From positions 50,736-114,735 of the IMG/VR virus record IMGVR_UViG_3300027969_000058: a stretch of 64,000 bases of DNA. The stretch is one strand, 5' to 3'. Within the stretch, counting starts at the first letter, position 1. Every line of letters begins with the position of its first letter. This DNA is from a virus. Positions 1 through 64,000 of the stretch are shown here, piece by piece. Position numbers and translations under genes: made by a program. A model generated the notes under the pieces. That model was not told the origin of the DNA. It ran no database searches and was given only the letters and a program-made list of their open reading frames with translations.

Positions 1-713
1 ATAACTGCCAAAGGATCAAATACAACCACAATTAAAATAATTACCCATGTAACGGCTTTTTCAAGAAGATTAGCATCTGGGTTGTCACCGTAGACAAAAG
101 CCGCGATGTATTTGATTGGTCCTACTTCGGCTTCTACTTTACGTACCTCAGCGGCAATAGGCGCCCTCTCTTCAGATAGTTGACTAATAGTTTTCTGTTC
201 GGCAGTGATCTCAGATTGGAGACGAGTACGTTCTTTTTGCTGTCCTCTTCGAATCGAAACTGCTTTGTCGGCACCCTTTTCATCTTGGCTTCGGCCCATG
301 ACTTGGTCCACAGCCTCATCCATCTGTTTAAGCGCCTTACGGTTCGCATCTATATTATCCTTTGCTGTCTTAATCTTTTCGTCATAGATGGCAATCTTAC
401 TTGTTACGTCGCCGCCGACTAAAGTTTGATCGGTATGTGCCTTACTTAAGAATCCAAAGATACCCATGCTGGTTATAAACATTAGTACAATGATTGCAAC
501 CAACATGTAACTGCGTATAAAGTTAGGAGCTCGTTCCCAGTTAGCTTTAAGCCATGAAGCGCATACTAATTTTGCTATTTCTAAACTACCTCCCATAATA
601 TAGATAGGAATAGTTGCGGCTGCAAAAATAGCGGCCAAGCCAATAACACTATAATAGATGGCCACTCCGGAGATGACAAGGCCAGTAAGGAGTAATAAAG
701 ACGCCAGTATCAT
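1..713 (-). CDS. membrane protein with coiled coil, 3' end cut by window edge
   Basis: An open frame runs from an ATG at 713 to the left edge (237 codons, no stop), so the C-terminus is missing. The N-terminus has two strongly hydrophobic stretches (about residues 1-45), a third around 65-85 (ending MGIFGFLSKAH), then a charged coiled-coil-like part (residues 100-190) with an RRGQQKERTRL segment, and a hydrophobic segment at the truncated end (VIILIVVVFDPLAV). I recognise this layout as a conserved but uncharacterised inner-membrane-type protein of large aquatic myophages. The function is unknown. It is probably the last gene of the transcript that starts upstream of 1340. Confidence 0.8.
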   Translation of the reverse strand, partial: MILASLLLLTGLVISGVAIYYSVIGLAAIFAAATIPIYIMGGSLEIAKLVCASWLKANWERAPNFIRSYMLVAIIVLMFITSMGIFGFLSKAHTDQTLVGGDVTSKIAIYDEKIKTAKDNIDANRKALKQMDEAVDQVMGRSQDEKGADKAVSIRRGQQKERTRLQSEITAEQKTISQLSEERAPIAAEVRKVEAEVGPIKYIAAFVYGDNPDANLLEKAVTWVIILIVVVFDPLAV

Positions 714-716
714 TAA

Positions 717-1340
717 TTAAACAGTAGAAACTATTTCCGTTCCGTCTAAAATTTGAACAGAAACATCATCATATACATCGCCATCGGTATCAGGCCGTTG
801 AATTGTAATTGATGACAGTACGCCTGCTGTTCCTACAGTGTCGTATGTATTCCATTTACGTGTATAGCCTGAGGTGCCGCCACGTTGAATACCTTGTGCT
901 ACAAGATAACGTATTGCTTTTGCTGTAGTGTCGATTGTAACAGCGGCACCTGTAGTAGGTGCAAATGTTGTAGCAACTTTTTGAACTGCACCTAATACAA
1001 AATCATCTCTGTCATATTTTACAGTAAATGCAATGTTAGTAGGAACATTGTTAGCATCTGTTGCGCCGGCGCTGGTTACTTCTACATCAATAATTTGAGC
1101 ATCACTATGCTTAGATAACTCTTCAATAATTGCTTGCCAGCGCATATTGCCACGACTTAATCGTAGTGAGTTTACTTCAGATGAAGGTAATGTAGTGTAG
1201 CTATCCCAATTGTAGGGGTTTACTGCGCCATTAGCAGGTGCTGCCGCTGTCCATGTAGCAGTGCCACCGGTCATTGTAATTACCACACGATAAAAATCTG
1301 GTGATAGTTGGTTTGTGTCTTGTTGAAATCCTGAGGCCAT
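717..1340 (-). CDS. virion-type protein of unknown function
   Basis: This 207-residue protein is rich in T, V, A and D and has no signal peptide. It starts MASGFQQDTNQLSPDFYRVV, a start I associate with uncharacterised structural proteins of large aquatic phages. The start codon has an AGGAA ribosome site, and a late-type box (ATAAATA) lies about 30 bp upstream. Both fit late expression with the virion genes. There is no enzyme motif. A tail or baseplate-associated role is an inference. Confidence 0.65.
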   Translation of the reverse strand: MASGFQQDTNQLSPDFYRVVITMTGGTATWTAAAPANGAVNPYNWDSYTTLPSSEVNSLRLSRGNMRWQAIIEELSKHSDAQIIDVEVTSAGATDANNVPTNIAFTVKYDRDDFVLGAVQKVATTFAPTTGAAVTIDTTAKAIRYLVAQGIQRGGTSGYTRKWNTYDTVGTAGVLSSITIQRPDTDGDVYDDVSVQILDGTEIVSTV

Positions 1341-1361
1341 TTTTTAGCTTCCTATGTTATT

Positions 1362-1763
1362 CTAATATTTATCAACAAAAGTCCAAGTCCTTCTATTAGT
1401 ATTAAGACATGCGGTGTCTTGATAGCTATTAGCTTTGTCATTTATACGTATAAAACTATAAATTCTTCTACATACTGTGCCGCTGGCTGGCCACGTATAA
1501 ACAATTCTTACTTGTCCGTCTGCGTCGTCAATCATACTGCGCCATGTGACAGTTTCACCGTTGTCAAGATTATTTAGCGCATGATTAACGGCTTGTTTAT
1601 GATTATCTAAATCTTGTTTAGATAATGATGTACCAAACCATTTGTTCATTACCCATGCAATGCCTACAGTTTGTGATTCAAACGCAGGACTTTGTGCATA
1701 TACAGGATTAAGGACTAACAGTAGGCACAATTTCCCAAGTACCGTCCCATTTTTTACACGCAT
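1362..1763 (-). CDS. secreted protein with 17-kDa surface-antigen-like C-terminus
   Basis: The ATG start at 1763 gives about 133 residues. An alternative TTG five codons upstream is less likely. The N-terminus has a signal peptide (MRVKNGTVLGKLCLLLVLNP, then a VYAQS cleavage site). The C-terminal half (ETVTWRS, then VCRRIYSFIRI, TACLNTNRRTWTFVDKY) resembles the RT0821/Lpp0805-type bacterial surface-antigen domain, in which a conserved CR and an AC..dG.W motif close the fold. The gene overlaps the lipoprotein gene upstream. Its role is unknown. Export to the periplasm and an effect on the envelope during infection is inference. Confidence 0.65.
   Translation of the reverse strand: MRVKNGTVLGKLCLLLVLNPVYAQSPAFESQTVGIAWVMNKWFGTSLSKQDLDNHKQAVNHALNNLDNGETVTWRSMIDDADGQVRIVYTWPASGTVCRRIYSFIRINDKANSYQDTACLNTNRRTWTFVDKY
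1366..1372 (-). promoter_or_regulatory. late promoter box, ATAAATA
   Basis: On the minus strand this reads GATAAATATT, about 26 bp before the start of the gene ending at 1340. It matches the core of the T4 late promoter (TATAAATA). Confidence 0.5.
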
Positions 1764-2025
1764 AAGTACGTCTTTCAACTGTTTGTCCCCTTAAATTAGT
1801 AAGGTATCTAAATTCTCCGCAATCTGACGAGATTCCAGTTCGTGCCATAACTATTCGATCAACTGGGTCGTCGGAGCAGATAACAGTAGTTTTACTTGAA
1901 ACATCACTGCCGTTATCTACTTCTACTATCTTCTTTGTATGACAAAATTGTCCTGCTACTTTTTTAGGTGATGAGCTACAGCCTGCGGCTGTAATTATCA
2001 CTGCAAGAACAATTAGCCATTTCAT
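1708..2025 (-). CDS. small lipoprotein
   Basis: The 105-residue protein begins MKWLIVLAVIITAAGCSSSP, a classical lipoprotein signal with the modified cysteine at residue 16. The mature part is short and ends YACKKWDGTWEIVP, which resembles the last strand of the 17-kDa surface-antigen domain also seen in the next gene. The start overlaps the stop of the upstream lipoprotein gene (TAATG-type junction), so the two are translationally coupled. Function unknown. Sitting beside the cell-wall hydrolase, it could act at the outer membrane, as spanins do, but no spanin motif is recognisable. Confidence 0.7.
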   Translation of the reverse strand: MKWLIVLAVIITAAGCSSSPKKVAGQFCHTKKIVEVDNGSDVSSKTTVICSDDPVDRIVMARTGISSDCGEFRYLTNLRGQTVERRTYACKKWDGTWEIVPTVSP

Positions 2026-2495
2026 TGCTTTCTCGCTTTAGATTCTGCAATAAGTTGATCAAATGTAGATTTAGGCATCTCAAGTCTAACAAATGTATAA
2101 TGTTTCCCGCCCATGGTAAAATGTGCAGTTTCAGTACGCAGATGTTCGCGGATAGTAGTATCTTTTACCACATACGAAATTCGAGTTCGTGTGGACTTTT
2201 TATCGTTTACAAAGTTAATCTCAGTTTCACTATTAACTTCACTGTTAATACGCTTGGCAAAGTTGTTCATCGCAATAGCGTACATCTGTTCTTCGGCAGC
2301 CTGTGCATAAACACTTTCTCCACCGCCGCAGGCATTGGCAAATTCTTTCTTCCACCAAAACCAACCTTTAACTGAACTCTGCTGGCATTCTGTATACCAA
2401 TCTGGCATTGCATAGGCTTTGCGTTCTTCTACGGTCTTCATGCCTGAGCAGGCAGTTAGTGCGGCTATGATAGGAATTAAAATAAACTTTTTCAT
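2022..2495 (-). CDS. LPP20-like lipoprotein
   Basis: This 157-residue protein starts with a lipoprotein signal, MKKFILIPIIAALTACSGMK (lipidated Cys at 16). The mature domain (YAQAAEEQMYAIAMNNFAKR, then strands with VKDTTIREHL and YTFVRLEM) resembles the LPP20/LPP family of Gram-negative outer-membrane lipoproteins. The start overlaps the stop of a 42-codon gene by ATGA, and its own stop overlaps the next lipoprotein. The three form one unit behind the sigma-70-type promoter near 2680. The family match is from general resemblance and no catalytic function is known for it. Confidence 0.65.
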   Translation of the reverse strand: MKKFILIPIIAALTACSGMKTVEERKAYAMPDWYTECQQSSVKGWFWWKKEFANACGGGESVYAQAAEEQMYAIAMNNFAKRINSEVNSETEINFVNDKKSTRTRISYVVKDTTIREHLRTETAHFTMGGKHYTFVRLEMPKSTFDQLIAESKARKQ

Positions 2496-2620
2496 TTTGC
2501 CATCTCCTGTGAGTGTGTTTTAATAGTGTCGACTCCTCGGTCAAGCATACGAGCAACGCCCGAGAATCCTACGGTAGCAAGTATTAGTCCAAAGACTGCG
2601 CCAATAACAAAGTTTTTCAT
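2492..2620 (-). CDS. 42-residue membrane microprotein
   Basis: A complete frame from ATG at 2620 to a TGA that overlaps the next ATG (ATGA). The peptide begins MKNFVIGAVFGLILATVGFS, a single membrane-spanning segment with glycine spacing, then a charged tail (RMLDRGVDTIKTHSQEMAK). An AAGG-containing ribosome site precedes it. I recognise near-identical one-helix peptides from other large aquatic phages. Its function is unknown. Its place at the head of a lipoprotein operon beside holin and lysin candidates makes an envelope role plausible. Confidence 0.65.
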   Translation of the reverse strand: MKNFVIGAVFGLILATVGFSGVARMLDRGVDTIKTHSQEMAK

Positions 2621-2645
2621 ATTTGCCTTTCTGTGTGTGTGAAAT

Positions 2646-2683
2646 TAAAAAGCCTCTGTAGCATGTATTATACTATCAGAGGC
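2646..2683 (-). terminator. intrinsic terminator, minus strand
   Basis: A 7-bp stem (GCCTCTG/CAGAGGC, arms 2652-2658 and 2677-2683) is followed on the minus strand by a run of five T. It would end transcripts from the membrane-protein gene at 2706-3008. Its loop contains the -10 element of the next promoter. Confidence 0.6.
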
Positions 2684-2695
2684 ATTGTTAGTCAA
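2667..2695 (-). promoter_or_regulatory. sigma-70-type promoter
   Basis: TTGACT (2690-2695), a 17-bp spacer and TATAAT (2667-2672), reading left. It would start transcripts about 40 bp before the 42-codon gene and drive the three lipoprotein genes. Confidence 0.75.
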
Positions 2696-2705
2696 TGATA
2701 TTTGG

Positions 2706-3008
2706 TTACTTAAAGAATATCAAAACCATCAATACGCTTTGGATGATAAATCCTACGCCAATTGTGATGACATTGAGCATATCCTTTTGGACTGCGGCTT
2801 TGACAAACATCAAAGTCAATCCTGTCCACATTAACAATATAATGTCTGCGCTGGGCATCTTATCAGTAAGCCCTGCCATCACAGCCAACAAACTTGGAAT
2901 GGTTGCTGAATGGATTACAATTACTGCTAACCAACCCAAAGTTTCGGCAGATACATGGGCGACTTTTTCTCGCACAAATGTTCTAACTGTTTCAACATTA
3001 AAATCCAT
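2706..3008 (-). CDS. small membrane protein, holin candidate
   Basis: The 100-residue protein has a charged N-terminus (MDFNVETVRTFVREKV) and about three hydrophobic segments (residues 25-45, 55-72, 80-98). It lies 2 bp from the start of the downstream end of the SleB-type hydrolase gene and ends in a terminator. Size, topology and pairing with a wall hydrolase fit a class I holin. No sequence motif proves this, and it could be another membrane protein. Confidence 0.55.
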   Translation of the reverse strand: MDFNVETVRTFVREKVAHVSAETLGWLAVIVIHSATIPSLLAVMAGLTDKMPSADIILLMWTGLTLMFVKAAVQKDMLNVITIGVGFIIQSVLMVLIFFK

Positions 3009-3010
3009 GA

Positions 3011-3550
3011 TTATTCCTTATAAAAAATATGACGACCAATTTTACCAATTACTGGCTTACCCCAACCTGGATTAACGTAGTCGGCATGATAGAACATGGC
3101 CTTCTTCATTGTGTCCAAACGGAATCCTTCTAATAGAACTTTTTTAGCAACTTCATAACTTTCATTATATGCTGCCGTGTTCTTAATAATTGCTTTGCCA
3201 CCATTTAGGCAGTACCAGCTAAATTGGCAAACTACTTTTTCCATAAACACATTCTTTTGGTAAACAACGCCGCAGACATCGCTGGGAAATTTTCCAGATG
3301 CTGCTCGATTCATTGTTACCTGTGCTACTGCTACTTTACCTTCGAAGGACTCATATCCTGCTTCGTGGTAAATGTTTTTGGCTAAACAATCTAATTGTCT
3401 TTCTCTATCTTTGGCTGTTATAATTTCTGTCGAAGCCATAGCTTCTAAATTTTCCAGAGACGAAAATTTCCTGGCTGTCACGGTTTGTATCAAACCTGCT
3501 ATTAGAATGAAGCTAATAACAAAGATACTGAAACGTATCATTTTTTCCAT
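3011..3550 (-). CDS. SleB-like cell-wall hydrolase with N-terminal membrane anchor (putative endolysin)
   Basis: This 179-residue protein starts with an uncleaved signal anchor (IRFSIFVISFILIAGLIQTV) and then a Hydrolase_2 (SleB/CwlJ-type) domain from residue 50. The family signature is visible: NIYHEAGYESFEGKVAVAQV, then VTMNRAASGKFPSDVCGVVY and QFSWYC. These enzymes cleave peptidoglycan glycan strands, and the glutamate of the YHEA motif is the usual catalytic residue. A strong AAGGAGA ribosome site precedes the ATG. The anchor suggests export by the host Sec system (signal-arrest-release style), with the neighbouring membrane protein as holin partner. Only the wall-hydrolase domain is directly evident. 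Confidence 0.8.
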   Translation of the reverse strand: MEKMIRFSIFVISFILIAGLIQTVTARKFSSLENLEAMASTEIITAKDRERQLDCLAKNIYHEAGYESFEGKVAVAQVTMNRAASGKFPSDVCGVVYQKNVFMEKVVCQFSWYCLNGGKAIIKNTAAYNESYEVAKKVLLEGFRLDTMKKAMFYHADYVNPGWGKPVIGKIGRHIFYKE

Positions 3551-3592
3551 AGTTTTCTCCTTAAGTAAGTAGTTATCTCGAATAGATTCGAG

Positions 3593-3988
3593 TTATCTAC
3601 GCATTTTGCTAATATCAATAGCTTCTTCGTCGCTAAACACCGGTACTGCATTGCTTTTATGCATTGTTGCAATACCTTTAACTTTAGTTCCGGTATAGAC
3701 CTTAGCTGGTGCTAATGTAGCAACACCATTATCCTGCCCTAAACTTTTAATATGGGTTGTTGTTCGGTTAGCAGGAATACTTAGCGAGTAATTCCCTGTT
3801 AAGGGTTCGGCGCACAATGCTCGCTTGCGCTTCTTTTCTTCAGCTTCTACTCCCCATCGTTTTTGAAGCTCTTTCCAATCTTTATCCAATTGCTCGCTTT
3901 TCCTTTTTGCTTCTGCGCTGGCAAATTTTACTTTACCTTTCTTCTTGCCTGTGGTACTGAGCCACGGGCCTTCTAAATGCATTGTCAT
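3593..3988 (-). CDS. conserved phage protein of unknown function
   Basis: The 131-residue protein is basic and lysine-rich in its N-terminal half (GKKKGKVKFASAEAKRKSEQ, a helical stretch with a KRWGVEAEEKKRKR segment). It ends in a stereotyped tail (IATMHKSNAVPVFSDEEAID, then ISKMRR). I recognise this tail from uncharacterised proteins in many large phages of aquatic bacteria. It has its own sigma-70-type promoter. The charge pattern could suit nucleic-acid binding, but there is no known domain. Confidence 0.65.
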   Translation of the reverse strand: MTMHLEGPWLSTTGKKKGKVKFASAEAKRKSEQLDKDWKELQKRWGVEAEEKKRKRALCAEPLTGNYSLSIPANRTTTHIKSLGQDNGVATLAPAKVYTGTKVKGIATMHKSNAVPVFSDEEAIDISKMRR

Positions 3989-4018
3989 ATTTTCACCAAA
4001 AGTTAAAACACAAGCTAT

Positions 4019-4047
4019 AGTATATAGCCTTGTTCGACTTCTGTCAA
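4019..4047 (-). promoter_or_regulatory. sigma-70-type promoter
   Basis: TTGACA (4042-4047), a 17-bp spacer and TATACT (4019-4024), leftward. It begins directly after the stop of the gene at 4048 and serves the gene at 3593-3988. Confidence 0.7.
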
Positions 4048-4368
4048 CTAAAACGAGTTAGCTACCATTTCGAGCAATTCTTCATGCTCGAAATATGCAT
4101 ATTCTGGATTAAATTCATAAATGCCATCTTCTATGCTTTGCCAGTTTTCTATGCCTAAGATTTCAAAAATCTCATGCTTGCTTAACGGTTCGTCTCGCAT
4201 ATGGCTAACCCAGGCAGCTGTCATCACAGCACAGGCAAATACAACACGATCGCTGTAGACATCATTGGCTTCACACCATTCAACTGTGCGTCGAAGATAA
4301 TACTCTATATCTTCAATTCTGTGTTCTAATTGAGAAATCCAAAGTTTAGTTTGATTTCTTGACCACAT
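4048..4368 (-). CDS. unknown protein in the iscU-iscA operon
   Basis: ATG at 4368 is one base after the iscA stop. Longer starts would lie inside iscA. The 106-residue product begins MWSRNQTKLWISQLEHRIED, is mainly helical, and is acidic at its C-terminus (EFNPEYAYFEHEELLEMVAN). It contains two cysteines (VEWCEAN, VFACAVM). I do not recognise a domain. It is not IscX, ferredoxin or HscB by motif. The tight coupling suggests co-expression with the Fe-S genes but does not prove a shared function. Confidence 0.6.
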   Translation of the reverse strand: MWSRNQTKLWISQLEHRIEDIEYYLRRTVEWCEANDVYSDRVVFACAVMTAAWVSHMRDEPLSKHEIFEILGIENWQSIEDGIYEFNPEYAYFEHEELLEMVANSF

Positions 4369-4369
4369 A

Positions 4370-4696
4370 TTATATCCTAAAAGATTCGCCGCACCCGCAA
4401 CGGTCACGCTCATTTGGGTTTGAAAAGTCGAATCCTTCGTTGAGTCCTTCACGGACCCAATCCATGGTTATTCCAGTTAAGTAAACTAAACTTTTAGCAT
4501 CTATTAATACTACAAAGTCTTTTTGAGCAAAGTTAGTAACACCTTCTTCATATTTGTACTCGTCAACATATTCTAAGGTATAGGCTAAGCCGCTACAGCC
4601 AGTAGTTCTTACACCGACACGGATGCCTACGCCTTTGCCACGGCGCTCTAACGTTTGCTTAATCTTTTTATACGCTGTGTCGGTTACGGTAATCAT
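4370..4696 (-). CDS. iscA: A-type Fe-S carrier protein IscA/ErpA-like
   Basis: The 108-residue product has full family length and all three conserved cysteines: Cys34 in RTTGCSGLAYTLEY, and Cys100 and Cys102 in the C-terminal RCGCGESFRI. A-type carriers accept Fe-S clusters from IscU and pass them to apo-proteins in the cytoplasm. The start lies inside the 3' end of iscU (29-bp overlap), so the two are co-translated. Whether it specialises like ErpA or IscA cannot be told from sequence alone. The intact ligand set implies it is functional. Confidence 0.9.
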   Translation of the reverse strand: MITVTDTAYKKIKQTLERRGKGVGIRVGVRTTGCSGLAYTLEYVDEYKYEEGVTNFAQKDFVVLIDAKSLVYLTGITMDWVREGLNEGFDFSNPNERDRCGCGESFRI

Positions 4697-5054
4697 TTAC
4701 GGCTGCTTTGATAGCATCTTCTGCTAAAATTGAACAATGTATCTTAACCGGCGGCAGGGCTAATTCTTCGGCAATTTCGGAGTTTTTAATTTCTCCGGCT
4801 TTATCGATGTGCATTCCTTTGACCCACTCTGTAATGAGGCTCGAACTCGCGATAGCCGATCCGCAGCCATACGTTTTAAATTTCGCATCTGTAATAATAC
4901 CTGTATCATGATCCACCTTTATCTGTAGCTTCATTACGTCGCCACAAGCAGGTGCGCCAACCATACCAGTACCAATATCAGGATCACCCTTGTCAAAAGA
5001 TCCGACATTACGAGGGTTTTCGTAGTGGTCTATCACCTTATTGCTGTATGCCAT
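4668..5054 (-). CDS. iscU: Fe-S cluster scaffold protein IscU
   Basis: The 128-residue protein matches bacterial IscU over its whole length. Visible are Cys37 with the following Asp39 (GAPACGDVMKLQI), Cys64 (KTYGCGSAIASS), the HscA chaperone-binding motif LPPVK (100-104), and His106-Cys107. IscU assembles [2Fe-2S] clusters with host IscS and hands them to carriers such as IscA, encoded immediately downstream. No iscS, hscA/B or fdx is present, so the phage must rely on host partners. The retained LPPVK motif fits this. A perfect TATAAATA box lies 25 bp upstream, suggesting late-phase expression. Confidence 0.93.
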   Translation of the reverse strand: MAYSNKVIDHYENPRNVGSFDKGDPDIGTGMVGAPACGDVMKLQIKVDHDTGIITDAKFKTYGCGSAIASSSLITEWVKGMHIDKAGEIKNSEIAEELALPPVKIHCSILAEDAIKAAVNDYRNRHSV

Positions 5055-5078
5055 TTTTGTTACTCACTAAATATAAAG

Positions 5079-5086
5079 TATTTATA
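5079..5086 (-). promoter_or_regulatory. late promoter box, TATAAATA
   Basis: A perfect match to the T4 late promoter core on the minus strand, 25 bp before the iscU start. No TTGACA-like -35 element accompanies it. Confidence 0.55.
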
Positions 5087-5108
5087 ACCCCGATTGCATA
5101 TATTCTTA

Positions 5109-5714
5109 TTAAACGTAAATAACGTAGTCTGGATATTTTTGTATACTATCTGTTAATACAGATGCTAAAGATTCTTTAATCAATCCTTGATACATAATTA
5201 ATTGTTTGCTGTGGCCTGGATTAAAGTCTGTAGCATGTTTTACTCTTAGATCATGATACCACCAAGTATTAGTCTCTTCCGGTAATTTTAGATAGTGCTT
5301 ATTACTATTACTATCTTCATACCACCAAGTTTGCGTTGGATTAGTATCAATTAGTATACTTCTTATTGAATTGAATTCAGTGCTCGCTGCAAAATCATGA
5401 TGAGCACCGACCGTATTAACACTTTGCAACACTCGAACTACATGAACTTCCATGGGAAGTTTATCTAAGTTATCAAATAACAACGGAAATAATTCAGGAC
5501 AGTTCACATTGTTACATGTGTACGGCATGATATCACCTGGATCTATACCTGTTTTAACGTAGATATCGAATCCTTTCCAATAAACTTGTCTTGCGTTTTT
5601 TGTCCGTGATGACTTGGTCACAAATTTTTTATTTTGATCCCATACTTTATTCCATACTTCCCAGTCTTTAGGCTGGACTTTGGGGAAAATTAATGGAACT
5701 GATACTGGAATCAT
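5109..5714 (-). CDS. possible 2-oxoglutarate/Fe(II) oxygenase-like protein
   Basis: The 201-residue protein contains an AHHDFAAS segment (H-x-D arrangement), followed about 60 residues later by KHATDFNPGHSKQLIMYQG, which could supply the distal histidine of a double-stranded beta-helix iron site. Between them are strands with WWYED and WWYHD. This layout recalls the 2OG-Fe(II)/aspartyl hydroxylase-like proteins common in large phages. The basic residue that binds 2-oxoglutarate is not obvious, so the call is tentative. It could be a structural or binding protein with the same fold. It lies next to the Fe-S genes. Confidence 0.4.
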   Translation of the reverse strand: MIPVSVPLIFPKVQPKDWEVWNKVWDQNKKFVTKSSRTKNARQVYWKGFDIYVKTGIDPGDIMPYTCNNVNCPELFPLLFDNLDKLPMEVHVVRVLQSVNTVGAHHDFAASTEFNSIRSILIDTNPTQTWWYEDSNSNKHYLKLPEETNTWWYHDLRVKHATDFNPGHSKQLIMYQGLIKESLASVLTDSIQKYPDYVIYV

Positions 5715-5747
5715 ATTCTACCCCTGTATTAGTAGGGGCCCTTTGAT

Positions 5748-5948
5748 TTATTTCTTGTCTGCAGGCTTACGTTCGTTTTTAACTGCGGTAACATCGTTAC
5801 GAGTTTCTTTGCACAACTTAGCCAAATCTTGGCAATGTTTACGAACACGGGTGCCGGCAGCGCCAACTTCCTTGTCATAGAACTTTTCGAAGTCTGCCTC
5901 CATGGCCTCTACGATTTTTGTGAACTCTTGATATTTGTTTGCTGACAT
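5748..5948 (-). CDS. bacterial histone H1-like (Hc1 family) protein
   Basis: The 66-residue protein consists almost entirely of the Hc1 (histone H1-like) motif: EADFEKFYDKEVGAAGTRVR, then a helix (KHCQDLAKLCKETRNDVTAV) and a short basic tail (KNERKPADKK). Bacterial proteins of this family are small, helical and DNA-associated in Bacteroidetes, Chlamydiae and some Proteobacteria. A strong AAAAGGAGA ribosome site suggests high expression. Likely roles are compaction of phage DNA or interference with the host nucleoid. The two cysteines in the helix are unusual. Confidence 0.75.
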   Translation of the reverse strand: MSANKYQEFTKIVEAMEADFEKFYDKEVGAAGTRVRKHCQDLAKLCKETRNDVTAVKNERKPADKK

Positions 5949-5975
5949 AATAGTCTCCTTTTGTTATATTAGTTA

Positions 5976-6167
5976 TTACCAGTGATGTAATGTGTTTGCA
6001 ATAATGAAACAACATGTTATCACATGTATGATCACCCAGAACGTCTTTAAAAACAACGCTATACGTGCTTCTCTTAAAGAAAGTATAGGTATATCCGGAC
6101 GATCTTCGTCTGTTTGGCCCATTAAATGACCTGTTGCTCTTGCCCAAACTTTCTCTAAACTATTCAT
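5976..6167 (-). CDS. 63-residue protein with one membrane segment
   Basis: The start overlaps the stop of the phosphatase gene by ATGA. The N-terminal half is soluble (MNSLEKVWARATGHLMGQTD, EDRPDIPILSLREAR), and a hydrophobic helix follows (IALFLKTFWVIIHVITCCFI). I recognise the N-terminal pattern from other phage small proteins of unknown function. The topology suggests an inner-membrane peptide with its N-terminus in the cytoplasm. Confidence 0.6.
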   Translation of the reverse strand: MNSLEKVWARATGHLMGQTDEDRPDIPILSLREARIALFLKTFWVIIHVITCCFIIANTLHHW

Positions 6168-6661
6168 AGTATAGGAAATTGTCCGTCAAGCCAGGCTTTG
6201 CAGTCTGACCAATTTTTATAAATGTGTGATTTTCCACCAGCTTCGATCCATTCTCGACAATTAGAGTGTCTATCGTCAATTAGGATATCTTCAGGACTTT
6301 TGCAGTATCGCCACTTGTCGTGACTAAATGGTCCAAAGAACACTGGAATACCGGGAAAGTGAGAATTTGCCCACCACACTTTATCCTGTGCCGCAAATGG
6401 CATTGAGTAATCATGTGGTAATGCTGTTAAGAAATATAGTCCACATCCTGTCTTAGCATGATGTGTTCTACACCAATTAACTAATTCAGTAGCGCCGGCC
6501 ATCAACGGCAAGTTACGATAGAAACGCATGTCGTCTTTAACTTTATCCCATTGTTCTTGTGGAATACGATCACCATCTTTGTTCCATCGTAGTTTAAGAA
6601 CTTGTTGTGCGTGGGCATGCCAATCAGCAACAACATCGTCCATGTCTAAATAAATGTTCAT
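6164..6661 (-). CDS. 5'(3')-deoxyribonucleotidase-like HAD phosphatase
   Basis: The 165-residue protein has the HAD nucleophile motif at its start, YLDMDDVVADW (Asp6 nucleophile, Asp8 acid/base). It also has a motif II threonine region (LYFLTALPHD) and a C-terminal acidic motif (EDILIDDRHSNCREW). This set and the length fit 5'(3')-deoxyribonucleotidases, which remove phosphate from dNMPs and are frequent in phages as part of nucleotide-pool control. It lies close to the ribonucleotide reductase cluster. The exact substrate cannot be inferred. A weak sigma-70-type promoter is present immediately upstream. Confidence 0.75.
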   Translation of the reverse strand: MNIYLDMDDVVADWHAHAQQVLKLRWNKDGDRIPQEQWDKVKDDMRFYRNLPLMAGATELVNWCRTHHAKTGCGLYFLTALPHDYSMPFAAQDKVWWANSHFPGIPVFFGPFSHDKWRYCKSPEDILIDDRHSNCREWIEAGGKSHIYKNWSDCKAWLDGQFPIL

Positions 6662-6667
6662 GTAAAC

Positions 6668-6696
6668 ATTATGCTTTCATCTGATAAAAAGATCAA
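6668..6696 (-). promoter_or_regulatory. possible sigma-70-type promoter
   Basis: TTGATC (6691-6696), a 17-bp spacer and CATAAT (6668-6673), leftward, a few bases before the phosphatase gene. It departs from consensus at several positions. Confidence 0.4.
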
Positions 6697-6697
6697 G

Positions 6698-7003
6698 TTA
6701 ATTGGCAAACACGTCCGGTGAACCAGCAGTAATTGCACCGCTGTCAGTTGAGTCGCCTACTCGTGCAACTGCAATGTTACCAACAAACACACTGCCTGAG
6801 CCAGCGTTAATTGCGGCAGAATGTGCAACACATCGTCTTCCACTTTTAATAGTATGAGCTGCTGTAGGATTTCCTACACATTCAACTGGAATACCATTGG
6901 CAAAGACATTAGCGCCTGCACCTGTTGGTCCTGTAACCGTAGTAGAACCGTCACAGCTATGTCCTGTAGTTGTTGGGTCTCCGTCTCTGGCTATTGCTGG
7001 CAT
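6698..7003 (-). CDS. PAAR-repeat tail-tip protein
   Basis: The 101-residue protein starts MPAIARDGDPTTTGHSCDGS and contains repeated short beta units with histidine and cysteine positions (GHSC, AAHTIKSGRRC, VAHSAAINAG) and an ARVGDSTDSG segment. This is the PAAR pattern: a zinc-binding beta cone that sharpens the needle of contractile tails (T4 gp5.4, type VI secretion VgrG spike). It therefore acts on the virion baseplate to pierce the outer membrane. No effector domain is attached. It sits among metabolic genes rather than in the baseplate cluster. Confidence 0.85.
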   Translation of the reverse strand: MPAIARDGDPTTTGHSCDGSTTVTGPTGAGANVFANGIPVECVGNPTAAHTIKSGRRCVAHSAAINAGSGSVFVGNIAVARVGDSTDSGAITAGSPDVFAN

Positions 7004-7008
7004 ATTGA

Positions 7009-7323
7009 TTAGGTAATTATACTGCCTGCTGATACTGGTTGAATACCAGTTGTTTGAAACAAGTACTGTTCAGCAATTTCTTTTACGGTTGTTCCACTTA
7101 GCATCACGGCTGCTTTATTTATAGTATAGTCAGCTTCCGGAGTAACTGTCATCATCACTGGTGCCATGGCCGGACCGTTTTTAGTCATAGCCAGCATAAC
7201 CGGCCTTGCTATAGTGAAACTGGTCATGTCTTCTTTGACATATTTTCCAATGAGTTCATCGCCGGTGATTATTTTTAAACTTACGATATCACCCGCATCA
7301 AATTTTGATTTTTCTAATAGCAT
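7009..7323 (-). CDS. conserved phage protein with small beta-barrel pattern
   Basis: ATG at 7323 is preceded by AAAGG and starts one base after the glutaredoxin stop. A longer frame to 7368 would run inside grx. The 104-residue product (MLLEKSKFDAGDIVSLKIIT, GDELIGKYV) alternates short strands in an Sm/SH3-like pattern, followed by a methionine-rich middle (KNGPAMAPVMMTV) and a helix (VKEIAEQYLFQTTG). I recognise similar proteins in T4-type phages but know no function. RNA or protein binding is only a guess from the pattern. Confidence 0.6.
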   Translation of the reverse strand: MLLEKSKFDAGDIVSLKIITGDELIGKYVKEDMTSFTIARPVMLAMTKNGPAMAPVMMTVTPEADYTINKAAVMLSGTTVKEIAEQYLFQTTGIQPVSAGSIIT

Positions 7324-7324
7324 A

Positions 7325-7567
7325 TTAACCTTTAAGTGTGTTAAAAAATTCTTCGTCTTTATCAGCAAGGCCTTGAAAGCCTCCGGGCAATAGCACGCCG
7401 TCTTTAAAAATTTGTGGAACTGAGCGTAGTCCTTGATCTACTAAAAACTCTCGGGCACCAGGTTCATCTTCCATTTTAATTACAGTAAATGGAATTTCTT
7501 TGCTTTCTAATAGTGCTTTTGTTCTGTCGCAAAATGGACAGTTATTTTTTGAATATACAGTTATCAT
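7325..7567 (-). CDS. glutaredoxin
   Basis: The 80-residue protein has the glutaredoxin fold signature: redox motif CPFC (Cys10, Cys13) at the end of strand 1, the TVP-like cis-proline site RSVPQIFKDG, and the GG motif (LPGGFQGL). It reduces ribonucleotide reductase through its C-terminal cysteines, which fits its place after nrdB. It has its own sigma-70-type promoter inside the 3' end of nrdB. The terminal lysine-glycine tail is ordinary. Confidence 0.9.
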   Translation of the reverse strand: MITVYSKNNCPFCDRTKALLESKEIPFTVIKMEDEPGAREFLVDQGLRSVPQIFKDGVLLPGGFQGLADKDEEFFNTLKG

Positions 7568-7583
7568 ATGATCTCCTTGTTAG

Positions 7584-7613
7584 ATTATAACACAGGCAGT
7601 GCATCATAGTCAA
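7584..7613 (-). promoter_or_regulatory. sigma-70-type promoter inside nrdB 3' end
   Basis: TTGACT (7608-7613), an 18-bp spacer and TATAAT (7584-7589). The elements encode the last residues and stop codon of NrdB while also serving as promoter for the glutaredoxin gene about 17 bp downstream. Confidence 0.65.
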
Positions 7614-8685
7614 GTGTTTCACTCATGATACCAATTACATAGTTTGTACTTTCGTTCTCTTGCAATGCTGTCTGCTTCTTGCTGGTATCGACGTGCTTGT
7701 TAAACCAGGGAATAGGAGTTGACTTAGGAGCACTGGTTTGATACTTGATACCAATATCTTTTAACGCACCGACTGCTGTGTAGTCAACAAAGTCACGTAA
7801 GATGTTTGCGTTGAGTCCAATAACTGGACCCATCTTAAACAAGTAAGTAGCCCATTCTTTTTCTTCACGGATAACATCTATGTACAATGCATACACTTCT
7901 GCTTCACATTCTTGTTTAGCTTCGGCAAAGCGAGGGTCTTCTTTGATTACTTGATTGATCAAATACGCTGTCCAGCCTTTGTGTAGCAATTCATCTTGTA
8001 GGATCAAGCTGATGATGTTACCGTTGCCCATGAATATCTTATTCTCTACCATGGCCAATGAAGTTGCAAATGATACCATAAAGCGGAATGCTTCCAGCGC
8101 ATAACTTGCATGTAACGCTAACCAGATTGCTTTGATATATTCCTTTTCAGGTATAACTTCGCCAAGTTCTTTACGACAGTTGATAACGTGTAGTTTGTCA
8201 TAGTAGTTGCCTACTGAACTGGCCATGTCTACAATTTCTTTAGTGTCGTGAATAGTGTTAAACACATCCTTAGGCACATTGTAGATATTTCTAATTATAT
8301 GACTGTAGCTTTTGCTGTGGATGTTGGTCTCGAAGAAACCCCAATTGTACATGAGTGCTTCTACTTCGGGGAGACTACACACAGGAGTGAATACCTGTGT
8401 TGGTCCACGACCTTGCAAACTATCAAGTGCTGTTTGACGTAGCAAGTTACTGGTGAAGATATGCTTGACTGCTTCACTTGCATCTTTAAAATCGTTTGAA
8501 TCTTTAGTAAGACTGATCTCTTCTGGTTGCCAAAAGAAACCACGTGCTGTGGCTTCAAAGTCAGCAATTTTTTTGTATTTGATTTCTTCAAAGCGTTGAA
8601 TGGTAACTGGGCCTGCTGGGTCCAAAAACATCTTACGATTTAAATAATCTGTTTTAGTTGTTAGATTATATTGTTGTTTACTCAT
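7585..8685 (-). CDS. nrdB: class Ia ribonucleotide reductase, beta subunit
   Basis: The 366-residue protein holds the diiron-tyrosyl radical cofactor for NrdA. Ligands can be placed: Asp88 (ALDSLQGR), Glu119 and His123 (FFETNIHSKSY), Glu198 (ALEAFRF), Glu232 and His235 (DELLH), with the radical tyrosine at Tyr127. Compared with E. coli NrdB there is one extra residue between Glu119 and His123 (ETNIH against ETIH). The C-terminal tail (SETLDYDALPVL) would bind NrdA. The start overlaps the stop of the small upstream gene by ATGA, and nrdA is 200 bp upstream, so the block is nrdA-orf-nrdB-grx. Confidence 0.95.
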   Translation of the reverse strand: MSKQQYNLTTKTDYLNRKMFLDPAGPVTIQRFEEIKYKKIADFEATARGFFWQPEEISLTKDSNDFKDASEAVKHIFTSNLLRQTALDSLQGRGPTQVFTPVCSLPEVEALMYNWGFFETNIHSKSYSHIIRNIYNVPKDVFNTIHDTKEIVDMASSVGNYYDKLHVINCRKELGEVIPEKEYIKAIWLALHASYALEAFRFMVSFATSLAMVENKIFMGNGNIISLILQDELLHKGWTAYLINQVIKEDPRFAEAKQECEAEVYALYIDVIREEKEWATYLFKMGPVIGLNANILRDFVDYTAVGALKDIGIKYQTSAPKSTPIPWFNKHVDTSKKQTALQENESTNYVIGIMSETLDYDALPVL

Positions 8686-8879
8686 TGATGTCCTCTGTGA
8701 ATTAATTGATTAACCATGTTGAGATCAAACTCCAACTTAGAGATTCGATCTCGTGCCTGTTGATATTCTTCACTGTGAACATCGCCGTTGTTTACCACAA
8801 TATCTAAATACATCTCTGCGGCACGGTCGTGTGCTGTTTTAATATCGTGTTCTAATAATACTCTTCTATCTTTTAACAT
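8682..8879 (-). CDS. small coiled-coil protein between nrdA and nrdB
   Basis: The 65-residue peptide is highly charged and helical (DRRVLLEHDIKTAHDRAAEM, then EYQQARDRISKLEFDLNMVN). It is translationally coupled to nrdB by a four-base overlap and follows nrdA by nine bases. I do not recognise it. A role in subunit expression or assembly is possible from position only. Confidence 0.6.
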   Translation of the reverse strand: MLKDRRVLLEHDIKTAHDRAAEMYLDIVVNNGDVHSEEYQQARDRISKLEFDLNMVNQLIHRGHQ

Positions 8880-8888
8880 GTCAATTCC

Positions 8889-11246
8889 TTATAGTTTACA
8901 ACTTTCGCAGTCCTCTTCGAATAGGTCTAATTCGCTAATAACGCCATTACGACCGTTAAGAGAGTGCCCATTAACATATGACTCAGCAATAGCATCTACT
9001 AAAACTTTGCTACCTGCTTTGTTAATTAAACTATAGTAAAACGTTTTCAATCCCCAGTAGTGACTTTGCATCAAGTTCTTAGCAATCAACGTAGTTGGTA
9101 CTTTACGATCTGGAAAATGTGCAGGATTATAGAATGTATTAGTTGAAATACTTTGATCAACGTAGGCAGCAATAACTGCGGCTGTTTTTAAATAGCCGTC
9201 GCAGTTTTTTTGTTCCCACATTAGTTGATACTTGTTCTTCAATTTGTGATACTCAGGAACAACTTGTGTAAATGATCCTGCTTTGCTTTCTTTTGTACTA
9301 ATCAAGCTCATAGGCATTTCAATACCATTAGTACTGTTGATAACAACACTACTTGATTCAACTGGAGCAACTGCCATTTGTGTAGCATTACGAACACCAT
9401 GTTCTTTCATGTTAACACGCAAGGTTTCCCAATCAAGTTCTGGAGTAAAGTCTGCAAGCTCATTAACACCTGTAGCACGTAGTTCCCAGGGAAAGGTGCC
9501 TTGACCATATCGTGTACGATCACTGCCTTCACAACGGCCGCGTTCTTTAGCCAGTTCAACCGATGCCTCAGTTAGGTAGTAGGATTGATGTTCCATCCAT
9601 GTTTTAACTTCAGCTAAAGAGTCTTGCTCTCCATACTTAAGACTTCGCTTGGCATGCCAGTAAGCAAGATTAGTGATACCAATTCCCAATGGGCGGATTT
9701 CATCATTGCTTAACTTCGACTGAATTGATAAGAAATCTTGATAGTCCAGTATATTATTGAGGCTTCTATGTAAAATGCGACAAGCCCTGCGCATATCTTC
9801 AGGATTACGGAAGGCTCCCCAATTAATGGAACCAAGAGTGCATAAAGCGATGCGGCCATCAGCATCATCGAGACGCTTAAAAGACTTAGTAGGTAATAAT
9901 ATTTCACAGCATAGGTTACTCTGGTAAATTGTATGATACTCAGGATCAAATGGTCCTTGTTTCATCACGTTGTCAATAAACACAAGATAGATACGTCCTG
10001 TGTCAGTGCGCTCTTTTAGTATGCCACTTTTGAATACTTCTTCAGCACTCATAGTCTTAGTACGCAGGCCCGGAGTACGTTCGTACTTTACATACAGCTC
10101 TTCAAAACGAGCCGTGTTTTGATAGAAGGCTTCGTACAAGTCAGGTACTTCGTTGGGATCAAAGAATGTTATTTGTTCTTTGTTTTTAAATCGTCTCCAG
10201 AAGAAAGCACTAAGCACAACCCCATAATCCATATGACGGACTCGGGTTTCTTCTGTTCCTTGGTTGTTCTTAAGCACAATAAGATCATCAAACTGGTGAT
10301 GCCAAATAGGATAAAATACAGTAGCACTTGCATTACGAATACCTCCTTGTGAACATGATCGTAAATCTCCGAACCATTTCTTTAAGAAAGGTATCATACC
10401 AGTATGCATGATTTCGCCACCTCTGATGGGACTACCCAGGGGACGTAGTCTGCCAATCTCTAAACCAATGCCCGCACGTTTACTGGCATACTTGGCCATC
10501 ATTTCACCAGAAGCGAAAATACTATCCAAGTCATCATCACTGCGAATAAGTACGCACGAACTGAATTGCTTAGTAGGGGTACCGAGACCAGCAAGGACAG
10601 GGGTAGCAAGAGTAAATAATCCATCAGATGCTGCATTGTAGTATTCCTTTATATATTTCATTCGAGCACTGTTAGGCTCTTCTTTGTGAAATACTGTTGC
10701 GGCAGCGATCATATATCTAATCTGAGGAGTCTCGTATGTTTGTTTAGTACTACGGTTTTTAACTAAGTATTTCTCTATTAATTGTTCAATAGCGGCATAA
10801 CCATACTGCTCATCTTTGCTATGATCCAGCATGTCATTCATCTTGTTCCAGTCTTCTTCACCATACCATTCCAGTAGCTCTGCTGTGTATAAGCCAGTGG
10901 CCACATTGGTCTTTACAATCTCGTAAAGGTGAGGAGGTTCGTAACTGCCATAAACATCCTTACGCAACATTGATACTCGTTGCTTGCCTGCTACGTATTG
11001 ATAGTTAACATGCCCAACATCTGGATTTGATTCTACGTCGATCAAATCAACGATTGCTCGCAGTGTAATTTCGTCAATTTCTTTAGTTGTAATACCGTCA
11101 TAAAAATGAGGCTGACTTTTAATTTCAATCATTGACTGACTAACATCTGCTATACTACTACATACTTTTGCAATTTGTGTTTGCCATTTTTCAATTGTCA
11201 GCGTTTCTTTTGCTCCGCTTCTCTTAATTACAGTTATGTTAGTCAT
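8889..11246 (-). CDS. nrdA: class Ia ribonucleotide reductase, alpha subunit
   Basis: The 785-residue protein reduces NDPs to dNDPs. An N-terminal ATP-cone-like region (residues 3-95, VIKRSGAKETLTIEKW) is followed by the catalytic barrel. The active-site cysteines are Cys231 (KQFSSCVL), the thiyl-radical Cys446 with Asn444 and Glu448 (SNLCCEILLPT), and Cys469 (IALCTLGSIN). The radical-transfer tyrosine pair is Tyr737-738 (KTFYYSL), and the C-terminal shuttle cysteines are Cys780 and Cys783 (EDCESCKL). All functional residues are present. It leads the nrdA-orf-nrdB-grx block and supplies dNTPs for replication. Confidence 0.96.
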   Translation of the reverse strand: MTNITVIKRSGAKETLTIEKWQTQIAKVCSSIADVSQSMIEIKSQPHFYDGITTKEIDEITLRAIVDLIDVESNPDVGHVNYQYVAGKQRVSMLRKDVYGSYEPPHLYEIVKTNVATGLYTAELLEWYGEEDWNKMNDMLDHSKDEQYGYAAIEQLIEKYLVKNRSTKQTYETPQIRYMIAAATVFHKEEPNSARMKYIKEYYNAASDGLFTLATPVLAGLGTPTKQFSSCVLIRSDDDLDSIFASGEMMAKYASKRAGIGLEIGRLRPLGSPIRGGEIMHTGMIPFLKKWFGDLRSCSQGGIRNASATVFYPIWHHQFDDLIVLKNNQGTEETRVRHMDYGVVLSAFFWRRFKNKEQITFFDPNEVPDLYEAFYQNTARFEELYVKYERTPGLRTKTMSAEEVFKSGILKERTDTGRIYLVFIDNVMKQGPFDPEYHTIYQSNLCCEILLPTKSFKRLDDADGRIALCTLGSINWGAFRNPEDMRRACRILHRSLNNILDYQDFLSIQSKLSNDEIRPLGIGITNLAYWHAKRSLKYGEQDSLAEVKTWMEHQSYYLTEASVELAKERGRCEGSDRTRYGQGTFPWELRATGVNELADFTPELDWETLRVNMKEHGVRNATQMAVAPVESSSVVINSTNGIEMPMSLISTKESKAGSFTQVVPEYHKLKNKYQLMWEQKNCDGYLKTAAVIAAYVDQSISTNTFYNPAHFPDRKVPTTLIAKNLMQSHYWGLKTFYYSLINKAGSKVLVDAIAESYVNGHSLNGRNGVISELDLFEEDCESCKL

Positions 11247-11309
11247 ATTTTATTCTCAGTGTCTTTCTTACTGCTCATGCAGTACAATATTTTTAATTTA
11301 GAAAACTAT

Positions 11310-11744
11310 TTAGTGAAGAGGTGGCATCACATATATCTTTAAATTGGATAGCGTTTTTGGTAGGGTTTTAGCGGGAATCCAGCCGGTTTCGTCGAAGCCG
11401 TAGACCTTATCATTTATGTATAACAAATAATACACTGTTTTATTGATTATGTCAATAGATATTTTTATCAAAGGTTTAGCGTTTTCAAAGTGCGTAGTTA
11501 ATTGTAGAGTGTAACAGATTGCCAGTATAATATTGAATTGACAATATTCATTTTCATCTATGAGTTCCCACGGTGTGGGCCAACGACTTTGATCATATGG
11601 ATCGGTATAAACTTTTACGTGGGGTAATTTTTTAAAATATAAATGAACATCATCCAATGGAGTAGATGATGTTTCGAGTTGTTGCCTAAATGCAAACCAA
11701 TCTGCAAGACGCTGTGCTGTTTTTTGCTCGATTGGTTTGAACAT
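11310..11744 (-). CDS. conserved phage protein, unknown
   Basis: The 144-residue protein begins MFKPIEQKTAQRLADWFAFR and has the recurrent PWELIDENEYCQFN segment, followed by strands (KISIDIINKTVYYLLYINDK). I recognise the PWELI segment from uncharacterised proteins next to tail genes in large phages. The start overlaps the stop of the tail-spike gene (TAATG), so it is co-translated with it. A fibre chaperone or assembly role is possible from position only. Confidence 0.6.
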   Translation of the reverse strand: MFKPIEQKTAQRLADWFAFRQQLETSSTPLDDVHLYFKKLPHVKVYTDPYDQSRWPTPWELIDENEYCQFNIILAICYTLQLTTHFENAKPLIKISIDIINKTVYYLLYINDKVYGFDETGWIPAKTLPKTLSNLKIYVMPPLH

Positions 11745-13687
11745 TAACTAAGTGCAGAGTAGGCATAGGTGAATGTGCTGGTATTGTCACCTGTGTTGGC
11801 ATTGGTATAATAAATTACTATTGATTTAATACTTGAACTTGTAACTAAGGATGCTTGTAATAATAAATTACTGTCTTCACCATCTGCACCTACATACTCA
11901 TACTCGTCAACAAGTTGAACATTGTTATTAGTTTTGTCAACTGCAATATGTAACGTGCCTTTTTTCATCTGTGTGTATTCAGTACTTTGAAAAACATAGT
12001 CAATTTTAAAACCAGACGATGTGTTCAACGGAAAGCGTACAAGTATTGCAGGGGAGGTAGTTGGCAATAATGTAATTGTATTTGTTTTAGTTTCCTGAAA
12101 TAATACATGACCTTCAACTTCGGGTAAGTATGCTTCTGATAGATTATGTGTTGCTAAATCATTAATTACATTACCTTGGTCGGCTCGGTCAAAGCTGTCT
12201 TGGCTTGAGCTGTTGCCTGCTGACAAGAATGAAATTTGTGCGTACACATTATTGCTGTTACCGCCAAAGTTGTTACCTACGTTGACAAATGTATTCCCGA
12301 TAGATCGATTGCCATAGCCTGTTTCAACAATAATACCCTGTTGACAAACTTTGTCAAATAAGCTGTTTGAAATGATATTCTTTCTTGGGCCATAATCTGT
12401 AGAGCCTTCGCCAAATCCAATACCTTTGTATAGCGTTTTAAAAATACAGCCTTCAAACTGATTGTTAATAATATCGGTATTAGAGTATATTGCGTAAGTA
12501 AATCCTTCTGCTTGAAATCCAGTAAACTTATTACGTTCGCAAGTAACCAACGAGCTCTTAGCAGTCATTTCCAATGCCACGCTGTTGTCGATAGGGGTAC
12601 CAGGACTCCAAGGAGCAGCGTCTGGAAGTAAGTCAGGAGTCCATGGACCCAGAGCTTTAATATTAATAAATTCGCTATCCTTAACATTTTTAAAGTCGAA
12701 TGCTCTTACAGAAGTTAAGTTAGTTGCAACTGAAAAATCCTTAAACAAAATATTCTTAGGTTGATTATTAGCAGTAGTGGACCCATCAGTTCCTTTTGTT
12801 ACTTTAGTAGATGTGTCATTAATAAATGTAAATGCTGATACAGTGTTGAATACTGGATATGTTGCCGAAGTTGACGACAATGTAAATGTTAAATCGTTAG
12901 CAGGAGTACTGCCACCTAATGCGTTTCCTAAGATTTTAATTGTATCACCAACCGCATACCCGCTGCCGCTGTGTACTATAGAAAAATTCATAGATGCGGC
13001 TGCATAAGAAGTGCCTGTGCCAGTTTTAGTAACTGTGATAATTGCTCCGGAACCCGAGCCTGTAAGTGTTGTTGTAGCACAATTAGTATATGTACCTGCG
13101 GTTGTTACACTGGTACCTGCTCGAGTTAAAGTAGTTTCCGTATTGATACCACCTTTGATAAAATTAAACACAGTTTTGCCAATGCCACTGCCCACTAATC
13201 GAACATTGCTTGGAATGTACAATGTGCCAGTAATCTTATATGTACCAGGGTCGAATTCCAATGCAACTTTATTAGCAACTGGGGTAGTGTTTGCGTATAA
13301 ATTCCAGATTGCGTTTTGTATTAGTGCAGTTTGATCAGCATCTGCGTCGAGCCCGCTAACTCCAAAACTGCCTGCGTTAACTGCGCCTTCATCAAGTCTC
13401 TCTTGCAAAGTGCGCTCTATAATATTACCGTTAAGCCCTGTTAAGATTGAAGTATCATTAGGTTTATATTGATACTGTTCTAACAAGTCAAGAATGTTAT
13501 CGTGCTCTGTAAGCACTTTGGTATTTCCAACAGCTGGGGAGCCTTCCGATACAGCACCATTCCCAATGTAAAGTTCTTGGGTGTCGATTGCCCAAGCTAA
13601 TTCGCCGCTGGCAAGTTGAGGAAGCCCAGTCCCTTCATTCTTTTTTCCGCGTCTTAGCTGTATGCGACTTATCTGTACTACGGCCAT
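11744..13687 (-). CDS. tail spike / fibre with beta-helix region
   Basis: The 647-residue protein begins with a receptor-protein N-domain of the Mtd type: ISRIQLRRGKKNEG, LASGELAWAIDTQELYIGNG (residues 5-45). From about residue 110 there is a pectate-lyase-like entry (FGVSGLDADADQTALIQNAI), and then repeated N-x-F/N-x-I strand turns (KNIISNSLFDKVCQQGIIVE) typical of a right-handed beta-helix. The C-terminus is strand-rich. It probably forms a trimeric adsorption spike, possibly with polysaccharide-binding or degrading activity. No catalytic residues can be assigned. A late box sits 20 bp upstream of the start. Confidence 0.8.
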   Translation of the reverse strand: MAVVQISRIQLRRGKKNEGTGLPQLASGELAWAIDTQELYIGNGAVSEGSPAVGNTKVLTEHDNILDLLEQYQYKPNDTSILTGLNGNIIERTLQERLDEGAVNAGSFGVSGLDADADQTALIQNAIWNLYANTTPVANKVALEFDPGTYKITGTLYIPSNVRLVGSGIGKTVFNFIKGGINTETTLTRAGTSVTTAGTYTNCATTTLTGSGSGAIITVTKTGTGTSYAAASMNFSIVHSGSGYAVGDTIKILGNALGGSTPANDLTFTLSSTSATYPVFNTVSAFTFINDTSTKVTKGTDGSTTANNQPKNILFKDFSVATNLTSVRAFDFKNVKDSEFINIKALGPWTPDLLPDAAPWSPGTPIDNSVALEMTAKSSLVTCERNKFTGFQAEGFTYAIYSNTDIINNQFEGCIFKTLYKGIGFGEGSTDYGPRKNIISNSLFDKVCQQGIIVETGYGNRSIGNTFVNVGNNFGGNSNNVYAQISFLSAGNSSSQDSFDRADQGNVINDLATHNLSEAYLPEVEGHVLFQETKTNTITLLPTTSPAILVRFPLNTSSGFKIDYVFQSTEYTQMKKGTLHIAVDKTNNNVQLVDEYEYVGADGEDSNLLLQASLVTSSSIKSIVIYYTNANTGDNTSTFTYAYSALS

Positions 13688-13706
13688 AAATATCCCCTAT
13701 ATTGGA

Positions 13707-13713
13707 TATTTAT
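13707..13713 (-). promoter_or_regulatory. late promoter box, ATAAATA
   Basis: Minus strand GATAAATATCC, about 20 bp before the tail-spike start. Confidence 0.5.
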
Positions 13714-14402
13714 CCGTTTTCTTTGTAGTACTGATCTACTCTATTACACCACTGTTCTGTCCAGTAGTCAAAGTCTTTGGGTTCAAGTATAAATTCCTGA
13801 TACTGGAAATCTTTACTACACATTAGAATAACTCCTTTGCGTATGTTTGTACCGTAGACTTCGTTGTGCGCCAGTGCATAGGCTGTAAGCTGTAGAAAAT
13901 AGTCTCCAATCCACTCAAGTTTTTTAGGTTTATTTGTTTGTTTATAATCTAAAATACTTTGATCGCCTTCATGCACTCCTACACAGTCAGTAGTACCCGC
14001 ATATAGTTCCGGAAAGTATAACGGAACTTCGTTACCCCATACTTCGTTTACTCTATTGGTCATGCCCTGATCGACAATGATCTTAGCCATAGCATGACTT
14101 TGCTGGCTGAAGGGATTAGTACCTGGGTCAGTTAAGAAACCTTGAGTAACATAGTCTTCAAGATATTTGTGCATACGTGTTCCGCGATTGGCGGCTTCGG
14201 TTACAATCTCTTGAGCTTTAACTTCTCCTACGCTTTTTTTCCAACGTGCAAGTGCTTCACGTGCCTCTGCAGGCTTAGTTTTATCAAGTACTGTGGTAAC
14301 AGAAGGAACTCGATGTCCTTCTGGTGTAGAGTATAATCTACGTCCGTTTACTTGTTGTCTTTCTACTGGTTTATATTGGTAACGTTCTATTAATAATGTC
14401 AT
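13710..14402 (-). CDS. PD-(D/E)XK exonuclease (RecB/Cas4-like)
   Basis: The 230-residue protein has the RecB-like nuclease pattern: RVPSVTTVLDKTKP and GTRMHKYLED (conserved histidine), an acidic site (ELYAGTTDCVGVHEG), the catalytic motif SILDYKQTNKPKK (D-x-K type), and a downstream YFLQLTAYALAHNE helix that is motif IV of the family. It probably degrades or processes DNA ends during recombination-dependent replication. Unusually, the ATG lies at the position where transcription should start, with no ribosome site. Confidence 0.85.
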   Translation of the reverse strand: MTLLIERYQYKPVERQQVNGRRLYSTPEGHRVPSVTTVLDKTKPAEAREALARWKKSVGEVKAQEIVTEAANRGTRMHKYLEDYVTQGFLTDPGTNPFSQQSHAMAKIIVDQGMTNRVNEVWGNEVPLYFPELYAGTTDCVGVHEGDQSILDYKQTNKPKKLEWIGDYFLQLTAYALAHNEVYGTNIRKGVILMCSKDFQYQEFILEPKDFDYWTEQWCNRVDQYYKENG

Positions 14403-14407
14403 AGTAC

Positions 14408-14436
14408 ATTATATAGCATTACCACAGTAAGGTCAA
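14408..14436 (-). promoter_or_regulatory. sigma-70-type promoter for a possibly leaderless transcript
   Basis: TTGACC (14431-14436), a 17-bp spacer and TATAAT (14408-14413). The -10 element ends only five bases before the ATG at 14402, so the predicted start of transcription coincides with the start codon. Confidence 0.7.
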
Positions 14437-14744
14437 CCTAATTTTTTTGCGGCTGCTCGTTTTGCTGAAGTATTAACAGCGTTTTTGGCTTTTTGCTTAT
14501 CACCAACTGTGCCGGGTTCTTGTTTCTTAGCTTTAGTTTTGATAGTTATACCATTTTCGTCAAAGTTATCAACAATATTTTTTAACTCGGGAGTGGAATC
14601 AAATTGAGCCTTAAAGGCATCATAGTCAACATCTTGACCTGTTACATTCTGCATCATTTTGGAAACTGCTGGCCAGGCGAACTGTGCTGTTACGCCCTTG
14701 CTATCGGCCCTGCTTTGTAAGTTAGTAAGGATGCGGATAATCAT
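14433..14744 (-). CDS. small unknown protein with basic tail
   Basis: The 103-residue protein has a helical first half (AWPAVSKMMQNVTGQDVDYD) and a lysine/alanine-rich tail (KAKNAVNTSAKRAAAKKLG). The start codon lies in the loop of a 9-bp hairpin. The gene follows the 305-residue core-like protein by 14 bp and is probably expressed with it. The basic alanine-rich tail resembles that of DNA-binding or packaged internal proteins, but I recognise no domain. Confidence 0.6.
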   Translation of the reverse strand: MIIRILTNLQSRADSKGVTAQFAWPAVSKMMQNVTGQDVDYDAFKAQFDSTPELKNIVDNFDENGITIKTKAKKQEPGTVGDKQKAKNAVNTSAKRAAAKKLG

Positions 14745-14752
14745 ATCCGCAT
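14731..14752 (-). other. hairpin enclosing a start codon
   Basis: A perfect 9-bp inverted repeat (14731-14739 with 14744-14752, loop 14740-14743) surrounds the ATG of the gene ending at 14744. In mRNA it would sequester the initiation site and could regulate translation. No T-run follows it, so it is unlikely to be a terminator. Confidence 0.5.
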
Positions 14753-14758
14753 CTTCAT

Positions 14759-15676
14759 TTACTTTTTTTTTGAACTAAGGATAGTGCCTAATCTACGGCT
14801 GTATTCAATACTTTCACGTTTTGCTCGGCCTGCTGCTTCTTCGCCGCCTGTTGCTGGTTCGCTTGCTGCAAATGCATCGCCTGCGCCTGTGTCTGGCTCG
14901 CCCATTGTTGAAGGCATCTCTCCGCCTAAGTCTGACATAGGAGCAGCGCCACCCGCACCCATTGGTGCTTCTTCGCCTGTTAGGATACTAACTGCCTGAG
15001 CCAACGTTGTACGATGGCTTTCTAAACTTGTATATAATTCTTCTAATGCTGGTTTAACTTTATCGCTAAATTGTTGGCTGATATCGCTACCTAATTCGTC
15101 TCTTATAGAGTCAACTAATTCTAACATTGATTCTGCTTTCATGCCGGACACATCTTCGAGCCAGCCTGTAATACGGTCGACCATATCACGAGCACTCATA
15201 ATTAGAGCTGCTTTTTCTTCTTCGCCTTCTGTTAATGTACGCTCACTTAGTACGCCACGTAACACTTCTAATGCCTCTTCGATACTTTCTTTCTTTGCCA
15301 TCTTAGTTGCTGTGACGTCTTTAACTTTCTCAGCATCTTTGCCAAACTTCTTTTTAAATGTACCGTCCGCTGCATCCATGCCTTTCTTAAACTTGGCCTT
15401 CTTGCTCTTCTCAGCTTCTGAAAGAGTACGCTCTTTAATTTCTTGGCGAACAACACCGAGCATAGCTCTGTGCTTTTGATATTCGTTGTTTTCTAAAACA
15501 CTGTCAAAACTATTAGTTTTTTCAAATGTTCCAAGTTTTTCTGAAAGTTGTAGTTGTACTTGGGAAAGTTGTGCATCGCTGAACTTGTTAAGTGTCAAGC
15601 GATAACCAAACTTATTGGCTAAACTTTCGTTAAGTGTATCACTGCTGATTTTATTCGATAATTCTCTGATTTGCAT
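14759..15676 (-). CDS. helical, charged protein; prohead-core-like candidate
   Basis: The 305-residue protein starts MQIRELSNKISSDTLNESLA, which resembles a T4 capsid-targeting peptide followed by an LNE/S site of the [LI]-x-E type cut by T4 prohead protease. Further such sites lie inside (RTLSEAEK, VLSERTLTEGEE). The middle is charged coiled coil (KKFGKDAEKVKDVTAT), then a helical domain (ARDMVDRITGWLEDVSGMKA). A glycine/alanine/proline-rich linker (residues 240-285) precedes a basic end. The composition resembles T4 internal or core proteins. Function is inferred only. A late box lies 30 bp upstream. Confidence 0.6.
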   Translation of the reverse strand: MQIRELSNKISSDTLNESLANKFGYRLTLNKFSDAQLSQVQLQLSEKLGTFEKTNSFDSVLENNEYQKHRAMLGVVRQEIKERTLSEAEKSKKAKFKKGMDAADGTFKKKFGKDAEKVKDVTATKMAKKESIEEALEVLRGVLSERTLTEGEEEKAALIMSARDMVDRITGWLEDVSGMKAESMLELVDSIRDELGSDISQQFSDKVKPALEELYTSLESHRTTLAQAVSILTGEEAPMGAGGAAPMSDLGGEMPSTMGEPDTGAGDAFAASEPATGGEEAAGRAKRESIEYSRRLGTILSSKKK

Positions 15677-15704
15677 GTTAGCATCCTAAAAGACTTGTTA
15701 TTGT

Positions 15705-15711
15705 TATTTAT
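15705..15711 (-). promoter_or_regulatory. late promoter box, ATAAATA
   Basis: Minus strand CATAAATAACAA, about 29 bp before the start of the core-like protein gene at 15676. Confidence 0.5.
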
Positions 15712-15712
15712 G

Positions 15713-16144
15713 TCAAAACATAGATTTAAACTTAGCGGCAATTTTTGTTTTAGCTTGTCTTGCTCGGGAGTCTGTGAGTTCCCAGCGCCACAAGGCAAGG
15801 TCGCGTCTGTCTAAATCTTTAACTGTAATGTATCTATGTTTAAAAATAGTAGCATCTGTTGCGTTCTGCTGATAACTACTATCTAATTGTTTTATTTCAT
15901 TGTAGGCTGTTAATTTATTAATACTAAAATATTTAGCTGCCATTAATGCGCAGGCCTTAAGGTTAAACTTATCAACTAAGTAACCTCCAATCCTGAGTAA
16001 ATTCCAGGTTCCTTGGTTATTTCGCTTAATTCTAAATCCAGCGTAAACCAAACTACCATCATTTAGCAATGCCACTGGTAATTCTTTCTTAAATTCTTCT
16101 TCAAGAAAGTTCTCTAATTTTTCCGCTTGTTTTTTAAAATTCAT
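15713..16144 (-). CDS. conserved phage protein, unknown
   Basis: ATG at 16144 gives 143 residues. An upstream TTG two codons earlier is less likely. The product begins MNFKKQAEKLENFLEEEFKK and has a strand-rich middle (DGSLVYAGFRIKRNNQGTWN, LLRIGGYLVD) and a basic, helical C-terminus (RRDLALWRWELTDSRARQAK). It overlaps the upstream small gene by about 10 bases. I recognise it as a repeated neighbour of the following genes in related phages but know no function. Confidence 0.6.
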   Translation of the reverse strand: MNFKKQAEKLENFLEEEFKKELPVALLNDGSLVYAGFRIKRNNQGTWNLLRIGGYLVDKFNLKACALMAAKYFSINKLTAYNEIKQLDSSYQQNATDATIFKHRYITVKDLDRRDLALWRWELTDSRARQAKTKIAAKFKSMF

Positions 16145-16334
16145 TGGCAATTACCTTAGGATTACTGTCTCCTATCTTAATTACCAAACTTTTGCGTATG
16201 AGGCCTTCGATTATGAATTGATCATGCTCGTTAAAACTATTTAGGTAAGACACAGATTCAAGACGCCTAAGCATGGCATCTTCTTCTCGTGTAGTCCAAA
16301 TTACAAAATTGCCAATTAACTCGTTAATTTTCAT
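16134..16334 (-). CDS. small protein with capsid-targeting-like start
   Basis: The 66-residue protein begins MKINELIGNFVIWTTREEDA, matching the M-[KR]-x-x-E-[FIL] start seen in several neighbours, and continues with a helix (MLRRLESVSYLNSFNEHDQF) and strands (IRKSLVIKIGDSN). The start overlaps the stop of the preceding gene by four bases. Function unknown. Confidence 0.6.
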   Translation of the reverse strand: MKINELIGNFVIWTTREEDAMLRRLESVSYLNSFNEHDQFIIEGLIRKSLVIKIGDSNPKVIANEF

Positions 16335-17155
16335 AATCCTGCCATCTTACGTATATGGGAAATATCTTCTACCGGTGAAGCTGATACTGCTACGTCTTTG
16401 CCTACAAAGTTAGGCTTAACGTCTGCACCGCCTGGACCACCTTGCCCTGGCATTTGTAATTGTAATTTGCCAGTTTCATCTTGCGAAATTTTTGGTGCGT
16501 TAGGATTGGTTTTATCAATCTGTGTTTGAACACCGGTTGTTGGATTTTGCAGGACGGTCTGCTTGTCATCATCCTTGGCTACTTTTAGCATGCCGCTTTC
16601 TTCGTCCACTGTGTCATCTGCCTTGCCAAAAGGATGCACTTCTGCCCACTGTGTGCCTTGCTTCTGTACCCATTTACCAGGTTTAAACTTACTGCGAATA
16701 ATGCCGTGTAACTTCAATGCTTGCTCTGGGGTATCTCTAAATCCTTGGGCGCGAGCTTCACGCTCAACTTGATTAGAAACCATTTTCTTTTTAAGTCTGC
16801 CATCGGCATAAATGTAAAGTAAATTAGATTCGTCACTCATGTCTCTTTCACGTCGACCAAACCCTGTTTCGCTGGATTGTTTATCTCTGTCATATGCAGA
16901 TGCACTGCCTTGACTGCGATATAGTGCTTCTTGTTCAGTGCTTTCGCGTTCCATACGATCGTTATAGTCGTTGGCCATTTGTTCTTTCTTGTCTAAATAA
17001 TTTTGATATCTCTGTTGATCACGCTCAGTTGCATCTGGTGCGTCTGCTTTGGCCTTTAGATAGGTAGCATGTGATTGATCTAATGATCGACGGTGTTGTG
17101 CAGCCACACTGTTTGGATTATATGCTTCCGCTGGTTTAATTTGATTTACTTTCAT
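16331..17155 (-). CDS. unknown helical protein, capsid-associated candidate
   Basis: The 274-residue protein begins MKVNQIKPAEAYNPNSVAAQ and is highly charged and helical up to residue 110 (RDQQRYQNYLDKKEQMANDY). A segment SNLLYIYADGRLKKKMVSNQ follows, then a compact domain ending GKWVQKQGTQWAEVHPFGKA. The C-terminal third is rich in D, T, P and G and ends with EDISHIRKMAGL. The ISxIRKMAGL ending recurs in phage proteins. It overlaps the nucleotidyltransferase gene by four bases. It has no known enzyme motif. A packaged or core protein is the best guess. Confidence 0.55.
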   Translation of the reverse strand: MKVNQIKPAEAYNPNSVAAQHRRSLDQSHATYLKAKADAPDATERDQQRYQNYLDKKEQMANDYNDRMERESTEQEALYRSQGSASAYDRDKQSSETGFGRRERDMSDESNLLYIYADGRLKKKMVSNQVEREARAQGFRDTPEQALKLHGIIRSKFKPGKWVQKQGTQWAEVHPFGKADDTVDEESGMLKVAKDDDKQTVLQNPTTGVQTQIDKTNPNAPKISQDETGKLQLQMPGQGGPGGADVKPNFVGKDVAVSASPVEDISHIRKMAGL

Positions 17156-17868
17156 TTGTGTTCTCCAAGGCTCAGTGCCTTATCTTGTAATTTATATAAG
17201 TGCTGTTGTAATTGTCCAATAAAGCCTTTAGCACGTAACACTTTAAATGCTACATTCTCTACACTGAACTCACCACCTTGTTCTAATCCTGACTGACGCA
17301 ATTTTTTAATTTCTTGTTGCACTTCTTTAGCTTCTTCAAAACTATCAGTAGTAAGTGCCTGCATTATTTTATTTAAGTAATTCTCAACTTTTGCAGTAAC
17401 GTCGCTGTCGCTGATTTTAATAGTGCTCATAGTTGGTTCACTAAGCCACTTGTTGTCAAGTATACTGTAGACTCCAAGACTGTGATGCTCTTGACTATCT
17501 GGTTGTACATATAACTCTACGTCAATGCCTTTGATTTTAATATCGTGTATATGATTATACTGATTTTTCTTTGCATCGTAAAGCGGTTTGAGTAATAGCT
17601 CTCGTTCAGCGGGTACTGTAACTATTAAGTGTAAATCTAAATCGCTTTGTGGAGTGTAGGAATATGCTGCGTTGGATCCTGATATTGTAACATCTTTGAG
17701 CAATAGTTCAGGGATATCTATGAATTCGATAAAATGTTTTGCTATTTGTAATAGCTTATATCTTATCTGGGGATGTAGTATACTACCTTGCCATAAGAGA
17801 GGATTCAGTTCTTTATGAAATTGAACAGCTGAGTCGACTATGCCTTCTGTGAATTCTCTTATATACAT
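17152..17868 (-). CDS. nucleotidyltransferase-fold protein with capsid-targeting-like N-terminus
   Basis: The 238-residue protein has the polymerase-beta superfamily signature: Gly64-Ser65 (TISGSNAAYS), Asp76 and Asp78 (SDLDLHLIV), and a third acidic position in GIDVELYVQ (Asp116). Proteins with this fold move nucleotides onto nucleic acid, protein or small molecules. The target is unknown. The start MYIREFTEGIVDS resembles the T4 capsid-targeting peptide (MKTYQEFIxEA), with an FTE/G junction close to the expected cleavage position. It is coupled to the upstream gene and near a second nucleotidyltransferase at 21.1-21.8 kb. A stand-alone enzyme injected with DNA is a testable inference. Confidence 0.7.
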   Translation of the reverse strand: MYIREFTEGIVDSAVQFHKELNPLLWQGSILHPQIRYKLLQIAKHFIEFIDIPELLLKDVTISGSNAAYSYTPQSDLDLHLIVTVPAERELLLKPLYDAKKNQYNHIHDIKIKGIDVELYVQPDSQEHHSLGVYSILDNKWLSEPTMSTIKISDSDVTAKVENYLNKIMQALTTDSFEEAKEVQQEIKKLRQSGLEQGGEFSVENVAFKVLRAKGFIGQLQQHLYKLQDKALSLGEHK

Positions 17869-17887
17869 CGTGCATTATTTAACAGAA

Positions 17888-18235
17888 TTATAAGCCGAGG
17901 AACTTTAATACATGTGGGAAGTTAATAGCGTTGATCCAGCCTGCGCCTGCGGCAAACGCTAAACCTGCCATAGCATACAGTGTGACTTTGTTTTTGATTT
18001 TTTCTAAACCGTTGATCTTTTCAAAGATCTCGTCGTGTTGCTTGTTGCTGGCATCTGCCATCTCACACAGTTTCTTGTCCAGCAAGTCACGGGTGTTGTC
18101 CAAACAATCGTGCATGTCTTTGACGTCTGCCTTGAGTTCGTCAAGTTTACTTTCTATTTGGTGTACTTTGGTTTCAACTACCGCTACACGCTCTGGTAAC
18201 GTAGCCAATTGTGCTACTGCTTCTTTTGTGGCCAT
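17888..18235 (-). CDS. coiled-coil protein with C-terminal membrane segment
   Basis: ATG at 18235 follows a GGAGA ribosome site. A longer in-frame start is less likely. The 115-residue product begins MATKEAVAQLATLPERVAVV, continues as a long heptad coiled coil (VHQIESKLDELKADVKDMHD), and ends with one hydrophobic helix (VTLYAMAGLAFAAGAGWINA). The pattern is common for phage accessory membrane proteins and some holin-like or superinfection proteins. Specific function unknown. Confidence 0.6.
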   Translation of the reverse strand: MATKEAVAQLATLPERVAVVETKVHQIESKLDELKADVKDMHDCLDNTRDLLDKKLCEMADASNKQHDEIFEKINGLEKIKNKVTLYAMAGLAFAAGAGWINAINFPHVLKFLGL

Positions 18236-18335
18236 AATTAGGCATTCTCCAATGTTATAAGTCAGGGGTTCGCTCAGAACCATGTGCCTACTGTATGATT
18301 GAAATGCCTAATGTGTAAAATGCCTACTGTTATAT

Positions 18336-18740
18336 TTAGCTTCTTAAGTAAAAAACAATATTTCGAGATGCCCCATCGGTTACAAATACATTGTAGTTTT
18401 GTTCAATACTTTCGCTAAGTCCTGCGATATACGGTACTCCGTTAAAGTCAGTTATCATATAGCCTACAGGATTCTCGTTATGTTCAAATAATCGATCACG
18501 TTCTGTATAAAAGTCAAATGCCCATATTCTAATAATTTCGTTAGTATTAAATCCTAATGCAGTGCCAACGCTGTTGATTAACTGTGGCGGAGTAGTAAAC
18601 GATATATTTGCCCTAATACCAAGTGTTTGTATAACTGTTTGAAAGTTTTGTTCTTTCCAGCGTAATTCTTCTTTGCCCAGTTCGCTTCTATATTGCCCGG
18701 TATGTGTAATATCAACTGTGGTGTATAAACTGTAATTCAT
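18336..18740 (-). CDS. conserved virion-type protein
   Basis: ATG at 18740 is preferred over a GTG one codon upstream. The 134-residue product (MNYSLYTTVDITHTGQYRSE) is strand-rich with an ELGKEELRWKEQNFQTVIQT helix and a C-terminal YNVFVTDGASRNIVFYLRS. I recognise it as a conserved uncharacterised protein of large aquatic myophages, probably structural. It ends in the 100-bp spacer before the coiled-coil gene and starts just after a terminator. Confidence 0.6.
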   Translation of the reverse strand: MNYSLYTTVDITHTGQYRSELGKEELRWKEQNFQTVIQTLGIRANISFTTPPQLINSVGTALGFNTNEIIRIWAFDFYTERDRLFEHNENPVGYMITDFNGVPYIAGLSESIEQNYNVFVTDGASRNIVFYLRS

Positions 18741-18755
18741 CACGTATTTAACAGA

Positions 18756-18788
18756 GGTAAAAAAGCCTGCTATAAAAGCAGGCTTAGT
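18756..18788 (-). terminator. intrinsic terminator
   Basis: A 9-bp GC-rich stem (AAGCCTGCT/AGCAGGCTT) with a TTTAT loop and following T-run on the minus strand. It ends the transcript of the gene at 18815-19183. Confidence 0.85.
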
Positions 18789-18814
18789 CTTCCCATCCCG
18801 GGGTAAGTCGTTAA

Positions 18815-19183
18815 TTACTTAGCTGGTGTAAAGATTGCTTCGATACTAACAGTAACACCTGCAATAGCCATGTCAGCATCAGCAACTGTTAGGTCGCCTG
18901 TGCCTTGAACACGCAAGAATACATTGTCAGTTGTTCCGCTAACGAAAGCTGAACCGTCTGCTGTACCAACTGCTGCAACTGTGAATGCTGAATCACCTGT
19001 TCCACCAGAACCGTGTGCAGTTGTGATGTAACCAATGATTGAAGACAAGTCAGCGTCTGTTAAGTTTGTACCTGCAACCTTAACGATCAGCTCGCGGCCG
19101 ACGTCAGCTTGGTTGATTTGGTGCTTTAAATAATTTGCGCCAACTGTTGTTGCGCCTACTACTACTGAAATATTTGATGGCAT
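18815..19183 (-). CDS. small virion protein candidate, likely abundant
   Basis: The 122-residue protein (MPSNISVVVGATTVGANYLK) is rich in A, T, V and G, with no cysteines and few charges, typical of phage decoration or tail proteins. It has an AGAGGAGAA ribosome site, a late box 60 bp upstream and a strong terminator, which makes it a monocistronic unit expected to be highly expressed. No homologous fold is evident. Decoration protein is an inference. Confidence 0.65.
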   Translation of the reverse strand: MPSNISVVVGATTVGANYLKHQINQADVGRELIVKVAGTNLTDADLSSIIGYITTAHGSGGTGDSAFTVAAVGTADGSAFVSGTTDNVFLRVQGTGDLTVADADMAIAGVTVSIEAIFTPAK

Positions 19184-19242
19184 AATAATTCTCCTCTGGA
19201 TATGCTATTCAACTACTCACACTCTGTGAGCCTTTGTAATAA

Positions 19243-19249
19243 TATTTAT
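19243..19249 (-). promoter_or_regulatory. late promoter box, ATAAATA
   Basis: Minus strand GGATAAATATT, about 60 bp before the monocistronic virion gene starting at 19183. Confidence 0.5.
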
Positions 19250-19294
19250 CCAAACTCTGGAAAAATGTTCAGTAAGAGTACAGTTTTAGTGACT

Positions 19295-19948
19295 TTATTT
19301 TAATGGGTTTGACAGTACTTGATCAATATCTTGTAGTAGGTCAAATTGCGGCATATATGTTCTATATGCATTTAAAATGCGGGCGGCAGTGTTTGATACG
19401 TCACTATCCACTGGATTATTGTAGCTTAATAATCTGCGTATTTCTTTGTAAAGTGCTGTGTTAATTCCCAGAGCCTGTTCAAGCTGCATTAAAAAATAAA
19501 CATTGCGACTGCTTTCGCTGTTAATGGTGTATAACCATCCATTTAGTGCCATGGTAGGTAAATGTATGCGTTCACGAGCTTTACGTGCATCTGATGAATG
19601 GAATATTTGTTCAACTCGTCGAGGGTCTGCTTGTACAAAATATACTAAATTATGCAGGTCAGTTGCACCGGATCTAAACTCTGTATAGTTACTATACATA
19701 CAGGTAGTCTTAGCATATCTTTCTGCAATTTTTTTACCGTTCTTTAATCTTGATAAGAATTCAATGGTAAGCACAGTAAGGTACAATAATTCGCAGGCAC
19801 CACTGTAGGTTAATTTTAGATCGCTTTCACTGCGTAGCATTCGAGCTTCTTTTAATTCTTTGATAAAGCTCATCATGCCTGTAGGTTTTGATTCATAGTC
19901 TAAACTATGGCCGCCTGCCATTAACGCTCTTTCCATTTCTGTAAACAT
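19295..19948 (-). CDS. unknown helical protein
   Basis: The 217-residue protein is mainly helical (MMSFIKELKEARMLRSESDL, YLTVLTIEFLSRLKNGKKIA) and has no recognisable motif. Its start touches the stop of the KxDG-motif gene upstream (TAATG), so it is co-translated with it and the nucleotidyltransferase before it. The three-gene block 19.3-21.8 kb therefore may act together. I do not recognise the family. Confidence 0.6.
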   Translation of the reverse strand: MFTEMERALMAGGHSLDYESKPTGMMSFIKELKEARMLRSESDLKLTYSGACELLYLTVLTIEFLSRLKNGKKIAERYAKTTCMYSNYTEFRSGATDLHNLVYFVQADPRRVEQIFHSSDARKARERIHLPTMALNGWLYTINSESSRNVYFLMQLEQALGINTALYKEIRRLLSYNNPVDSDVSNTAARILNAYRTYMPQFDLLQDIDQVLSNPLK

Positions 19949-21099
19949 TATGTAGGTGTCCAGCGTTTACGAGGTACAAGTTTAACGTTGCCAAATTGTT
20001 TGTTTTTATCGGCATAGCGTACACGCCCTTCACCTTCAGTATCCCAAATTTCTCCTTGGGCACCGCTTTCAATTTGTTGTATAACGTCGTCTTTAAGTTC
20101 CATTATCTGAGTAACAAGACTAAACACAGCTTCTAATGCATTTTGATTTAGCTGTGCTAACTCTTTAATCTTGGTCTGCTTATTAGTACTGACCTTGCTG
20201 GTAGTAAGCCAATTAAAGAAGGCATTAGCATTTAGATTAGCGAGCTGTTTGGCCTTAGCAGTTTGGTTAACAAAGGTATAGAGTATATTTTTAAGGTCGC
20301 CAAGTCCTGGAGTTTCTTGTAAAAAACTATCTATACCCTTAGCGTTCTGTTTAAGATATGCTTCAACTGCTGCGATTTTATCGCTGCCGACACTCACAGG
20401 TGAGGAATTATAAACTGGGCCTTGTACAATTAATTGTGCCGTGCCGTTAAACATGCTGAAGTCGTCTAATGGCTTTTGTTCATCGTCTGGCATGCCAAAC
20501 TGTGGAAAAAATGCATGTCCCACAACCATTACCTGTGCGTTGGCAATACGTTGCCCAAGTTCACTGTCTGCTCTTACGTGATAGCAAGTCTTTGATTTAG
20601 GATTAGGACAGAATGTATAAACACCTTGTTGATCTACTGCTGGTTGTTGTAAAAATAATCCGTCAGCGTAGACAAAGCCCACAAAGTCACGGGGTGTAGC
20701 TTTGTCAAATAACGGATATAGCGATGCAAATTGTTTGGCAAATTGATCACGTGCTCGCTTGTCTTCTGGGGTCTTAGGTGTACCGCTTTTGTTAGCAATA
20801 AAATCTTCTACTTCTTCTGGGCTTGTGGTCATTGCACCACGGCTCCAACCATTATGTCCAGCTAACACTAACGGGCCGCCTCGCGTTGCACGGCCCCAAT
20901 ATATTTGAGGATTACCGTCCCATTTCATACGTACAGTTTGACTGCCTTCTTCTGTGGCAATTTCTCTAACGTGTGCAAGAGCTTCAAGCGTTCCATTACT
21001 GCCATGGAAGAATACGAGATCTTCCAGATGGTTAAATGCACGGCCAAGTTTTTTCTTGGCAGCTACCTCTGCTTCTTTTAAGAATTCATTTGCTCTCAT
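19948..21099 (-). CDS. KxDG-motif protein (DUF6267-like, ligase-like candidate)
   Basis: The 383-residue protein starts MRANEFLKEAEVAAKKK, close to the T4 capsid-targeting peptide with an LKE/A site. Residues 56-70 read TVRMKWDGNPQIYWG. K-x-D-G followed by a basic strand is motif I of covalent nucleotidyltransferases (DNA/RNA ligases), where the lysine (Lys59) takes AMP. A plausible later strand is DFVGFVYADGLF, and a basic C-terminal KLVPRKRW could be motif V. Cyanophage relatives I recall (DUF6267) keep KxDG. The ligase assignment is inference and full motif II-IV spacing is not certain. The gene overlaps the nucleotidyltransferase gene upstream. Confidence 0.6.
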   Translation of the reverse strand: MRANEFLKEAEVAAKKKLGRAFNHLEDLVFFHGSNGTLEALAHVREIATEEGSQTVRMKWDGNPQIYWGRATRGGPLVLAGHNGWSRGAMTTSPEEVEDFIANKSGTPKTPEDKRARDQFAKQFASLYPLFDKATPRDFVGFVYADGLFLQQPAVDQQGVYTFCPNPKSKTCYHVRADSELGQRIANAQVMVVGHAFFPQFGMPDDEQKPLDDFSMFNGTAQLIVQGPVYNSSPVSVGSDKIAAVEAYLKQNAKGIDSFLQETPGLGDLKNILYTFVNQTAKAKQLANLNANAFFNWLTTSKVSTNKQTKIKELAQLNQNALEAVFSLVTQIMELKDDVIQQIESGAQGEIWDTEGEGRVRYADKNKQFGNVKLVPRKRWTPT

Positions 21100-21848
21100 A
21101 TTTTATTCAACACGTTACGGAACCATTCTTGTGGTCCTTCTTCGGCAACTTTATCTTGCTTTTTTGGACTCCAATTAGGATCCTCTTCGGCTCGGGCAAG
21201 TAATGCCTGTGCTTGCTCTTCAGGCAATGATTTCAATATAGCTTCTACACTACCAAGACTCTTTGATGTTGCCTTTGGACTAATAAGTCGCTGTGCTATT
21301 TCATCAAGGTCATCGCTGACAAATTCGCCTTTTTTACCTTCAGCGGTTCTACTGAACAAGCCTTGCCAAGCTGACCACATATAACCTTTTTGTTTGGCCA
21401 AGATGGCCATGACCAACTGTTTGTTTACACCTTTATATGGGCTTTTATCTGGAATATCATGTGTGTGAAATTTACTGATTCTGTCTGCCTTAGGAGTAAT
21501 CATTATATCTACTTGGTGGGCTTCGGTACCAACTGGCACACGAACATGTACGTTGATACCAGTTTGTGCAGTTTGTAAACCCTGAGCTGAAATAAAATCA
21601 CTTAACGCTCTACGTGCAGATTTGGCATCTTTTGATTTAAAAAAATTAACTACTTGTTCTTCGTCAGCAATAACATCCATGTCACCACTTTTCTTGCCAG
21701 CTTTTGGAGTAGCTGCTGATCCAACTGGGATCACAGAAAGGCCTGCGCCTGCTACTGCTCGTTGTACTTTATTTAAAATCTCTGGCACCAATGCGTGATC
21801 AAATGGTGTAACATCCGGAAATACATTTCCGCCTTCAAGCAGTATCAT
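21096..21848 (-). CDS. nucleotidyltransferase-fold protein
   Basis: The 250-residue protein carries polymerase-beta superfamily elements: Gly43-Ser44 (PVGSAATPKAG), Asp56 and Asp58 (KSGDMDVIAD) and a third Asp114 in EAHQVDIMITPKAD. The C-terminal half is helical (LVMAILAKQKGYMWSAWQGL) and ends in a linker. Spacing between GS and DxD is longer than in minimal nucleotidyltransferases, as in the CCA/RelA-like groups, so the substrate is open. It overlaps the 86-residue gene upstream and the KxDG gene downstream. The three look like one functional unit. Confidence 0.65.
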   Translation of the reverse strand: MILLEGGNVFPDVTPFDHALVPEILNKVQRAVAGAGLSVIPVGSAATPKAGKKSGDMDVIADEEQVVNFFKSKDAKSARRALSDFISAQGLQTAQTGINVHVRVPVGTEAHQVDIMITPKADRISKFHTHDIPDKSPYKGVNKQLVMAILAKQKGYMWSAWQGLFSRTAEGKKGEFVSDDLDEIAQRLISPKATSKSLGSVEAILKSLPEEQAQALLARAEEDPNWSPKKQDKVAEEGPQEWFRNVLNKI

Positions 21849-22095
21849 CTCTGTTTTCCTGTATTTTTTTAATGCCGCGCTTAAATTTCGCTGGCTCTGC
21901 TGTTCTAATAGCGTTTATAAATCGACGCTCAAGCTCGGCTGCTGTTTCAAGGTCGTAATTTTCTCTAATTAACGATAATAAGTTAATTGCACTTTCAATA
22001 AGGTTAGAACCGCGACTTTCGATTACTAAATCTTTGTTACGATTTACACCTAAATCACTCAATTCTTGTAGGATTGACCTTGTACTTTTTCTCAT
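21835..22095 (-). CDS. conserved small helical phage protein
   Basis: The 86-residue protein begins MRKSTRSILQELSDLGVNRN and has two amphipathic helices (NLIESAINLLSLIRENYDLE, TAAELERRFINAIRTAEPAK). I recognise it as a recurring neighbour of the nucleotidyltransferase genes in related phages. An LQE/L site follows the basic N-terminus. It is first in the leftward operon and is preceded at 22116-22122 by a degenerate late box (GTAAATA). Function unknown. Confidence 0.6.
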   Translation of the reverse strand: MRKSTRSILQELSDLGVNRNKDLVIESRGSNLIESAINLLSLIRENYDLETAAELERRFINAIRTAEPAKFKRGIKKIQENRDDTA

Positions 22096-22226
22096 GTTTC
22101 AGCATTCCTTTGCTATATTTACCGTTTTTGCAAAGTAAAATAAAAATGTTGCAATGCCAGGTAAAAAGACTAAATATATTAGTAGAAACCATGAGTCTCT
22201 ACACACACTTACACAAGGATTATAGC

Positions 22227-22406
22227 ATGAAATTCATATCAGAGCAAATGATTAGAGTAATGGAACGTTTATCAGAAATGTTTCCAGGATCTAATTATCA
22301 AAGCAGCTTAGACGCTTATCTAAGCACCAAAGGCATTACCGATGCCGCCCAGTTGGAAAACTATATCCAACAATACCACTATTCTCAAAAGGAAAAAAAT
22401 ATATGA
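22227..22406 (+). CDS. 59-residue acidic helical protein
   Basis: ATG at 22227 with an AAGGA ribosome site. An upstream extension is unsupported. The product (MKFISEQMIRVMERLSEMFP, then YQSSLDAYLSTKGITDAAQL) is helical. It is the first of four overlapping tiny genes on the plus strand, running against the surrounding genes. Function unknown. Confidence 0.6.
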   Translation: MKFISEQMIRVMERLSEMFPGSNYQSSLDAYLSTKGITDAAQLENYIQQYHYSQKEKNI

Positions 22407-22507
22407 AAAAAATTATCAACACAATTTACGAAGGTCTAATTAACTGGGCAGAAATGATCCATGAGTATCGTCAAAGCTCTGCAAGCAGATATCATTATTG
22501 GAAGTAA
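22403..22507 (+). CDS. 34-residue microprotein
   Basis: A frame overlapping the previous stop by ATGA. The peptide MKKIINTIYEGLINWAEMIH continues EYRQSSASRYHYWK. I recall close relatives in other aquatic phages, always in runs of tiny genes. It is an amphipathic helix with a basic C-terminus. Function unknown. Confidence 0.5.
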   Translation: MKKIINTIYEGLINWAEMIHEYRQSSASRYHYWK

Positions 22508-22509
22508 TC

Positions 22510-22593
22510 ATGGACATAGAATTAGTAGCAATTCAGATTATTGTGTTTGGCATAATAATTCTTGTATACATGACGCAGGAGTTTTTTAAATGA
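22510..22593 (+). CDS. 27-residue membrane microprotein
   Basis: A frame three bases after the previous stop. The peptide (MDIELVAIQIIVFGIIILVY, MTQEFFK) is a single membrane helix. Its stop overlaps the next start by ATGA. Assigned as real because of the uninterrupted coupling, not because of a known family. Confidence 0.4.
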   Translation: MDIELVAIQIIVFGIIILVYMTQEFFK

Positions 22594-22688
22594 ATTTTAT
22601 AGAAACTCTCATAATGTTACTACGCTGGAAACAAGAAGGATGGGAAGTACATCCTATTATCACTGGCGAGTTCGAAGGCTGGGTTTAA
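22590..22688 (+). CDS. 32-residue microprotein
   Basis: Overlaps the membrane microprotein stop by ATGA. A CAGGAG ribosome site lies inside that gene. The peptide (MNFIETLIMLLRWKQEGWEV, HPIITGEFEGWV) has an amphipathic helix and a tryptophan-rich end. Function unknown. Confidence 0.4.
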   Translation: MNFIETLIMLLRWKQEGWEVHPIITGEFEGWV

Positions 22689-22701
22689 ATCACCATATCG
22701 C

Positions 22702-22730
22702 TTTACAGACACTACAGTTGTCTGTATAAT
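22702..22730 (+). promoter_or_regulatory. sigma-70-type promoter overlapping a late box
   Basis: TTTACA (22702-22707), a 17-bp spacer and TATAAT (22725-22730). AATAAATA (22728-22735) overlaps the -10, so the unit could be read by both host and late-phase polymerase. A 7-bp inverted repeat (ACAGACA/TGTCTGT) lies between the two elements. Confidence 0.65.
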
Positions 22731-22765
22731 AAATACATTACACATATACACACAAGGAGAATAAT

Positions 22766-23041
22766 ATGTTCACACCAGATTTCTACATTGATTTATTTCA
22801 ATCATCAAAGCGTCAGTTAACCAACCAAGTTTACAAAGACGACACACTTAACAAAGCCTGCAATGCATTTATCGACGCTCAAACAGCGTTTGCTAAAATG
22901 ATGGTTAAAAATTACATTGATTTATCTGCACACAGTGCGGACGCTATCAGTAAAGTTTTGTTCCCTAAAAAGGAAGAAACAGTCAAGTCCAAGACTGCTA
23001 AAAAATCAGACAATACAGACATTAACACACAAGGAGAATAA
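22766..23041 (+). CDS. phasin-like protein
   Basis: The 91-residue protein (MFTPDFYIDLFQSSKRQLTN, then FIDAQTAFAKMMVKNYIDLS) has the amphipathic helical pattern of phasins, proteins that coat polyhydroxyalkanoate granules. The tail is lysine- and threonine-rich (KKEETVKSKTAKKSDN). It shares a 22-bp translation leader with the next gene and has its own promoter. Whether it binds granules, other hydrophobic surfaces or DNA is unknown, and phasin-like is a resemblance rather than a firm family assignment. Confidence 0.5.
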   Translation: MFTPDFYIDLFQSSKRQLTNQVYKDDTLNKACNAFIDAQTAFAKMMVKNYIDLSAHSADAISKVLFPKKEETVKSKTAKKSDNTDINTQGE

Positions 23042-23042
23042 T

Positions 23043-23306
23043 ATGTCATTTGAAACAAAATTACCAGAAGTTAAATTCAACAAGAACGGCTACGAAATCC
23101 GCACAGATATCTTGGGTATGGCCAAGGATTTAGTTAGCGATGACTTTCATGTCAAGTTCCAGGGTTGGGAAATGACTGCCGCTCGTGACGAAAAGACTGG
23201 TCAGATCGTTACCACAGTGGGCATGCCAAGCCACCCAGGTCTTGAGAAAGTTTTGGAAACAGCAGAGAAAATGTACGCCTTTGTCAATACTGGCGCTAAA
23301 AAATAA
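23043..23306 (+). CDS. conserved small phage protein, probably abundant
   Basis: ATG at 23043 is preceded by ACAAGGAGAATA, which also contains the stop of the previous gene. The 87-residue product (MSFETKLPEVKFNKNGYEIR, TDILGMAKDLV) continues with FQGWEMTAARDEKTGQIVTT and ends VNTGAKK. I recognise it as a conserved phage protein usually paired with the phasin-like gene. A strong terminator with a TTCG loop follows. Together with the leader this suggests high expression. Function unknown. Confidence 0.65.
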   Translation: MSFETKLPEVKFNKNGYEIRTDILGMAKDLVSDDFHVKFQGWEMTAARDEKTGQIVTTVGMPSHPGLEKVLETAEKMYAFVNTGAKK

Positions 23307-23346
23307 TTATATACGCTTATAGAGCAAACTATATTATACTATAAAC

Positions 23347-23372
23347 AAAAAGGACTCTTCGGAGTCCTTTTT
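23347..23372. terminator. bidirectional intrinsic terminator, TTCG tetraloop
   Basis: An 11-bp stem (arms 23347-23357 and 23362-23372, core AAAGGACTC/GAGTCCTTT) with a stable TTCG loop and T-runs on both strands. It ends the plus-strand island and the minus-strand gene at 23372-24007. Confidence 0.9.
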
Positions 23373-24007
23373 TATTGCCACGCTACCATTTTAAATCGTT
23401 CACGTGGAATATTGAAATAGTCACACTTCCAATGGCTCTGTTCAAAGAAGTCCAAGTGATGCCACTTGTCCTTATGTTCAAGTATTTGCTGTGCCGCATC
23501 ATCCCAGTCTATAGTAGCCAGTTTAGCCTGTACCTGTAGTTTGCGTACTTGCACTTCTTCATAGTCAAAGCCATCGTATTCCCAGTGTAGGACTTCAAAA
23601 GCGTTACCTGCTCTATCTACATAATCCATTGAAAAGTCTAAACCCCACTTGGGTCGCAGGGCTATTAACTTATTAACTAACGGAATAGTCTTGGCCCAGA
23701 ACCGTAACTCTGCCAATGCTTCACCTGCGTAGGCCTTGCGTTCAAACAGTAGGCTGTGATTTAATACAGCACCTTCAACACGATCTAACTGTGTAAACCA
23801 ATCTTGTTTGACTGCACGGATATGTTCTCTATGTTTCTTAGGTTTAACCCAGTTGCCGTAGGCAAAGTGTTGTTCAATAACAGTTAGATCATAACCGTTT
23901 TGATCAAACAGGGCAAGATCCTCTGGTGTTGGAAGATATACTAACTTGGCTATGGGCTTGTCCCAGTAACCGTTTGGATTTAACAGATTATCTGTTAAGT
24001 GAATCAT
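23372..24007 (-). CDS. unknown conserved protein
   Basis: The 211-residue protein (MIHLTDNLLNPNGYWDKPIA) has several tryptophans and an acidic/aromatic second half (FEVLHWEYDGFDYEEVQVRK, WHHLDFFEQSHWKCDYFNIP). I do not recognise a domain. It is last in the leftward virion operon, six bases after the 70-residue gene, and its 3' end lies in the bidirectional terminator. Confidence 0.6.
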   Translation of the reverse strand: MIHLTDNLLNPNGYWDKPIAKLVYLPTPEDLALFDQNGYDLTVIEQHFAYGNWVKPKKHREHIRAVKQDWFTQLDRVEGAVLNHSLLFERKAYAGEALAELRFWAKTIPLVNKLIALRPKWGLDFSMDYVDRAGNAFEVLHWEYDGFDYEEVQVRKLQVQAKLATIDWDDAAQQILEHKDKWHHLDFFEQSHWKCDYFNIPRERFKMVAWQ

Positions 24008-24012
24008 TTAAC

Positions 24013-24225
24013 TTAGGTAGTTGTAGTCCAAGGACGACCTTCAACAAGTCCACCGGTGTTGGCATTGTCTGTAACAGCATTGCCTGTGTATTGTGTGGGC
24101 AATTGTGTAATATTGTAGGTTGCTCGAGGATTGCCATCTGCCGCACGTTTGGTCGCTGCCAAATCAAGTTTAGCCTTTTGACGTAATTCTTTAGTTGATA
24201 ATGTTGATATGCCGTTAAGTGCCAT
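24013..24225 (-). CDS. 70-residue virion-type protein
   Basis: ATG at 24225 follows GGAAGAGG. A longer frame would overlap the late box. The product (MALNGISTLSTKELRQKAKL, DLAATKRAADGNPRATYNIT) ends in a threonine-rich tail (GLVEGRPWTTTT). I recall such proteins after large tail genes in related phages. Probably structural. Confidence 0.6.
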   Translation of the reverse strand: MALNGISTLSTKELRQKAKLDLAATKRAADGNPRATYNITQLPTQYTGNAVTDNANTGGLVEGRPWTTTT

Positions 24226-24242
24226 GTTATACCTCTTCCTAA

Positions 24243-24249
24243 TATTTAT
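24243..24249 (-). promoter_or_regulatory. late promoter box, ATAAATA
   Basis: Minus strand GGATAAATATTAGG, 18 bp before the 70-residue gene. The box overlaps the last codons of the giant repeat gene, so it can boost the last genes of the operon. Confidence 0.5.
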
Positions 24250-27200
24250 CCTATCCAAATCTGCTTAGAAGATCCCGAACCTGCTATCACTCGTACTTCG
24301 CCAGACTCACCGCCCAACTTCAACGATGCAGGTTCATTCGAGTACTCTTGTTTGAACAGTGTATAGCCCTTGGTGAAACTGTAGCCCATAATATCACCAA
24401 CGTGATTTACAGGATAGTACATTCGAGTTACACCAAGATTGTCAATTAGATCAAGATCTACATATGAACTATTGATGTCACTTCTACTGCTCTGTGTTAG
24501 ATAATCAGCAGTAATGTTAATTGTAGGATCTTGAACTATGTTAGATACTATGGTGTTGCTGGCTTCAGCCATCAAGTCTGACACAGTGACATTGCTCACT
24601 GCCATAGTCATACTTGTTGCCACTTCTGCACCTAACTGATTGACTGAGAACACTTCAACAAAGTTGAATATCTGCTCAATGGCAGTGTCAATGTTGTAAG
24701 TAACAAACGGTATGTCATTGAAGTTGTACTTGACAGATGTACTGAAAATAGTAATCACTGCCAATACTGCATCATTGACATTGTTACTGATAATAGTATT
24801 AGATGCTACACTGCTCAGTTCGTTATCGCTTGTTGATGCAACTGAGATAATAACTGCCACTTGAACATCAGCATCGAACACCAACGCTGTGGTATCAACG
24901 AAGTTGAATATTTGGACAATGGCTTCTTCGGCAACTAACTCAACAAACTGTACAGTTTCAACGTTACTGGTTATCTCATTGCTGACAATGTCTACTACAG
25001 CCAAGTTAGTTGTGTCAGTGTATGAGTATACTACTGCTACTTGTACATCAGCGTCAACTTCATTATTTGAAACATCAACGACATTGAATGATTGTATGAC
25101 TATGTCTTCAGCAACTAACTCAACAAACTGTACAGTTTCAACATTGCTGGTTATTTCAGTGCTGACAATGTCAACCACAGCAAGGTTAGCACTATCGTCA
25201 TAGGCATATACTATTGATACTTGTACTTCGGCTGCTATTTCATTATCTGAAATATTAACAACATTGTATGATTGTATGACTATGTCTTCAGCAACTAACT
25301 CAACAAACTGTACAGTTTCAACATCGCTGGTTATTTCAGTGCTGACAATGTCTACTACAGCAAGGACGGCACTATCAACTACATTAACTGCTCTGCTGAT
25401 CAATACAGTAGCATCTATCTCACTGTCGGAAGTATCAACATAGTTGAATATCAGTTGAATTAGATCTTCTGCGGCAACTTCTACGTCAGCATCAGAAACA
25501 ACAAAACTTGTTATGGCGTTATCGCCTGTTGCACCAATGTCGGCAATGTATCCAAATTCTGCGCCGAGGTTGTGTATCTGTACAATGCCAAGGTCTGTTA
25601 CGTTGGTATTATCTAACAACAGGCCTGTACCAGTGACATATGGTCCATCAGTTGGGCCATTTAGTGCATCTGATACAGATATTGTTATTGTATAAGAACT
25701 GTCTGGCTGTTCTTCTACAACTATATCACTGATAGTTCCATAATAGACAAACGGTGAGCCGTCAATTAACAATCGCTGGCCACGGTTTGGAGCAAATACT
25801 TTATCTTCTATGGCTTTGAGCAGTGCGGCCACATCGCCAGGTTGTCCATCACTTCTGTCTTCACCTGCCAGCACAACGTCTGCCGTGTCACCAATCTTGG
25901 CATATTCGAACGGCACTTGTGGTACTGCCAACCGTACTTTGATGGCTTTGTCGTAGAGATCCAGATCAGCGGATTCTGGATAATTGAATATTCGTTTCTC
26001 AATTGCTGTTGCAGCCAACTCGAAGAACTGTATAGTTTCTACATTGCTGGTTATCTCATTGCTGACAATGTCTACTACAGCCAATACAGCAGTGTCATAA
26101 TATACATGTACTAATTTTACTACTACATCTGCATCTAATTCAACATCAACAGTGTTATCAACAACGAATATCTGCTGGATAGTATCTGTAGCAGCCAATT
26201 CAAAGAACTGTACAGTATCAACGTTGCTGGTTATCTCGTTACTGACAATATCTACCAAGGCCAATACAGCAGTGTCATCAATGCTGAATGACTTGCTGAT
26301 TACCACTGTGGCATCAATTTCTAAGGCTGTACTATCAACATAGTTAAATCGTTGTTCAATGGCTTCTGTAGCAGCAAGATCTAAGAATGAACTGTCTTGT
26401 ACATTGCTGGTTATCTCATTGCTGACAATATCTACTACAGCCAACACAGCATTGTCACTGAACGAGTAGGCATTTGATATAACAACAGTAGATTCAATTT
26501 CTAAATCAGTTGTGTCTACATAATTGAATCGCTGTTCAATTGCTTCATTGACACCCATGTCAAGTGCTATGGTATTGTCAAGTTCAGTTATGTACTCAAT
26601 GCTCTGTATGTCTACCAATGCCAACACAGCACTGTCGTCAACTGCATAGATTGCCGATGTAGTAAATGTTGATGTTATCTCAATGTCTGCTGAATCGGCA
26701 ATATTGGATACTTTTATAATGGCGTCAGTAGCAGTTAAGTCTAAGAATGAACTGTCTTGTACGTTACTTGTGTATTCAATGCTCTGTATGTCTACTAATG
26801 CCAACACAGCACTATCAGCAAATACATATGCTAATGATATTACAGTTGTTGCGGCTATTTCTGTGTTGGCACTGTCAACATAATTAAATCTCTGCTCAAC
26901 TGCTTCTGTAGCGGCAAGATCCAAGAATGAACTGTCTTGAACAGTGCTGGTTATCTCATTGCTGACAATATCTACTACAGCCAACACAGCACTATCTGCA
27001 AATACATATGCTAATGAAACTACCGTTGTGGCATCAATTTCTAATGCTGTACTATCAACATAGTTGAATCTCTGCTCAACTGCTTCTGTAGCGGCAAGAT
27101 CCAAGAATGAACTGTCTTGTACATTGCTTGTGTATTCAATACTCTGTATATCTACCAGGGCCAATACAGCACTGTCAACATATATGAACAACTGGCTAAT

Positions 27201-30200
27201 TACCACTGTAGATTCAATCTCTACAGCAGCATTGTCAACATAGTTGAATCTCTGTTCAATAGCAGTAGTAGCAGCCAACTCTATGAATGAACTATCTTGA
27301 ACGTTACTTGTGTATTCAATGCTCTGTATGTCTACCAGTGCCAACACAGCACTATCAGCAAATACATACGCTAATGATATTACAGTTGTGGCTGCTATTT
27401 CAACAGCAATTGTATCAGCATAACTAACTTTCTGTTCAATAACAGTAGTGGCAGTTAAGTCTAAGAATGAACTGTCTTCAATGTTACTGATGTATTCGAT
27501 ACTGTGAATATCTACAACAGCAAGGGTAGCACTATCAGCAAATACATATGCCAATGATATAACAGTTGTTGCGTCTATCTCTACCGCAGTTGTATCAGCA
27601 TAATTGAATCGCTGTTCAATAGCAGTGGTAGCGGCAAGTTCAAGTCCTACAGTATTATCAAGTTCAGTTATGTACTCAATTGATTGTATATCTACAACAG
27701 CAAGATTGGCGCTGTCAACATAGTTGAATCTTTGTTTGACTGTGTCAGTGGCTGTGATCTCTACAGCAGTAGTATCAATATAACTAATCTTCTGTTCAAT
27801 AGCAGTGGTAGCGGCGAGATCTAAGAATGAACTATCTTGAACGTTACTCGAGTAGGCAATACTCTGTATATCTACCAAGGCCAATACAGCACTGCTGTTA
27901 ATTGTAACTATTCGTGTTACTACATCAGTAGCGGCAAATTCACAGAACTCTATATCATCAAAATTACGTTTAGATGATGTAGATACAATATCAACTAATG
28001 CCAATACAGCACTGTCTGCAATAGTAACTACTCGCTTGACTGCGGCAGTGGCTGTGATCTCAAGTGCTAACGTATTGGCAATCACACTGGCTAACGAAGT
28101 AGCATCACTATCAGCAATCACCACTGTGGCCGTGCTATCAAAGACAAAACGTTGTTCAACAACAGTTGTTGCTGTTAACTCAAGTGCTACGTTATTATTA
28201 ACGTTGCTGGCTATCTCAACACTTTGTATATCAACAATGGCTAAGTTGGCTGTGTTAACAACTCCACGTGTTGAACTTGTTACAGAACTATCAGATACTG
28301 CTAATGCAGCTTCTGTAGCATAGACTCTTATTTTACTTACTACATCAGTAGCCGCAAGTTCAATTGCTACATCATTATCAACGTTGCTGGCTATTTCATT
28401 GCTGACAATATCTACCAGAGCCAACACAGCAGTGCTATTAATAGCACGGATGCGTTTAACAGTGGTTGTTGCCGCAATCTCAAGTTCTACTGTGTTGTCA
28501 ATATTTCTCTTTACTTCAGTGCTTTGAATATCAACTACAGCCAATACCGCAGTTTCATCCAGTACAACAATCTGTTTGACTGTTGAGGTTGCGTTAAGTT
28601 CAAGATCAGTTACGCTGACTAATACAAATAGTTTAATTACTACAGCCGATGCCGCAATTTCAATAGCAACTGTATCATCAATGACAGTTACATATTTGAC
28701 TACGTCAGTAACACCCATTTCAAGTGCTATGGTATTATCAAGTTCAGTGATGTACTCAATTGATTGTATGTCAACAACAGCCAATACCGCAGTGCTGTTA
28801 ATTGCATAAACGTGTTTGATTACATCTGTAACTACAAATTCACTGAACTCTACATCATTGATATTATGTTTAGATGACGTAGATACAATATCAACTAATG
28901 CCAATGTGACAGAGTCGTCAAGTACAACAATTTGTTTAACCGCTGAAGTAATACCAAGTTCTATTGATCCAACTGTGATACGTGACAGCGATCGTTTCTC
29001 AACTGCTGTTGCTGTAATTTCTACAGCAATCGTATCATCAATAACAGTTACGTACTTGACTACGTCAGTGACACCTATTTCAAGTGCTACGGTGTTGTCA
29101 AGTTCAGTGATGTACTCGATACTTTGTATATCAACTACAGCCAATACAGCAGTGCTATTGATTACTGATACTTGTTTGATTACATCAGTGATTATGAATT
29201 CACAGAATTCTACATCATTAATGTTGTGTTTAGATGACGTAGATACAATGTCTACCAATGCTAACTCAGCATCGTCATCAACAATGAATATCTGTTGAAT
29301 TGCTGAAGTAATACCAAGTTCTATTGATCCAACTGTGATACGTGACAGCGATCGTTTCTCAACTGCTGATGCTGTAACCTCAAGTGCTGTTGTTTCAACT
29401 GACGTAACCACATGGGCAATAACATCAGTTACAGCAACTTCCAGTGCTATGGTATTGTCAATCTCTGTTGAGTATTCAATGCTCTGTATATCTACCAGGG
29501 CCAACACGGCAGTGGCAATACGTGCAAATACTCGTTTCTCAACTGCGGTTGCTGTAATCTCAAGTGCTGTTGTTTCAACTGATGTAACCACATAGGCAAC
29601 GGCATCAGTAACACCCATTTCAAGTGCTATGGTATTATCAAGTTCAGTGATGTACTCAATTGATTGTACGTCAACAACAGCCAATACCGCAGTGCTGACA
29701 ATTGCGTAAGCATGTTTGATTACATCAGTAACTTCGAATTCAAAGAATTCTACATCGGCAAAGTTGCGTTTAGATGACGTAGATACAATATCAACTAATG
29801 CCAATACAGCATCGTCGTCAACAATGAATCTCTGCTGTATTAATGAAGTTGCAGTAATTTCAAGTGGTGCTGTGGCAATACGTGCAAATACTCGTTTCTC
29901 AACTGTGGTTGCCGCAATCTCAAGTGCTGTTGTTTCAACTGATTTGAATACTGCGGTTACCACATCAGTAACAGCAAGTTCAAGTGCTATGGTATTATCA
30001 AGTTCAGTGATGTACTCAATTGATTGTATATCAACCAGAGCCAATACCGCAGTATCGTCAAATACTCTAACATACTTAACTACTTCGTTTCTATTAACTT
30101 CTAAAGGTATTGTAGCAACATTGTTACTGACTATGCTGTTAGATGTTACACCAAATATCTTGTACGGACGCGGTGTTATTACAACACTATTAGAAACTAT

Positions 30201-33116
30201 GCTGTTTGATGCCGTAGCGCCAAGTTCAACACTGCCTGTTGAACTACGTGCAAATACACGTTTCTCAACTGCTGTTGCCGCTAACTCAATGAATACCGCA
30301 TTACCAGTGAATACTATAGTTCTGCTAATTACAGATGTTACACCAAAGGCCAATGCCACTGTGTTATTAACATTGCTGGCTATCTCAACTGATTGTATAT
30401 CAACAACAGCAAGGTTGGCAGTGGTTACAACAGCAAATGATCTCTTAACAACTGATGTTGCTTCAATTTCAAGCGCAACGGTATTCTCTTTAACAAATCT
30501 AACCTTGGTAGCATCAATGTCTACTACTGCCAAGTTGGCAGTGCTTACAACATTGACTATCTGCTTGACAGTGGTTGTGGCAGCAATCTCATTATTGAAA
30601 GTGCTGGACAACGTAAACGACTTACTTACTTGAGTTGTTGCCGATAGGTTAACTGCTGCCGTAGCAGTGTTCTCACTTCTTATGGTATTGGCAGTTGTGC
30701 CGGCAACATTCAGTGCAGTTGTTGTGATACGTTCATAGCCACGTGTTACTACCGATGTGGCAGCAACTTCAATTGCACCAACAGTGATGCGAGACATTGA
30801 ACGTCTTTCAAGTGCGGTGGCTGCAATCTCAAGTGCTAATGTATTCTCTCTAACAAATCTAACTTTAGTAGCATCAATATCTACCACTGCCAAGTTGGCT
30901 GTACTTGCAACATTAACTATGCGTTTGAATGTAGTTGTGGCAGCAATCTCATTGTTAACTGTGCTTGATACTACATATGGTTTAATTACAATAGCACTGG
31001 CTGATACTACCAATGCTGTTGTAGTCGAAACAACGACTTTTCTTTGAACTGCGGTAGTAGCACTGATTGCCAACGCCGCTGTAGAAGCAACTTTGACTAT
31101 ACGCTTGTTTGTAGAAGTGGCAGCAATTTCCAACGGCAATACTGTGATACGTGATAGCGATCGTCTTTCAACTGAACTGGCTGCGATTTCAATAGGTGCT
31201 GTTGAACTACGTGCAAATGCTCGTTTTACTACAGAAGTTGCTGCTACTTGCAATGCGGTTGTAGTGACAAATGCTGTTGTTTTCTTAATTGTGAACGTGG
31301 CAGCAATTTCAATTGGTGCTGTTGCACTACGTGCATATACTCGTTTTATTACAGAAGTGGCTGCAATTTCAAGTGCTAACGTATTTGCTCTTGCAAGTAT
31401 AACTTTGGTAGCATCAATATCTACTACAGCAAGATTGGCTGCGCTTACAACGTTGACTATCTGTTTAAACTCACTTGCGGCAGTGATTTCTAACGGGCAA
31501 ACAGTAGCATTTAAGAAGATTGGACTTGGCAGTATGTCTACTGATTCTGCTGTGATAAACAACTTTGCTTTTGTTACAAGGGCAAAGAATGGTTGAGGAT
31601 ATTCTGAGGCTGTGTAATGTAACTCTGTAATGGCCGCAGTTGATATAGGACCAACTGGAATTGGCACACCACGTTCAGGGTCTGCACTTGGGAACGCATA
31701 GTGTACTTCATCACATCTAATGGTCAGTACTGCTGGATCTGTTACATTTAGCCTTACTGCATCACGTTTAACTACAACATCTACACTGTCAATAACATAC
31801 TGTAGTGTTAGGTCAACTGGAACAATAAATCTTCTGCGCTCAACAAATACAGCATCAATGTTTAATGGAGCAGGGTCTCTGTTCCAATGATTGAACTGAT
31901 GGCCAATGAACTGCTCTTGGGCAATTGAGTTAACTGATATAGGACCAACAGGAACGCCTGGACTTCGTTGTGCATCCGAACCTTGGAACAAGTAATGTAA
32001 TTCAGTAACTGCTACATTGAGAGTAATTGTATCAACAACATTTAATCTTACTGCTTCACGATAGACTGCTGTGCCCGTTAATCCAAGTTGTAAAGGTGCC
32101 AGTTCACTATTGAATCCTCTTATACTCTCTTGAACAGTTGCATCACCAATAATGAACGGAGCAGGATCTCTATTCCAATGGACGTTTTGATAGCCAATGA
32201 ACTGCTCTTGGGCAATTGAGTTAACTGATATAGGACCAAATGGTATACCTGGACTTATTGTTCTGTCTGGGTCAGCAAAGAAATAGTTTAGTTCATTGAC
32301 TACCAGATCAAGAGCAATTGTATCGATAACATTTAATCTAATGGCATCTCGTTTATAGGCAAAGAAAGTTACACCAATTTGTAAAGGTGCTACTTCGTAA
32401 TTGAATCCTCTTACACGTTTTTCAACCGCAGAGCCGCCTATTTCTAATTCTGCAGGTTCTCTATTCCAACGAACATTTTGATATCCAATGAACTGTTCTT
32501 GTGCAATAGAGTTAATTGATACGGGACCAAATGGTATACCTGGACTGATTGTTCTATCTGGATCAGCAAAGAAGTAATGTAATTCAGTAAATTGAACATT
32601 GAGAGCAATGGTATCATTGACTCTTAATCTAATGGCTTCACGATAAACAGCAGTGCCAGTTAGATTAATTTGTAAAGGTGCAACTTCGTAATTGTATCCT
32701 TTTACACGTTTTTCAACAGCAGATGCGCCAATAACGAATTCTGCAGGATCTCTATTCCAATGTGTGTTCTGATATCCAATGAATTGCTCATCACCGAGAG
32801 TGTTAACTGATATTGGTCCGAGAGGAATACCTGGAGCAACTGTTATTTGCTCCGGAGTTAGTTTATTAAACTCGTAGGCAACGCCGGACTCGCCAGCATA
32901 CATTACTGCTGGAGAGATATAAACGTGTCTATTGGAAGTTGTAGCAGTAACGTTTACTACAAGAGGCGCGGATTCTGTAAAGAACTCACGTAGTGCGTAA
33001 CGGACTGTAACTACGTCCGTGCCGCCTATTTCTAATTCTGCAAAATAAACAGTAAAGGCATCTGGTTCTGTAGCTAAAGGAGATTCAGCAACTGTGCTTT
33101 GTGATATCGCTGACAC
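24246..33116 (-). CDS. giant virion protein made of 30-residue beta repeats (2956 aa)
   Basis: It starts at GTG 33116, preceded by AAAGGAGG. Residues 1-460 hold four ~100-residue repeats and a degenerate fifth (marker EQFIGYQN.HWNRDP with GIPFGPISVNSIAQ). From about residue 530 the chain is a nearly unbroken array of 30-residue units. Typical units are SAVLALVDIQSIEYTSNVQD, alternating with FLDLAATTAIEQRFNYVDS. A non-repeat domain (FEYAKIGDTADVVLAGEDRS to YIADIGATGDNAI) interrupts it near residue 2400, and a unique C-terminus ends GSGSSKQIWIG. There are no cysteines in the array. The pattern predicts a fibrous beta-solenoid such as a very long tail fibre. Exact DNA repeats at 180 and 360 bp show recent duplication. 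Confidence 0.8.
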   Translation of the reverse strand: MSAISQSTVAESPLATEPDAFTVYFAELEIGGTDVVTVRYALREFFTESAPLVVNVTATTSNRHVYISPAVMYAGESGVAYEFNKLTPEQITVAPGIPLGPISVNTLGDEQFIGYQNTHWNRDPAEFVIGASAVEKRVKGYNYEVAPLQINLTGTAVYREAIRLRVNDTIALNVQFTELHYFFADPDRTISPGIPFGPVSINSIAQEQFIGYQNVRWNREPAELEIGGSAVEKRVRGFNYEVAPLQIGVTFFAYKRDAIRLNVIDTIALDLVVNELNYFFADPDRTISPGIPFGPISVNSIAQEQFIGYQNVHWNRDPAPFIIGDATVQESIRGFNSELAPLQLGLTGTAVYREAVRLNVVDTITLNVAVTELHYLFQGSDAQRSPGVPVGPISVNSIAQEQFIGHQFNHWNRDPAPLNIDAVFVERRRFIVPVDLTLQYVIDSVDVVVKRDAVRLNVTDPAVLTIRCDEVHYAFPSADPERGVPIPVGPISTAAITELHYTASEYPQPFFALVTKAKLFITAESVDILPSPIFLNATVCPLEITAASEFKQIVNVVSAANLAVVDIDATKVILARANTLALEIAATSVIKRVYARSATAPIEIAATFTIKKTTAFVTTTALQVAATSVVKRAFARSSTAPIEIAASSVERRSLSRITVLPLEIAATSTNKRIVKVASTAALAISATTAVQRKVVVSTTTALVVSASAIVIKPYVVSSTVNNEIAATTTFKRIVNVASTANLAVVDIDATKVRFVRENTLALEIAATALERRSMSRITVGAIEVAATSVVTRGYERITTTALNVAGTTANTIRSENTATAAVNLSATTQVSKSFTLSSTFNNEIAATTTVKQIVNVVSTANLAVVDIDATKVRFVKENTVALEIEATSVVKRSFAVVTTANLAVVDIQSVEIASNVNNTVALAFGVTSVISRTIVFTGNAVFIELAATAVEKRVFARSSTGSVELGATASNSIVSNSVVITPRPYKIFGVTSNSIVSNNVATIPLEVNRNEVVKYVRVFDDTAVLALVDIQSIEYITELDNTIALELAVTDVVTAVFKSVETTALEIAATTVEKRVFARIATAPLEITATSLIQQRFIVDDDAVLALVDIVSTSSKRNFADVEFFEFEVTDVIKHAYAIVSTAVLAVVDVQSIEYITELDNTIALEMGVTDAVAYVVTSVETTALEITATAVEKRVFARIATAVLALVDIQSIEYSTEIDNTIALEVAVTDVIAHVVTSVETTALEVTASAVEKRSLSRITVGSIELGITSAIQQIFIVDDDAELALVDIVSTSSKHNINDVEFCEFIITDVIKQVSVINSTAVLAVVDIQSIEYITELDNTVALEIGVTDVVKYVTVIDDTIAVEITATAVEKRSLSRITVGSIELGITSAVKQIVVLDDSVTLALVDIVSTSSKHNINDVEFSEFVVTDVIKHVYAINSTAVLAVVDIQSIEYITELDNTIALEMGVTDVVKYVTVIDDTVAIEIAASAVVIKLFVLVSVTDLELNATSTVKQIVVLDETAVLAVVDIQSTEVKRNIDNTVELEIAATTTVKRIRAINSTAVLALVDIVSNEIASNVDNDVAIELAATDVVSKIRVYATEAALAVSDSSVTSSTRGVVNTANLAIVDIQSVEIASNVNNNVALELTATTVVEQRFVFDSTATVVIADSDATSLASVIANTLALEITATAAVKRVVTIADSAVLALVDIVSTSSKRNFDDIEFCEFAATDVVTRIVTINSSAVLALVDIQSIAYSSNVQDSSFLDLAATTAIEQKISYIDTTAVEITATDTVKQRFNYVDSANLAVVDIQSIEYITELDNTVGLELAATTAIEQRFNYADTTAVEIDATTVISLAYVFADSATLAVVDIHSIEYISNIEDSSFLDLTATTVIEQKVSYADTIAVEIAATTVISLAYVFADSAVLALVDIQSIEYTSNVQDSSFIELAATTAIEQRFNYVDNAAVEIESTVVISQLFIYVDSAVLALVDIQSIEYTSNVQDSSFLDLAATEAVEQRFNYVDSTALEIDATTVVSLAYVFADSAVLAVVDIVSNEITSTVQDSSFLDLAATEAVEQRFNYVDSANTEIAATTVISLAYVFADSAVLALVDIQSIEYTSNVQDSSFLDLTATDAIIKVSNIADSADIEITSTFTTSAIYAVDDSAVLALVDIQSIEYITELDNTIALDMGVNEAIEQRFNYVDTTDLEIESTVVISNAYSFSDNAVLAVVDIVSNEITSNVQDSSFLDLAATEAIEQRFNYVDSTALEIDATVVISKSFSIDDTAVLALVDIVSNEITSNVDTVQFFELAATDTIQQIFVVDNTVDVELDADVVVKLVHVYYDTAVLAVVDIVSNEITSNVETIQFFELAATAIEKRIFNYPESADLDLYDKAIKVRLAVPQVPFEYAKIGDTADVVLAGEDRSDGQPGDVAALLKAIEDKVFAPNRGQRLLIDGSPFVYYGTISDIVVEEQPDSSYTITISVSDALNGPTDGPYVTGTGLLLDNTNVTDLGIVQIHNLGAEFGYIADIGATGDNAITSFVVSDADVEVAAEDLIQLIFNYVDTSDSEIDATVLISRAVNVVDSAVLAVVDIVSTEITSDVETVQFVELVAEDIVIQSYNVVNISDNEIAAEVQVSIVYAYDDSANLAVVDIVSTEITSNVETVQFVELVAEDIVIQSFNVVDVSNNEVDADVQVAVVYSYTDTTNLAVVDIVSNEITSNVETVQFVELVAEEAIVQIFNFVDTTALVFDADVQVAVIISVASTSDNELSSVASNTIISNNVNDAVLAVITIFSTSVKYNFNDIPFVTYNIDTAIEQIFNFVEVFSVNQLGAEVATSMTMAVSNVTVSDLMAEASNTIVSNIVQDPTINITADYLTQSSRSDINSSYVDLDLIDNLGVTRMYYPVNHVGDIMGYSFTKGYTLFKQEYSNEPASLKLGGESGEVRVIAGSGSSKQIWIG
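25100..31500 (-). repeat. 90-bp / 180-bp coding repeat array
   Basis: The DNA is repeated in 90-bp units, usually pairing as 180 bp. Examples of near-identical segments are at 26889 and 27069 (180 bp apart), and at about 28945 and 29305 (360 bp apart, over 60 bp identical). All units are in frame, so gain or loss of units would keep the protein open. Confidence 0.85.
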
Positions 33117-33131
33117 AGCAGCCTACCTCCT

Positions 33132-36100
33132 TTATGCTTGTGATTCAGACCATGTAATACGAGCCGAACAGTTAAATGGTACTGTAGCGTTAACCTCTGA
33201 AGTGTTAATAACTTTAATTGCCAGTGTTAGTACGTCAGGTCCATTTGGAAACACTCCGTCGCCGCCTAAGATACAATTACCCATGTCAGTAATCTGGCTT
33301 AGATCCACGTTGGTAACATTGTTCAAACGTTTAGTACCAACACCACCAGATTGTCCACCACCTTGTGCTCTAAAACTGAATATCTTAGTACCACCAACTA
33401 CAGTGTCTCCCACTGTGTGGTTAACCAAGTTACTCAATGAAGGTGATGTAACTTTCTGCCAGTTAATATTACTTAAACTCGGATTTAGAATCAAGTTAAT
33501 TTCACAATCATGTGTCAACACCATACCAGCCTGCTGTAACTGCAATTGCATACGGTTGATAATATCGCGTTCACCAATGTTACCAGTAACACCGTTGTCA
33601 ACTGACGGAGACAATCGAATACTAATCAATGGAATATCACTAAACAATAGACCGGCTGTGTCACCAGCGGCCGGTGTACCAATGTTAACCACTACACCAC
33701 TGCCAACAACTGGATAGCCTGTTGGGAACGAGTTCTGCGTTGCATAGTATATGCGCACAAGATAGTTACTGCCTGAATACTGCGCTTGGTTAACCGTCTG
33801 TCCTTTCAGTTGATTGTCAGCCGTGTATAGCGGAGTACCAGTACTAAACTTGGCAGCATCACTTGTGGCAAAACTTAACTGTACAAACCAATCATAATTA
33901 CGCTTGGTTTGATTGTAAACATAAATCAACGAACTGGCTTGGTTAGTTGTTGCTGTGGCAGTCTGTCCATTGGTAAATGTCAATGTATCGCTGGCAGCAG
34001 TAAACAAGTAGGCCTTGTCATCGTCAAATCTACCATCCATAATAACTGAAGTACCCCAGTGGAATAGTTTAGGTTGATATGTTGCTACGCCTGTGTTTTC
34101 AACTTCGTAACGTGCAGGAATGTTACCAGAACGCATATAAGCCTCTGTTTCCTTGTTGTTATGAATAAACTCATGTACATAGATCACGTGACCGTATGTG
34201 TCTTTAAATCCAAAGCGGATCTTACCAGCACCGTACCATGAATAGTCCATATAGGCCATCTGAATCTTGGTCTTGTCAAGCAAGAAATTACTTGGTCCGT
34301 TGCCGTCGCAAATGTCAATGTTCCATTGACTTTGTGGTATTTTAAGATCGAAAGTCTTAGTAACAATAACACCACTTGCTGATGCACCTTTGTACTTAGG
34401 CTGAATGATCATGTTGTCTTTACCAGTAATAGCAATGACCTTGTAAGTCTGTCCTCGTAGTACAACTCTGTCGCCCGCCGCCACCTGTCCAACGAAGTTG
34501 GTGTTAGTGCCAAGAACTATGTTGCTATCCTTGCTGCAGGTAACCGTACCGCTTAACTGATTTGTACTGTTTCTTCTTACTGCATACAGAACTTGTCCGT
34601 CAAAGGCAAAATAAAAACCGTTTTGGAAGTCAAACATACCGCAACGTGTTTCAGCGTTCTGCCATCCGTCAATAGTGAATTGTATTGTGCCACCTGGGGA
34701 AATAGTTGTAGGAATATTGGCCAATGAATACTGGAAGGAGAATGCATCAAACACTTGACAAACAGTTTGGGAACCATTGTACTCGCCGGCTGATGAACCA
34801 CTAACTGTAATTCTTGATCCTGCTGGTATACCATGTGGATATTTGGTAGTAATCAGTGCTGCCTTAGTTACTGACAATGCAGTCTTGGCTGCACCAATTG
34901 CTGTGGCAGCGGCCTGGATGCCGGCAGTGGCCCAAGCGTAAGTTGGTGCTGTCCGTGTGTAACTGGCAAGTCCTGCTGTAACACCCAGATTAACCACGTC
35001 TGTGGTAAGTTGTACAAGATTCTGTACAATGGTAGCATCACCGGAACTTGCATTATTACCAGTAGTTACCTGCGCTGTAACGTTACCAGCACTCCGTGTT
35101 ACTGATGCACCTTGTACAATCTGTCCTACAATAACTTTCAGTCTGTTATAAGCAGCCACTGTGGCAACTTTGTGTGATGCGGCAATACCTGTAGTAGAAC
35201 CATCGCCGTTACCCAGCGCATAGTCAAAGAATTTTGCCTGTGTATAGTTGGCAAAGTTTCCGCCATACAATATGTCAAAGCAAAGAGCACGTACAGCATA
35301 CTTAATGTCACGTGTACATTTTGCCACGTTGTGGTCTGCACTTGGATAAGTCACAGCAACATAGGCATTGATTTCATCTTCAATAAACGTCAAGTTGGCC
35401 AGCAATTTATCCTTGGCAGCAATTTGACTGGTAGTTGCTGTGCTGGGATTAGCAAATGTAGGATTGCTGGCCGCAGTTCTACCATTGGTCAAGCAGGTTG
35501 TTATCTCTGTGAAATAAGCATTGATTCTTGAGATAGCAGTGGCATCTGCAGCCACTTGCGTCAATGCTAATATTTCTGCCTTGGCTCTTAGAATACGAGC
35601 AGTAACTACAGGACTCAAAAACTTTGAATTGGTTTCTGCAATACCATTAAACACACCAAAGTATGTTGAACCAGTGGCTATGTCATATTGAGCACCGTCA
35701 ACAATGTAGCCAATGTCACGTTCGCACTTGACGTCTGTAATGGCTGCCATTGTTTCCACTGGAATAGGTGGATTAAAGTTAATGGCCAAACTGATCTGAA
35801 TACCTTTACCAGACTGGTAACGGAAATACTTACGTGTTTGACGCACAATTTGACTGTTTGGCGCTGTTCCTGCTTGTATTTCAACACCACCGTCGAATGG
35901 TCGGTGATTAGTAGCACCGTCAGGTCTTACGTAGACCTTAGTTGGAATTAAGTGTGTTGTAGTGGCCGCGGTAAATGTACAAGGCGTTGTCAATGCCAAT
36001 GAAGTATCACTGACCACACTGCTGATTGTAAATGGTAACAATGAGCCTGGTGTTGAGTTATTGTTCTTGACATAGAAGATATCGCCTGGCTTGTAATAAG

Positions 36101-39100
36101 TCAGGAACAGACTGTCATCAGATCCTTTAACAACTGCACTACCGTTGGTAACTGCAACAGTACCAATAGATGTGATCATACCATTTACTGTACTGCTGGT
36201 AAAGATGTGTGTACTTGTTGCCTGCGCACTCCAAGTTATGTCAATACCTGTACCGTTATTATAATTGGCTATACTGCTGGCCAGTTTAATATAAGTTTCG
36301 TCTGCTAAGATTACATAGTATGTACTACCATTAGAGAAACCAGTAAAATCAGCGTTTCCGTTGTTACTGTAAACAATTGGAGTACCAGCCGCCAAATAAT
36401 GGCCGCCTGGAAACTTGAAAAAGTTGTTGGTATCTTGACTGAGTTTGACCAGCGATAGTGATTTCTTACCGGCTTTGAAAGCAAGGCCAAAGTCAAACGT
36501 ATTTGAACTGGTTATTGCTGTCGCAGTATACACTCCGTCTAACGCACCAAACTGGTTGGTAACGTCCAACATTGCTATTGCGGCAGGGTCAGTATTGGTG
36601 TCAATTGTGCCGGCCATTGCACCTGCATGATTTGCACACACATAGTATAGTATATCAGGCGCATTAGTAGGAACTGCAAAAATCACTGTGCCACCTTGAG
36701 TACCGTTGTTGGTCACACCTGTAGCATAGGCGTCTGCTGTGCCTGATGTCTTTAGTGTTTTAATATAGAATGGGTGGCCTGTTGCTGCCACTGTAAATGA
36801 ATAGGTATAACCTTTCTTCAAATACAGTGTGGGATTAACCGTAGTTCCATGATTGATTACCCAGTTAGTACTTCCGTTGTTAGTAACCGTAAATGCTGAC
36901 TGTCCTTGTGGGCCAGAAGTGCCTGTATCAGTAATGTCAATTTCAACGCCGGCTGTGGAATTTAAACTAAATCTGTTTTCATCAACAACTTTTGCTTTAT
37001 AATTCTGTCCAGATACCAATGATGGCAATGTCCAACCTGTGGCCAATGTGTCCATAATTTTCTTATCTAAGTTTAATAGATACGTTGCATTGACTGTGAT
37101 TGATGATGGAACACGAATCAAGAAACTCACAGTGATCATGTTGTAGCTAAAGTTGTACAAAAACGCATAGTATGTACTGTATGATGAAGTTTGACTATAG
37201 TATCCATATGGATCCCATGACTCTTTTCGTATCTTCATCTGTACATAGATAATTTGATCACGGCCGGCCTGTTGCCAGTATTGTGCAATACGTGTGTATC
37301 TCCAATCAGTTAACGTAGCAGTAGTAGTTGTATAGAACGGAGGTGTAGTGTTAATGTTGACCTGATCAATACTATAACTGTACGATGAACTGTGGTTCAT
37401 GTAGAAATACGTTTCAGCATATCTGTTTAAAGGATGCGCATGTAGTACAAGATAGTAGTCAATTTGTTTATCTTTTACATAGGTAGGCATGATAATGATA
37501 TGACCTGAACTGGCCACGGATGTACCTCTACCAAAATCTTCTGCCTGCCCAGTATCCCATGGATGTCCTGGTGCATAACTTGGGTACCAGTAACCGTACT
37601 GATTATCATAAACACGACTGTAAAAACTCCAACCACCTTGGAAGTTGGTAATATCACTGGCAGCACCGTATAAGAATGGCTGGCTGTTATTTGGTCCGTC
37701 CATGAACAGTTTGGCCGTTGAGCCTTGTGTGCTCAACCATGCGGCAATGCCTGACCCTATGATCTTATAGAATGTTTCAAAGTTAGTATTGCTACCAGTA
37801 AAACTAATTGCGCCCGAGGTAGTTGTTGGCAATACCGCACCGTTGTCTGCGGTAACGGTCAATTGATTATCATCTACCAAGCCGTGTTTAGAAACATAGA
37901 AAGTGTTTCTTGTCAATCTATTTCTTGAACCAGCAAATGTGTAACTGCCGTTGGCAGCAGAAATTCTAACAGGAGTAGTGCCAGTTCTAATTCTAAATCT
38001 GGAGGCACTTACACGTTCAATGGTATAAGTTCCACCGGCCAATGTACTTGGTGTAAAGGAAGTAGAAAAATCACCTGCACCGTGTGTATAATAATAAATT
38101 GGTAATCCACTTGTGCTTAATGTTATGCTTTGTCCTGTGATAAATCCATGATTGGCGGCATAAAAACTGTCATTTTCTGGATCGTCGTTCAATGGTACAA
38201 AGAACATCTCACCTCTGGAGAAGTACCAACTTGAGTTGAATGTATAGTAGTAGTGGTTGTTATAGTGAAGGATCTGCGTTTGGTTCCAAATCAACACGTT
38301 GTTTGATGCTGGTGACTTAAAGTTGTTGTTAGATGAATAACGTGTCCAATCTTCAACAAAGTTATGACTCTTTGGATATGTAGTATGCGGATCAGTACCC
38401 ATGTTACCACTGTAGGTAGTTGAGTAATAGACACCATAGTTGTAGAATAGGTAGTTATAGGCATTAACGAAGCCGTTGTTTGTGCCTTTAAAGTAGGGAA
38501 CAAAATAATCTGGTGCACGGCCCATCAAACCAACATAGCCGCCTGAACCTGAGTAGGCGCTTTTATAGAATGCTTGAGTCTGTAAGTCCCAACCTGAACC
38601 TGAACCATAGGCAGCAGAAGCAAAGGTAAAGTAGGCAGTGTTATCCCAGAATGGAGAGTAACTACTGTAGATTTCATAGGCAATCATAAACTCGCCACGA
38701 CCGCCGTTGTAGGTGCCTGCGTTTGAGAATACTATGGGTATGCCGGAGGTGGAACTTTTCAACTGGAACGTGTTGGCAGTGGGGTTAGTAACAAAGTAAA
38801 ATTCTAAGTTGACTAACGGAGTGATTGGGCCATCAACGCCGGCTGGTTTGCTGTACAACAGTACATCGTTTTCTCTCAGTTGGTGATTAACCCAAGTAAT
38901 GGTACTGGAAGCCACTGACACTGCACTGGCATTGAATTTTAAATAATAGGCACCTTGAACTGCTCTGGTTTCTGTCAGTGTTAGATCAGGACTGATTGTG
39001 GCACTTTCAGTGTCTGTAAAATCTACATAAGGAAAGCCGTCAGGTGCAGTAGTGCCACCAGTTACAGTGATAGTCAACTGTTTCGGTGACACACTGTTGA

Positions 39101-39914
39101 TCAAATAGAAGTTTGATCCTACTGAAAATCCGTGATCTGTAGGAGTCGACACTGTCAATGTACTTGGATTAAGCGCATTGGTACTAATACCGTTTGTGCT
39201 TACATAGGTAACATCACTACCTGCATAGAACTGTCCAGGTAAAATGGTCGTATATGGTGTTTTAACGTTGGCTGAGGTGGATTGTACTGCACGAGCCTTA
39301 TAGGTAAAAGTCAATGTATCTAACACACTGTTGACCAGGTATTTGCCTTCTGCTGTCAACGTACTTAGTCCACCTACGTCAATAGGGCTACCCTTGGCCA
39401 ATCTGTGAGGATCAGATACTACCACAGTAATCAAGTTACTGTTGGCCAGTGTAGTGACTCGAGTAATACCAATCAGTGTACTGTCTGCACTTTTGCCAAA
39501 GAAACTGGGGATGTTATTTGAAAGTTCAACTGTTTCCCACTTGGCAGTTTGTAAGCCATATTCAAAGTCAGTGTCAATCAAGTTCTCTGGAGCACTGATA
39601 CGATATTTATTTACAGGATCAACAAATGATTCTTCTGGTCTGGTAGTGCCGTGGTCTTCTTCATAGAACGCTTGAATCTTATCCGTAGCACTCATCAAAG
39701 CACAATCATAGTCAAGAACGATTGTGGTCTTTCTTGTTTGTGTGTTTATCGAATGAGACAGGATACCATTTACCGTGTCGTTAAAGGTAAACATGGTAAC
39801 ACCCGCTGTTACATTGGTTATCAATAACAATCGCTCTTGGTCGACTATACCATCTAACACTATGGTGTCAGTGCTGGGTGTAAATACGTAATTATGTGCT
39901 AATTTTTTTGACAT
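33132..39914 (-). CDS. large tail/baseplate protein with cupredoxin-like domain (2260 aa)
   Basis: The 2260-residue protein is strand-rich and full of aromatic residues and S/T/G. Repeated modules recall tail-associated receptor proteins (LTVSTPTDHGFSVGSNFYLI, FYAANHGFITGQSITLSTSG; the dHGf/l motif occurs many times). Residues about 1020-1110 form a cupredoxin-like domain: LYLKKGYTYSFTVAATGHPF, then YYVCANHAGAMAGTI, giving the type 1 copper ligand set His, Cys, His, Met. A helical segment (1400-1650) and a fibre-like C-terminus follow. It is probably a long fibre or baseplate periphery component. It follows two small virion genes and is transcribed from the late box at 40745. Confidence 0.75.
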   Translation of the reverse strand: MSKKLAHNYVFTPSTDTIVLDGIVDQERLLLITNVTAGVTMFTFNDTVNGILSHSINTQTRKTTIVLDYDCALMSATDKIQAFYEEDHGTTRPEESFVDPVNKYRISAPENLIDTDFEYGLQTAKWETVELSNNIPSFFGKSADSTLIGITRVTTLANSNLITVVVSDPHRLAKGSPIDVGGLSTLTAEGKYLVNSVLDTLTFTYKARAVQSTSANVKTPYTTILPGQFYAGSDVTYVSTNGISTNALNPSTLTVSTPTDHGFSVGSNFYLINSVSPKQLTITVTGGTTAPDGFPYVDFTDTESATISPDLTLTETRAVQGAYYLKFNASAVSVASSTITWVNHQLRENDVLLYSKPAGVDGPITPLVNLEFYFVTNPTANTFQLKSSTSGIPIVFSNAGTYNGGRGEFMIAYEIYSSYSPFWDNTAYFTFASAAYGSGSGWDLQTQAFYKSAYSGSGGYVGLMGRAPDYFVPYFKGTNNGFVNAYNYLFYNYGVYYSTTYSGNMGTDPHTTYPKSHNFVEDWTRYSSNNNFKSPASNNVLIWNQTQILHYNNHYYYTFNSSWYFSRGEMFFVPLNDDPENDSFYAANHGFITGQSITLSTSGLPIYYYTHGAGDFSTSFTPSTLAGGTYTIERVSASRFRIRTGTTPVRISAANGSYTFAGSRNRLTRNTFYVSKHGLVDDNQLTVTADNGAVLPTTTSGAISFTGSNTNFETFYKIIGSGIAAWLSTQGSTAKLFMDGPNNSQPFLYGAASDITNFQGGWSFYSRVYDNQYGYWYPSYAPGHPWDTGQAEDFGRGTSVASSGHIIIMPTYVKDKQIDYYLVLHAHPLNRYAETYFYMNHSSSYSYSIDQVNINTTPPFYTTTTATLTDWRYTRIAQYWQQAGRDQIIYVQMKIRKESWDPYGYYSQTSSYSTYYAFLYNFSYNMITVSFLIRVPSSITVNATYLLNLDKKIMDTLATGWTLPSLVSGQNYKAKVVDENRFSLNSTAGVEIDITDTGTSGPQGQSAFTVTNNGSTNWVINHGTTVNPTLYLKKGYTYSFTVAATGHPFYIKTLKTSGTADAYATGVTNNGTQGGTVIFAVPTNAPDILYYVCANHAGAMAGTIDTNTDPAAIAMLDVTNQFGALDGVYTATAITSSNTFDFGLAFKAGKKSLSLVKLSQDTNNFFKFPGGHYLAAGTPIVYSNNGNADFTGFSNGSTYYVILADETYIKLASSIANYNNGTGIDITWSAQATSTHIFTSSTVNGMITSIGTVAVTNGSAVVKGSDDSLFLTYYKPGDIFYVKNNNSTPGSLLPFTISSVVSDTSLALTTPCTFTAATTTHLIPTKVYVRPDGATNHRPFDGGVEIQAGTAPNSQIVRQTRKYFRYQSGKGIQISLAINFNPPIPVETMAAITDVKCERDIGYIVDGAQYDIATGSTYFGVFNGIAETNSKFLSPVVTARILRAKAEILALTQVAADATAISRINAYFTEITTCLTNGRTAASNPTFANPSTATTSQIAAKDKLLANLTFIEDEINAYVAVTYPSADHNVAKCTRDIKYAVRALCFDILYGGNFANYTQAKFFDYALGNGDGSTTGIAASHKVATVAAYNRLKVIVGQIVQGASVTRSAGNVTAQVTTGNNASSGDATIVQNLVQLTTDVVNLGVTAGLASYTRTAPTYAWATAGIQAAATAIGAAKTALSVTKAALITTKYPHGIPAGSRITVSGSSAGEYNGSQTVCQVFDAFSFQYSLANIPTTISPGGTIQFTIDGWQNAETRCGMFDFQNGFYFAFDGQVLYAVRRNSTNQLSGTVTCSKDSNIVLGTNTNFVGQVAAGDRVVLRGQTYKVIAITGKDNMIIQPKYKGASASGVIVTKTFDLKIPQSQWNIDICDGNGPSNFLLDKTKIQMAYMDYSWYGAGKIRFGFKDTYGHVIYVHEFIHNNKETEAYMRSGNIPARYEVENTGVATYQPKLFHWGTSVIMDGRFDDDKAYLFTAASDTLTFTNGQTATATTNQASSLIYVYNQTKRNYDWFVQLSFATSDAAKFSTGTPLYTADNQLKGQTVNQAQYSGSNYLVRIYYATQNSFPTGYPVVGSGVVVNIGTPAAGDTAGLLFSDIPLISIRLSPSVDNGVTGNIGERDIINRMQLQLQQAGMVLTHDCEINLILNPSLSNINWQKVTSPSLSNLVNHTVGDTVVGGTKIFSFRAQGGGQSGGVGTKRLNNVTNVDLSQITDMGNCILGGDGVFPNGPDVLTLAIKVINTSEVNATVPFNCSARITWSESQA

Positions 39915-39920
39915 TGTTGT

Positions 39921-40286
39921 TTAACCTCCGAGGGCGATAGCAAGGGCAGTGGCTGCCGTTGAACCTCTATCGTACTCGATTAAAGACTCGCTGTTGATTG
40001 TGATAAAAATTTGTTTGTTGCCTGCGCCAAAGTTAGTCAATTGATTACTGTTGGAACTTGCAACGACCTTGAGCCTCACTATAGAATTGGTAGCGGTGAC
40101 ATAGTAGCCGACACCAGTTTCCCATTCGGTAGTTCCTGGATTGGTTATAGCATAGTCGAATTGACTGCCATTGACGCATACTGCTGAAAATGGAAGGAAT
40201 CCACTACCGGATCCGACTAATGCCACTGTTCCCGTGCCTGTGGTTAAGAAAACTTCCTTAACCCTATCTGAGCGAAGTTTTGCCAT
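39921..40286 (-). CDS. small virion protein
   Basis: The 121-residue protein (MAKLRSDRVKEVFLTTGTGT) is strand-rich, with a GNKQIFITINSESLIEYDRG segment and an alanine-rich end. I recognise the KEVFLTTGTG start and the ending as those of small tail-fibre-adjacent proteins in large phages. It lies six bases before the 2260-residue gene in one operon. Role in fibre attachment is inferred. Confidence 0.65.
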   Translation of the reverse strand: MAKLRSDRVKEVFLTTGTGTVALVGSGSGFLPFSAVCVNGSQFDYAITNPGTTEWETGVGYYVTATNSIVRLKVVASSNSNQLTNFGAGNKQIFITINSESLIEYDRGSTAATALAIALGG

Positions 40287-40302
40287 TTCATTGACTCCTT
40301 AA

Positions 40303-40707
40303 TTAAGGATTGTTCAATGTAATTGTCAAAGTGATTCTTATCTCGTCACCGTTGTTAGCAATGTTAATTGGAGCATTACTGAATCTATTGGCAAACATCA
40401 ACGCACCTGTGGTCTTCTGTGTTACGTAGTAACCATAAATGTTACCAGCGGCACCACTGAAACCAAATGTCTGTTGTGGGTAAGCGGCAGTTGATGGGTC
40501 ACCATCTGTGAATACGAAGGTTGCTGGTAACAGTTCAATTGAAGCGTAACCATTACCTGATACTTCAGTATAGTCGCCTGCGATGTCTGTCTTAGCAGGT
40601 GTTTGGTCATCGCTATAAAGACGCAACACCAAATTCTCACCTGCGGTCTTGTTTAAAAATGCTTTTAGTGCAACTGTTTCAGCTGCGTTTGTGAATACTA
40701 CGGCCAT
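40303..40707 (-). CDS. small virion protein
   Basis: The 134-residue protein (MAVVFTNAAETVALKAFLNK) contains ENLVLRLYSDDQTPAKTDIA and a C-terminal strand series (GDEIRITLTITLNNP). The LRLYSND.TP motif is widespread in phage tail proteins of unknown role. A perfect late box lies 38 bp upstream and makes it first in the transcript of the two giant genes. Confidence 0.7.
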   Translation of the reverse strand: MAVVFTNAAETVALKAFLNKTAGENLVLRLYSDDQTPAKTDIAGDYTEVSGNGYASIELLPATFVFTDGDPSTAAYPQQTFGFSGAAGNIYGYYVTQKTTGALMFANRFSNAPINIANNGDEIRITLTITLNNP

Positions 40708-40744
40708 GTTTTTGTTCCTTTAATGAAAGAGAATTCTCTATTCT

Positions 40745-40752
40745 TATTTATA
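40745..40752 (-). promoter_or_regulatory. late promoter box, TATAAATA
   Basis: A perfect T4-type late core on the minus strand, 38 bp before the gene starting at 40707. It probably drives the ~16-kb virion operon down to the terminator at 23.35 kb. Confidence 0.6.
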
Positions 40753-41629
40753 CAAAAGAGTAGGTAAATTCCACTGACAGTCCCGAACCTCTGTTCTGGG
40801 CTCCAACTGTATTTATGTCCACAGTCAAGTAGTCGTCCGAAACCATAGAAATATCCACAACTTCAACTTTCTTAACTGTGTTTTGGGCTATTAAAATAGT
40901 TTTAACAGCCACTCCTGTTTTTCTAATAACCACTGTAACTGTGTCATCAGCAACACTTGCGAGCCTTGTTATAATTTTATTAACTTTGATATTTGCGGGA
41001 TTATGCCATCGTATTTGGCCTGTGGTTAGGGATAATTCCCCATCTTGATAGAGTATTACTGATTTATCTTCTGCTGTTATTTTGATAGATTTTGGATCAG
41101 AACTTATATCTGTTGTGATCTTAATTCCCGAACCTGCTACAAATCGAATAGTATCCAGTCCGTTGGCAACAAGGTCTTGCTGGCCATCTACTTTCCAGTA
41201 TTTGAAAGTAGAATTCATTCCCACTTTAACTGCGCCGTCACCCAGGTCAGTGATGTCAAAGCCGGCTTCGGTGTCAAACCTAATGGCTGTGATGTTATTA
41301 ATAGTTCCGCTTACAATGTTGGCGCCGTCAATTACACTGACAGATAGTGGGTTTGCCACCACACCCGAAAGGTCTGCACTGATAACTCCGTTGACAATCT
41401 TAATGGTAGAGCCATCAATCTTAACACCACCCTTAGTGGTTGTACTGGCAGTGGGCAGTATGTAACCGCCTGTGCCACCAGAACCTAAATGGATACCTCC
41501 AGGAGTTACACCATCACTTAGTCTAAAGTCTCCAGTTTCTATATCAAAGAATAAATTGCCTGATTGTCCGACAAATTCTTCAATGTCAATCTTGGTTAAA
41601 CCCGCTTGTATTTTACGTAAAAATGCCAT
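40748..41629 (-). CDS. tail fibre-like protein with Mtd-type N-domain
   Basis: The 293-residue protein has the receptor-protein motif NLFFDIETGDFRLSDGVTPG (residues 27-46) near its start, then glycine- and threonine-rich strands (STTTKGGVKIDGSTIKIVNG) and a C-terminal beta domain (KYWKVDGQQDLVANGLDTIR). Such proteins form tail fibres or attach to them. It is co-transcribed with the acidic gene upstream. Confidence 0.75.
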   Translation of the reverse strand: MAFLRKIQAGLTKIDIEEFVGQSGNLFFDIETGDFRLSDGVTPGGIHLGSGGTGGYILPTASTTTKGGVKIDGSTIKIVNGVISADLSGVVANPLSVSVIDGANIVSGTINNITAIRFDTEAGFDITDLGDGAVKVGMNSTFKYWKVDGQQDLVANGLDTIRFVAGSGIKITTDISSDPKSIKITAEDKSVILYQDGELSLTTGQIRWHNPANIKVNKIITRLASVADDTVTVVIRKTGVAVKTILIAQNTVKKVEVVDISMVSDDYLTVDINTVGAQNRGSGLSVEFTYSFV

Positions 41630-41648
41630 TATCGCTCCTGGCTTTTAA

Positions 41649-41906
41649 TTATCTAAACATAGGGTTTTGTTTTTCTTCAGGTTCAGTTTCGTCTTGTGTT
41701 AAATTGTTAATAACAGGACTTACTTTGCCTGCTTCTGCTTTTTTAAGCTCTACATCTTGTTGTAGCGGAGGAACCATTACAGGATCAGGGTCTAACTCTG
41801 ACGGATCTTTTGGATCATCTGCGCCTGGCATGTCGATTTCTGGATCGCCATCTCCATTGATTTTAATTGTAATTGGTACGTTGATTGTAAATTCACGGGC
41901 TCGCAT
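41649..41906 (-). CDS. small acidic protein with capsid-targeting-like start
   Basis: The 85-residue protein begins MRAREFTINVPITIKINGDG and turns strongly acidic and proline-rich (DPEIDMPGADDPKDPSELDP). The M-R-x-x-E-F start matches several suspected packaged proteins in this window. A late box precedes it by 20 bp. It could be an internal or scaffold-like protein. Function unknown. Confidence 0.6.
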   Translation of the reverse strand: MRAREFTINVPITIKINGDGDPEIDMPGADDPKDPSELDPDPVMVPPLQQDVELKKAEAGKVSPVINNLTQDETEPEEKQNPMFR

Positions 41907-41925
41907 ATATTTTATCCTCTACCAA

Positions 41926-41932
41926 TATTTAT
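41926..41932 (-). promoter_or_regulatory. late promoter box, ATAAATA
   Basis: Minus strand GATAAATATTGG, about 20 bp before the acidic gene. The same short spacer also holds the start of the opposite-strand hemA. Confidence 0.5.
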
Positions 41933-41947
41933 CTTAAATAACAGACT

Positions 41948-43147
41948 ATGATAGATAAACAACCATTCGAAGCATTACTAAAAAACCTTAAAGATTCTGG
42001 CAAGTATCGTGTGTTTAACGATATTATGCGTGAAAACGGCAAGTTCCCCCAGGCCATATGGTATGGGCCATACGCTATAAAGAACATTGTAAACTGGTGC
42101 TCAAACGATTACTTGGGCATGGGTCAGCATAAGGTTGTTATAGATGCTATGCGTACAGCATTGGACATGACAGGTGCTGGCTCAGGCGGTACTCGCAACA
42201 TTGCAGGTACCAGTCACTATCACGTTGCGTTAGAACACGAGCTTGCAACACTGCATAAGAAAGAACGGGCATTGTTATTCTCAAGTGCTTATGTGGCCAA
42301 CGAGTGGACACTGATAGCACTGGCTAAGATCATTCCCAATATAGAATATATCAGCGACAGTAATAATCACAACTCAATCATTGTGGGCATACAGCACAGT
42401 CGTGCAAAGAAAAGTATATTCAAACATAACGATATGCAGATGTTAGAGGAACTGTTGGAAGTCAGTGTGGCTGCAGGTAATAAACCCTGCATTGTATTTG
42501 AGTCAGTATACTCAATGGATGGCGATGTGGGCATGATCAAAGAGATATGTGACCTTGCTGATAAGTATGGTGCTATGACCTACATTGATGAAGTACATGC
42601 TGTGGGCCTGTATGGGGCAACAGGTGCAGGCAAAGTTGAGGAGTACGGGCTACAGGATCGTGTTGACATAGTTAACGGTACACTTGGTAAAGCATTTGGA
42701 GTACAGGGCGGATACATTGCCTGTGACAGTATCGTAGCTGATGCTATCCGTAGTATTGCCGCTGGCTTTATCTTTACAACATCTATGAGTCCTGTAACCT
42801 GTGCTGGCGCACTGGCTGCTGTTAAGTACTTAAAAAGTCATGGTGAGCTACGTGAGCAACATCAAGACCGTGCCCGCAAGTTAAAATATAGATTGATCAA
42901 AGCTGGCATACCCGTTATGGCGTGTAGTACTACACACATTGTACCTGTGCTGGTTGGGGATGCTAAACGTGCCAAAGCAATGAGCGATGCATTGATTAAC
43001 GATCACAACATCTATGTGCAGGCCATCAACTATCCCACAGTGGATGTGGGAACGGAGAGGTTGCGATTTGCTCCCACTCCGTTTCACGATGATGGTATGA
43101 TCGAAGACTTGGTTCAAGCCCTCGTCAAAGTGTTTAACACATACTGA
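41948..43147 (+). CDS. hemA: 5-aminolevulinate synthase
   Basis: The 399-residue enzyme condenses glycine with succinyl-CoA to give 5-aminolevulinate, the first haem precursor. It is full length and closely resembles alphaproteobacterial Hem[20 protein letters not shown], the glycine-rich [13 protein letters not shown], His141 (SNNHNSI, stacks on PLP), Asp214 in [12 protein letters not shown], and the PLP lysine Lys248 in [16 protein letters not shown] normal C-terminus ([17 protein letters not shown]) completes it. It is the only plus-strand gene between 24 and 60 kb and overlaps the 3' end of its neighbour. No strong ribosome site or promoter is evident. This suggests a separate acquisition. 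Confidence 0.95.
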
Positions 43148-43367
43148 GAACTTGTGTAACACCAAATACTAATGCAGCTCGTAACTGCAAGTCAGCGCCA
43201 GCAGATTCTAACTTCTCAGTGTTGATCAAGTCTTCAAGCAGGGCACGAGCTTCGTCTTGTGAAACTTGTCCGTTCTGTAGAGCTTCTGCTATTTGTAGAG
43301 CATATTGAGCACGTTCAGCTGCCCAAGGTTGCCCACTGTTAATCACTTCATGCAGTACTGAGCTCAT
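43134..43367 (-). CDS. small helical protein
   Basis: ATG at 43367 overlaps the upstream stop by ATGA. The 77-residue product ([40 protein letters not shown]) is helical and ends [11 protein letters not shown]. Its last bases overlap the 3' end of hemA on the other strand. Function unknown. Confidence 0.6.
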
Positions 43368-44251
43368 AGTCCGCTCGCGCCCATTGTTGCCCACTCACGT
43401 GCGCCATTTGGTAATGTCTGCTCACAAGCCAACTGTGCTACCATTGTTGTAACAATACCTGCTACAACCGCTGCACAACTTTGTGGGACGATCATAGCAC
43501 CAGCCGCTACATCAAACGATTTTGCCAACGAGAATGCAATGGCAAACGTTAGAATTTGTTTATTAGATTCACCGATTGCTTTACGCACATCTGGAGCCAT
43601 CCAAATCAATTCAACAAATGCTGCTGCTGTTAAATCACAGGCTGCACCTAATGCTACTGCACCTACAGTTTCTTTAGCTGCCAAATACATAATAGCAGTA
43701 GCACTTAGTGGTGCTGTTGCTGCCACTGTAGTTGCTTGACTGCTTGGCTCTGGACGATATAACAACGCGGCAAATACTGTACCTAATGCAATGCTAACAC
43801 CGATCTGGCAGTAGTTGGCTTGCACCCACTCAGCCATCAACTCACCACCACGTGCGACACCATATACACCTGCACGAGCACCTTGCTCCATGGCTCTAAT
43901 AGCCAACTTGCTACCTGCATCAATATCACCAAGAGCGGCATCAGCTACTTTAGCAGACCACATACCATGACGGGTGTAACCAATTTTTGCTTGTCCGGCG
44001 GCACTAACTCCGATACCGTGAACTGAGTTGATCGAGTTTCTCGCAAACTGTTCAGCTTGACCAGTAAGATTACCAGCCCCATCAGTGATCTGTTGACCTG
44101 CAACATTAATTGCTTTAGGTGTTTCTCTGATTACAGTATTGATTACATTAGTAGTAGGTGCTACTACTGCGTTGTTAACTGTGTTTACTGCGCTGTTAAA
44201 TGTATTTGTCACAGCCGTGTAGCTACTTTTCTTAAACGGATTCCATCCCAT
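43364..44251 (-). CDS. membrane-associated protein of unknown function
   Basis: The 295-residue protein has a polar, repetitive N-terminus (TNTFNSAVNTVNNAVVAPTT), then several hydrophobic, alanine-rich segments from residue 145 on (QIGVSIALGTVFAALLY, ATAIMYLAAKETVGAVALGA, ILTFAIAFSLAKSFDVAAGA). I do not recognise a family. It is co-translated with the small helical gene and follows a lipase gene, so an envelope role is plausible. Confidence 0.6.
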   Translation of the reverse strand: MGWNPFKKSSYTAVTNTFNSAVNTVNNAVVAPTTNVINTVIRETPKAINVAGQQITDGAGNLTGQAEQFARNSINSVHGIGVSAAGQAKIGYTRHGMWSAKVADAALGDIDAGSKLAIRAMEQGARAGVYGVARGGELMAEWVQANYCQIGVSIALGTVFAALLYRPEPSSQATTVAATAPLSATAIMYLAAKETVGAVALGAACDLTAAAFVELIWMAPDVRKAIGESNKQILTFAIAFSLAKSFDVAAGAMIVPQSCAAVVAGIVTTMVAQLACEQTLPNGAREWATMGASGL

Positions 44252-44269
44252 AATTTAACTCCTTAATAA

Positions 44270-44989
44270 TTATTTGGATTTTTCTAACTTAGCAATGTAG
44301 TTGGCCATCATGTGATCAAACACACCAATATACTTTTGCCCTTTTGATCTGGCTCTCAATCTACTGCGAACCATATCTTTCACACGCTGCCACGGAGTTA
44401 GGTCTCTAAACTCTCCATGGAAGTTCATGTACTTGTGTGTGCCATGATGATCAAATCCCATTAGTCTAAATGGAACTTTGGTTACATCATCACAGTTGTT
44501 TTGTACTCTGTAATGCTCTATTGTTAAGCTCTTAACAAACTCTGCATTGCCAACTCTTGGCGAACCAAATGTTACCAATGCTGTTACACGATCCTGCATA
44601 CGACTGGCAGCGATTGTGGCCATGGCAGCACCAAGACTGTGTCCAGTTACATATACATTACCTGGATTGTCTGCAAGTGCGGCAGTGATGCTGGGCCATA
44701 GTTTGTTTATTTCGCCTTTGAATCCTACGTGTACTTTGCCGCCACAGGCTTCAATGTTCTTACCTGACTTTAGGTCTGCCAACACATCTGACTTCTCAGT
44801 TACTTCAGTACCTCTAAATGACAGCACTGTAATAGTACCATTGGTTAACAAGTATGCCTGTGCTCCGTCTATGTCAAAGAACTCTACAATGGTATAGCCT
44901 AAGGCTTTAAACTTACTTTTAGAATCTTTGGGATTGTCATAGGTAGTTTGCGCTATGTTAGCAAACTCTAATAGTAGTTCTGTTTTCAT
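44270..44989 (-). CDS. class 3 lipase
   Basis: The 239-residue protein has the alpha/beta-hydrolase nucleophile elbow GHSLG (116-120, Ser118), followed by the family strand VTFGSPRVGNAEF and a likely catalytic histidine in HKYMNFHGEF, with Asp in NCDDVTKVPF. An oxyanion-type RGTEV sits upstream (60-64). Class 3 lipases hydrolyse glycerolipids. There is no signal peptide, so it would act on the inner membrane from the cytoplasm or be released at lysis. It touches the lipoprotein gene upstream and lies between membrane-protein genes. Confidence 0.85.
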   Translation of the reverse strand: MKTELLLEFANIAQTTYDNPKDSKSKFKALGYTIVEFFDIDGAQAYLLTNGTITVLSFRGTEVTEKSDVLADLKSGKNIEACGGKVHVGFKGEINKLWPSITAALADNPGNVYVTGHSLGAAMATIAASRMQDRVTALVTFGSPRVGNAEFVKSLTIEHYRVQNNCDDVTKVPFRLMGFDHHGTHKYMNFHGEFRDLTPWQRVKDMVRSRLRARSKGQKYIGVFDHMMANYIAKLEKSK

Positions 44990-45372
44990 TAGAATCTTCC
45001 TTGTGTTGTTTTAGCCAGCACGTCAGCTTGCTGTTTAATAATCTTGATCTTTATATCGCAATACATAGGACTAACTGGTCCTGTCTTTAGGCGATCCTGA
45101 TACTCGTTAACAGTGTTTGTTATTGTACCAGTTAGCTTGGCAATATCCTTAGTGGGTTTAGTCTTAGCATAGGTATCAAACCACTCTACATTCAATGCTA
45201 ATGATTTAAGCTGTTGGGCTTGATCACCTCGACAATCAAAGTGATTAGTCTGTACCTGGATGTCTGTTATGACTTTGGCTTGATTGGCATCCCACTTGCT
45301 GGGAATCATATCAACTATGCTGGCACAACCAGTTAGTCCTACTACTGCTAACATAACTATGAGTCTTTTCAT
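44989..45372 (-). CDS. lipoprotein
   Basis: The 127-residue protein starts MKRLIVMLAVVGLTGCASIV, a lipoprotein signal with lipidated Cys16. The mature part is helical (AKVITDIQVQTNHFDCRGDQ, IKIIKQQADVLAKTTQGRF). One base is shared with the lipase start. Possible outer-membrane or spanin-like role, not demonstrable from sequence. Confidence 0.7.
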   Translation of the reverse strand: MKRLIVMLAVVGLTGCASIVDMIPSKWDANQAKVITDIQVQTNHFDCRGDQAQQLKSLALNVEWFDTYAKTKPTKDIAKLTGTITNTVNEYQDRLKTGPVSPMYCDIKIKIIKQQADVLAKTTQGRF

Positions 45373-45382
45373 ATTCTAATCC

Positions 45383-46195
45383 TTAGTCTGCTTTACCGCA
45401 CTTAGCACGTTTTGCATTTGTCAATGCGCCATAGTCCATAGGCCACTCTTGTCCTGGGGTAATCTCTTTTGCGTTAGCAGGGAATTTATATGCTACACCT
45501 GCTTGTTTCATAATCTCTGCTACCGGCTTACGGAATACTGTTAGATCGTTACCTAAATTAACATATGGTTTAGTATGGGGGAATACCCAACCTGCAATCT
45601 GTTTTGTATCGTTATTAATTACTATCTTGTAGTAACCGTGTGGAACAATAACGCCAGCACCGATAGTAGGATCGCCAGCACCATAGAATGCGCCAACATA
45701 GATGGTAAATGACTGTTTCTGTTGTACTGCCCAACCTCGGATGTTAGTTTCAAGTAGTTTCCATATGCCACGATTTAAACTGCCATGCTGTGGATACATA
45801 TTAGTCATTAGGAATGATTCGTATTCAACAATCTCACTCCAAGATAAGTCGCCATCCGGAGCGGCATGTCCTTTGTCATAGCCTGTGCCAGCGTAGTCAT
45901 CTGGGCGGGCACCGTTTGGTATGCTCTTGTCTGCTACAAAAGCATTAGTACGTGGCCAGCAGCCTAATGCATTTTGTGGCAGTAGCGTGTAGGCAACATA
46001 AACAGGAATCTTTACAGGAGCATCATAAGCAACCAAATACGCTTCACGGCAGATTGGTTGTGATGGACGCAGGGTGGCTGCAAAGCCATATGGGCTATGA
46101 ACAGCGCAGGCTTGTGGTGGTAGTGGAGCACGTTGCTCCCAGGCTTGTGCTAATCCTGCTGTGATCAGCAAGACTAAGGCTAATAATCGTTTCAT
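45383..46195 (-). CDS. secreted DNA/RNA non-specific endonuclease
   Basis: The 270-residue protein starts with a signal peptide (MKRLLALVLLITAGLAQAWE). The Endonuclease_NS (Serratia nuclease/NucA) core is present: the DRGH-type motif as YDKGHAAPDGD (His110 general base), TNMYPQHGSLNRGIW with the metal-binding asparagine at 141, and strands such as FTIYVGAFYGAG. It would degrade nucleic acid in the periplasm or outside the cell. The DRGH arginine is replaced by lysine, as in several family members. Possible roles are degradation of incoming competitor DNA or of released host nucleic acid. The six cysteines suggest disulphides. Confidence 0.85.
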   Translation of the reverse strand: MKRLLALVLLITAGLAQAWEQRAPLPPQACAVHSPYGFAATLRPSQPICREAYLVAYDAPVKIPVYVAYTLLPQNALGCWPRTNAFVADKSIPNGARPDDYAGTGYDKGHAAPDGDLSWSEIVEYESFLMTNMYPQHGSLNRGIWKLLETNIRGWAVQQKQSFTIYVGAFYGAGDPTIGAGVIVPHGYYKIVINNDTKQIAGWVFPHTKPYVNLGNDLTVFRKPVAEIMKQAGVAYKFPANAKEITPGQEWPMDYGALTNAKRAKCGKAD

Positions 46196-46225
46196 GTAGT
46201 ACCTCGTTAAGTACTACTATTTACC

Positions 46226-46642
46226 TTAGAAGCTGTTGTTGAACCATCCAACCTTTTTACCGTCGGCTATTCGTTTGTCATAAGCTTCTACACTACCCGG
46301 AAAACGCCAAGCCCATACTGCTACAATGCACATGAATATGCCCGTGTACACTACGCCCTTAACAGGCACAGTAAAGCTCATAATAACCAAACTGGTACTC
46401 ATCATGGCCAGCATAAAGTATTTCATCTTCTGTGGGAACACACGTTTTTCACCCCAGTTGGTTAGGAACGGTCCAAAGATCTTATGGTTGTATAACCAAC
46501 GATGCATACGTTCATTGCCCTTGCTAAAGCAATAGGCAGCAAACACTACAAAACAACTATAAGGGATGCCCGGAGTTATTAATCCGATATAAGCCATACC
46601 CAAACTTAAAAATCCCAATACATTCCAAAATAACTTTTTCAT
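46226..46642 (-). CDS. DUF454 (YbaN-like) inner-membrane protein
   Basis: ATG at 46642 overlaps the HNH stop by ATGA. The 138-residue product shows the DUF454 pattern: GMAYIGLITPGIPYSCFVVF, AYCFSKGNERMHRWLYNHK, then FGPFLTNWGEKRVFPQKMKY and two more hydrophobic helices. YbaN-type proteins are small inner-membrane proteins of unknown function, unusual in phages. Confidence 0.75.
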   Translation of the reverse strand: MKKLFWNVLGFLSLGMAYIGLITPGIPYSCFVVFAAYCFSKGNERMHRWLYNHKIFGPFLTNWGEKRVFPQKMKYFMLAMMSTSLVIMSFTVPVKGVVYTGIFMCIVAVWAWRFPGSVEAYDKRIADGKKVGWFNNSF

Positions 46643-47151
46643 GTAAGGTACTCCAGCCACTCTTGATAACGAACTTGGTAAGGCAATCGTTTACGTTTGT
46701 TAACCAGTTCATAGAACTCTGGCTTATAAGGTTTGTACTTAGGTTTATATTTGGTACTTGCACCTTTGTTTGCATTGCATGTGCCGCAGGCTGTAACACA
46801 GTTTTCAAAGCTGGTCTTGCCGCCTTTGCTCACAGGCATAACGTGGTCAAGAGTACATTCTTTTTTCTGCAACACCTTTTCGCAGTACAAGCAAGTGTAC
46901 AAGTCTCGAAGGTATACATTGCTTCTTGAGAATCGAACGTTGCTTTTAGTCTTCATATATTCTTTTAATATGATAACACTGGGAACCTTAGTTTCCCATA
47001 CTGCACTATGTACAATCCATTCTTCGTGCCATGTAAGTACGTGGCACTTTTCAAGTACCATATACTTTATAGCTTCTTGCCAATCAATAGTAGAAACTGG
47101 CAGAAAGCTAACTGGTGCTCCGTCGGCATTGAGTACGAGCGTGTCTGACAT
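46639..47151 (-). CDS. HNH endonuclease
   Basis: The 170-residue protein carries an HNH domain in its C-terminal half: zinc-ligand pairs CLYCEKV and CGTCNANKG, and the catalytic TLDHVMPVSKGGKTSFENCV. The N-terminal half (VLNADGAPVSFLPVSTIDWQ) matches a common type in which an HNH domain follows a small strand region; it occurs in bacteria and phages. Role in DNA processing or as a homing-type nuclease is open. It has its own promoter. Confidence 0.85.
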   Translation of the reverse strand: MSDTLVLNADGAPVSFLPVSTIDWQEAIKYMVLEKCHVLTWHEEWIVHSAVWETKVPSVIILKEYMKTKSNVRFSRSNVYLRDLYTCLYCEKVLQKKECTLDHVMPVSKGGKTSFENCVTACGTCNANKGASTKYKPKYKPYKPEFYELVNKRKRLPYQVRYQEWLEYLT

Positions 47152-47181
47152 GTTAGATTTCCGTGTTAGGTTGAATACTAT

Positions 47182-47210
47182 ATTATATAGTAAAATTGCT
47201 ACTTGAACAA
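47182..47210 (-). promoter_or_regulatory. sigma-70-type promoter in a palindrome
   Basis: TTGTTC (47205-47210), a 17-bp spacer and TATAAT (47182-47187). The -10 lies in a perfect 17-bp palindrome (47176-47192), and the -35 lies in a hairpin (47199-47214) that may terminate the upstream YqgE transcript. It drives the HNH gene. Confidence 0.55.
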
Positions 47211-47224
47211 GCAGTTTTGGTGTG

Positions 47225-47773
47225 TTAAGCTAATATAGATCGAGCAAACTCGTTGCCAGAATGATCGATAGCTTTAGTCCATTGGCTTTGATTATCGAGA
47301 TCAAACACTAAATCTTGATCTGCTGTGGCCACTAACCAACTATGGTTATGTTTAAACGGTGGGTTACCTTGTATCTCATTCTCGAGTTGACCGGGAGTCC
47401 ACCCACACAATCCTACAAACAATCTCCATCGAGCAGGACAGTTGCCCATGGCTAAGTTTGTTAGTATATCTGCACTTGAACTAATAGAAAACGTATCATT
47501 AATTCTCATAGTGTTACTACACTTCCATTCGGCGCTGTGCAACATAGTAAATGCTTTAACATTTACAGGGCCACCAATATGTACAAATCCCGCAACATCT
47601 AAACTTACATTATGTTGTAGTGCAAACTCTTTAATAGTCATTTGACTGCGTTTATTCAACACAAGACCCACAGCGCCTTTGGTATGCTGCTCTGTTAGAA
47701 AAATTGTAGATTTTTCCCAGAAGTTACCTCTTACACTTGGAGGCGCAATGATTAAGTTACCTGTAAAATTCAT
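47225..47773 (-). CDS. YqgE/AlgH family protein
   Basis: The 182-residue protein matches the YqgE/AlgH (UPF0301) family: GNLIIAPPSVRGNFWEKSTI, KGAVGLVLNKRSQMTIKEF, the VHIGGPVNVKAFTMLHS strand, and FVGLCGWTPGQLENEIQGNP. The cellular role of this family is not settled (linked to alginate regulation in Pseudomonas). Phage homologues are known. It touches the fusion hydrolase gene upstream. Confidence 0.85.
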   Translation of the reverse strand: MNFTGNLIIAPPSVRGNFWEKSTIFLTEQHTKGAVGLVLNKRSQMTIKEFALQHNVSLDVAGFVHIGGPVNVKAFTMLHSAEWKCSNTMRINDTFSISSSADILTNLAMGNCPARWRLFVGLCGWTPGQLENEIQGNPPFKHNHSWLVATADQDLVFDLDNQSQWTKAIDHSGNEFARSILA

Positions 47774-49188
47774 TATGCAAATATCGTTCCGCCGACTTGC
47801 TGGCCGCCGGCTGCTTTAAGTTTATGTAAGTATCCAATGTTGGTACCAGGACCATAAGCTGCCGGATTGGCAGCAGTGAATCGTTGAATATCCTTTGGAG
47901 CATTAGGTAAGTGCTCTTTGATACCAGTTAGTATCGAAGTTAACTGTCGTTGTGTTGGGCCTCGAGTAAAATTAGGACTGGCTGCATGTCCGTCGGCACT
48001 GGTTCCAGTAACTGCTTGGAATTGGTTAGGAGCCATTAGCACACTGACAACACTGTTGCCCCACTTACCGGATCTCGTTCTATTTAAGATAACTGCCATG
48101 ACCAGGGCCTGCTCTTCTGAGTTGTTACTTGCTTCTGCAGAAACTGCTCTTAATAGGTAGTTCCATTCTTTCTCGTCCATGTCTCTACCTAAGAACTTGT
48201 CGGCAGTTGCTTTGCCTTCTTTGACTGTTTCGTCTGATGCTAATGCGGCTAAGTCGGCAGCGCCTTTACTATAGTCTGTGCTCTTAACATCCTTGTCTGT
48301 ACTCTTAGTAATTGTAATACCTTTAGTAGCAATCAATTTATTAAGTGCGGCTACAGTTTCTGTGCCCGGATCACCATCTACAGTAAGACTATTTGCCTGT
48401 TGGAATGCTTTAACAGCCTCAACAGTTTCAGGGCCACGTATCCCATCTGGACCATGCTTTGGTAATTTATATCCTAACGCTATCAATGCCTGCTGAACAT
48501 CACGCACAGCAGGGCCTCTACGTCCGGTCGGAACATCAAGGGTGGGTGCAGAAGGCGAGCCGCCTTGGCCTGCTTTGTCTTTGGTGCGAGGTGCGCCTGG
48601 TGCGCCTGTACTGTTTCCTAAGGAAACACCGCTACCAGATTGAGCTGTAACTTTATTGGCTACTTCTTTATAAACAGCCATAGTGGCATGCACGCCATCT
48701 GTTAATGGCTTGCCGTCGATATCGATAATAGGAACATCGATTGCACCTTTGATAGCATTGCGAACTTCTTCTTGATAATCGCCGCCGTAGTATTGAGCAA
48801 GGCCTGCGCCACTGCCTGGGCCATTAGGAAATAGCATAAAATATACTTTGGCGGGCTGTTGTGCTTGAACTTTAGCAACTACATTGGCCACGTTAGATGC
48901 AATAGTAGCTGCCGGAACTGGCTTACGCTGTCCTTTACTATCTATAACTGATCTCGATGCATTAGCAGTGTCGTTGGCACCCTGAGAAACTACTACAATC
49001 GCGCCTGCTGGTAGCTTACTGATATTAGCCAGCATTTGACTGTCTGTACTACTGCGGCCACCGATAGCTAAGTTAACCCAATCTTTGCCTCCAGCGTGTG
49101 CGATAGCCACTGCATGGCTATCGCCTATCGTATAGAATTTTGGGGTTTCACCAGCTTCTTTTACAATTTTAAATTCGTTGAATCTCAT
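47773..49188 (-). CDS. SGNH hydrolase + peptidoglycan-binding + SleB-like hydrolase fusion
   Basis: ATG at 49188 overlaps the upstream stop by ATGA. About 471 residues contain three domains. SGNH esterase, 15-185: block I YTIGDSHAVAI (Ser24), block II Gly in LAIGGRS, block III GAND (70-73), block V DGVHAT. Then a linker, a PG_binding_1 domain (about 225-295: RGPAVRDVQQALIALGYKLP, GIRGPETVEAVKAFQQAN), and a Hydrolase_2 (SleB-type) domain (about 340-430: LLRAVSAEASNNSEEQALVM, NRTRSGKW). It may deacetylate and cut peptidoglycan. The start MRFNEFKIVKEAGET resembles a capsid-targeting peptide, hinting at a virion-carried enzyme. Confidence 0.8.
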   Translation of the reverse strand: MRFNEFKIVKEAGETPKFYTIGDSHAVAIAHAGGKDWVNLAIGGRSSTDSQMLANISKLPAGAIVVVSQGANDTANASRSVIDSKGQRKPVPAATIASNVANVVAKVQAQQPAKVYFMLFPNGPGSGAGLAQYYGGDYQEEVRNAIKGAIDVPIIDIDGKPLTDGVHATMAVYKEVANKVTAQSGSGVSLGNSTGAPGAPRTKDKAGQGGSPSAPTLDVPTGRRGPAVRDVQQALIALGYKLPKHGPDGIRGPETVEAVKAFQQANSLTVDGDPGTETVAALNKLIATKGITITKSTDKDVKSTDYSKGAADLAALASDETVKEGKATADKFLGRDMDEKEWNYLLRAVSAEASNNSEEQALVMAVILNRTRSGKWGNSVVSVLMAPNQFQAVTGTSADGHAASPNFTRGPTQRQLTSILTGIKEHLPNAPKDIQRFTAANPAAYGPGTNIGYLHKLKAAGGQQVGGTIFA

Positions 49189-49433
49189 TGGCCTTTCCTT
49201 GTACCCCAATCAGGAATCTTGCCGCCATACTTTTTGCCTTTGACTTTGTGTCCGCCCATGACCATACGGCTCTTTGGACTCTTACCCATCTTATGGCTTT
49301 TGTCACCTTCGCGGGCACGTAGACCTTGACTCTTACAGGATGCAAGGTTACTTGCGCCTAAATCACTGTTAGACTTAGTGCTGATGCAAAGAGCTCGGGA
49401 TGCTTTTTCTGTGATAATTTCGCTGACTTTCAT
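49185..49433 (-). CDS. small basic protein, DUF5872-like
   Basis: The 82-residue protein (MKVSEIITEKASRALCISTK, SNSDLGASNLASCKSQGLRA) is rich in K, S and G, with GGHKVKGKKYGGKIPDWGTR near its end. I recognise it as a DUF5872-type phage protein. The N-terminus fits the capsid-targeting-like pattern with an ITE/K site. It is translationally coupled to the fusion hydrolase. Function unknown; a packaged basic protein is plausible. Confidence 0.65.
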   Translation of the reverse strand: MKVSEIITEKASRALCISTKSNSDLGASNLASCKSQGLRAREGDKSHKMGKSPKSRMVMGGHKVKGKKYGGKIPDWGTRKGQ

Positions 49434-49444
49434 GTATGTATTTA

Positions 49445-50266
49445 TTAGCTTTCAGTATCCAGCCATTCATATACATTTAGCCACTGTTGCTTACCCACAG
49501 TTTCTTTTAAGTGCTTTAAGTTTGCCTTAGTATTGCTACGAAAACGTTGTAGTTCTTGTTGCGAAACTGGTTCATATTCTATTTCTACACCTTCTTGGTC
49601 AGCAATATATTCAGCAATATCTAAGAAGCTATGGGCAAGGCCTGCACCCACGTTCCAAATGCCTGAACCGTTAACAGTGGTCATGAAATCAGTATGTATA
49701 CGGCAAACATCGCCTACCCATGTCCAATCTCTGTATACATGCTCGGCCGTTTCCCACACTGTGATCTTGCCTTCTTTGCGGGCCTGTTGACGCCATTTGT
49801 AAATGGCATTGGCTCGTTTACCTCTAAGATGCATCCACTTGCCGTAGACGTTAAAGTAACGAAACCCTTGTACCATGATAGTAGGCTCTTGCTGGAATAC
49901 CCAGCGATCAAATAGATACTTTGACCACGCATAAGGAGTCTGCGGATAGCAGGGAGCAAACTCACTGAAGTCTTTAGTTTGTCCGTAGACTGTGCTACTG
50001 CTGGCATACTGTAAGTTTACACCATTGTACTGACAGGCAGTGAATATCTCTTGACTGAATTCGAAGTTTTGTTTTAATACAGTGTCAACATCTGTATTGG
50101 CAACATCTGCTATTGCTCCGAGGTGTATAACCCAGTTGTAGGGCTTTACATTAGGGAAGTCTTTAGGATCCCACTCCCAACCTTCAACTTCATGTCCTTG
50201 TTGGTTTAACCAACTCATCATATTGCGACCAATAAACCCTTGGTGCCCGGTTACAAGAATCTTCAT
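49445..50266 (-). CDS. NAD-dependent sugar epimerase/dehydratase
   Basis: The 273-residue protein is an extended short-chain dehydrogenase: the NAD-binding GHQGFIG motif (residues 7-13), WVIHLGAIADV, active-site YASSSTVYG, and catalytic YAWSK. The C-terminal half (VQGFRYFNVYG, RDWTWVGDVCRIHTDF) resembles ADP-glycero-manno-heptose or UDP-sugar epimerases. It may alter nucleotide sugars for surface modification. The substrate cannot be stated. A perfect late box lies 18 bp upstream. Confidence 0.85.
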   Translation of the reverse strand: MKILVTGHQGFIGRNMMSWLNQQGHEVEGWEWDPKDFPNVKPYNWVIHLGAIADVANTDVDTVLKQNFEFSQEIFTACQYNGVNLQYASSSTVYGQTKDFSEFAPCYPQTPYAWSKYLFDRWVFQQEPTIMVQGFRYFNVYGKWMHLRGKRANAIYKWRQQARKEGKITVWETAEHVYRDWTWVGDVCRIHTDFMTTVNGSGIWNVGAGLAHSFLDIAEYIADQEGVEIEYEPVSQQELQRFRSNTKANLKHLKETVGKQQWLNVYEWLDTES

Positions 50267-50283
50267 AGTTACCTCTCACTGAA

Positions 50284-50291
50284 TATTTATA
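50284..50291 (-). promoter_or_regulatory. late promoter box, TATAAATA
   Basis: Perfect T4-type late core on the minus strand, 18 bp before the epimerase start. Confidence 0.55.
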
Positions 50292-50312
50292 GGGTTGTTA
50301 AGAAGACATAAA

Positions 50313-50336
50313 AAAAGCAGCCCTGAGGCTGCTTTT
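50313..50336. terminator. bidirectional intrinsic terminator
   Basis: A 10-bp stem AAAAGCAGCC/GGCTGCTTTT with a CTGA loop and T-runs. On the minus strand it ends the winged-helix gene transcript. Confidence 0.9.
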
Positions 50337-50354
50337 AATTTAAGCAATAAGAGC

Positions 50355-50627
50355 TTAGACTAAGCCAGCTGCCAATGCTTTGTAACCTGCGGCTACAACC
50401 TTACGGCTTGGCTTGCCAATTACATACTCAGTAACAGCAACACCATTGCCCGCGACACGCTTGTTTGCGTATACAGCATAACCGTTTTGACGGATGCGGC
50501 TAACTTCAGCACTGATGTTCTTAATGCCAAAACGCTTAGTGGCTTGTGCTGGAGTAACAACTTCGCCGTTGTACAATGCGTTAAAAAGTTTGAAAGTCTT
50601 AGTTTCTGGATTGAAATGTTTAATCAT
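50355..50627 (-). CDS. winged helix-turn-helix protein
   Basis: The 90-residue protein (FNPETKTFKLFNALYNGEVV, TPAQATKRFGIKNISAEVSR) shows a helix-turn-helix with a wing (IRQNGYAVYANKRVAGNGVA, VTEYVIGKPSRK). I recognise it as a widespread small phage DNA-binding protein. It is a single-gene unit with a sigma-70-type promoter and a strong terminator, and its leader has an inverted repeat that could be an autoregulatory operator. A transcription regulator is likely. Confidence 0.75.
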   Translation of the reverse strand: MIKHFNPETKTFKLFNALYNGEVVTPAQATKRFGIKNISAEVSRIRQNGYAVYANKRVAGNGVAVTEYVIGKPSRKVVAAGYKALAAGLV

Positions 50628-50646
50628 AATAGTTTTCCTTGTTAGT

Positions 50647-50665
50647 GTTAGCTTTAATTGCTAAC
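50647..50665. promoter_or_regulatory. inverted repeat in the leader of the HTH gene
   Basis: GTTAGC (50647-50652) and GCTAAC (50660-50665) flank a 7-bp AT-rich centre between promoter and start codon. A candidate operator or leader hairpin. Confidence 0.4.
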
Positions 50666-50673
50666 GTTCTATA

Positions 50674-50702
50674 AGTATAAGCGAAATGCGATGCAAGGTC
50701 AA
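50674..50702 (-). promoter_or_regulatory. sigma-70-type promoter
   Basis: TTGACC (50697-50702), a 17-bp spacer and TATACT (50674-50679). Drives the HTH gene. Confidence 0.7.
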
Positions 50703-50721
50703 GATAAACGGTAAAACACGT

Positions 50722-51069
50722 TTAAATTTTAATGCCCAATGTATCCACTTCTTCTTTTGATAATACGCCTTTAAAGGTCTTGCCGGGAAAACGCTGTCCA
50801 ACCAAATCTAATGCTTCTTGAAGTGTAGCACCTTGTGCAAGGAATTCTTTAGTAGTATCGTTGTATAGATAAATCACGTCATCATGTCGCTCTACTCTAA
50901 GAGGATCTGAGCTGTCAGTTTCAGCATCATCGGGTTGTTTAAATTTTTCTAAAATTGTAATTAGAGAACCGGGATCCTCTAATAATTTATTCATTATTCG
51001 TTGAGTCCAGCGACTATGTAGCCACCAGCCGTAGATGAATCCCAATACAAAAGTTATTAAAATTTCCAT
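50722..51069 (-). CDS. membrane-anchored small protein
   Basis: The 115-residue protein has an N-terminal membrane helix (MEILITFVLGFIYGWWLHSR) and a cytoplasmic domain with VIYLYNDTTKEFLAQGATLQ and EALDLVGQRFPGKTF. I recognise the combination from other aquatic phages (YNDxTKEFLAQG is recurrent). Last gene of the early leftward operon. Function unknown. Confidence 0.65.
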   Translation of the reverse strand: MEILITFVLGFIYGWWLHSRWTQRIMNKLLEDPGSLITILEKFKQPDDAETDSSDPLRVERHDDVIYLYNDTTKEFLAQGATLQEALDLVGQRFPGKTFKGVLSKEEVDTLGIKI

Positions 51070-51070
51070 G

Positions 51071-51253
51071 TTATGAATTTACCGTTTCTGTGAATCGTTG
51101 TAAAAAAGCATCAACTAAGCAATTGTAAGTATTGCCAGTGTTAATGTTATCATAGTGAATCCAAGTTTCTTGATCATTGTTAATTACGTTCGAGACTTTG
51201 AACACAATCGATGCAGATGTTGTCCACCGTGATCCTATTTTGATTTGTTTCAT
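51071..51253 (-). CDS. small phage protein (SRW...FLQRF type)
   Basis: The start is uncertain: ATG 51253 (after the upstream stop) or in-frame ATG 51280 (overlapping). From 51253 the product is 60 residues: MKQIKIGSRWTTSASIVFKV, then WIHYDN and NCLVDAFLQRF. The G-S-R-W...V-F-K-V...W-I-H-Y...F-L-Q-R-F pattern recurs in small phage proteins of unknown function. Confidence 0.55.
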   Translation of the reverse strand: MKQIKIGSRWTTSASIVFKVSNVINNDQETWIHYDNINTGNTYNCLVDAFLQRFTETVNS

Positions 51254-51267
51254 ATCTTTATTTAATG

Positions 51268-51555
51268 TTAACTGCCCCATTTTAGTATCCAATATGTATA
51301 ATCTTTAGCAGTTAGTTTAGCCGTTACGATGTAACTATATCCGTAAGTTAAGTGATCCGTTTGCCTATGCCATTCGGGTTGATCCACAGCATGATTCATA
51401 ACCCATTGGCCCATTTCACTTTGCTGCCATTCCCAAAGTGGTTGTGCGGCATAGAGATCTGGATCATCAACATCACCCATCTGAAAGCGATGCACTACCG
51501 CAGTTTTAATTTCAACTACTTGATCGTTAATGACATTAAACTGATTGAGATACAT
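51268..51555 (-). CDS. conserved early protein, C-terminal WILKW motif
   Basis: ATG at 51555 is chosen because a longer frame would overlap the upstream gene by 100 bases. The 95-residue product (MYLNQFNVINDQVVEIKTAV, VHRFQMGDVDDPDLYAAQPL) is a conserved phage protein, with HRFxMGDVxDPDLYAAQPLWEW typical. It ends YTYWILKWGS, the same end pattern as several neighbours. Function unknown. Confidence 0.6.
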   Translation of the reverse strand: MYLNQFNVINDQVVEIKTAVVHRFQMGDVDDPDLYAAQPLWEWQQSEMGQWVMNHAVDQPEWHRQTDHLTYGYSYIVTAKLTAKDYTYWILKWGS

Positions 51556-51889
51556 TTTCCTCAGCGATGACCAATCTCTTGAAAGTTTCGAAGTTTCCCC
51601 GTGCTCTATCAAGTCCGGGGTATTTTCCACATAGCTCATCTAACTGCTTTTCCTCTGCTTGTTTTTTGCTTGCCCAATCTAATATAGATTCTGCTTCGGG
51701 TGTTAGGCTTACTGTAGGATAGAATACGCTAAATTGTTTCCACATGTTGCCATCATTAACTTCCATACAGTTCATATTAGAGTTCCATCGAAGCATGCCG
51801 GCGCCTACTGATCCTGGGCTAATATATGGATCACTTACACCGCTGTTTGAAATAGTAATATACTTACTGCCATTGATGTTTTTAATCAT
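51536..51889 (-). CDS. conserved protein with tail-protein-like N-terminus
   Basis: The 117-residue protein begins MIKNINGSKYITISNSGVSD, then YISPGSVGAGMLRWNSNMNC, a pattern I recall from proteins linked to virion genes in T4-type phages. The second half is helical (EAESILDWASKKQAEEKQLD). Overlap of four bases with the upstream stop. Its place in the early operon is odd for a structural protein. Function unknown. Confidence 0.6.
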   Translation of the reverse strand: MIKNINGSKYITISNSGVSDPYISPGSVGAGMLRWNSNMNCMEVNDGNMWKQFSVFYPTVSLTPEAESILDWASKKQAEEKQLDELCGKYPGLDRARGNFETFKRLVIAEENVSQSV

Positions 51890-52113
51890 TCGTTACCACT
51901 CCATCTTAATATAAACCAGTCTCGTTGGCTTTCTTTACGGAAGCTGAACAATCTATCAGTCATCCGCATGCCTTTACCAAACTCGCTGTTACACCAATCT
52001 TCCATTTCTTTAAGTTGAATTTCAGAAACTGGTATCGCATCTTCGTTATCATCGTCTTCAATAACTATGCCAGGTAGTCTAAACATACCCACTTCACAGG
52101 TCTTAAGTTTCAT
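51886..52113 (-). CDS. FILRW-family small protein
   Basis: The 75-residue protein (MKLKTCEVGMFRLPGIVIED) is acidic, with MEDWCNSEFGKGMRMTDRLF and the C-terminal RDWFILRWSGNE. It belongs to a paralogous set in this operon defined by a WCxxxFG segment and the F-x-L-[RK]-W end. Coupled by overlaps on both sides. Function unknown. Confidence 0.6.
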   Translation of the reverse strand: MKLKTCEVGMFRLPGIVIEDDDNEDAIPVSEIQLKEMEDWCNSEFGKGMRMTDRLFSFRKESQRDWFILRWSGNE

Positions 52114-52262
52114 AATGATTTAATCCGTTCAATAATCTGTTTTGCATCTAACATGTTGCTGGTTTCTAATAGTTTTTCAATAATACTATCTTGTTGATTA
52201 TACACGGGTTGACACATATAGTCAAGACTGTACGGTTGTGTCCATTTAATTGAGTATTTCAT
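52110..52262 (-). CDS. 50-residue protein
   Basis: ATG at 52262 and stop at 52110 both overlap neighbours by ATGA. The product (MKYSIKWTQPYSLDYMCQPV, YNQQDSIIEKLLETSNMLDA) ends KQIIERIKSL. The perfect coupling on both sides supports a real gene. No family recognised. Confidence 0.6.
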   Translation of the reverse strand: MKYSIKWTQPYSLDYMCQPVYNQQDSIIEKLLETSNMLDAKQIIERIKSL

Positions 52263-52540
52263 GAGCTCCACCTTAATAAGAACATGGTTATTTGTTTGTC
52301 GTTAGTAAATTGAAACATGTCGAAACTGATACGCTTTCCACATTTACTATCCTGGCACCACTTTTGGATTGGATCCATGTCTGATTCTTTCAAACCCAAT
52401 TCAAATCCTCTTTGTTGAGGCAACCATGTGGCTTTGAGTTTTCGTCCGGGCAGTTGATGCCAAATGATCTTAGGTGGATTAGGCAACATGCGCATGAATG
52501 CCTGCGCAGACATTGCTCGTTTACTGTTAAACCCTGTCAT
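52259..52540 (-). CDS. FLLRW-family small protein
   Basis: ATG at 52540 overlaps the upstream stop by ATGA. The 93-residue product (MTGFNSKRAMSAQAFMRMLP, NPPKIIWHQLPGRKLKATWL) has IQKWCQDSKCGKRISFDMFQ and ends ITMFLLRWSS, matching the paralogous end motif. Function unknown. Confidence 0.6.
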   Translation of the reverse strand: MTGFNSKRAMSAQAFMRMLPNPPKIIWHQLPGRKLKATWLPQQRGFELGLKESDMDPIQKWCQDSKCGKRISFDMFQFTNDKQITMFLLRWSS

Positions 52541-52863
52541 GACCACCTCAATATAAACCAATCACGATCTTTGGCATTACGGAACCAAAACTTGGCATTG
52601 TTCACATACCAACGTTGATCAGCTGTCCGTACACCGTCTTTATGTGTAGGACCAAATGAGTTAACCATCCATTCCATCATATCGCTCCACTTACCTTCTG
52701 CATTCATAGGAGCCACTGTGAGATACTCGTGACCAAACACTGTACCCTTGCTGTACTCTAAGTAGTAATCAAATACATAGCCCATACCTTTAAGAACCTG
52801 CTTATCAATATCGTCAGACATGCGTTGTCCGGCAGCATCTAAGATTGCTTGTTCTAATGTCAT
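52537..52863 (-). CDS. FILRW-family small protein
   Basis: The 108-residue protein (MTLEQAILDAAGQRMSDDID, KQVLKGMGYVFDYYLEYSKG) has MEWMVNSFGPTHKDGVRTAD and ends AKDRDWFILRWS. Same C-terminal motif as neighbours; coupled on both sides. Function unknown. Confidence 0.6.
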   Translation of the reverse strand: MTLEQAILDAAGQRMSDDIDKQVLKGMGYVFDYYLEYSKGTVFGHEYLTVAPMNAEGKWSDMMEWMVNSFGPTHKDGVRTADQRWYVNNAKFWFRNAKDRDWFILRWS

Positions 52864-53225
52864 TTACGTGCTAACTCCAACAGCATCACATACTTTTGAT
52901 AGGCTTTTTCCACTGCGGGATTGTTCAGCCTAACATTCCTATCTTGTTCATAACGTGCCATCAGTTGTCGTTCTGAGTCAAGTCTTTTGTAATGTCCTTC
53001 TGCATCTGTAACAAAACCTATAAGGCTGTCTAATCTATCTTTGGGCATTAGGATGTCAACACAGTCTACTTCTTCAATTTGCATTGCTGTCTGATAGAAA
53101 GTATTATCGCTAACAGCATAATTCCAAGCATTTGTCTTGTGCCACATGTTAGGAATCCTGCGTAGCTTGCGACGGCTTTGCTCCACACGCATATCAAACT
53201 TGTTAAAAAATTCTTCTTCCTTCAT
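52860..53225 (-). CDS. small early protein, helical
   Basis: The 121-residue protein (MKEEEFFNKFDMRVEQSRRK) is charged and helical and contains VDILMPKDRLDSLIGFVTDA and LNNPAVEKAYQKYVMLLELA. The ending NPAVxKAYxKYxxLLELA is similar to that of the protein at 55214 (NPIVRKAYEKFLFVVELTKE), suggesting paralogy. Function unknown. Confidence 0.55.
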   Translation of the reverse strand: MKEEEFFNKFDMRVEQSRRKLRRIPNMWHKTNAWNYAVSDNTFYQTAMQIEEVDCVDILMPKDRLDSLIGFVTDAEGHYKRLDSERQLMARYEQDRNVRLNNPAVEKAYQKYVMLLELARK

Positions 53226-53440
53226 GATAGATACTTTAATGCAAATAGTGTTGAATACTTTTCTTCATAGAAGGTAAAATTAGTAAAGCCCTTGACATCA
53301 CCAATCATTGGATCCCAACGGCTTTGATTGTAGGCAAAGTCAAAATGCACACCCTGTACCAATCCGCTGGCACGTAGTTCTTTAACTATCTCAATTACAG
53401 CTACTGGATTTTTATCTTTGACAACAACGGTTATAGCCAT
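53222..53440 (-). CDS. small protein with FALKYL end
   Basis: The 72-residue protein (MAITVVVKDKNPVAVIEIVK) has strands, then NFTFYEEKYSTLFALKYLS, a divergent version of the F-x-L-K-W end seen in the surrounding genes. Overlaps the next gene by four bases. Function unknown. Confidence 0.55.
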   Translation of the reverse strand: MAITVVVKDKNPVAVIEIVKELRASGLVQGVHFDFAYNQSRWDPMIGDVKGFTNFTFYEEKYSTLFALKYLS

Positions 53441-53751
53441 TTAAGTTTGAACCAATTGGCTTCCTTGTCTGAGCGCAAATAGATCTTAGTGTCATAGAAC
53501 TCAGTGTGCCAACACCAATGTGTGTTAACATTGAACTCGTCAGATAACATCTGCAGATAGTGTTCACGCTCACAGCTCATGCCCCACGTCTGTATGCACC
53601 AATCTCGGACCTCTTGAAACTTTGTAATCTTTTGACTCTTGTTTAGCTTGGTATGGATTATAGCAAACGAAGTGTTCTTAATGTCAACTACATAGGCAAA
53701 CACATCTGAGCCAGTGTATCGCTTGTCTGTTTTCTTAACAGTGATCTTCAT
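53431..53751 (-). CDS. FKLKW-family small protein
   Basis: The 106-residue protein (MKITVKKTDKRYTGSDVFAY) contains VRDWCIQTWGMSCEREHYLQ and ends SDKEANWFKLKWL. It is the longest clear member of the paralogous set: beta start, W-C-x-x-x-[WF]-G helix, F-x-L-[RK]-W end. Function unknown. Confidence 0.6.
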   Translation of the reverse strand: MKITVKKTDKRYTGSDVFAYVVDIKNTSFAIIHTKLNKSQKITKFQEVRDWCIQTWGMSCEREHYLQMLSDEFNVNTHWCWHTEFYDTKIYLRSDKEANWFKLKWL

Positions 53752-53954
53752 TTGTCTTCAAAACCAAAGAGTACTTTTAAATCGGCGCCGAGCAGATGCC
53801 CGTGTTCCCAAGTGCTACGAGCATACCGATCGCACTCCAATATAACCATTTTAGTATATTGCTCCACTGCGGCTTCCCACTTGACTCGATCCTTGCCCAG
53901 GCCGTAGACATCAATATGTGATTCTCTAACAAGTTCTCTAATTCGTTCGTTCAT
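53748..53954 (-). CDS. MNERIR-family small protein
   Basis: The 68-residue protein (MNERIRELVRESHIDVYGLG) shares its start and its end (LKVLFGFEDK) with the genes at 53951 and 54549. Coupled by ATGA. The family is common in aquatic phages; function unknown. Confidence 0.6.
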   Translation of the reverse strand: MNERIRELVRESHIDVYGLGKDRVKWEAAVEQYTKMVILECDRYARSTWEHGHLLGADLKVLFGFEDK

Positions 53955-54187
53955 TCTTCAACTCCAAAATGTTGTTTAATCTGTTCACCTATCATACGGC
54001 CTGTCCAAGCAGGATGATCCTCACAAGTCTGTAACATTTCTTTTACAATCAACTCGGCGAACTTTTCTAATCCCATTCCGTTAGTATAAACAATCTTTTC
54101 AAGACCTATTGCTGATGGGATATACCATTCGCCATCCATAACTTTACATCCAGCCTGTTCAGCAAGTTGTCGAATTCGTTCGTTCAT
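53951..54187 (-). CDS. MNERIR-family small protein
   Basis: The 78-residue protein (MNERIRQLAEQAGCKVMDGE) has the family middle KFAELIVKEMLQTCEDHPAW and end IKQHFGVEE. Paralogue of both neighbours; coupled. Function unknown. Confidence 0.65.
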   Translation of the reverse strand: MNERIRQLAEQAGCKVMDGEWYIPSAIGLEKIVYTNGMGLEKFAELIVKEMLQTCEDHPAWTGRMIGEQIKQHFGVEE

Positions 54188-54552
54188 TCTTCAACTCCTT
54201 CTGCAGGTTGATTGGGTATGTTGTCGGTATCGCCATCCTGTGCAACTACAAACCCCAAGTCCAACATGGTTTTCTGTTCGTCCCAGACACAGTGAGGACG
54301 AAATACAAACAGCCGTAAAGTAAGATTATCTCGGCTGTAGTAAATCCTGTATCGTACCGGATCCTCACCCAGGGCCGTGGCAAGTTCTTGCAATGTAAAA
54401 CTTTCCGGCCAATCTTCATTCACACTGGTGCGAGTCTGCTCAAAGTAGAAATCCTGCATACGCTGTATGGCACTACCTTTGCCCCACAATGTGTTTTGCT
54501 CACACCATTGAATGGTGCGGTCCAGCATCGCTGTTGTAATTTCATTGTTCAT
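54184..54552 (-). CDS. small early protein
   Basis: The 122-residue protein (MNNEITTAMLDRTIQWCEQN) has a helical first part, LQELATALGEDPVRYRIYYS strands, and an acidic proline-rich end (AQDGDTDNIPNQPAEGVEE). It ends in the same GVEE as its MNERIR neighbours. Its first half (TIQWCEQN) recalls the Fe-S operon protein at 4048 (TVEWCEAN...FEILG), so a distant relation is possible. Function unknown. Confidence 0.55.
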   Translation of the reverse strand: MNNEITTAMLDRTIQWCEQNTLWGKGSAIQRMQDFYFEQTRTSVNEDWPESFTLQELATALGEDPVRYRIYYSRDNLTLRLFVFRPHCVWDEQKTMLDLGFVVAQDGDTDNIPNQPAEGVEE

Positions 54553-54761
54553 TCTTCAACTCCGAAATGTTCTGCCAATGCATTATATGCTGTAGGACTT
54601 GCACACTTTTTAGCAACAACTTCCATACATTCCTTAACAATCAACTCAGCGAACTTTTCGTGATACACTTTTGCCCAGTTTTCTATATCAAGATTGTTTG
54701 GATGCAACTCGTCAGCATGTTGTCTTGCCAGTAGCGCAAGGTATTCGATTCTTTCGTTCAT
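54549..54761 (-). CDS. MNERIR-family small protein
   Basis: The 70-residue protein (MNERIEYLALLARQHADELH) has KFAELIVKECMEVVAKKCAS and ends LAEHFGVEE. Third member of the paralogous group. Coupled by ATGA overlaps. Function unknown. Confidence 0.65.
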   Translation of the reverse strand: MNERIEYLALLARQHADELHPNNLDIENWAKVYHEKFAELIVKECMEVVAKKCASPTAYNALAEHFGVEE

Positions 54762-55000
54762 TTGCGTAGTCCTTTGATATCTTTATATTTGACACGAATA
54801 ATAGTGTGCCATTCTTTACCAATCTTCATAGGCAAGTCCAGACTGACACTGACCATAGGCCCTTCTGGCTCATTACGCATATTGTCTGTATAGGCAGTGC
54901 CCACAAAAGGTATCTTCATATATGTGCCTTCAACCCTATCGCCAAACTTGTATTTGGGCTTAGGTCGATTGGCTTCAAAGTATTCAGCAAGACTTGCCAT
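54758..55000 (-). CDS. small SH3-like protein
   Basis: The 80-residue protein (MASLAEYFEANRPKPKYKFG) then has DRVEGTYMKIPFVGTAYTDN and ends WHTIIRVKYKDIKGLRK. Short strands give an SH3/KOW-like pattern. I recognise it from runs of small phage genes. Function unknown. Confidence 0.6.
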   Translation of the reverse strand: MASLAEYFEANRPKPKYKFGDRVEGTYMKIPFVGTAYTDNMRNEPEGPMVSVSLDLPMKIGKEWHTIIRVKYKDIKGLRK

Positions 55001-55221
55001 TAGATAACCCTGCCTAATCCTAACCAGATAAGTTGTTCAAGCTCAGTTTGATAGTCCTGTCCTAATCTACGTTTTTCGTAAATAGTCTGCAGGATCTCTT
55101 TGCCATCGCTGAAGCTGCCTGTGCCTGCACCGCGGCTTTCTAATTCTTCAATCAGGTCGTCTGTATCAAACTCTGATAAGTCAACATCTACCTCTACCTC
55201 GGTGTAAATTGTTTTATACAT
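55000..55221 (-). CDS. small acidic early protein
   Basis: The 73-residue protein (MYKTIYTEVEVDVDLSEFDT, DDLIEELESRG) has an acidic strand-helix start found in many phage small proteins, followed by EILQTIYEKRRLGQDYQTEL. Overlaps the next start. Function unknown; acidic charge could suit DNA mimicry but this is not testable by eye. Confidence 0.6.
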   Translation of the reverse strand: MYKTIYTEVEVDVDLSEFDTDDLIEELESRGAGTGSFSDGKEILQTIYEKRRLGQDYQTELEQLIWLGLGRVI

Positions 55222-55672
55222 TATGTTCCTTTGTTAGTTCTACTACAAATAAAAACTTCTCATAAGCCTTGCGAACGATTGGGTTAGCCAATAGTTTGTC
55301 TGCTTCTTCTTGCATAGCTTTAACTCCTGCTTCGGCACAGTCGTGTACACTCAACCCGTGTAATGTACACAGGTCGTCACCAAACTCTTTGGCTAACTTT
55401 TCCCAAGCTCGCTTCTGCCCTACTGTGATAGGAGTACTCTTTGGACGCAGTTCGCTGGCTTTTGATATAGCCCGACAAATAGCATCTTCAGCTACACGGC
55501 CTGCGGCAATCATGGCAGCATAGTCAGGGTCGATGTTATAGCGAGTACTTTTACCGCCAGGGTAGCTCATGACCAAATGTGTGCCTTTGGTAAAGCTGTC
55601 AAGGAAATTGTTGTCGTACTCGCTCACAGGCACATACTTGCGGCCTATCTTTTCGTAGTAAATCTTTTTCAT
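55214..55672 (-). CDS. early protein, unknown
   Basis: ATG at 55672. A longer frame would run into the D,D-peptidase gene. The 152-residue product (MKKIYYEKIGRKYVPVSEYD, NNFLDSFTKGTHLVMSYPGG) is a conserved phage protein with PDYAAMIAAGRVAEDAICRA and a helical end (NPIVRKAYEKFLFVVELTKE). It leads the small-gene operon behind a perfect-consensus promoter. Function unknown. Confidence 0.65.
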   Translation of the reverse strand: MKKIYYEKIGRKYVPVSEYDNNFLDSFTKGTHLVMSYPGGKSTRYNIDPDYAAMIAAGRVAEDAICRAISKASELRPKSTPITVGQKRAWEKLAKEFGDDLCTLHGLSVHDCAEAGVKAMQEEADKLLANPIVRKAYEKFLFVVELTKEHNV

Positions 55673-55682
55673 TGTACGAATC

Positions 55683-56453
55683 TCAAAATTGTTTATCAAC
55701 AATATGATTATACATGATATCTTTAACTTTGTCAAACCTTTCTTGTTTATTCTTTGCGCCAAGAATAACTATGTAAAAGATTTGGCTATTCTGTTCAACT
55801 ACTAAACCAACACACCAACCGGCCGGATTTGTAAATCCAGTTTTGGTAACAACAATATTGTCAAATTCAAATAACACCGGTGCATTGGTGTTTGGCAATA
55901 CTATCTTTCGAATTTGTTTTTTAGCCTGAGTTTCAAATATTGCCTGTTTCTTAATACTGGTTGCTCGAATAAACTCGTTCTCTGAACTGGCTTTGAGTAG
56001 TTTAGCAACATCTCGAGCAGTACTTACATTGAACACACTTAGTCCCGAAGGATCAATAAACTTAGTGTCAGTCATACCAAGTAGGTGAGCTTTTTGATTC
56101 ATTGCTTTTAGAAAGCCTACGCGACCATTTGGGTAGTCTTCTGCTAATGTTTCAGCGGCTGCATTGTCACTGCGAACTAACATAGCAGTTAATAATTCTT
56201 CACGTGTATAACGATTTCTTGGTAATAGACTTCCAAACCTACTATGCAATGGTAACAGTGCATAGGGCGCATTACCGCTGTCCAATGCAACAAGGGCAGT
56301 CATTAACTTAGTAAGGCTGGCAAAAGGTCGCACCCGATCAGGCGCCTGTGCAATTATAGTTTTATTAGTAGTTTGATTAAACAACAAGATGCTGGGCTCG
56401 GTGGCCCAGCATGTGTTCGATACAACGATAATAACTGCCGCTATAAATCGCAT
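55683..56453 (-). CDS. D-alanyl-D-alanine carboxypeptidase/endopeptidase (S11, penicillin-binding)
   Basis: The 256-residue protein has a signal peptide (MRFIAAVIIVVSNTCWATEP) and all three motifs of low-molecular-weight PBPs: SLTK (Ser46, Lys49), SDN (95-97) and KTG (204-206). Spacing fits S11 (PbpG/DacC-like) enzymes, which trim or cut peptidoglycan peptide cross-links in the periplasm. The C-terminal membrane helix domain of DacA-type enzymes is absent, as in PbpG. In the early region it may remodel the wall or protect the infected cell rather than act in lysis. Confidence 0.9.
   Translation of the reverse strand: MRFIAAVIIVVSNTCWATEPSILLFNQTTNKTIIAQAPDRVRPFASLTKLMTALVALDSGNAPYALLPLHSRFGSLLPRNRYTREELLTAMLVRSDNAAAETLAEDYPNGRVGFLKAMNQKAHLLGMTDTKFIDPSGLSVFNVSTARDVAKLLKASSENEFIRATSIKKQAIFETQAKKQIRKIVLPNTNAPVLFEFDNIVVTKTGFTNPAGWCVGLVVEQNSQIFYIVILGAKNKQERFDKVKDIMYNHIVDKQF
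55707..55735 (-). promoter_or_regulatory. consensus sigma-70 promoter inside the D,D-peptidase gene
   Basis: TTGACA (55730-55735), a 17-bp spacer and TATAAT (55707-55712): both hexamers perfect. It lies in codons near the end of the D,D-peptidase and drives about 17 small genes to 50.7 kb. Confidence 0.85.
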
Positions 56454-56465
56454 ACATCGACAATA

Positions 56466-57026
56466 TTACAACTGAGTTTCTTTCCACCGATCTGCACGGG
56501 CACGTGAGCCTTCTGGATCAATGTGATACTCATCAATAGCATGACGTAACGCTTGTTCTACAAACTGATTAAAAGTTATATCTTTTTCATGTGCCATTTT
56601 CATATATTGAAGGAGCTCATGATCCGGGATATCAATTGGTAAACTTACACGAGTATCATAGTCTTCACCTTCTTTAATGGCCAAACACTTTTGGAAGAAG
56701 TCATCGTCGACTTCTAAATCTATATAGTCTACTTCGTCCCACGCTTGGTCTTTGTTGATGCCACGATGGTCAGCTTCATCCTGCATGTCTGCACTGAAGT
56801 CTGAATTGATCATTCGGTATGCACGGTTGTGTACATAGTCATGTGCTTGAACTTCGTAGACTGTTTGATTGTCAGTATCAAAAATAATACTAAAACTATA
56901 TCCGTCTTGCTCTCCATTCCAACTGTCCAATTGATAGACATCGGTGCCATAACATTGCCAGCCGTAATTGCTGCCTTCTGTAATGCGATAATCTACAAGT
57001 TCCATCCATTCTTTAATAGTGATCAT
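56466..57026 (-). CDS. conserved protein with C-terminal RHH-like helices
   Basis: The 186-residue protein (MITIKEWMELVDYRITEGSN, YGWQCYGTDVYQLDSWNGEQ) is acidic with strands in the first half (VYEVQAHDYVHNRAYRMINS). The C-terminus (RVSLPIDIPDHELLQYMKMA, HEKDITFNQFVEQALRHAID) resembles a ribbon-helix-helix unit. I recognise it from many large phages. Possibly a DNA-binding or antitoxin-like regulator; unproven. Confidence 0.65.
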   Translation of the reverse strand: MITIKEWMELVDYRITEGSNYGWQCYGTDVYQLDSWNGEQDGYSFSIIFDTDNQTVYEVQAHDYVHNRAYRMINSDFSADMQDEADHRGINKDQAWDEVDYIDLEVDDDFFQKCLAIKEGEDYDTRVSLPIDIPDHELLQYMKMAHEKDITFNQFVEQALRHAIDEYHIDPEGSRARADRWKETQL

Positions 57027-57346
57027 TTTATAACTTCCTTTGATTTGTGGGTAACGAAAACTGACTTGCCTTTTTCTCTAATTAAGTCTGCTAACTCTTG
57101 CGGACTGTCCTTACTGTACTCGATTACAGTTTCTATATCAACACTGCTCCAAAAGGTCCATATCTCTGGGAACCTTTGCGGGTTTGCTTTGGCCCGCATG
57201 ATCAATGCTCCTATGGGGAACTTACTCGTTGCGGGCTTGTCTGTTAGGGCGGCCCACATTGCTTTTTTATCTAACTCTGTGAGATCAACTACACACTCAA
57301 AGCCCAGAGTATCAAAATAGGCAAGTAATAGATTATCCTGTTGCAT
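57023..57346 (-). CDS. unknown early protein
   Basis: The 107-residue protein (MQQDNLLLAYFDTLGFECVV, DLTELDKKAMWAALTDKPAT) continues SKFPIGALIMRAKANPQRFP. Coupled with the following gene by ATGA. It follows the nuclease-like gene by three bases, so could be its partner. No family recognised. Confidence 0.55.
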   Translation of the reverse strand: MQQDNLLLAYFDTLGFECVVDLTELDKKAMWAALTDKPATSKFPIGALIMRAKANPQRFPEIWTFWSSVDIETVIEYSKDSPQELADLIREKGKSVFVTHKSKEVIK

Positions 57347-57348
57347 AA

Positions 57349-58023
57349 TTAACCTTGTACTGTTACGGCCTGTTCAAATAGCCATTCGTCGTTAAGTGTA
57401 GCATCGCTGATAAACTCTGGATTGTGTACGAAACAACGATCCTTCTTAGACTCGTAAGTGATTACCAAAGTCTTGTCAGTGTCTGCATGATTACGCACAT
57501 GATGCTTCTTAACTGAGTCTGCTGGTTTAACCTGTACAGGATAGTCTCCAATCCAAGCATCAATGCCCTGTGTTTCTTCTTCGGCTGTACTCCAACGATG
57601 TTCAAGGTCAAAGTATTTGGCCACTGCCAGTACACTGTGATACTCACCGCTCATGCCATAATGGGTTTTGTTAATTACCAAGTCTGTGATGTAGGCTTCG
57701 GCAACTGCTTTGGTGAACACAGTTCTATCTAACGGCATCTTTGACAGCATGTCCCAGAGCTTGTCTGCGGCACTGGCTATCTTTGCTTGTCCTTTATGCT
57801 GAGTAAAGTAGAACTCCTGCCATGCTTCAACAGAATGTCCTGTTGTCTGCTTTGTGGCTAAAAACTCTGTAAACAGCTCTTTCATACTGCCCACAGTCTT
57901 TACCTGTGTGGCTTTGCTGTTTTGAGTAGCAATGTTCAACACAGGCTTTGAGTACTTAGGAAAGTCAAAGTCACTGTTGCGTTTAGTCAACGATTGAAAG
58001 TGTTTGGCAGTAAGTGTTAGCAT
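57349..58023 (-). CDS. restriction endonuclease-like protein (PD-(D/E)XK, MjaI-like)
   Basis: The 224-residue protein has a candidate nuclease core: ETQGIDAWIGDYPVQVKPAD (acidic residue, then Q-V-K in place of E-x-K), followed by KTLVITYESKKDRCFV. The order and the GID...PVQVKP wording resemble MjaI-type restriction enzymes. No methyltransferase accompanies it. It is the first gene behind a perfect-consensus promoter, so it is expected very early, as for host-DNA-degrading nucleases. The assignment is tentative. Confidence 0.5.
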   Translation of the reverse strand: MLTLTAKHFQSLTKRNSDFDFPKYSKPVLNIATQNSKATQVKTVGSMKELFTEFLATKQTTGHSVEAWQEFYFTQHKGQAKIASAADKLWDMLSKMPLDRTVFTKAVAEAYITDLVINKTHYGMSGEYHSVLAVAKYFDLEHRWSTAEEETQGIDAWIGDYPVQVKPADSVKKHHVRNHADTDKTLVITYESKKDRCFVHNPEFISDATLNDEWLFEQAVTVQG

Positions 58024-58049
58024 ATGAGTAGTTCTTAAACAATACAGTA

Positions 58050-58078
58050 ATTATACAACGGATCTTGATCCCTGTCAA
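58050..58078 (-). promoter_or_regulatory. consensus sigma-70 promoter
   Basis: TTGACA (58073-58078), a 17-bp spacer and TATAAT (58050-58055), both perfect, about 27 bp before the nuclease-like gene. Probably a major early promoter. Confidence 0.85.
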
Positions 58079-58099
58079 CAATTATCTCAGCCAAACAGC

Positions 58100-58930
58100 T
58101 TAATCTACTGCGGGAATTGGGCAACGTAGATCTATTTGACTAACCCTATTGGCTATACGAACTTCATCAAAATAAGCAACCTGTGTGGGCATTGGCGCAC
58201 CGTGTCTACTGACAAAACTGCGATAGATACCATATTTAAAGTAAAAGTAATCAGGATCCCAAGTTACCACAGGCGATGCTATGTCTGCTTTGACTTGGCC
58301 ATTAACCCATACTTTGAGCTTGCCAGTACGGCTGTTAGTGTCAATTTCAAACTGTACATCTGTCCACTTGCCCTGCATGTCTGCCAGCTTGGCCAAGGGC
58401 CAATATTCGCACTTGTCCACTACATTGTTAATGTCACCTGTGAGTCTGTGTATGCACATTTGATACTGCCCGTTCCACAGTTCAAATTGCAGTAAGGGGC
58501 CATTCTTAAACCAGGCCTTTTGGTGCAGTTGACCCAGGGTGGTCTTTACTATGGGGCTGTCTTGGAACCCTGGCTCAAGATACACACTCCAGCTGATGGC
58601 TGTTTGGCTGGCTGGACGTATTTGTGCATCAGTGACCCATTCACTGCGTTCTCGATCTTGCTGGCAATCACTCCATGTGGCGTCAGCTGAACAGTCACCT
58701 GGGCGTACTTCGTAGCGTTGGGCTCGGGTACCCATGCGTACAGGTGTAGTGACTTGAGCCCACCCCCATGCTGTGTCACTGAGACTACGGCGCCCGGGAG
58801 CGGCCCAGCTTTGGCTGGTAGGCTCGCATACTGCTTTTGCTTCGGCCTCGCTGATAGCTGAACCCCCACCACCCCCACAGGCCTGCAGGGCTATGGCCAG
58901 GGCCACAATGGTAAACTTAGGCTTTAACAT
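58100..58930 (-). CDS. lipoprotein polysaccharide lyase-like protein
   Basis: ATG at 58930 starts MLKPKFTIVALAIALQACGG, a lipoprotein signal with lipidated Cys18 and a glycine spacer. The mature 250-residue domain has the jelly-roll pattern of the polysaccharide-lyase family that includes heparin lyase I (PF14099): QTAISWSVYLEPGF, WTDVQFEIDTNSRTGKLKVW, VNGQVK, and the diagnostic YFKYGIYRS. It probably cleaves or binds acidic polysaccharide at the outer membrane or cell surface. Base composition is GC-richer than the rest of the window. Substrate unknown, and expression as a lipoprotein in the host rather than on the virion is notable. Confidence 0.7.
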   Translation of the reverse strand: MLKPKFTIVALAIALQACGGGGGSAISEAEAKAVCEPTSQSWAAPGRRSLSDTAWGWAQVTTPVRMGTRAQRYEVRPGDCSADATWSDCQQDRERSEWVTDAQIRPASQTAISWSVYLEPGFQDSPIVKTTLGQLHQKAWFKNGPLLQFELWNGQYQMCIHRLTGDINNVVDKCEYWPLAKLADMQGKWTDVQFEIDTNSRTGKLKVWVNGQVKADIASPVVTWDPDYFYFKYGIYRSFVSRHGAPMPTQVAYFDEVRIANRVSQIDLRCPIPAVD

Positions 58931-59255
58931 GTTTACAGTCTCCTCTGTATGTGTACCCTGGGCAGGTACAGGTTTTCTCTGTTGTGTTGACAAAATACAC
59001 TTGGCCCTTTGAGCCCTGTACTTCTACTACGTCACTGGGTGTGAGCACATTGAATGACCCTGTGAACTGGGCTGAGTCCACGGGTTCAAACTTACGTCCC
59101 GAGCGGCTGATGGTGATGGGCTTCTTAAACCAAAAGGGCTCTGTGGTACCCAGACGTATATAAGCCAGCATCTTGTCGCCACTGAGCAGGTAGGTGTGGT
59201 TCACTTGGGTAGCACCATCGGTCCATTGGGTTATTTCTTTGAAGGCCTGTTCCAT
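58917..59255 (-). CDS. SWIM zinc-finger protein
   Basis: ATG at 59255 overlaps the lipoprotein stop by one base. The 112-residue product ends CTCPGYTYRGDCKHVKA, a complete SWIM motif (C-x-C-x(n)-C-x-H). Before it lies a small strand domain (YLLSGDKMLAYIRLGTTEPF, VEVQGSKGQVYFVNTTEKTC). SWIM domains bind DNA or proteins. Overlaps the lyase gene by 14 bases. Confidence 0.8.
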   Translation of the reverse strand: MEQAFKEITQWTDGATQVNHTYLLSGDKMLAYIRLGTTEPFWFKKPITISRSGRKFEPVDSAQFTGSFNVLTPSDVVEVQGSKGQVYFVNTTEKTCTCPGYTYRGDCKHVKA

Positions 59256-59449
59256 TACCACTGCTCCCCACGTTGGCGGCGAATGATGGCCTCGTTCTGC
59301 ATGTTGGGTAACTGTTGCCAAGTCTCACCACAGCGTATGCAGGGGTCATAGGGTTTGTAGCCCATACTTTGCTTTTTTACTGCATAGTAGAACTCAGGGC
59401 TGGCACAGCCTGTGAGCAGGGTCACGATGATTAAGTATATAATACGCAT
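59255..59449 (-). CDS. small lipoprotein
   Basis: The 64-residue protein (MRIIYLIIVTLLTGCASPEF) has a lipobox with lipidated Cys15. The rest (YDPCIRCGETWQQLPNMQNE) holds a CxxC pair. It is four bases after the HNH gene stop. Function unknown; small phage lipoproteins often act as outer-membrane spanins or in superinfection exclusion. Confidence 0.65.
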   Translation of the reverse strand: MRIIYLIIVTLLTGCASPEFYYAVKKQSMGYKPYDPCIRCGETWQQLPNMQNEAIIRRQRGEQW

Positions 59450-59453
59450 GATA

Positions 59454-60041
59454 TTAATGGCGTGTTATGCCCAGAGTGATTCTGCCCGGTGTTCGACCGT
59501 GCTCTTTAACAAACTGATTGCCTTTGTAAGCATGACAGCACTTGCAGAGGGTTTGAAAATTGCTGGGCTTATCGTTACTGGGGTTTTCATCTATGTGATC
59601 CACATCTAACATACCGCTCCAAGCTATGGTAGTGGTACATACAAAACCCAGTCTGCCGTCCTGATTCTCGCAATGGTCTTTGCGATATTGCCGATAAGGA
59701 TGTCGACTGTTAACATAGTCAGCATGGGAGGTGAATCCTGCTTTGTGTGCCACTACGTCGTCGATGTTTCTAATCCAATCTGCGCCTGTTTTCTCTGCGT
59801 AGCGTTTGGCTGTGCGCTGATGATGACACTGACTGCAGACTGTTCTATACACAGGCTCTCCTGAAGTCCAGTGCCAATCCTGTACCGCTCGTTCGTTTGA
59901 ACAGCCTTCTTCAGAGCAACGGGGGTGAACCATACTGCTATAAACCCTGTGTGGCTTCCTGGGTGTGCCCTGTGCAAGAGCAATTTCTCGGGCTGTGTTG
60001 TGCCCAAATTGATTGAGTTCTCTAATAGTATAGCGAGCCAT
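59454..60041 (-). CDS. HNH endonuclease with zinc-finger region
   Basis: The 195-residue protein has an N-terminal zinc-ligand region (PRCSEEGCSNERAVQ, CSQCHHQRTAKRYAEK) and a C-terminal HNH nuclease motif (MLDVDHIDENPSNDKPSNFQ, TLCKCCHAYKGN). This resembles free-standing HNH nucleases of phages (homing or packaging-related). It is the first gene of a GC-richer leftward cassette with its own promoter. Could be a mobile element that brought neighbours. Confidence 0.85.
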   Translation of the reverse strand: MARYTIRELNQFGHNTAREIALAQGTPRKPHRVYSSMVHPRCSEEGCSNERAVQDWHWTSGEPVYRTVCSQCHHQRTAKRYAEKTGADWIRNIDDVVAHKAGFTSHADYVNSRHPYRQYRKDHCENQDGRLGFVCTTTIAWSGMLDVDHIDENPSNDKPSNFQTLCKCCHAYKGNQFVKEHGRTPGRITLGITRH

Positions 60042-60071
60042 AAAGTCCCTTTGTGTGTTAGTGTAGTGTTT

Positions 60072-60100
60072 ATTATAACAGTTATCCCGAACTCAGTCAA
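60072..60100 (-). promoter_or_regulatory. sigma-70-type promoter
   Basis: TTGACT (60095-60100), a 17-bp spacer and TATAAT (60072-60077), leftward, 31 bp before the HNH gene. Back-to-back with the rightward late box. Confidence 0.8.
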
Positions 60101-60101
60101 C

Positions 60102-60109
60102 TATAAATA
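60102..60109 (+). promoter_or_regulatory. late promoter box, TATAAATA
   Basis: Perfect T4-type late core on the plus strand, 42 bp before the SGNH-like gene at 60151. Confidence 0.55.
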
Positions 60110-60150
60110 ACCCATATGACAACCAAAATTAACCCGATATTCAAAACAAC

Positions 60151-61005
60151 ATGATACATGCTTTTGGCTGCAGTTTTACACGCTATCAATGGCCCACATG
60201 GGCAGACTTACTCAATCAAATAGAACCCTGTGTTAACTACGGCAGCCCGGGCACGGGCAACAAGGCCATATATACCCGAATGGCCAATGCTCTGTTCACG
60301 GGTAAGATCACACAGGGAGTAGATCGAGTTATCATACAGTGGACAGGCCATACACGCTATGATCTTTGGCTGGGTCCAAAACAGTGGCAGCAGTTGGGCA
60401 ATGTGTGGAATCAAACAGGAGACAGCCCTGTGACCAGTGCGTTTCTACAGCATTTGTGGAGTGACCAAGACGCACTGATACAGACTCTGATATTGGTACA
60501 GTCAGCGGCTCTGCTACTTAACTATCACAAAATAGCCTATCACTTTGTGTTTATGAATAACCTGCGCAGTTTCACTTTGGAAACGGGTAATCACAGCCTT
60601 GGACCCTATCCTGATCTCTTAGATCCACACTGGCAGAACTTTGACAAGTTAAATCGCAGTGAACTCAGCATGACAGACTGGGTCAAGCAGAGCAGAAAAA
60701 CACGGAAACCCTGTTTGTGGCAGTGGGACAAACACCGTCCTGCAAGCGATGATCTACACCCAGAACCCTGGGAAGCCTACACTTATGCAAAGAAAGAGTT
60801 GGGCTCTGTGCTGAGATGGCAACCTGAGCAATGGCAGCAACTGGCCACTATAGCAGAGCAATGTCAACAGGAACTACGGGAGTACAATGCTGAGAATCCT
60901 CAGTGCTTGATGTACGTAAACAAGAATAACCTTAACTACTATCCCGGAGCTCCTATATATAAAGAAGGTCATATCAAATATCTACGTGATCAAGAGCTGA
61001 TCTAA
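60151..61005 (+). CDS. SGNH/GDSL hydrolase-like protein
   Basis: The 284-residue protein begins MIHAFGCSFTRYQWPTWADL: GCSFT is the SGNH block I with nucleophile Ser8. NYGSPGTGNKAIYTR supplies block II (Gly, Asn), and PASDDLHPEPWEAY contains the catalytic Asp/His pair. Such proteins deacylate sugars or lipids and occur in several large phages. Tryptophan- and glutamine-rich. No signal peptide. Converges with the small gene at 61002. Confidence 0.75.
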   Translation: MIHAFGCSFTRYQWPTWADLLNQIEPCVNYGSPGTGNKAIYTRMANALFTGKITQGVDRVIIQWTGHTRYDLWLGPKQWQQLGNVWNQTGDSPVTSAFLQHLWSDQDALIQTLILVQSAALLLNYHKIAYHFVFMNNLRSFTLETGNHSLGPYPDLLDPHWQNFDKLNRSELSMTDWVKQSRKTRKPCLWQWDKHRPASDDLHPEPWEAYTYAKKELGSVLRWQPEQWQQLATIAEQCQQELREYNAENPQCLMYVNKNNLNYYPGAPIYKEGHIKYLRDQELI

Positions 61006-61205
61006 AACACAGTTAGATAATCCGCATAACATAACAGCAGCCAAGTAATGTGCTTATTGGGCTCTGCTTCAATACGCCAACACCAATATGAATCTCCTAC
61101 ATGTATATAGGGACCGGGATACATCACTATGTCATTGAGTTGACAATAGCGATAGATGCTGTCAATAACGGGACTGTGGCTGTCAAGAGTAACGCATATA
61201 CGCAT
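61002..61205 (-). CDS. small unknown protein
   Basis: ATG at 61205. A longer frame to 61343 covers repeat DNA and is unlikely. The 67-residue product (MRICVTLDSHSPVIDSIYRY, CQLNDIVMYPGPYIHVGDSY) ends CWRIEAEPNKHITWLLLCYADY. Overlaps the convergent SGNH gene by four bases. No family recognised. Confidence 0.45.
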   Translation of the reverse strand: MRICVTLDSHSPVIDSIYRYCQLNDIVMYPGPYIHVGDSYWCWRIEAEPNKHITWLLLCYADYLTVF

Positions 61206-61837
61206 AGTATGATTATTTACTGTATATACAGCATATTGAGCATAGGCCCCGCTGTGTGTATATAGACTACAGTAGAGCAAGGCCCCGCTGCGCGGTCTGC
61301 ACAGTTTGGGCCCACAGGCCCCGCTGCGAGTGTCCGTAGCCACGAAGTGGACAGCGCAAAAAAGTTTTTTAGGTGGCCCCTGATAGAGTATTCACTGTAT
61401 ATACAGTATAGAACCAGAGTGGCGCCAGGATTGAGAGGGGATTACTATAAGCGTGTGTGTTTTTTTGGCTGTGTTGTGCGGGGTTTTAAGATGGGTTTTG
61501 ACTATTTGAACTATGCCTCTCTGCCCCAGCCGTCTCAAAAATTTTTTACTCTAAGCCACGCCATCCTGATCTTATGATTTGACTCTAAATCAAGGATTCG
61601 TTGCACAATTTTGCACTTTGTCACACTTTTCCACAGAATCTTGACTCATCAACCGCACTCGTTCACGCTACAGCGTAGGCCATGGGATCTAAATTGCACT
61701 TTTGGCCATTCTACTTGCACTTTGTCACACTGTGTCTAATATAGTAGACATTGCCGTCACTGTGTATGGTATACTGTACATTCACGGCGGTCTCTGTGCT
61801 TGGTCTGCTATATACAGTATATGGACCGGGAGTCATA
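61206..61837. other. non-coding repeat region next to the putative origin
   Basis: No convincing gene. It contains three copies of GGCCCCGCTG exactly 36 bp apart (61245, 61281, 61317), two copies of the palindrome CTGTATATACAG (61220-61231, 61395-61406), and a TTGCAC-based repeat series (61601, 61611, 61694, 61715). Confidence 0.6.
61611..61730 (+). repeat. iteron-like direct repeats (TTGCACTTTGTCACAC)
   Basis: Two exact 16-bp copies at 61611-61626 and 61715-61730, with shorter TTGCAC relatives at 61601 and 61694, all in the same direction. A single-mismatch DnaA box (TTTTCCACA, 61627-61635) abuts the first copy. This resembles the iterons of plasmid-type origins. Confidence 0.5.
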
Positions 61838-62062
61838 ATGATCAATAACCTTGCACACATCCGCTATGGTCAACACAGTGTACACTTAGCTAAGAACACT
61901 GAGACTGGCAGTATAGTCTGTTTTAAGTATAATGATCGACGCTGTGACTTACGTGTATTTGACCGAGACCAAAGTGATCAATGTGCTGAGTACATGCTAC
62001 AGTCAATACCTGCTTTTGGATGGGGTTTTGTTGAGGATTCCGAAGCAGAAAACACAGAATAG
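61838..62062 (+). CDS. small unknown protein next to the DnaA boxes
   Basis: ATG at 61838 after GGGAG. A longer upstream frame has no support. The 74-residue product (MINNLAHIRYGQHSVHLAKN, TETGSIVCFKYNDRRCDLRV) has strand-rich start and an acidic end (GFVEDSEAENTE). Lies between iteron-like repeats and the DnaA-box cluster, where replication initiator genes often sit, but it is too small for a classical initiator. Confidence 0.5.
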   Translation: MINNLAHIRYGQHSVHLAKNTETGSIVCFKYNDRRCDLRVFDRDQSDQCAEYMLQSIPAFGWGFVEDSEAENTE

Positions 62063-62109
62063 GGGCCGGCGGTAATACTATCGTTTGCAATTTTTTCGGC
62101 TGTTTTCTA

Positions 62110-62240
62110 TGTGGATAACTCTGTGGATAACTTTTCGCTGTTGTTTTTTCGCCACAGTGGATAACCTGTGGATAAGTTCTGAGATTTAAAGTTATCCACA
62201 GCCAAAATGTTGTCCACAGGTTATACATCAGTTATCCACA
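62110..62240. other. DnaA-box cluster, putative replication origin
   Basis: Five perfect DnaA boxes TTATCCACA (minus orientation: 62110-62118, 62122-62130, 62167-62175; plus: 62192-62200, 62232-62240) and two single-mismatch boxes (62156-62164, 62210-62218) within 131 bp. The minus-oriented group lies left of the plus-oriented group. Genes point away on both sides: nearly all left ones leftward, all right ones rightward. Confidence 0.75.
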
Positions 62241-62294
62241 GCTGAAAACACAGGCGCTGTCGCCGTCCACCCCCACCTTGTTCGAACAGTCTTT

Positions 62295-62323
62295 ATTATA
62301 CTGTCTTTTGGGCGAACCGTCAA
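62295..62323 (-). promoter_or_regulatory. sigma-70-type promoter reading through the DnaA boxes
   Basis: TTGACG (62318-62323), a 17-bp spacer and TATAAT (62295-62300), leftward. No gene on that strand follows for more than 1 kb, so it may produce a primer or activating transcript for the origin. Confidence 0.6.
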
Positions 62324-62370
62324 CCGATTCAGAGAGACCCTACACAGAGAGTGTGTTCTTTTAGCCACAG

Positions 62371-62399
62371 TTGACGAAAGTGTGTTTTGGCTGTAAAAT
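62371..62399 (+). promoter_or_regulatory. sigma-70-type promoter
   Basis: TTGACG (62371-62376), a 17-bp spacer and TAAAAT (62394-62399), 22 bp before the 49-residue gene at 62422. Confidence 0.6.
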
Positions 62400-62421
62400 T
62401 AGGGCTTAAAACAAGGAAACT

Positions 62422-62571
62422 ATGTACGCAATCGTTAACATTAATACTAAAGCTATTAACTATTATACAACCGAAAATGCCGCTTCAGAAGCGTGTCGCG
62501 TATACAATGTATTACCGGGCCATAAAGTTTATATTATAGACTTTACATTATCATTAATCGAACAGTTATAA
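62422..62571 (+). CDS. 49-residue protein
   Basis: ATG at 62422 with AAGGAA upstream. The product (MYAIVNINTKAINYYTTENA, ASEACRVYNVLPGHKVYIID) reads as strand-helix-strand. Its AT-rich codon use matches the main phage genome, unlike the GC-richer genes to its right. Promoter directly upstream. Function unknown. Confidence 0.6.
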   Translation: MYAIVNINTKAINYYTTENAASEACRVYNVLPGHKVYIIDFTLSLIEQL

Positions 62572-62582
62572 AAAGGATTATC

Positions 62583-62732
62583 ATGTCAGAAACTATTACT
62601 ACAAAAGATAAACTCACCAGTTTAATGTTGCAAATGCAAGACATTATCATGGAGGATTATGAAGATAATGAAGATATTCAAAATGCATTTAATGCGCTTG
62701 CAAGTGCATTTGATTATTATATAGAAGATTAA
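62583..62732 (+). CDS. 49-residue acidic helical protein
   Basis: ATG at 62583 after AAAAGGATT. The product (MSETITTKDKLTSLMLQMQD, IIMEDYEDNEDIQNAFNALA) is acidic and helical. Co-transcribed with the preceding gene and followed by a hairpin. Function unknown. Confidence 0.6.
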   Translation: MSETITTKDKLTSLMLQMQDIIMEDYEDNEDIQNAFNALASAFDYYIED

Positions 62733-62747
62733 TATTATCTAATAATA

Positions 62748-62771
62748 CTGTGTGGCGTTAAAGCCACACAG
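62748..62771 (+). terminator. hairpin, possible terminator
   Basis: A perfect 9-bp stem CTGTGTGGC/GCCACACAG with a 6-base loop after the two small genes. There is no T-run after it, so termination is uncertain. It could instead stabilise the 3' end. Confidence 0.45.
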
Positions 62772-62787
62772 CGAGTGCGGTCTGGGG

Positions 62788-62816
62788 TTGACGTTTTGGG
62801 CCCGTAGTGCTATAAT
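62788..62816 (+). promoter_or_regulatory. sigma-70-type promoter
   Basis: TTGACG (62788-62793), a 17-bp spacer and TATAAT (62811-62816). The leader (GACACATAG) matches the next promoter's leader. Drives the GIY-YIG gene. Confidence 0.8.
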
Positions 62817-62839
62817 AGACACATAGTAAGGAGAGAGCG

Positions 62840-63163
62840 ATGACAAGACGTACACCCAGATCAGATTGCAACTACATCATCTACGCTATGACCAGCGAGC
62901 GGGGTGATTCGTACATTGGCTTGACACGTAAGGCTTTGCCAAACGCAGACAAGGTTGTAGCAGAGCGTTGGCGCAAGCACAAGAGCCGTGCTCGTAACGA
63001 GAACCGCTTGTGGGCCTTGTACATCTACTTGAAGAGCGGCGGGCTTGACATGAACTGGACACACGAGATCATTGCCATTGTGCGTGGTCGTGCTGAAGCT
63101 TATGCTTACGAGCGTGAGCTGGTCAAGTTGATCAAGCCCGAATTGAACGATCAGTACTTATAA
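62840..63163 (+). CDS. GIY-YIG nuclease domain protein
   Basis: The 107-residue protein has the GIY-YIG pattern: NYIIYAMTSERGDSYIGLTR (IY and YIG strands), KWRR-like basic helix (AERWRKHKSRARNENRLW) and the C-terminal glutamate segment YERELVKLIKPELND, where the Glu binds metal. It consists only of the catalytic domain, as in small phage homing or repair nucleases. Strong AAGGAGAGA ribosome site and own promoter. GC-richer than the left genome. Confidence 0.75.
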   Translation: MTRRTPRSDCNYIIYAMTSERGDSYIGLTRKALPNADKVVAERWRKHKSRARNENRLWALYIYLKSGGLDMNWTHEIIAIVRGRAEAYAYERELVKLIKPELNDQYL

Positions 63164-63171
63164 CCCTACGG

Positions 63172-63200
63172 TTGACTGGGTTATAGGTTTCTGCTATAAT
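63172..63200 (+). promoter_or_regulatory. sigma-70-type promoter
   Basis: TTGACT (63172-63177), a 17-bp spacer and TATAAT (63195-63200). Drives the gene at 63229. Confidence 0.8.
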
Positions 63201-63228
63201 TGACACATAGACACACAAAGGAGCTGAA

Positions 63229-63510
63229 ATGAAACAAGATTACACCATGTACATTTGGAAGGCAGACAAGCGCACCAAGTCGGGCGAGCGTTTGATCTCT
63301 ACTACAGTATGGACAGACCGTACTGCAGAAGGCATGAAGCGGGAGATCAACGGCCTGTATTGGCTCTATTTGCCTAAGGATGGCTACCGCTTTGAGTGTG
63401 TGCCCACAATGAAGACTGTGACCAACTTGATGTCGGGTGCGCAGATCCAAATCCCACATGACACACCACGTGCATGTGATCCATCAAGCGAACTCTACTG
63501 GAGCATGTGA
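63229..63510 (+). CDS. conserved small phage protein
   Basis: The 93-residue protein (MKQDYTMYIWKADKRTKSGE, RLISTTVWTDRTAEGMKREI) continues with YRFECVPTMKTVTNLMSGAQ. I recognise this wording from small phage proteins near other early genes. AAAGGAGC ribosome site. Function unknown. Confidence 0.65.
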   Translation: MKQDYTMYIWKADKRTKSGERLISTTVWTDRTAEGMKREINGLYWLYLPKDGYRFECVPTMKTVTNLMSGAQIQIPHDTPRACDPSSELYWSM

Positions 63511-63746
63511 TGTACCGTTATGTATGCCAGATGTATTACAAAGACAAACTGTATTCCGGACACTATTGGGGTGAGGAGTACAGTCGGGCCCGTGCCTGTA
63601 AAGAGATGATAGAACTATGCCGCTACAGTCCAGGCATGCGGTTTGTGTTGACAGACTATGCAACTGGTGCTATAATTAAGGCTATAGAACACGTTAAGAC
63701 TGACGTTACAAAATACACTAAGGAGCGACACTATGCGGTATTATGA
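63510..63746 (+). CDS. small phage protein
   Basis: ATG at 63510 overlaps the previous stop (TGATG). A GTG one codon earlier is less likely. The 78-residue product (MYRYVCQMYYKDKLYSGHYW, GEEYSRARACKEMIELCRYS) has an aromatic start and ends TKYTKERHYAVL. It contains the promoter for the next gene. Function unknown. Confidence 0.6.
   Translation: MYRYVCQMYYKDKLYSGHYWGEEYSRARACKEMIELCRYSPGMRFVLTDYATGAIIKAIEHVKTDVTKYTKERHYAVL
63648..63676 (+). promoter_or_regulatory. consensus sigma-70 promoter inside a gene
   Basis: TTGACA (63648-63653), a 17-bp spacer and TATAAT (63671-63676), both perfect, inside the gene at 63510-63746. Drives the gene starting at 63733. Confidence 0.8.
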
Positions 63747-64000
63747 TGAACTGGCTGTTTACGAACGCAACGGCTTTGATATTATTGTGGACAAGAGCTA
63801 TGAAGACATGGACCCAAAAGACTGTTTCGATGACGAGTGCTTCAACATTAAAGAAATGTATAGCGACATCGAGTGCGGGAACTTGGACTGGTTCATGCTC
63901 CGTGTCCGAGTTATGGTTGAGAACATCGAACTCAGCTCGGAGTTCCTGGGCGGATGCTTATACAAAGACCCCCGAGAAGTACTTACTGACGGAACAGCAG
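63733..64000 (+). CDS. acidic protein, 3' end cut by window edge
   Basis: ATG at 63733 after AAGGAGCGA. The frame is open to the right edge (89 codons). The product (MRYYDELAVYERNGFDIIVD, KSYEDMDPKDCFDDECFNIK) is acidic and has WFMLRVRVMVENIELSSEFL. It overlaps the previous gene by 14 bases. I recognise the YERNGFxIxVD opening from phage small proteins. Function unknown. Confidence 0.6.
   Translation, partial: MRYYDELAVYERNGFDIIVDKSYEDMDPKDCFDDECFNIKEMYSDIECGNLDWFMLRVRVMVENIELSSEFLGGCLYKDPREVLTDGTA

Follow-up and report, generated by a model that had tools for sequence, protein, structure and literature searches.

The window analysed here, 64,000 nucleotides long, forms the right end of an IMG/VR virus contig of 114,735 bp. 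Gene direction switches in this region, as the original prediction had indicated: genes to the left of an array of DnaA boxes are mostly leftward, and small rightward genes are located to the right of it. A small conserved rightward gene (61847..62062, + strand, within the ORF 61751-62062) ends about 50 bp before the boxes. The commonest right neighbour is an early gene coding for a GIY-YIG-domain protein (62840..63163, + strand), present in 13 of 14 related loci in clustering and detected also in L019 by tblastn. The window also codes for a protein with an MjaI-type restriction-endonuclease domain (57349-58023; PF09568, E 3e-29).

Different repeats are found to the left of the boxes. Three AGGCCCCGCTG(T/C)G 13-mers (61244..61328, + strand) are spaced 36 bp apart, and two copies of the 17-mer TTGCACTTTGTCACACT lie at 61611 and 61715 (61611..61731, + strand). 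Both sets are shared by some relatives and are absent from the largest one, the 383-kb contig G012. The further near box proposed at 61627 is indeed there (TTTTCCACA) and begins at the end of the first 17-mer copy. The description of these repeats as iteron-like elements next to the boxes was, however, overstated, since they are about 0.4-0.9 kb away and G012 does not have them. The palindrome CTGTATATACAG, a possible operator upstream of small genes, is present twice in the contig, both copies being in this regulatory region (61220-61231 and 61395-61406).

The array itself occupies positions 62110..62240, in non-coding DNA. The five perfect and two single-mismatch boxes that had been reported in 131 bp were confirmed: exact TTATCCACA boxes lie at 62110, 62122 and 62167 on the - strand and at 62192 and 62232 on the + strand, and the one-mismatch boxes at 62156 (-) and 62210 (+). 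The left four boxes are thus on the - strand and the right three on the + strand (< < < < > > >), and at the centre is the inverted pair CTGTGGATAAGTT-N10-AAGTTATCCACAG (62166..62201). This is the sole DnaA-box cluster of the 114,735-bp contig and contains five of its six exact boxes. A Poisson estimate based on how often boxes with no or one mismatch occur in the contig puts the expected number of clusters of this density at about 4e-10. An Rfam search gave no significant match.

A scan for box arrays retrieved, among others, contigs that are homologous around the array, and their alignment revealed, immediately right of the array, a strongly conserved block (GCCGTCCACCCCCACCTTGTTCGAACA, 62262..62288, - strand). 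Relatives were then chosen across the virus collection by this block alone, which contains no DnaA box. The scan gave 19 contigs which, once near-duplicates were removed, correspond to 14 distinct loci including the window. The invariance of the block columns in these loci is not evidence of conservation because the search pattern fixed them; boxes and promoters lie outside the pattern. The same block, searched in bacterial genomes for host identification, gave no match.

In 13 of the 14 distinct loci, four to eight boxes are present within the adjoining 190 bp, always at one array site per contig. The total is 80 boxes, against 0.73 expected by first-order resampling. Near the array centre, 11 of the 14 loci have two exact boxes in convergent orientation, separated by 15-38 nt. 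The exception, L144 (640-900), is a natural control: it retains the block together with the two promoters, yet every box has been lost, and no box cluster was found anywhere in its 12.5-kb contig. The boxes are therefore not required in every relative, and the promoter module can occur without them. In most related contigs (G000, L042, L063, L138, L144, L149, L019 and L113) the array site is within about 2 kb of a contig end, which indicates that assemblies tend to break near the early region.

The substitutions present in the boxes concentrate at two positions. Among the 25 one-mismatch boxes, 20 are altered at position 3 or 5 (binomial 1e-9). Eleven of the 25 vary at position 5, which DnaA tolerates and which is the degenerate N of the consensus TTWTNCACA (PMC5835720), and nine carry an A-to-G change at position 3, a concentration that falls outside the strict TTWTNCACA. 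Same-strand neighbours are spaced by exactly 11 or 22 bp in 31 of 50 cases, distances close to one or two turns of the helix. Six pairs of related loci were compared: identity is 86% in box bases against 68% in spacers (p 5e-11, a value to be read bearing in mind that bases within one locus are not fully independent). The positions of the mismatches, the 11/22-bp spacing and the better conservation of boxes than of spacers make host DnaA the likely binder. The sequence data support a predicted DnaA-binding array for this T4-superfamily phage lineage, and the array is conserved across relatives.

Two divergent sigma-70 promoters lie to the right of the conserved block. The leftward promoter (TTGACG-17-TATAAT, 62295..62323, - strand) reads into the array; its -35 and -10 are present in 14 of 14 loci, in all of them in the form TTGAC-17-TATAAT. 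The rightward promoter (TTGACG-17-TAAAAT, 62371..62399, + strand) reads into small early genes, and all 14 loci have a promoter here. In some relatives a TTAGCCACA sequence (62361-62369 in the window) abuts its upstream edge, on the -35 side. The conserved block coincides with the predicted start of the leftward transcript, which would begin in the palindrome TGTTCGAACA and continue through the G-rich run GGTGGGGGTGGACGGC into the boxes, located directly downstream. There is no gene on the strand of this transcript for about 0.9 kb, and it would be antisense to the small conserved gene. A coding leader expressed from the leftward promoter (ATGTTCGAACAT...) is not favoured, since its ATG has been lost in the window and the frames end at different places, as judged by eye.

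According to nearest-neighbour energies, the leader ranks third among RNA:DNA-hybrid sites on both strands of the 114.7-kb contig, and that of G012 is within the top 2e-5 of windows for the same propensity. We infer that an R-loop could form at the leftward leader. Clusters of C in the template stabilise R-loops in the ColE1 and mitochondrial origins, and T4 oriF and oriG are promoter-driven R-loop origins that consist of a promoter and an unwinding element (PMC4412123). G-rich clusters beside the arrays of unrelated lineages were also considered as support for R-loop priming and were dropped: 21% reached p<0.05, against 5% expected, and this modest enrichment was mostly due to one family and pointed away from the array.

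With respect to other hallmarks of origins, the cumulative GC-skew of the contig does have its minimum near 61-62 kb, as anticipated for an origin, and in G012 a local minimum at 87 kb adjoins the array. However, when the four-fold sites of G012 are read in coding orientation, their skew lies at -0.28 to -0.30 whichever strand carries the gene and is unaffected by which side of the array the gene is on; a single class deviates, and it is small (16 plus-strand genes to the left). The minimum is consequently explained by the change in gene direction; it carries no information on replication and was rejected as origin evidence. No AT-rich unwinding element was found inside or directly beside the array; the least stable 40-mers are about 190-470 bp to its right in the window and elsewhere in G012. 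A match to the E. coli IHF consensus, which may not be that of the host, is absent from 11 of the 14 loci and never falls inside the array. No Rep match was obtained among the neighbouring proteins scanned. A plasmid-type origin, as first proposed for this site, is therefore unsupported: the repeats lie away from the boxes and are missing in G012, and neither an IHF site nor an AT-rich element abuts the array.

The T4-like character attributed to this phage holds for the lineage, though not for the window's own contig, which is a fragment without gp23. T4-type gp23 is present in the array-bearing contigs G012 (383,411 bp) and G014 (108,205 bp), with E values of 1e-80 or better. G012 also codes for a relative of T4 nrdC.10, a primase, a UvsW-like helicase and a replicative helicase that the databases name DnaB-like, whose closest structures we take to be those of T4 gp41. 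The gp41-like helicase, the primase and the UvsW-like helicase are located 16-25 kb to the right of the array. No tyrosine integrase was found in G012, and a search for the gp59 loader was uninformative, since it matched nothing anywhere. Completeness is not claimed for G012: its first 100 bp occur again at 380,638, but the match does not hold when 2.8 kb are compared without gaps. Among the phages checked, no such array was found in T4, cyanophage S-BM3, Actinomycetia phage DSL-LC01 or jumbo phage PA5oct. A phage-borne DnaK-like chaperone, related to huge-phage copies, is coded by L003 (10776-12695; contig 46776-48695).

A scan of the collection for box arrays gave at least 120 stretches, against one with the reversed control pattern, and shows that predicted DnaA-box arrays are widespread in viral contigs. 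Arrays of the same 9-mer recur in unrelated phage lineages, and G021, a gp23-bearing contig of another lineage, has one as well.

Several of these arrays can be described individually. L056, a gp23-positive contig of 148,708 bp, AT-rich in composition and belonging to a second T4-superfamily lineage, carries about nine exact boxes in 350 bp (5998-6345). The SP6-like Klebsiella phage Kp7 (L175, ON148527.1) has five exact boxes on one strand near the Ocr gene (63-222), inside an apparent terminal repeat, and the array is repeated with identical spacing at the right end of the record (45822-45981). In a separate, apparently marine, T7-like lineage (L009, L012, L035, L057, L059, L086, L102, L116 and others), which has genes for DNA polymerase, primase/helicase, terminase and portal, dense DnaA arrays directly adjoin a GGGGGAGGGG run. 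The 128-kb Lactococcus phage LW81 (L176, KY554777.1) has seven exact boxes (24593-24956) in a gene-free stretch of 1 kb.

In the reading that we favour, which has about an even chance of being right, the site is a transcription-coupled origin at which a large phage of the T4 superfamily begins early replication with the help of host DnaA, and a role of the array in the first round of replication is plausible. The phased, inverted, single, non-coding and promoter-coupled layout beside early genes fits such an origin. Upon phage entry, host DnaA would bind the array and bend or open it, while host RNA polymerase would start the leftward non-coding RNA. The G-rich 5' part of this RNA could stay hybridised to the C-rich template, forming an R-loop which, together with the DnaA-opened DNA, would provide a primer and an entry point for the helicase in the first round. 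From there, replication would pass to the T4-type helicase, primase and UvsW-like helicase that the phage itself encodes, as seen in the 383-kb relative. In favour of this early origin we counted the uniqueness of the array, which is beyond chance, its boxes in 13 of 14 block-selected loci, the mismatch positions, 11/22-bp spacing and conservation of these boxes, the promoters in all 14, the R-loop-prone leader, the gp41-like helicase, primase and UvsW-like helicase nearby in G012, and the precedents of ColE1, mitochondrial and T4 origins for R-loops and of lambda for DnaA. It is tempered by the box-less L144, by the lack of an unwinding element or IHF consensus at the array, by the phage's own T4-type replication enzymes, by the absence of a replichore skew signal and of arrays in T4 and the other named T4-like phages checked, and by the similar array of Kp7, present at the two genome ends, where an origin would hardly be expected.

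The phasing and orientation of the boxes would also suit a DnaA-binding complex devoted to regulation or titration. A datA-like sink, in which the array, present in many phage copies, would draw off DnaA or accelerate the hydrolysis of its ATP and so keep the host chromosome from starting further rounds of replication, is an unlikely explanation. Boxes in multiple copies titrate DnaA, and the four to eight strong boxes are similar to E. coli datA, which has two consensus and four one-misfit boxes (PMC5835720). The arrays near early regions of unrelated lytic phages also point this way, including that of the apparent Kp7 terminal repeat, where an origin is less expected. However, a sink needs neither 11/22-bp phasing nor an inverted layout nor a fixed place beside divergent promoters, and datA requires IHF for DnaA-ATP hydrolysis, whereas the array has no site for it by the E. 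coli consensus, which may differ from that of the host.

We are similarly doubtful about an early promoter switch without any replication start, in which array-bound DnaA would act as a roadblock or activator of leftward transcription and would tune the rightward promoter. The boxes immediately downstream of the predicted leftward start, the presence of both promoters in 14 of 14 loci and the TTAGCCACA sequence abutting the rightward -35 in several of them would agree with it, and DnaA is a known transcription factor (PMC8203912). The leftward transcript, without a same-strand gene for about 0.9 kb and antisense to a small gene, leaves however little obvious to regulate. DnaA-controlled promoters usually carry fewer than four to eight boxes, a number that the array reaches.

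The remaining alternatives are very improbable. An iteron-type site for a phage-encoded initiator, resembling DnaA boxes by chance, would account for short direct and inverted repeats at one non-coding site per contig, but the repeat is the exact E. coli R1-type box with 11 of 25 variants at the degenerate position 5, arrays of this 9-mer also occur in unrelated phage lineages, and the conserved AAA+ early protein, considered as a DnaA/DnaC-like initiator and rejected, is the T4 nrdC.10 relative and is also present in the box-less L144. A T4-type R-loop origin with incidental boxes would be in line with L144, which has promoters and a G-rich leader without boxes, and with the promoter-driven R-loops of T4 origins (PMC4412123), but 80 boxes against 0.7 expected, under selective constraint, are not incidental.

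The putative early origin shares properties with several known systems. As in E. coli-type oriC, R1-type boxes are clustered, phased and in opposite orientations, with transcription nearby; however, adjacent AT-rich 13-mers and an IHF consensus are missing, and the lineage has helicase and primase genes of its own. In P1 oriR and RK2 oriV, too, boxes cluster within a short non-coding stretch, but the phage array has no iterons beside them and its large relatives lack an integrase. With T4 oriF and oriG it has in common the T4-superfamily lineage and a promoter whose transcript can form an R-loop, whereas T4 has no DnaA-box array, and the promoter at the array is of the sigma-70 type with near-perfect -35 and -10, with no strong unwinding element in the array. 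Like datA, it combines several strong and one-misfit boxes in non-coding DNA; unlike datA, it lacks an IHF consensus, is helically phased and is flanked by divergent promoters.

Among phages, further parallels are found in lambda and in a Pseudomonas phage. DnaA binds lambda DNA near the pO promoter (PMC3985674), and work cited in that article reports a DnaA-stimulated activation of ori-lambda. In lambda, phage promoters (pO/pR) adjoin DnaA-binding sites and transcription is coupled to replication, which shows that a link between DnaA, promoters and the replication of a phage is possible (PMC3985674), but the boxes are few and the phage brings an O initiator of its own, while the array has four to eight strong boxes and no known initiator. 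The origin of the lytic Pseudomonas phage vB_PseuGesM_254 was likewise called by Ori-Finder from DnaA boxes, although, in the part of the report available, it is a single-genome software prediction without comparative box evidence (PMC11512268). Skew-based origin claims exist for huge phages (PMC7162821) and for T4-like Vibrio phages (PMC5107563). In a literature search that covered few subscription papers, no account of a DnaA array conserved among phages of the T4 superfamily came up.

T4-type phages are a standard example of replication start without the bacterial initiator, and we know of no recruitment of bacterial DnaA by T4 itself. The comparative data suggest that the large T4-related phages carrying the array do recruit this host replication-start protein. 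More tentatively, they may use a hybrid start that has not been described before, combining host DnaA on a phased array with a non-coding, G-rich RNA that a pair of divergent promoters provides specifically for priming, similar arrays having arisen independently in other lytic phages; this possibility is somewhat doubtful as a whole. A constrained array at a fixed place across the whole lineage indicates that host DnaA is exploited by these phages, whether as initiator, as regulator or as a protein to be taken out of circulation.
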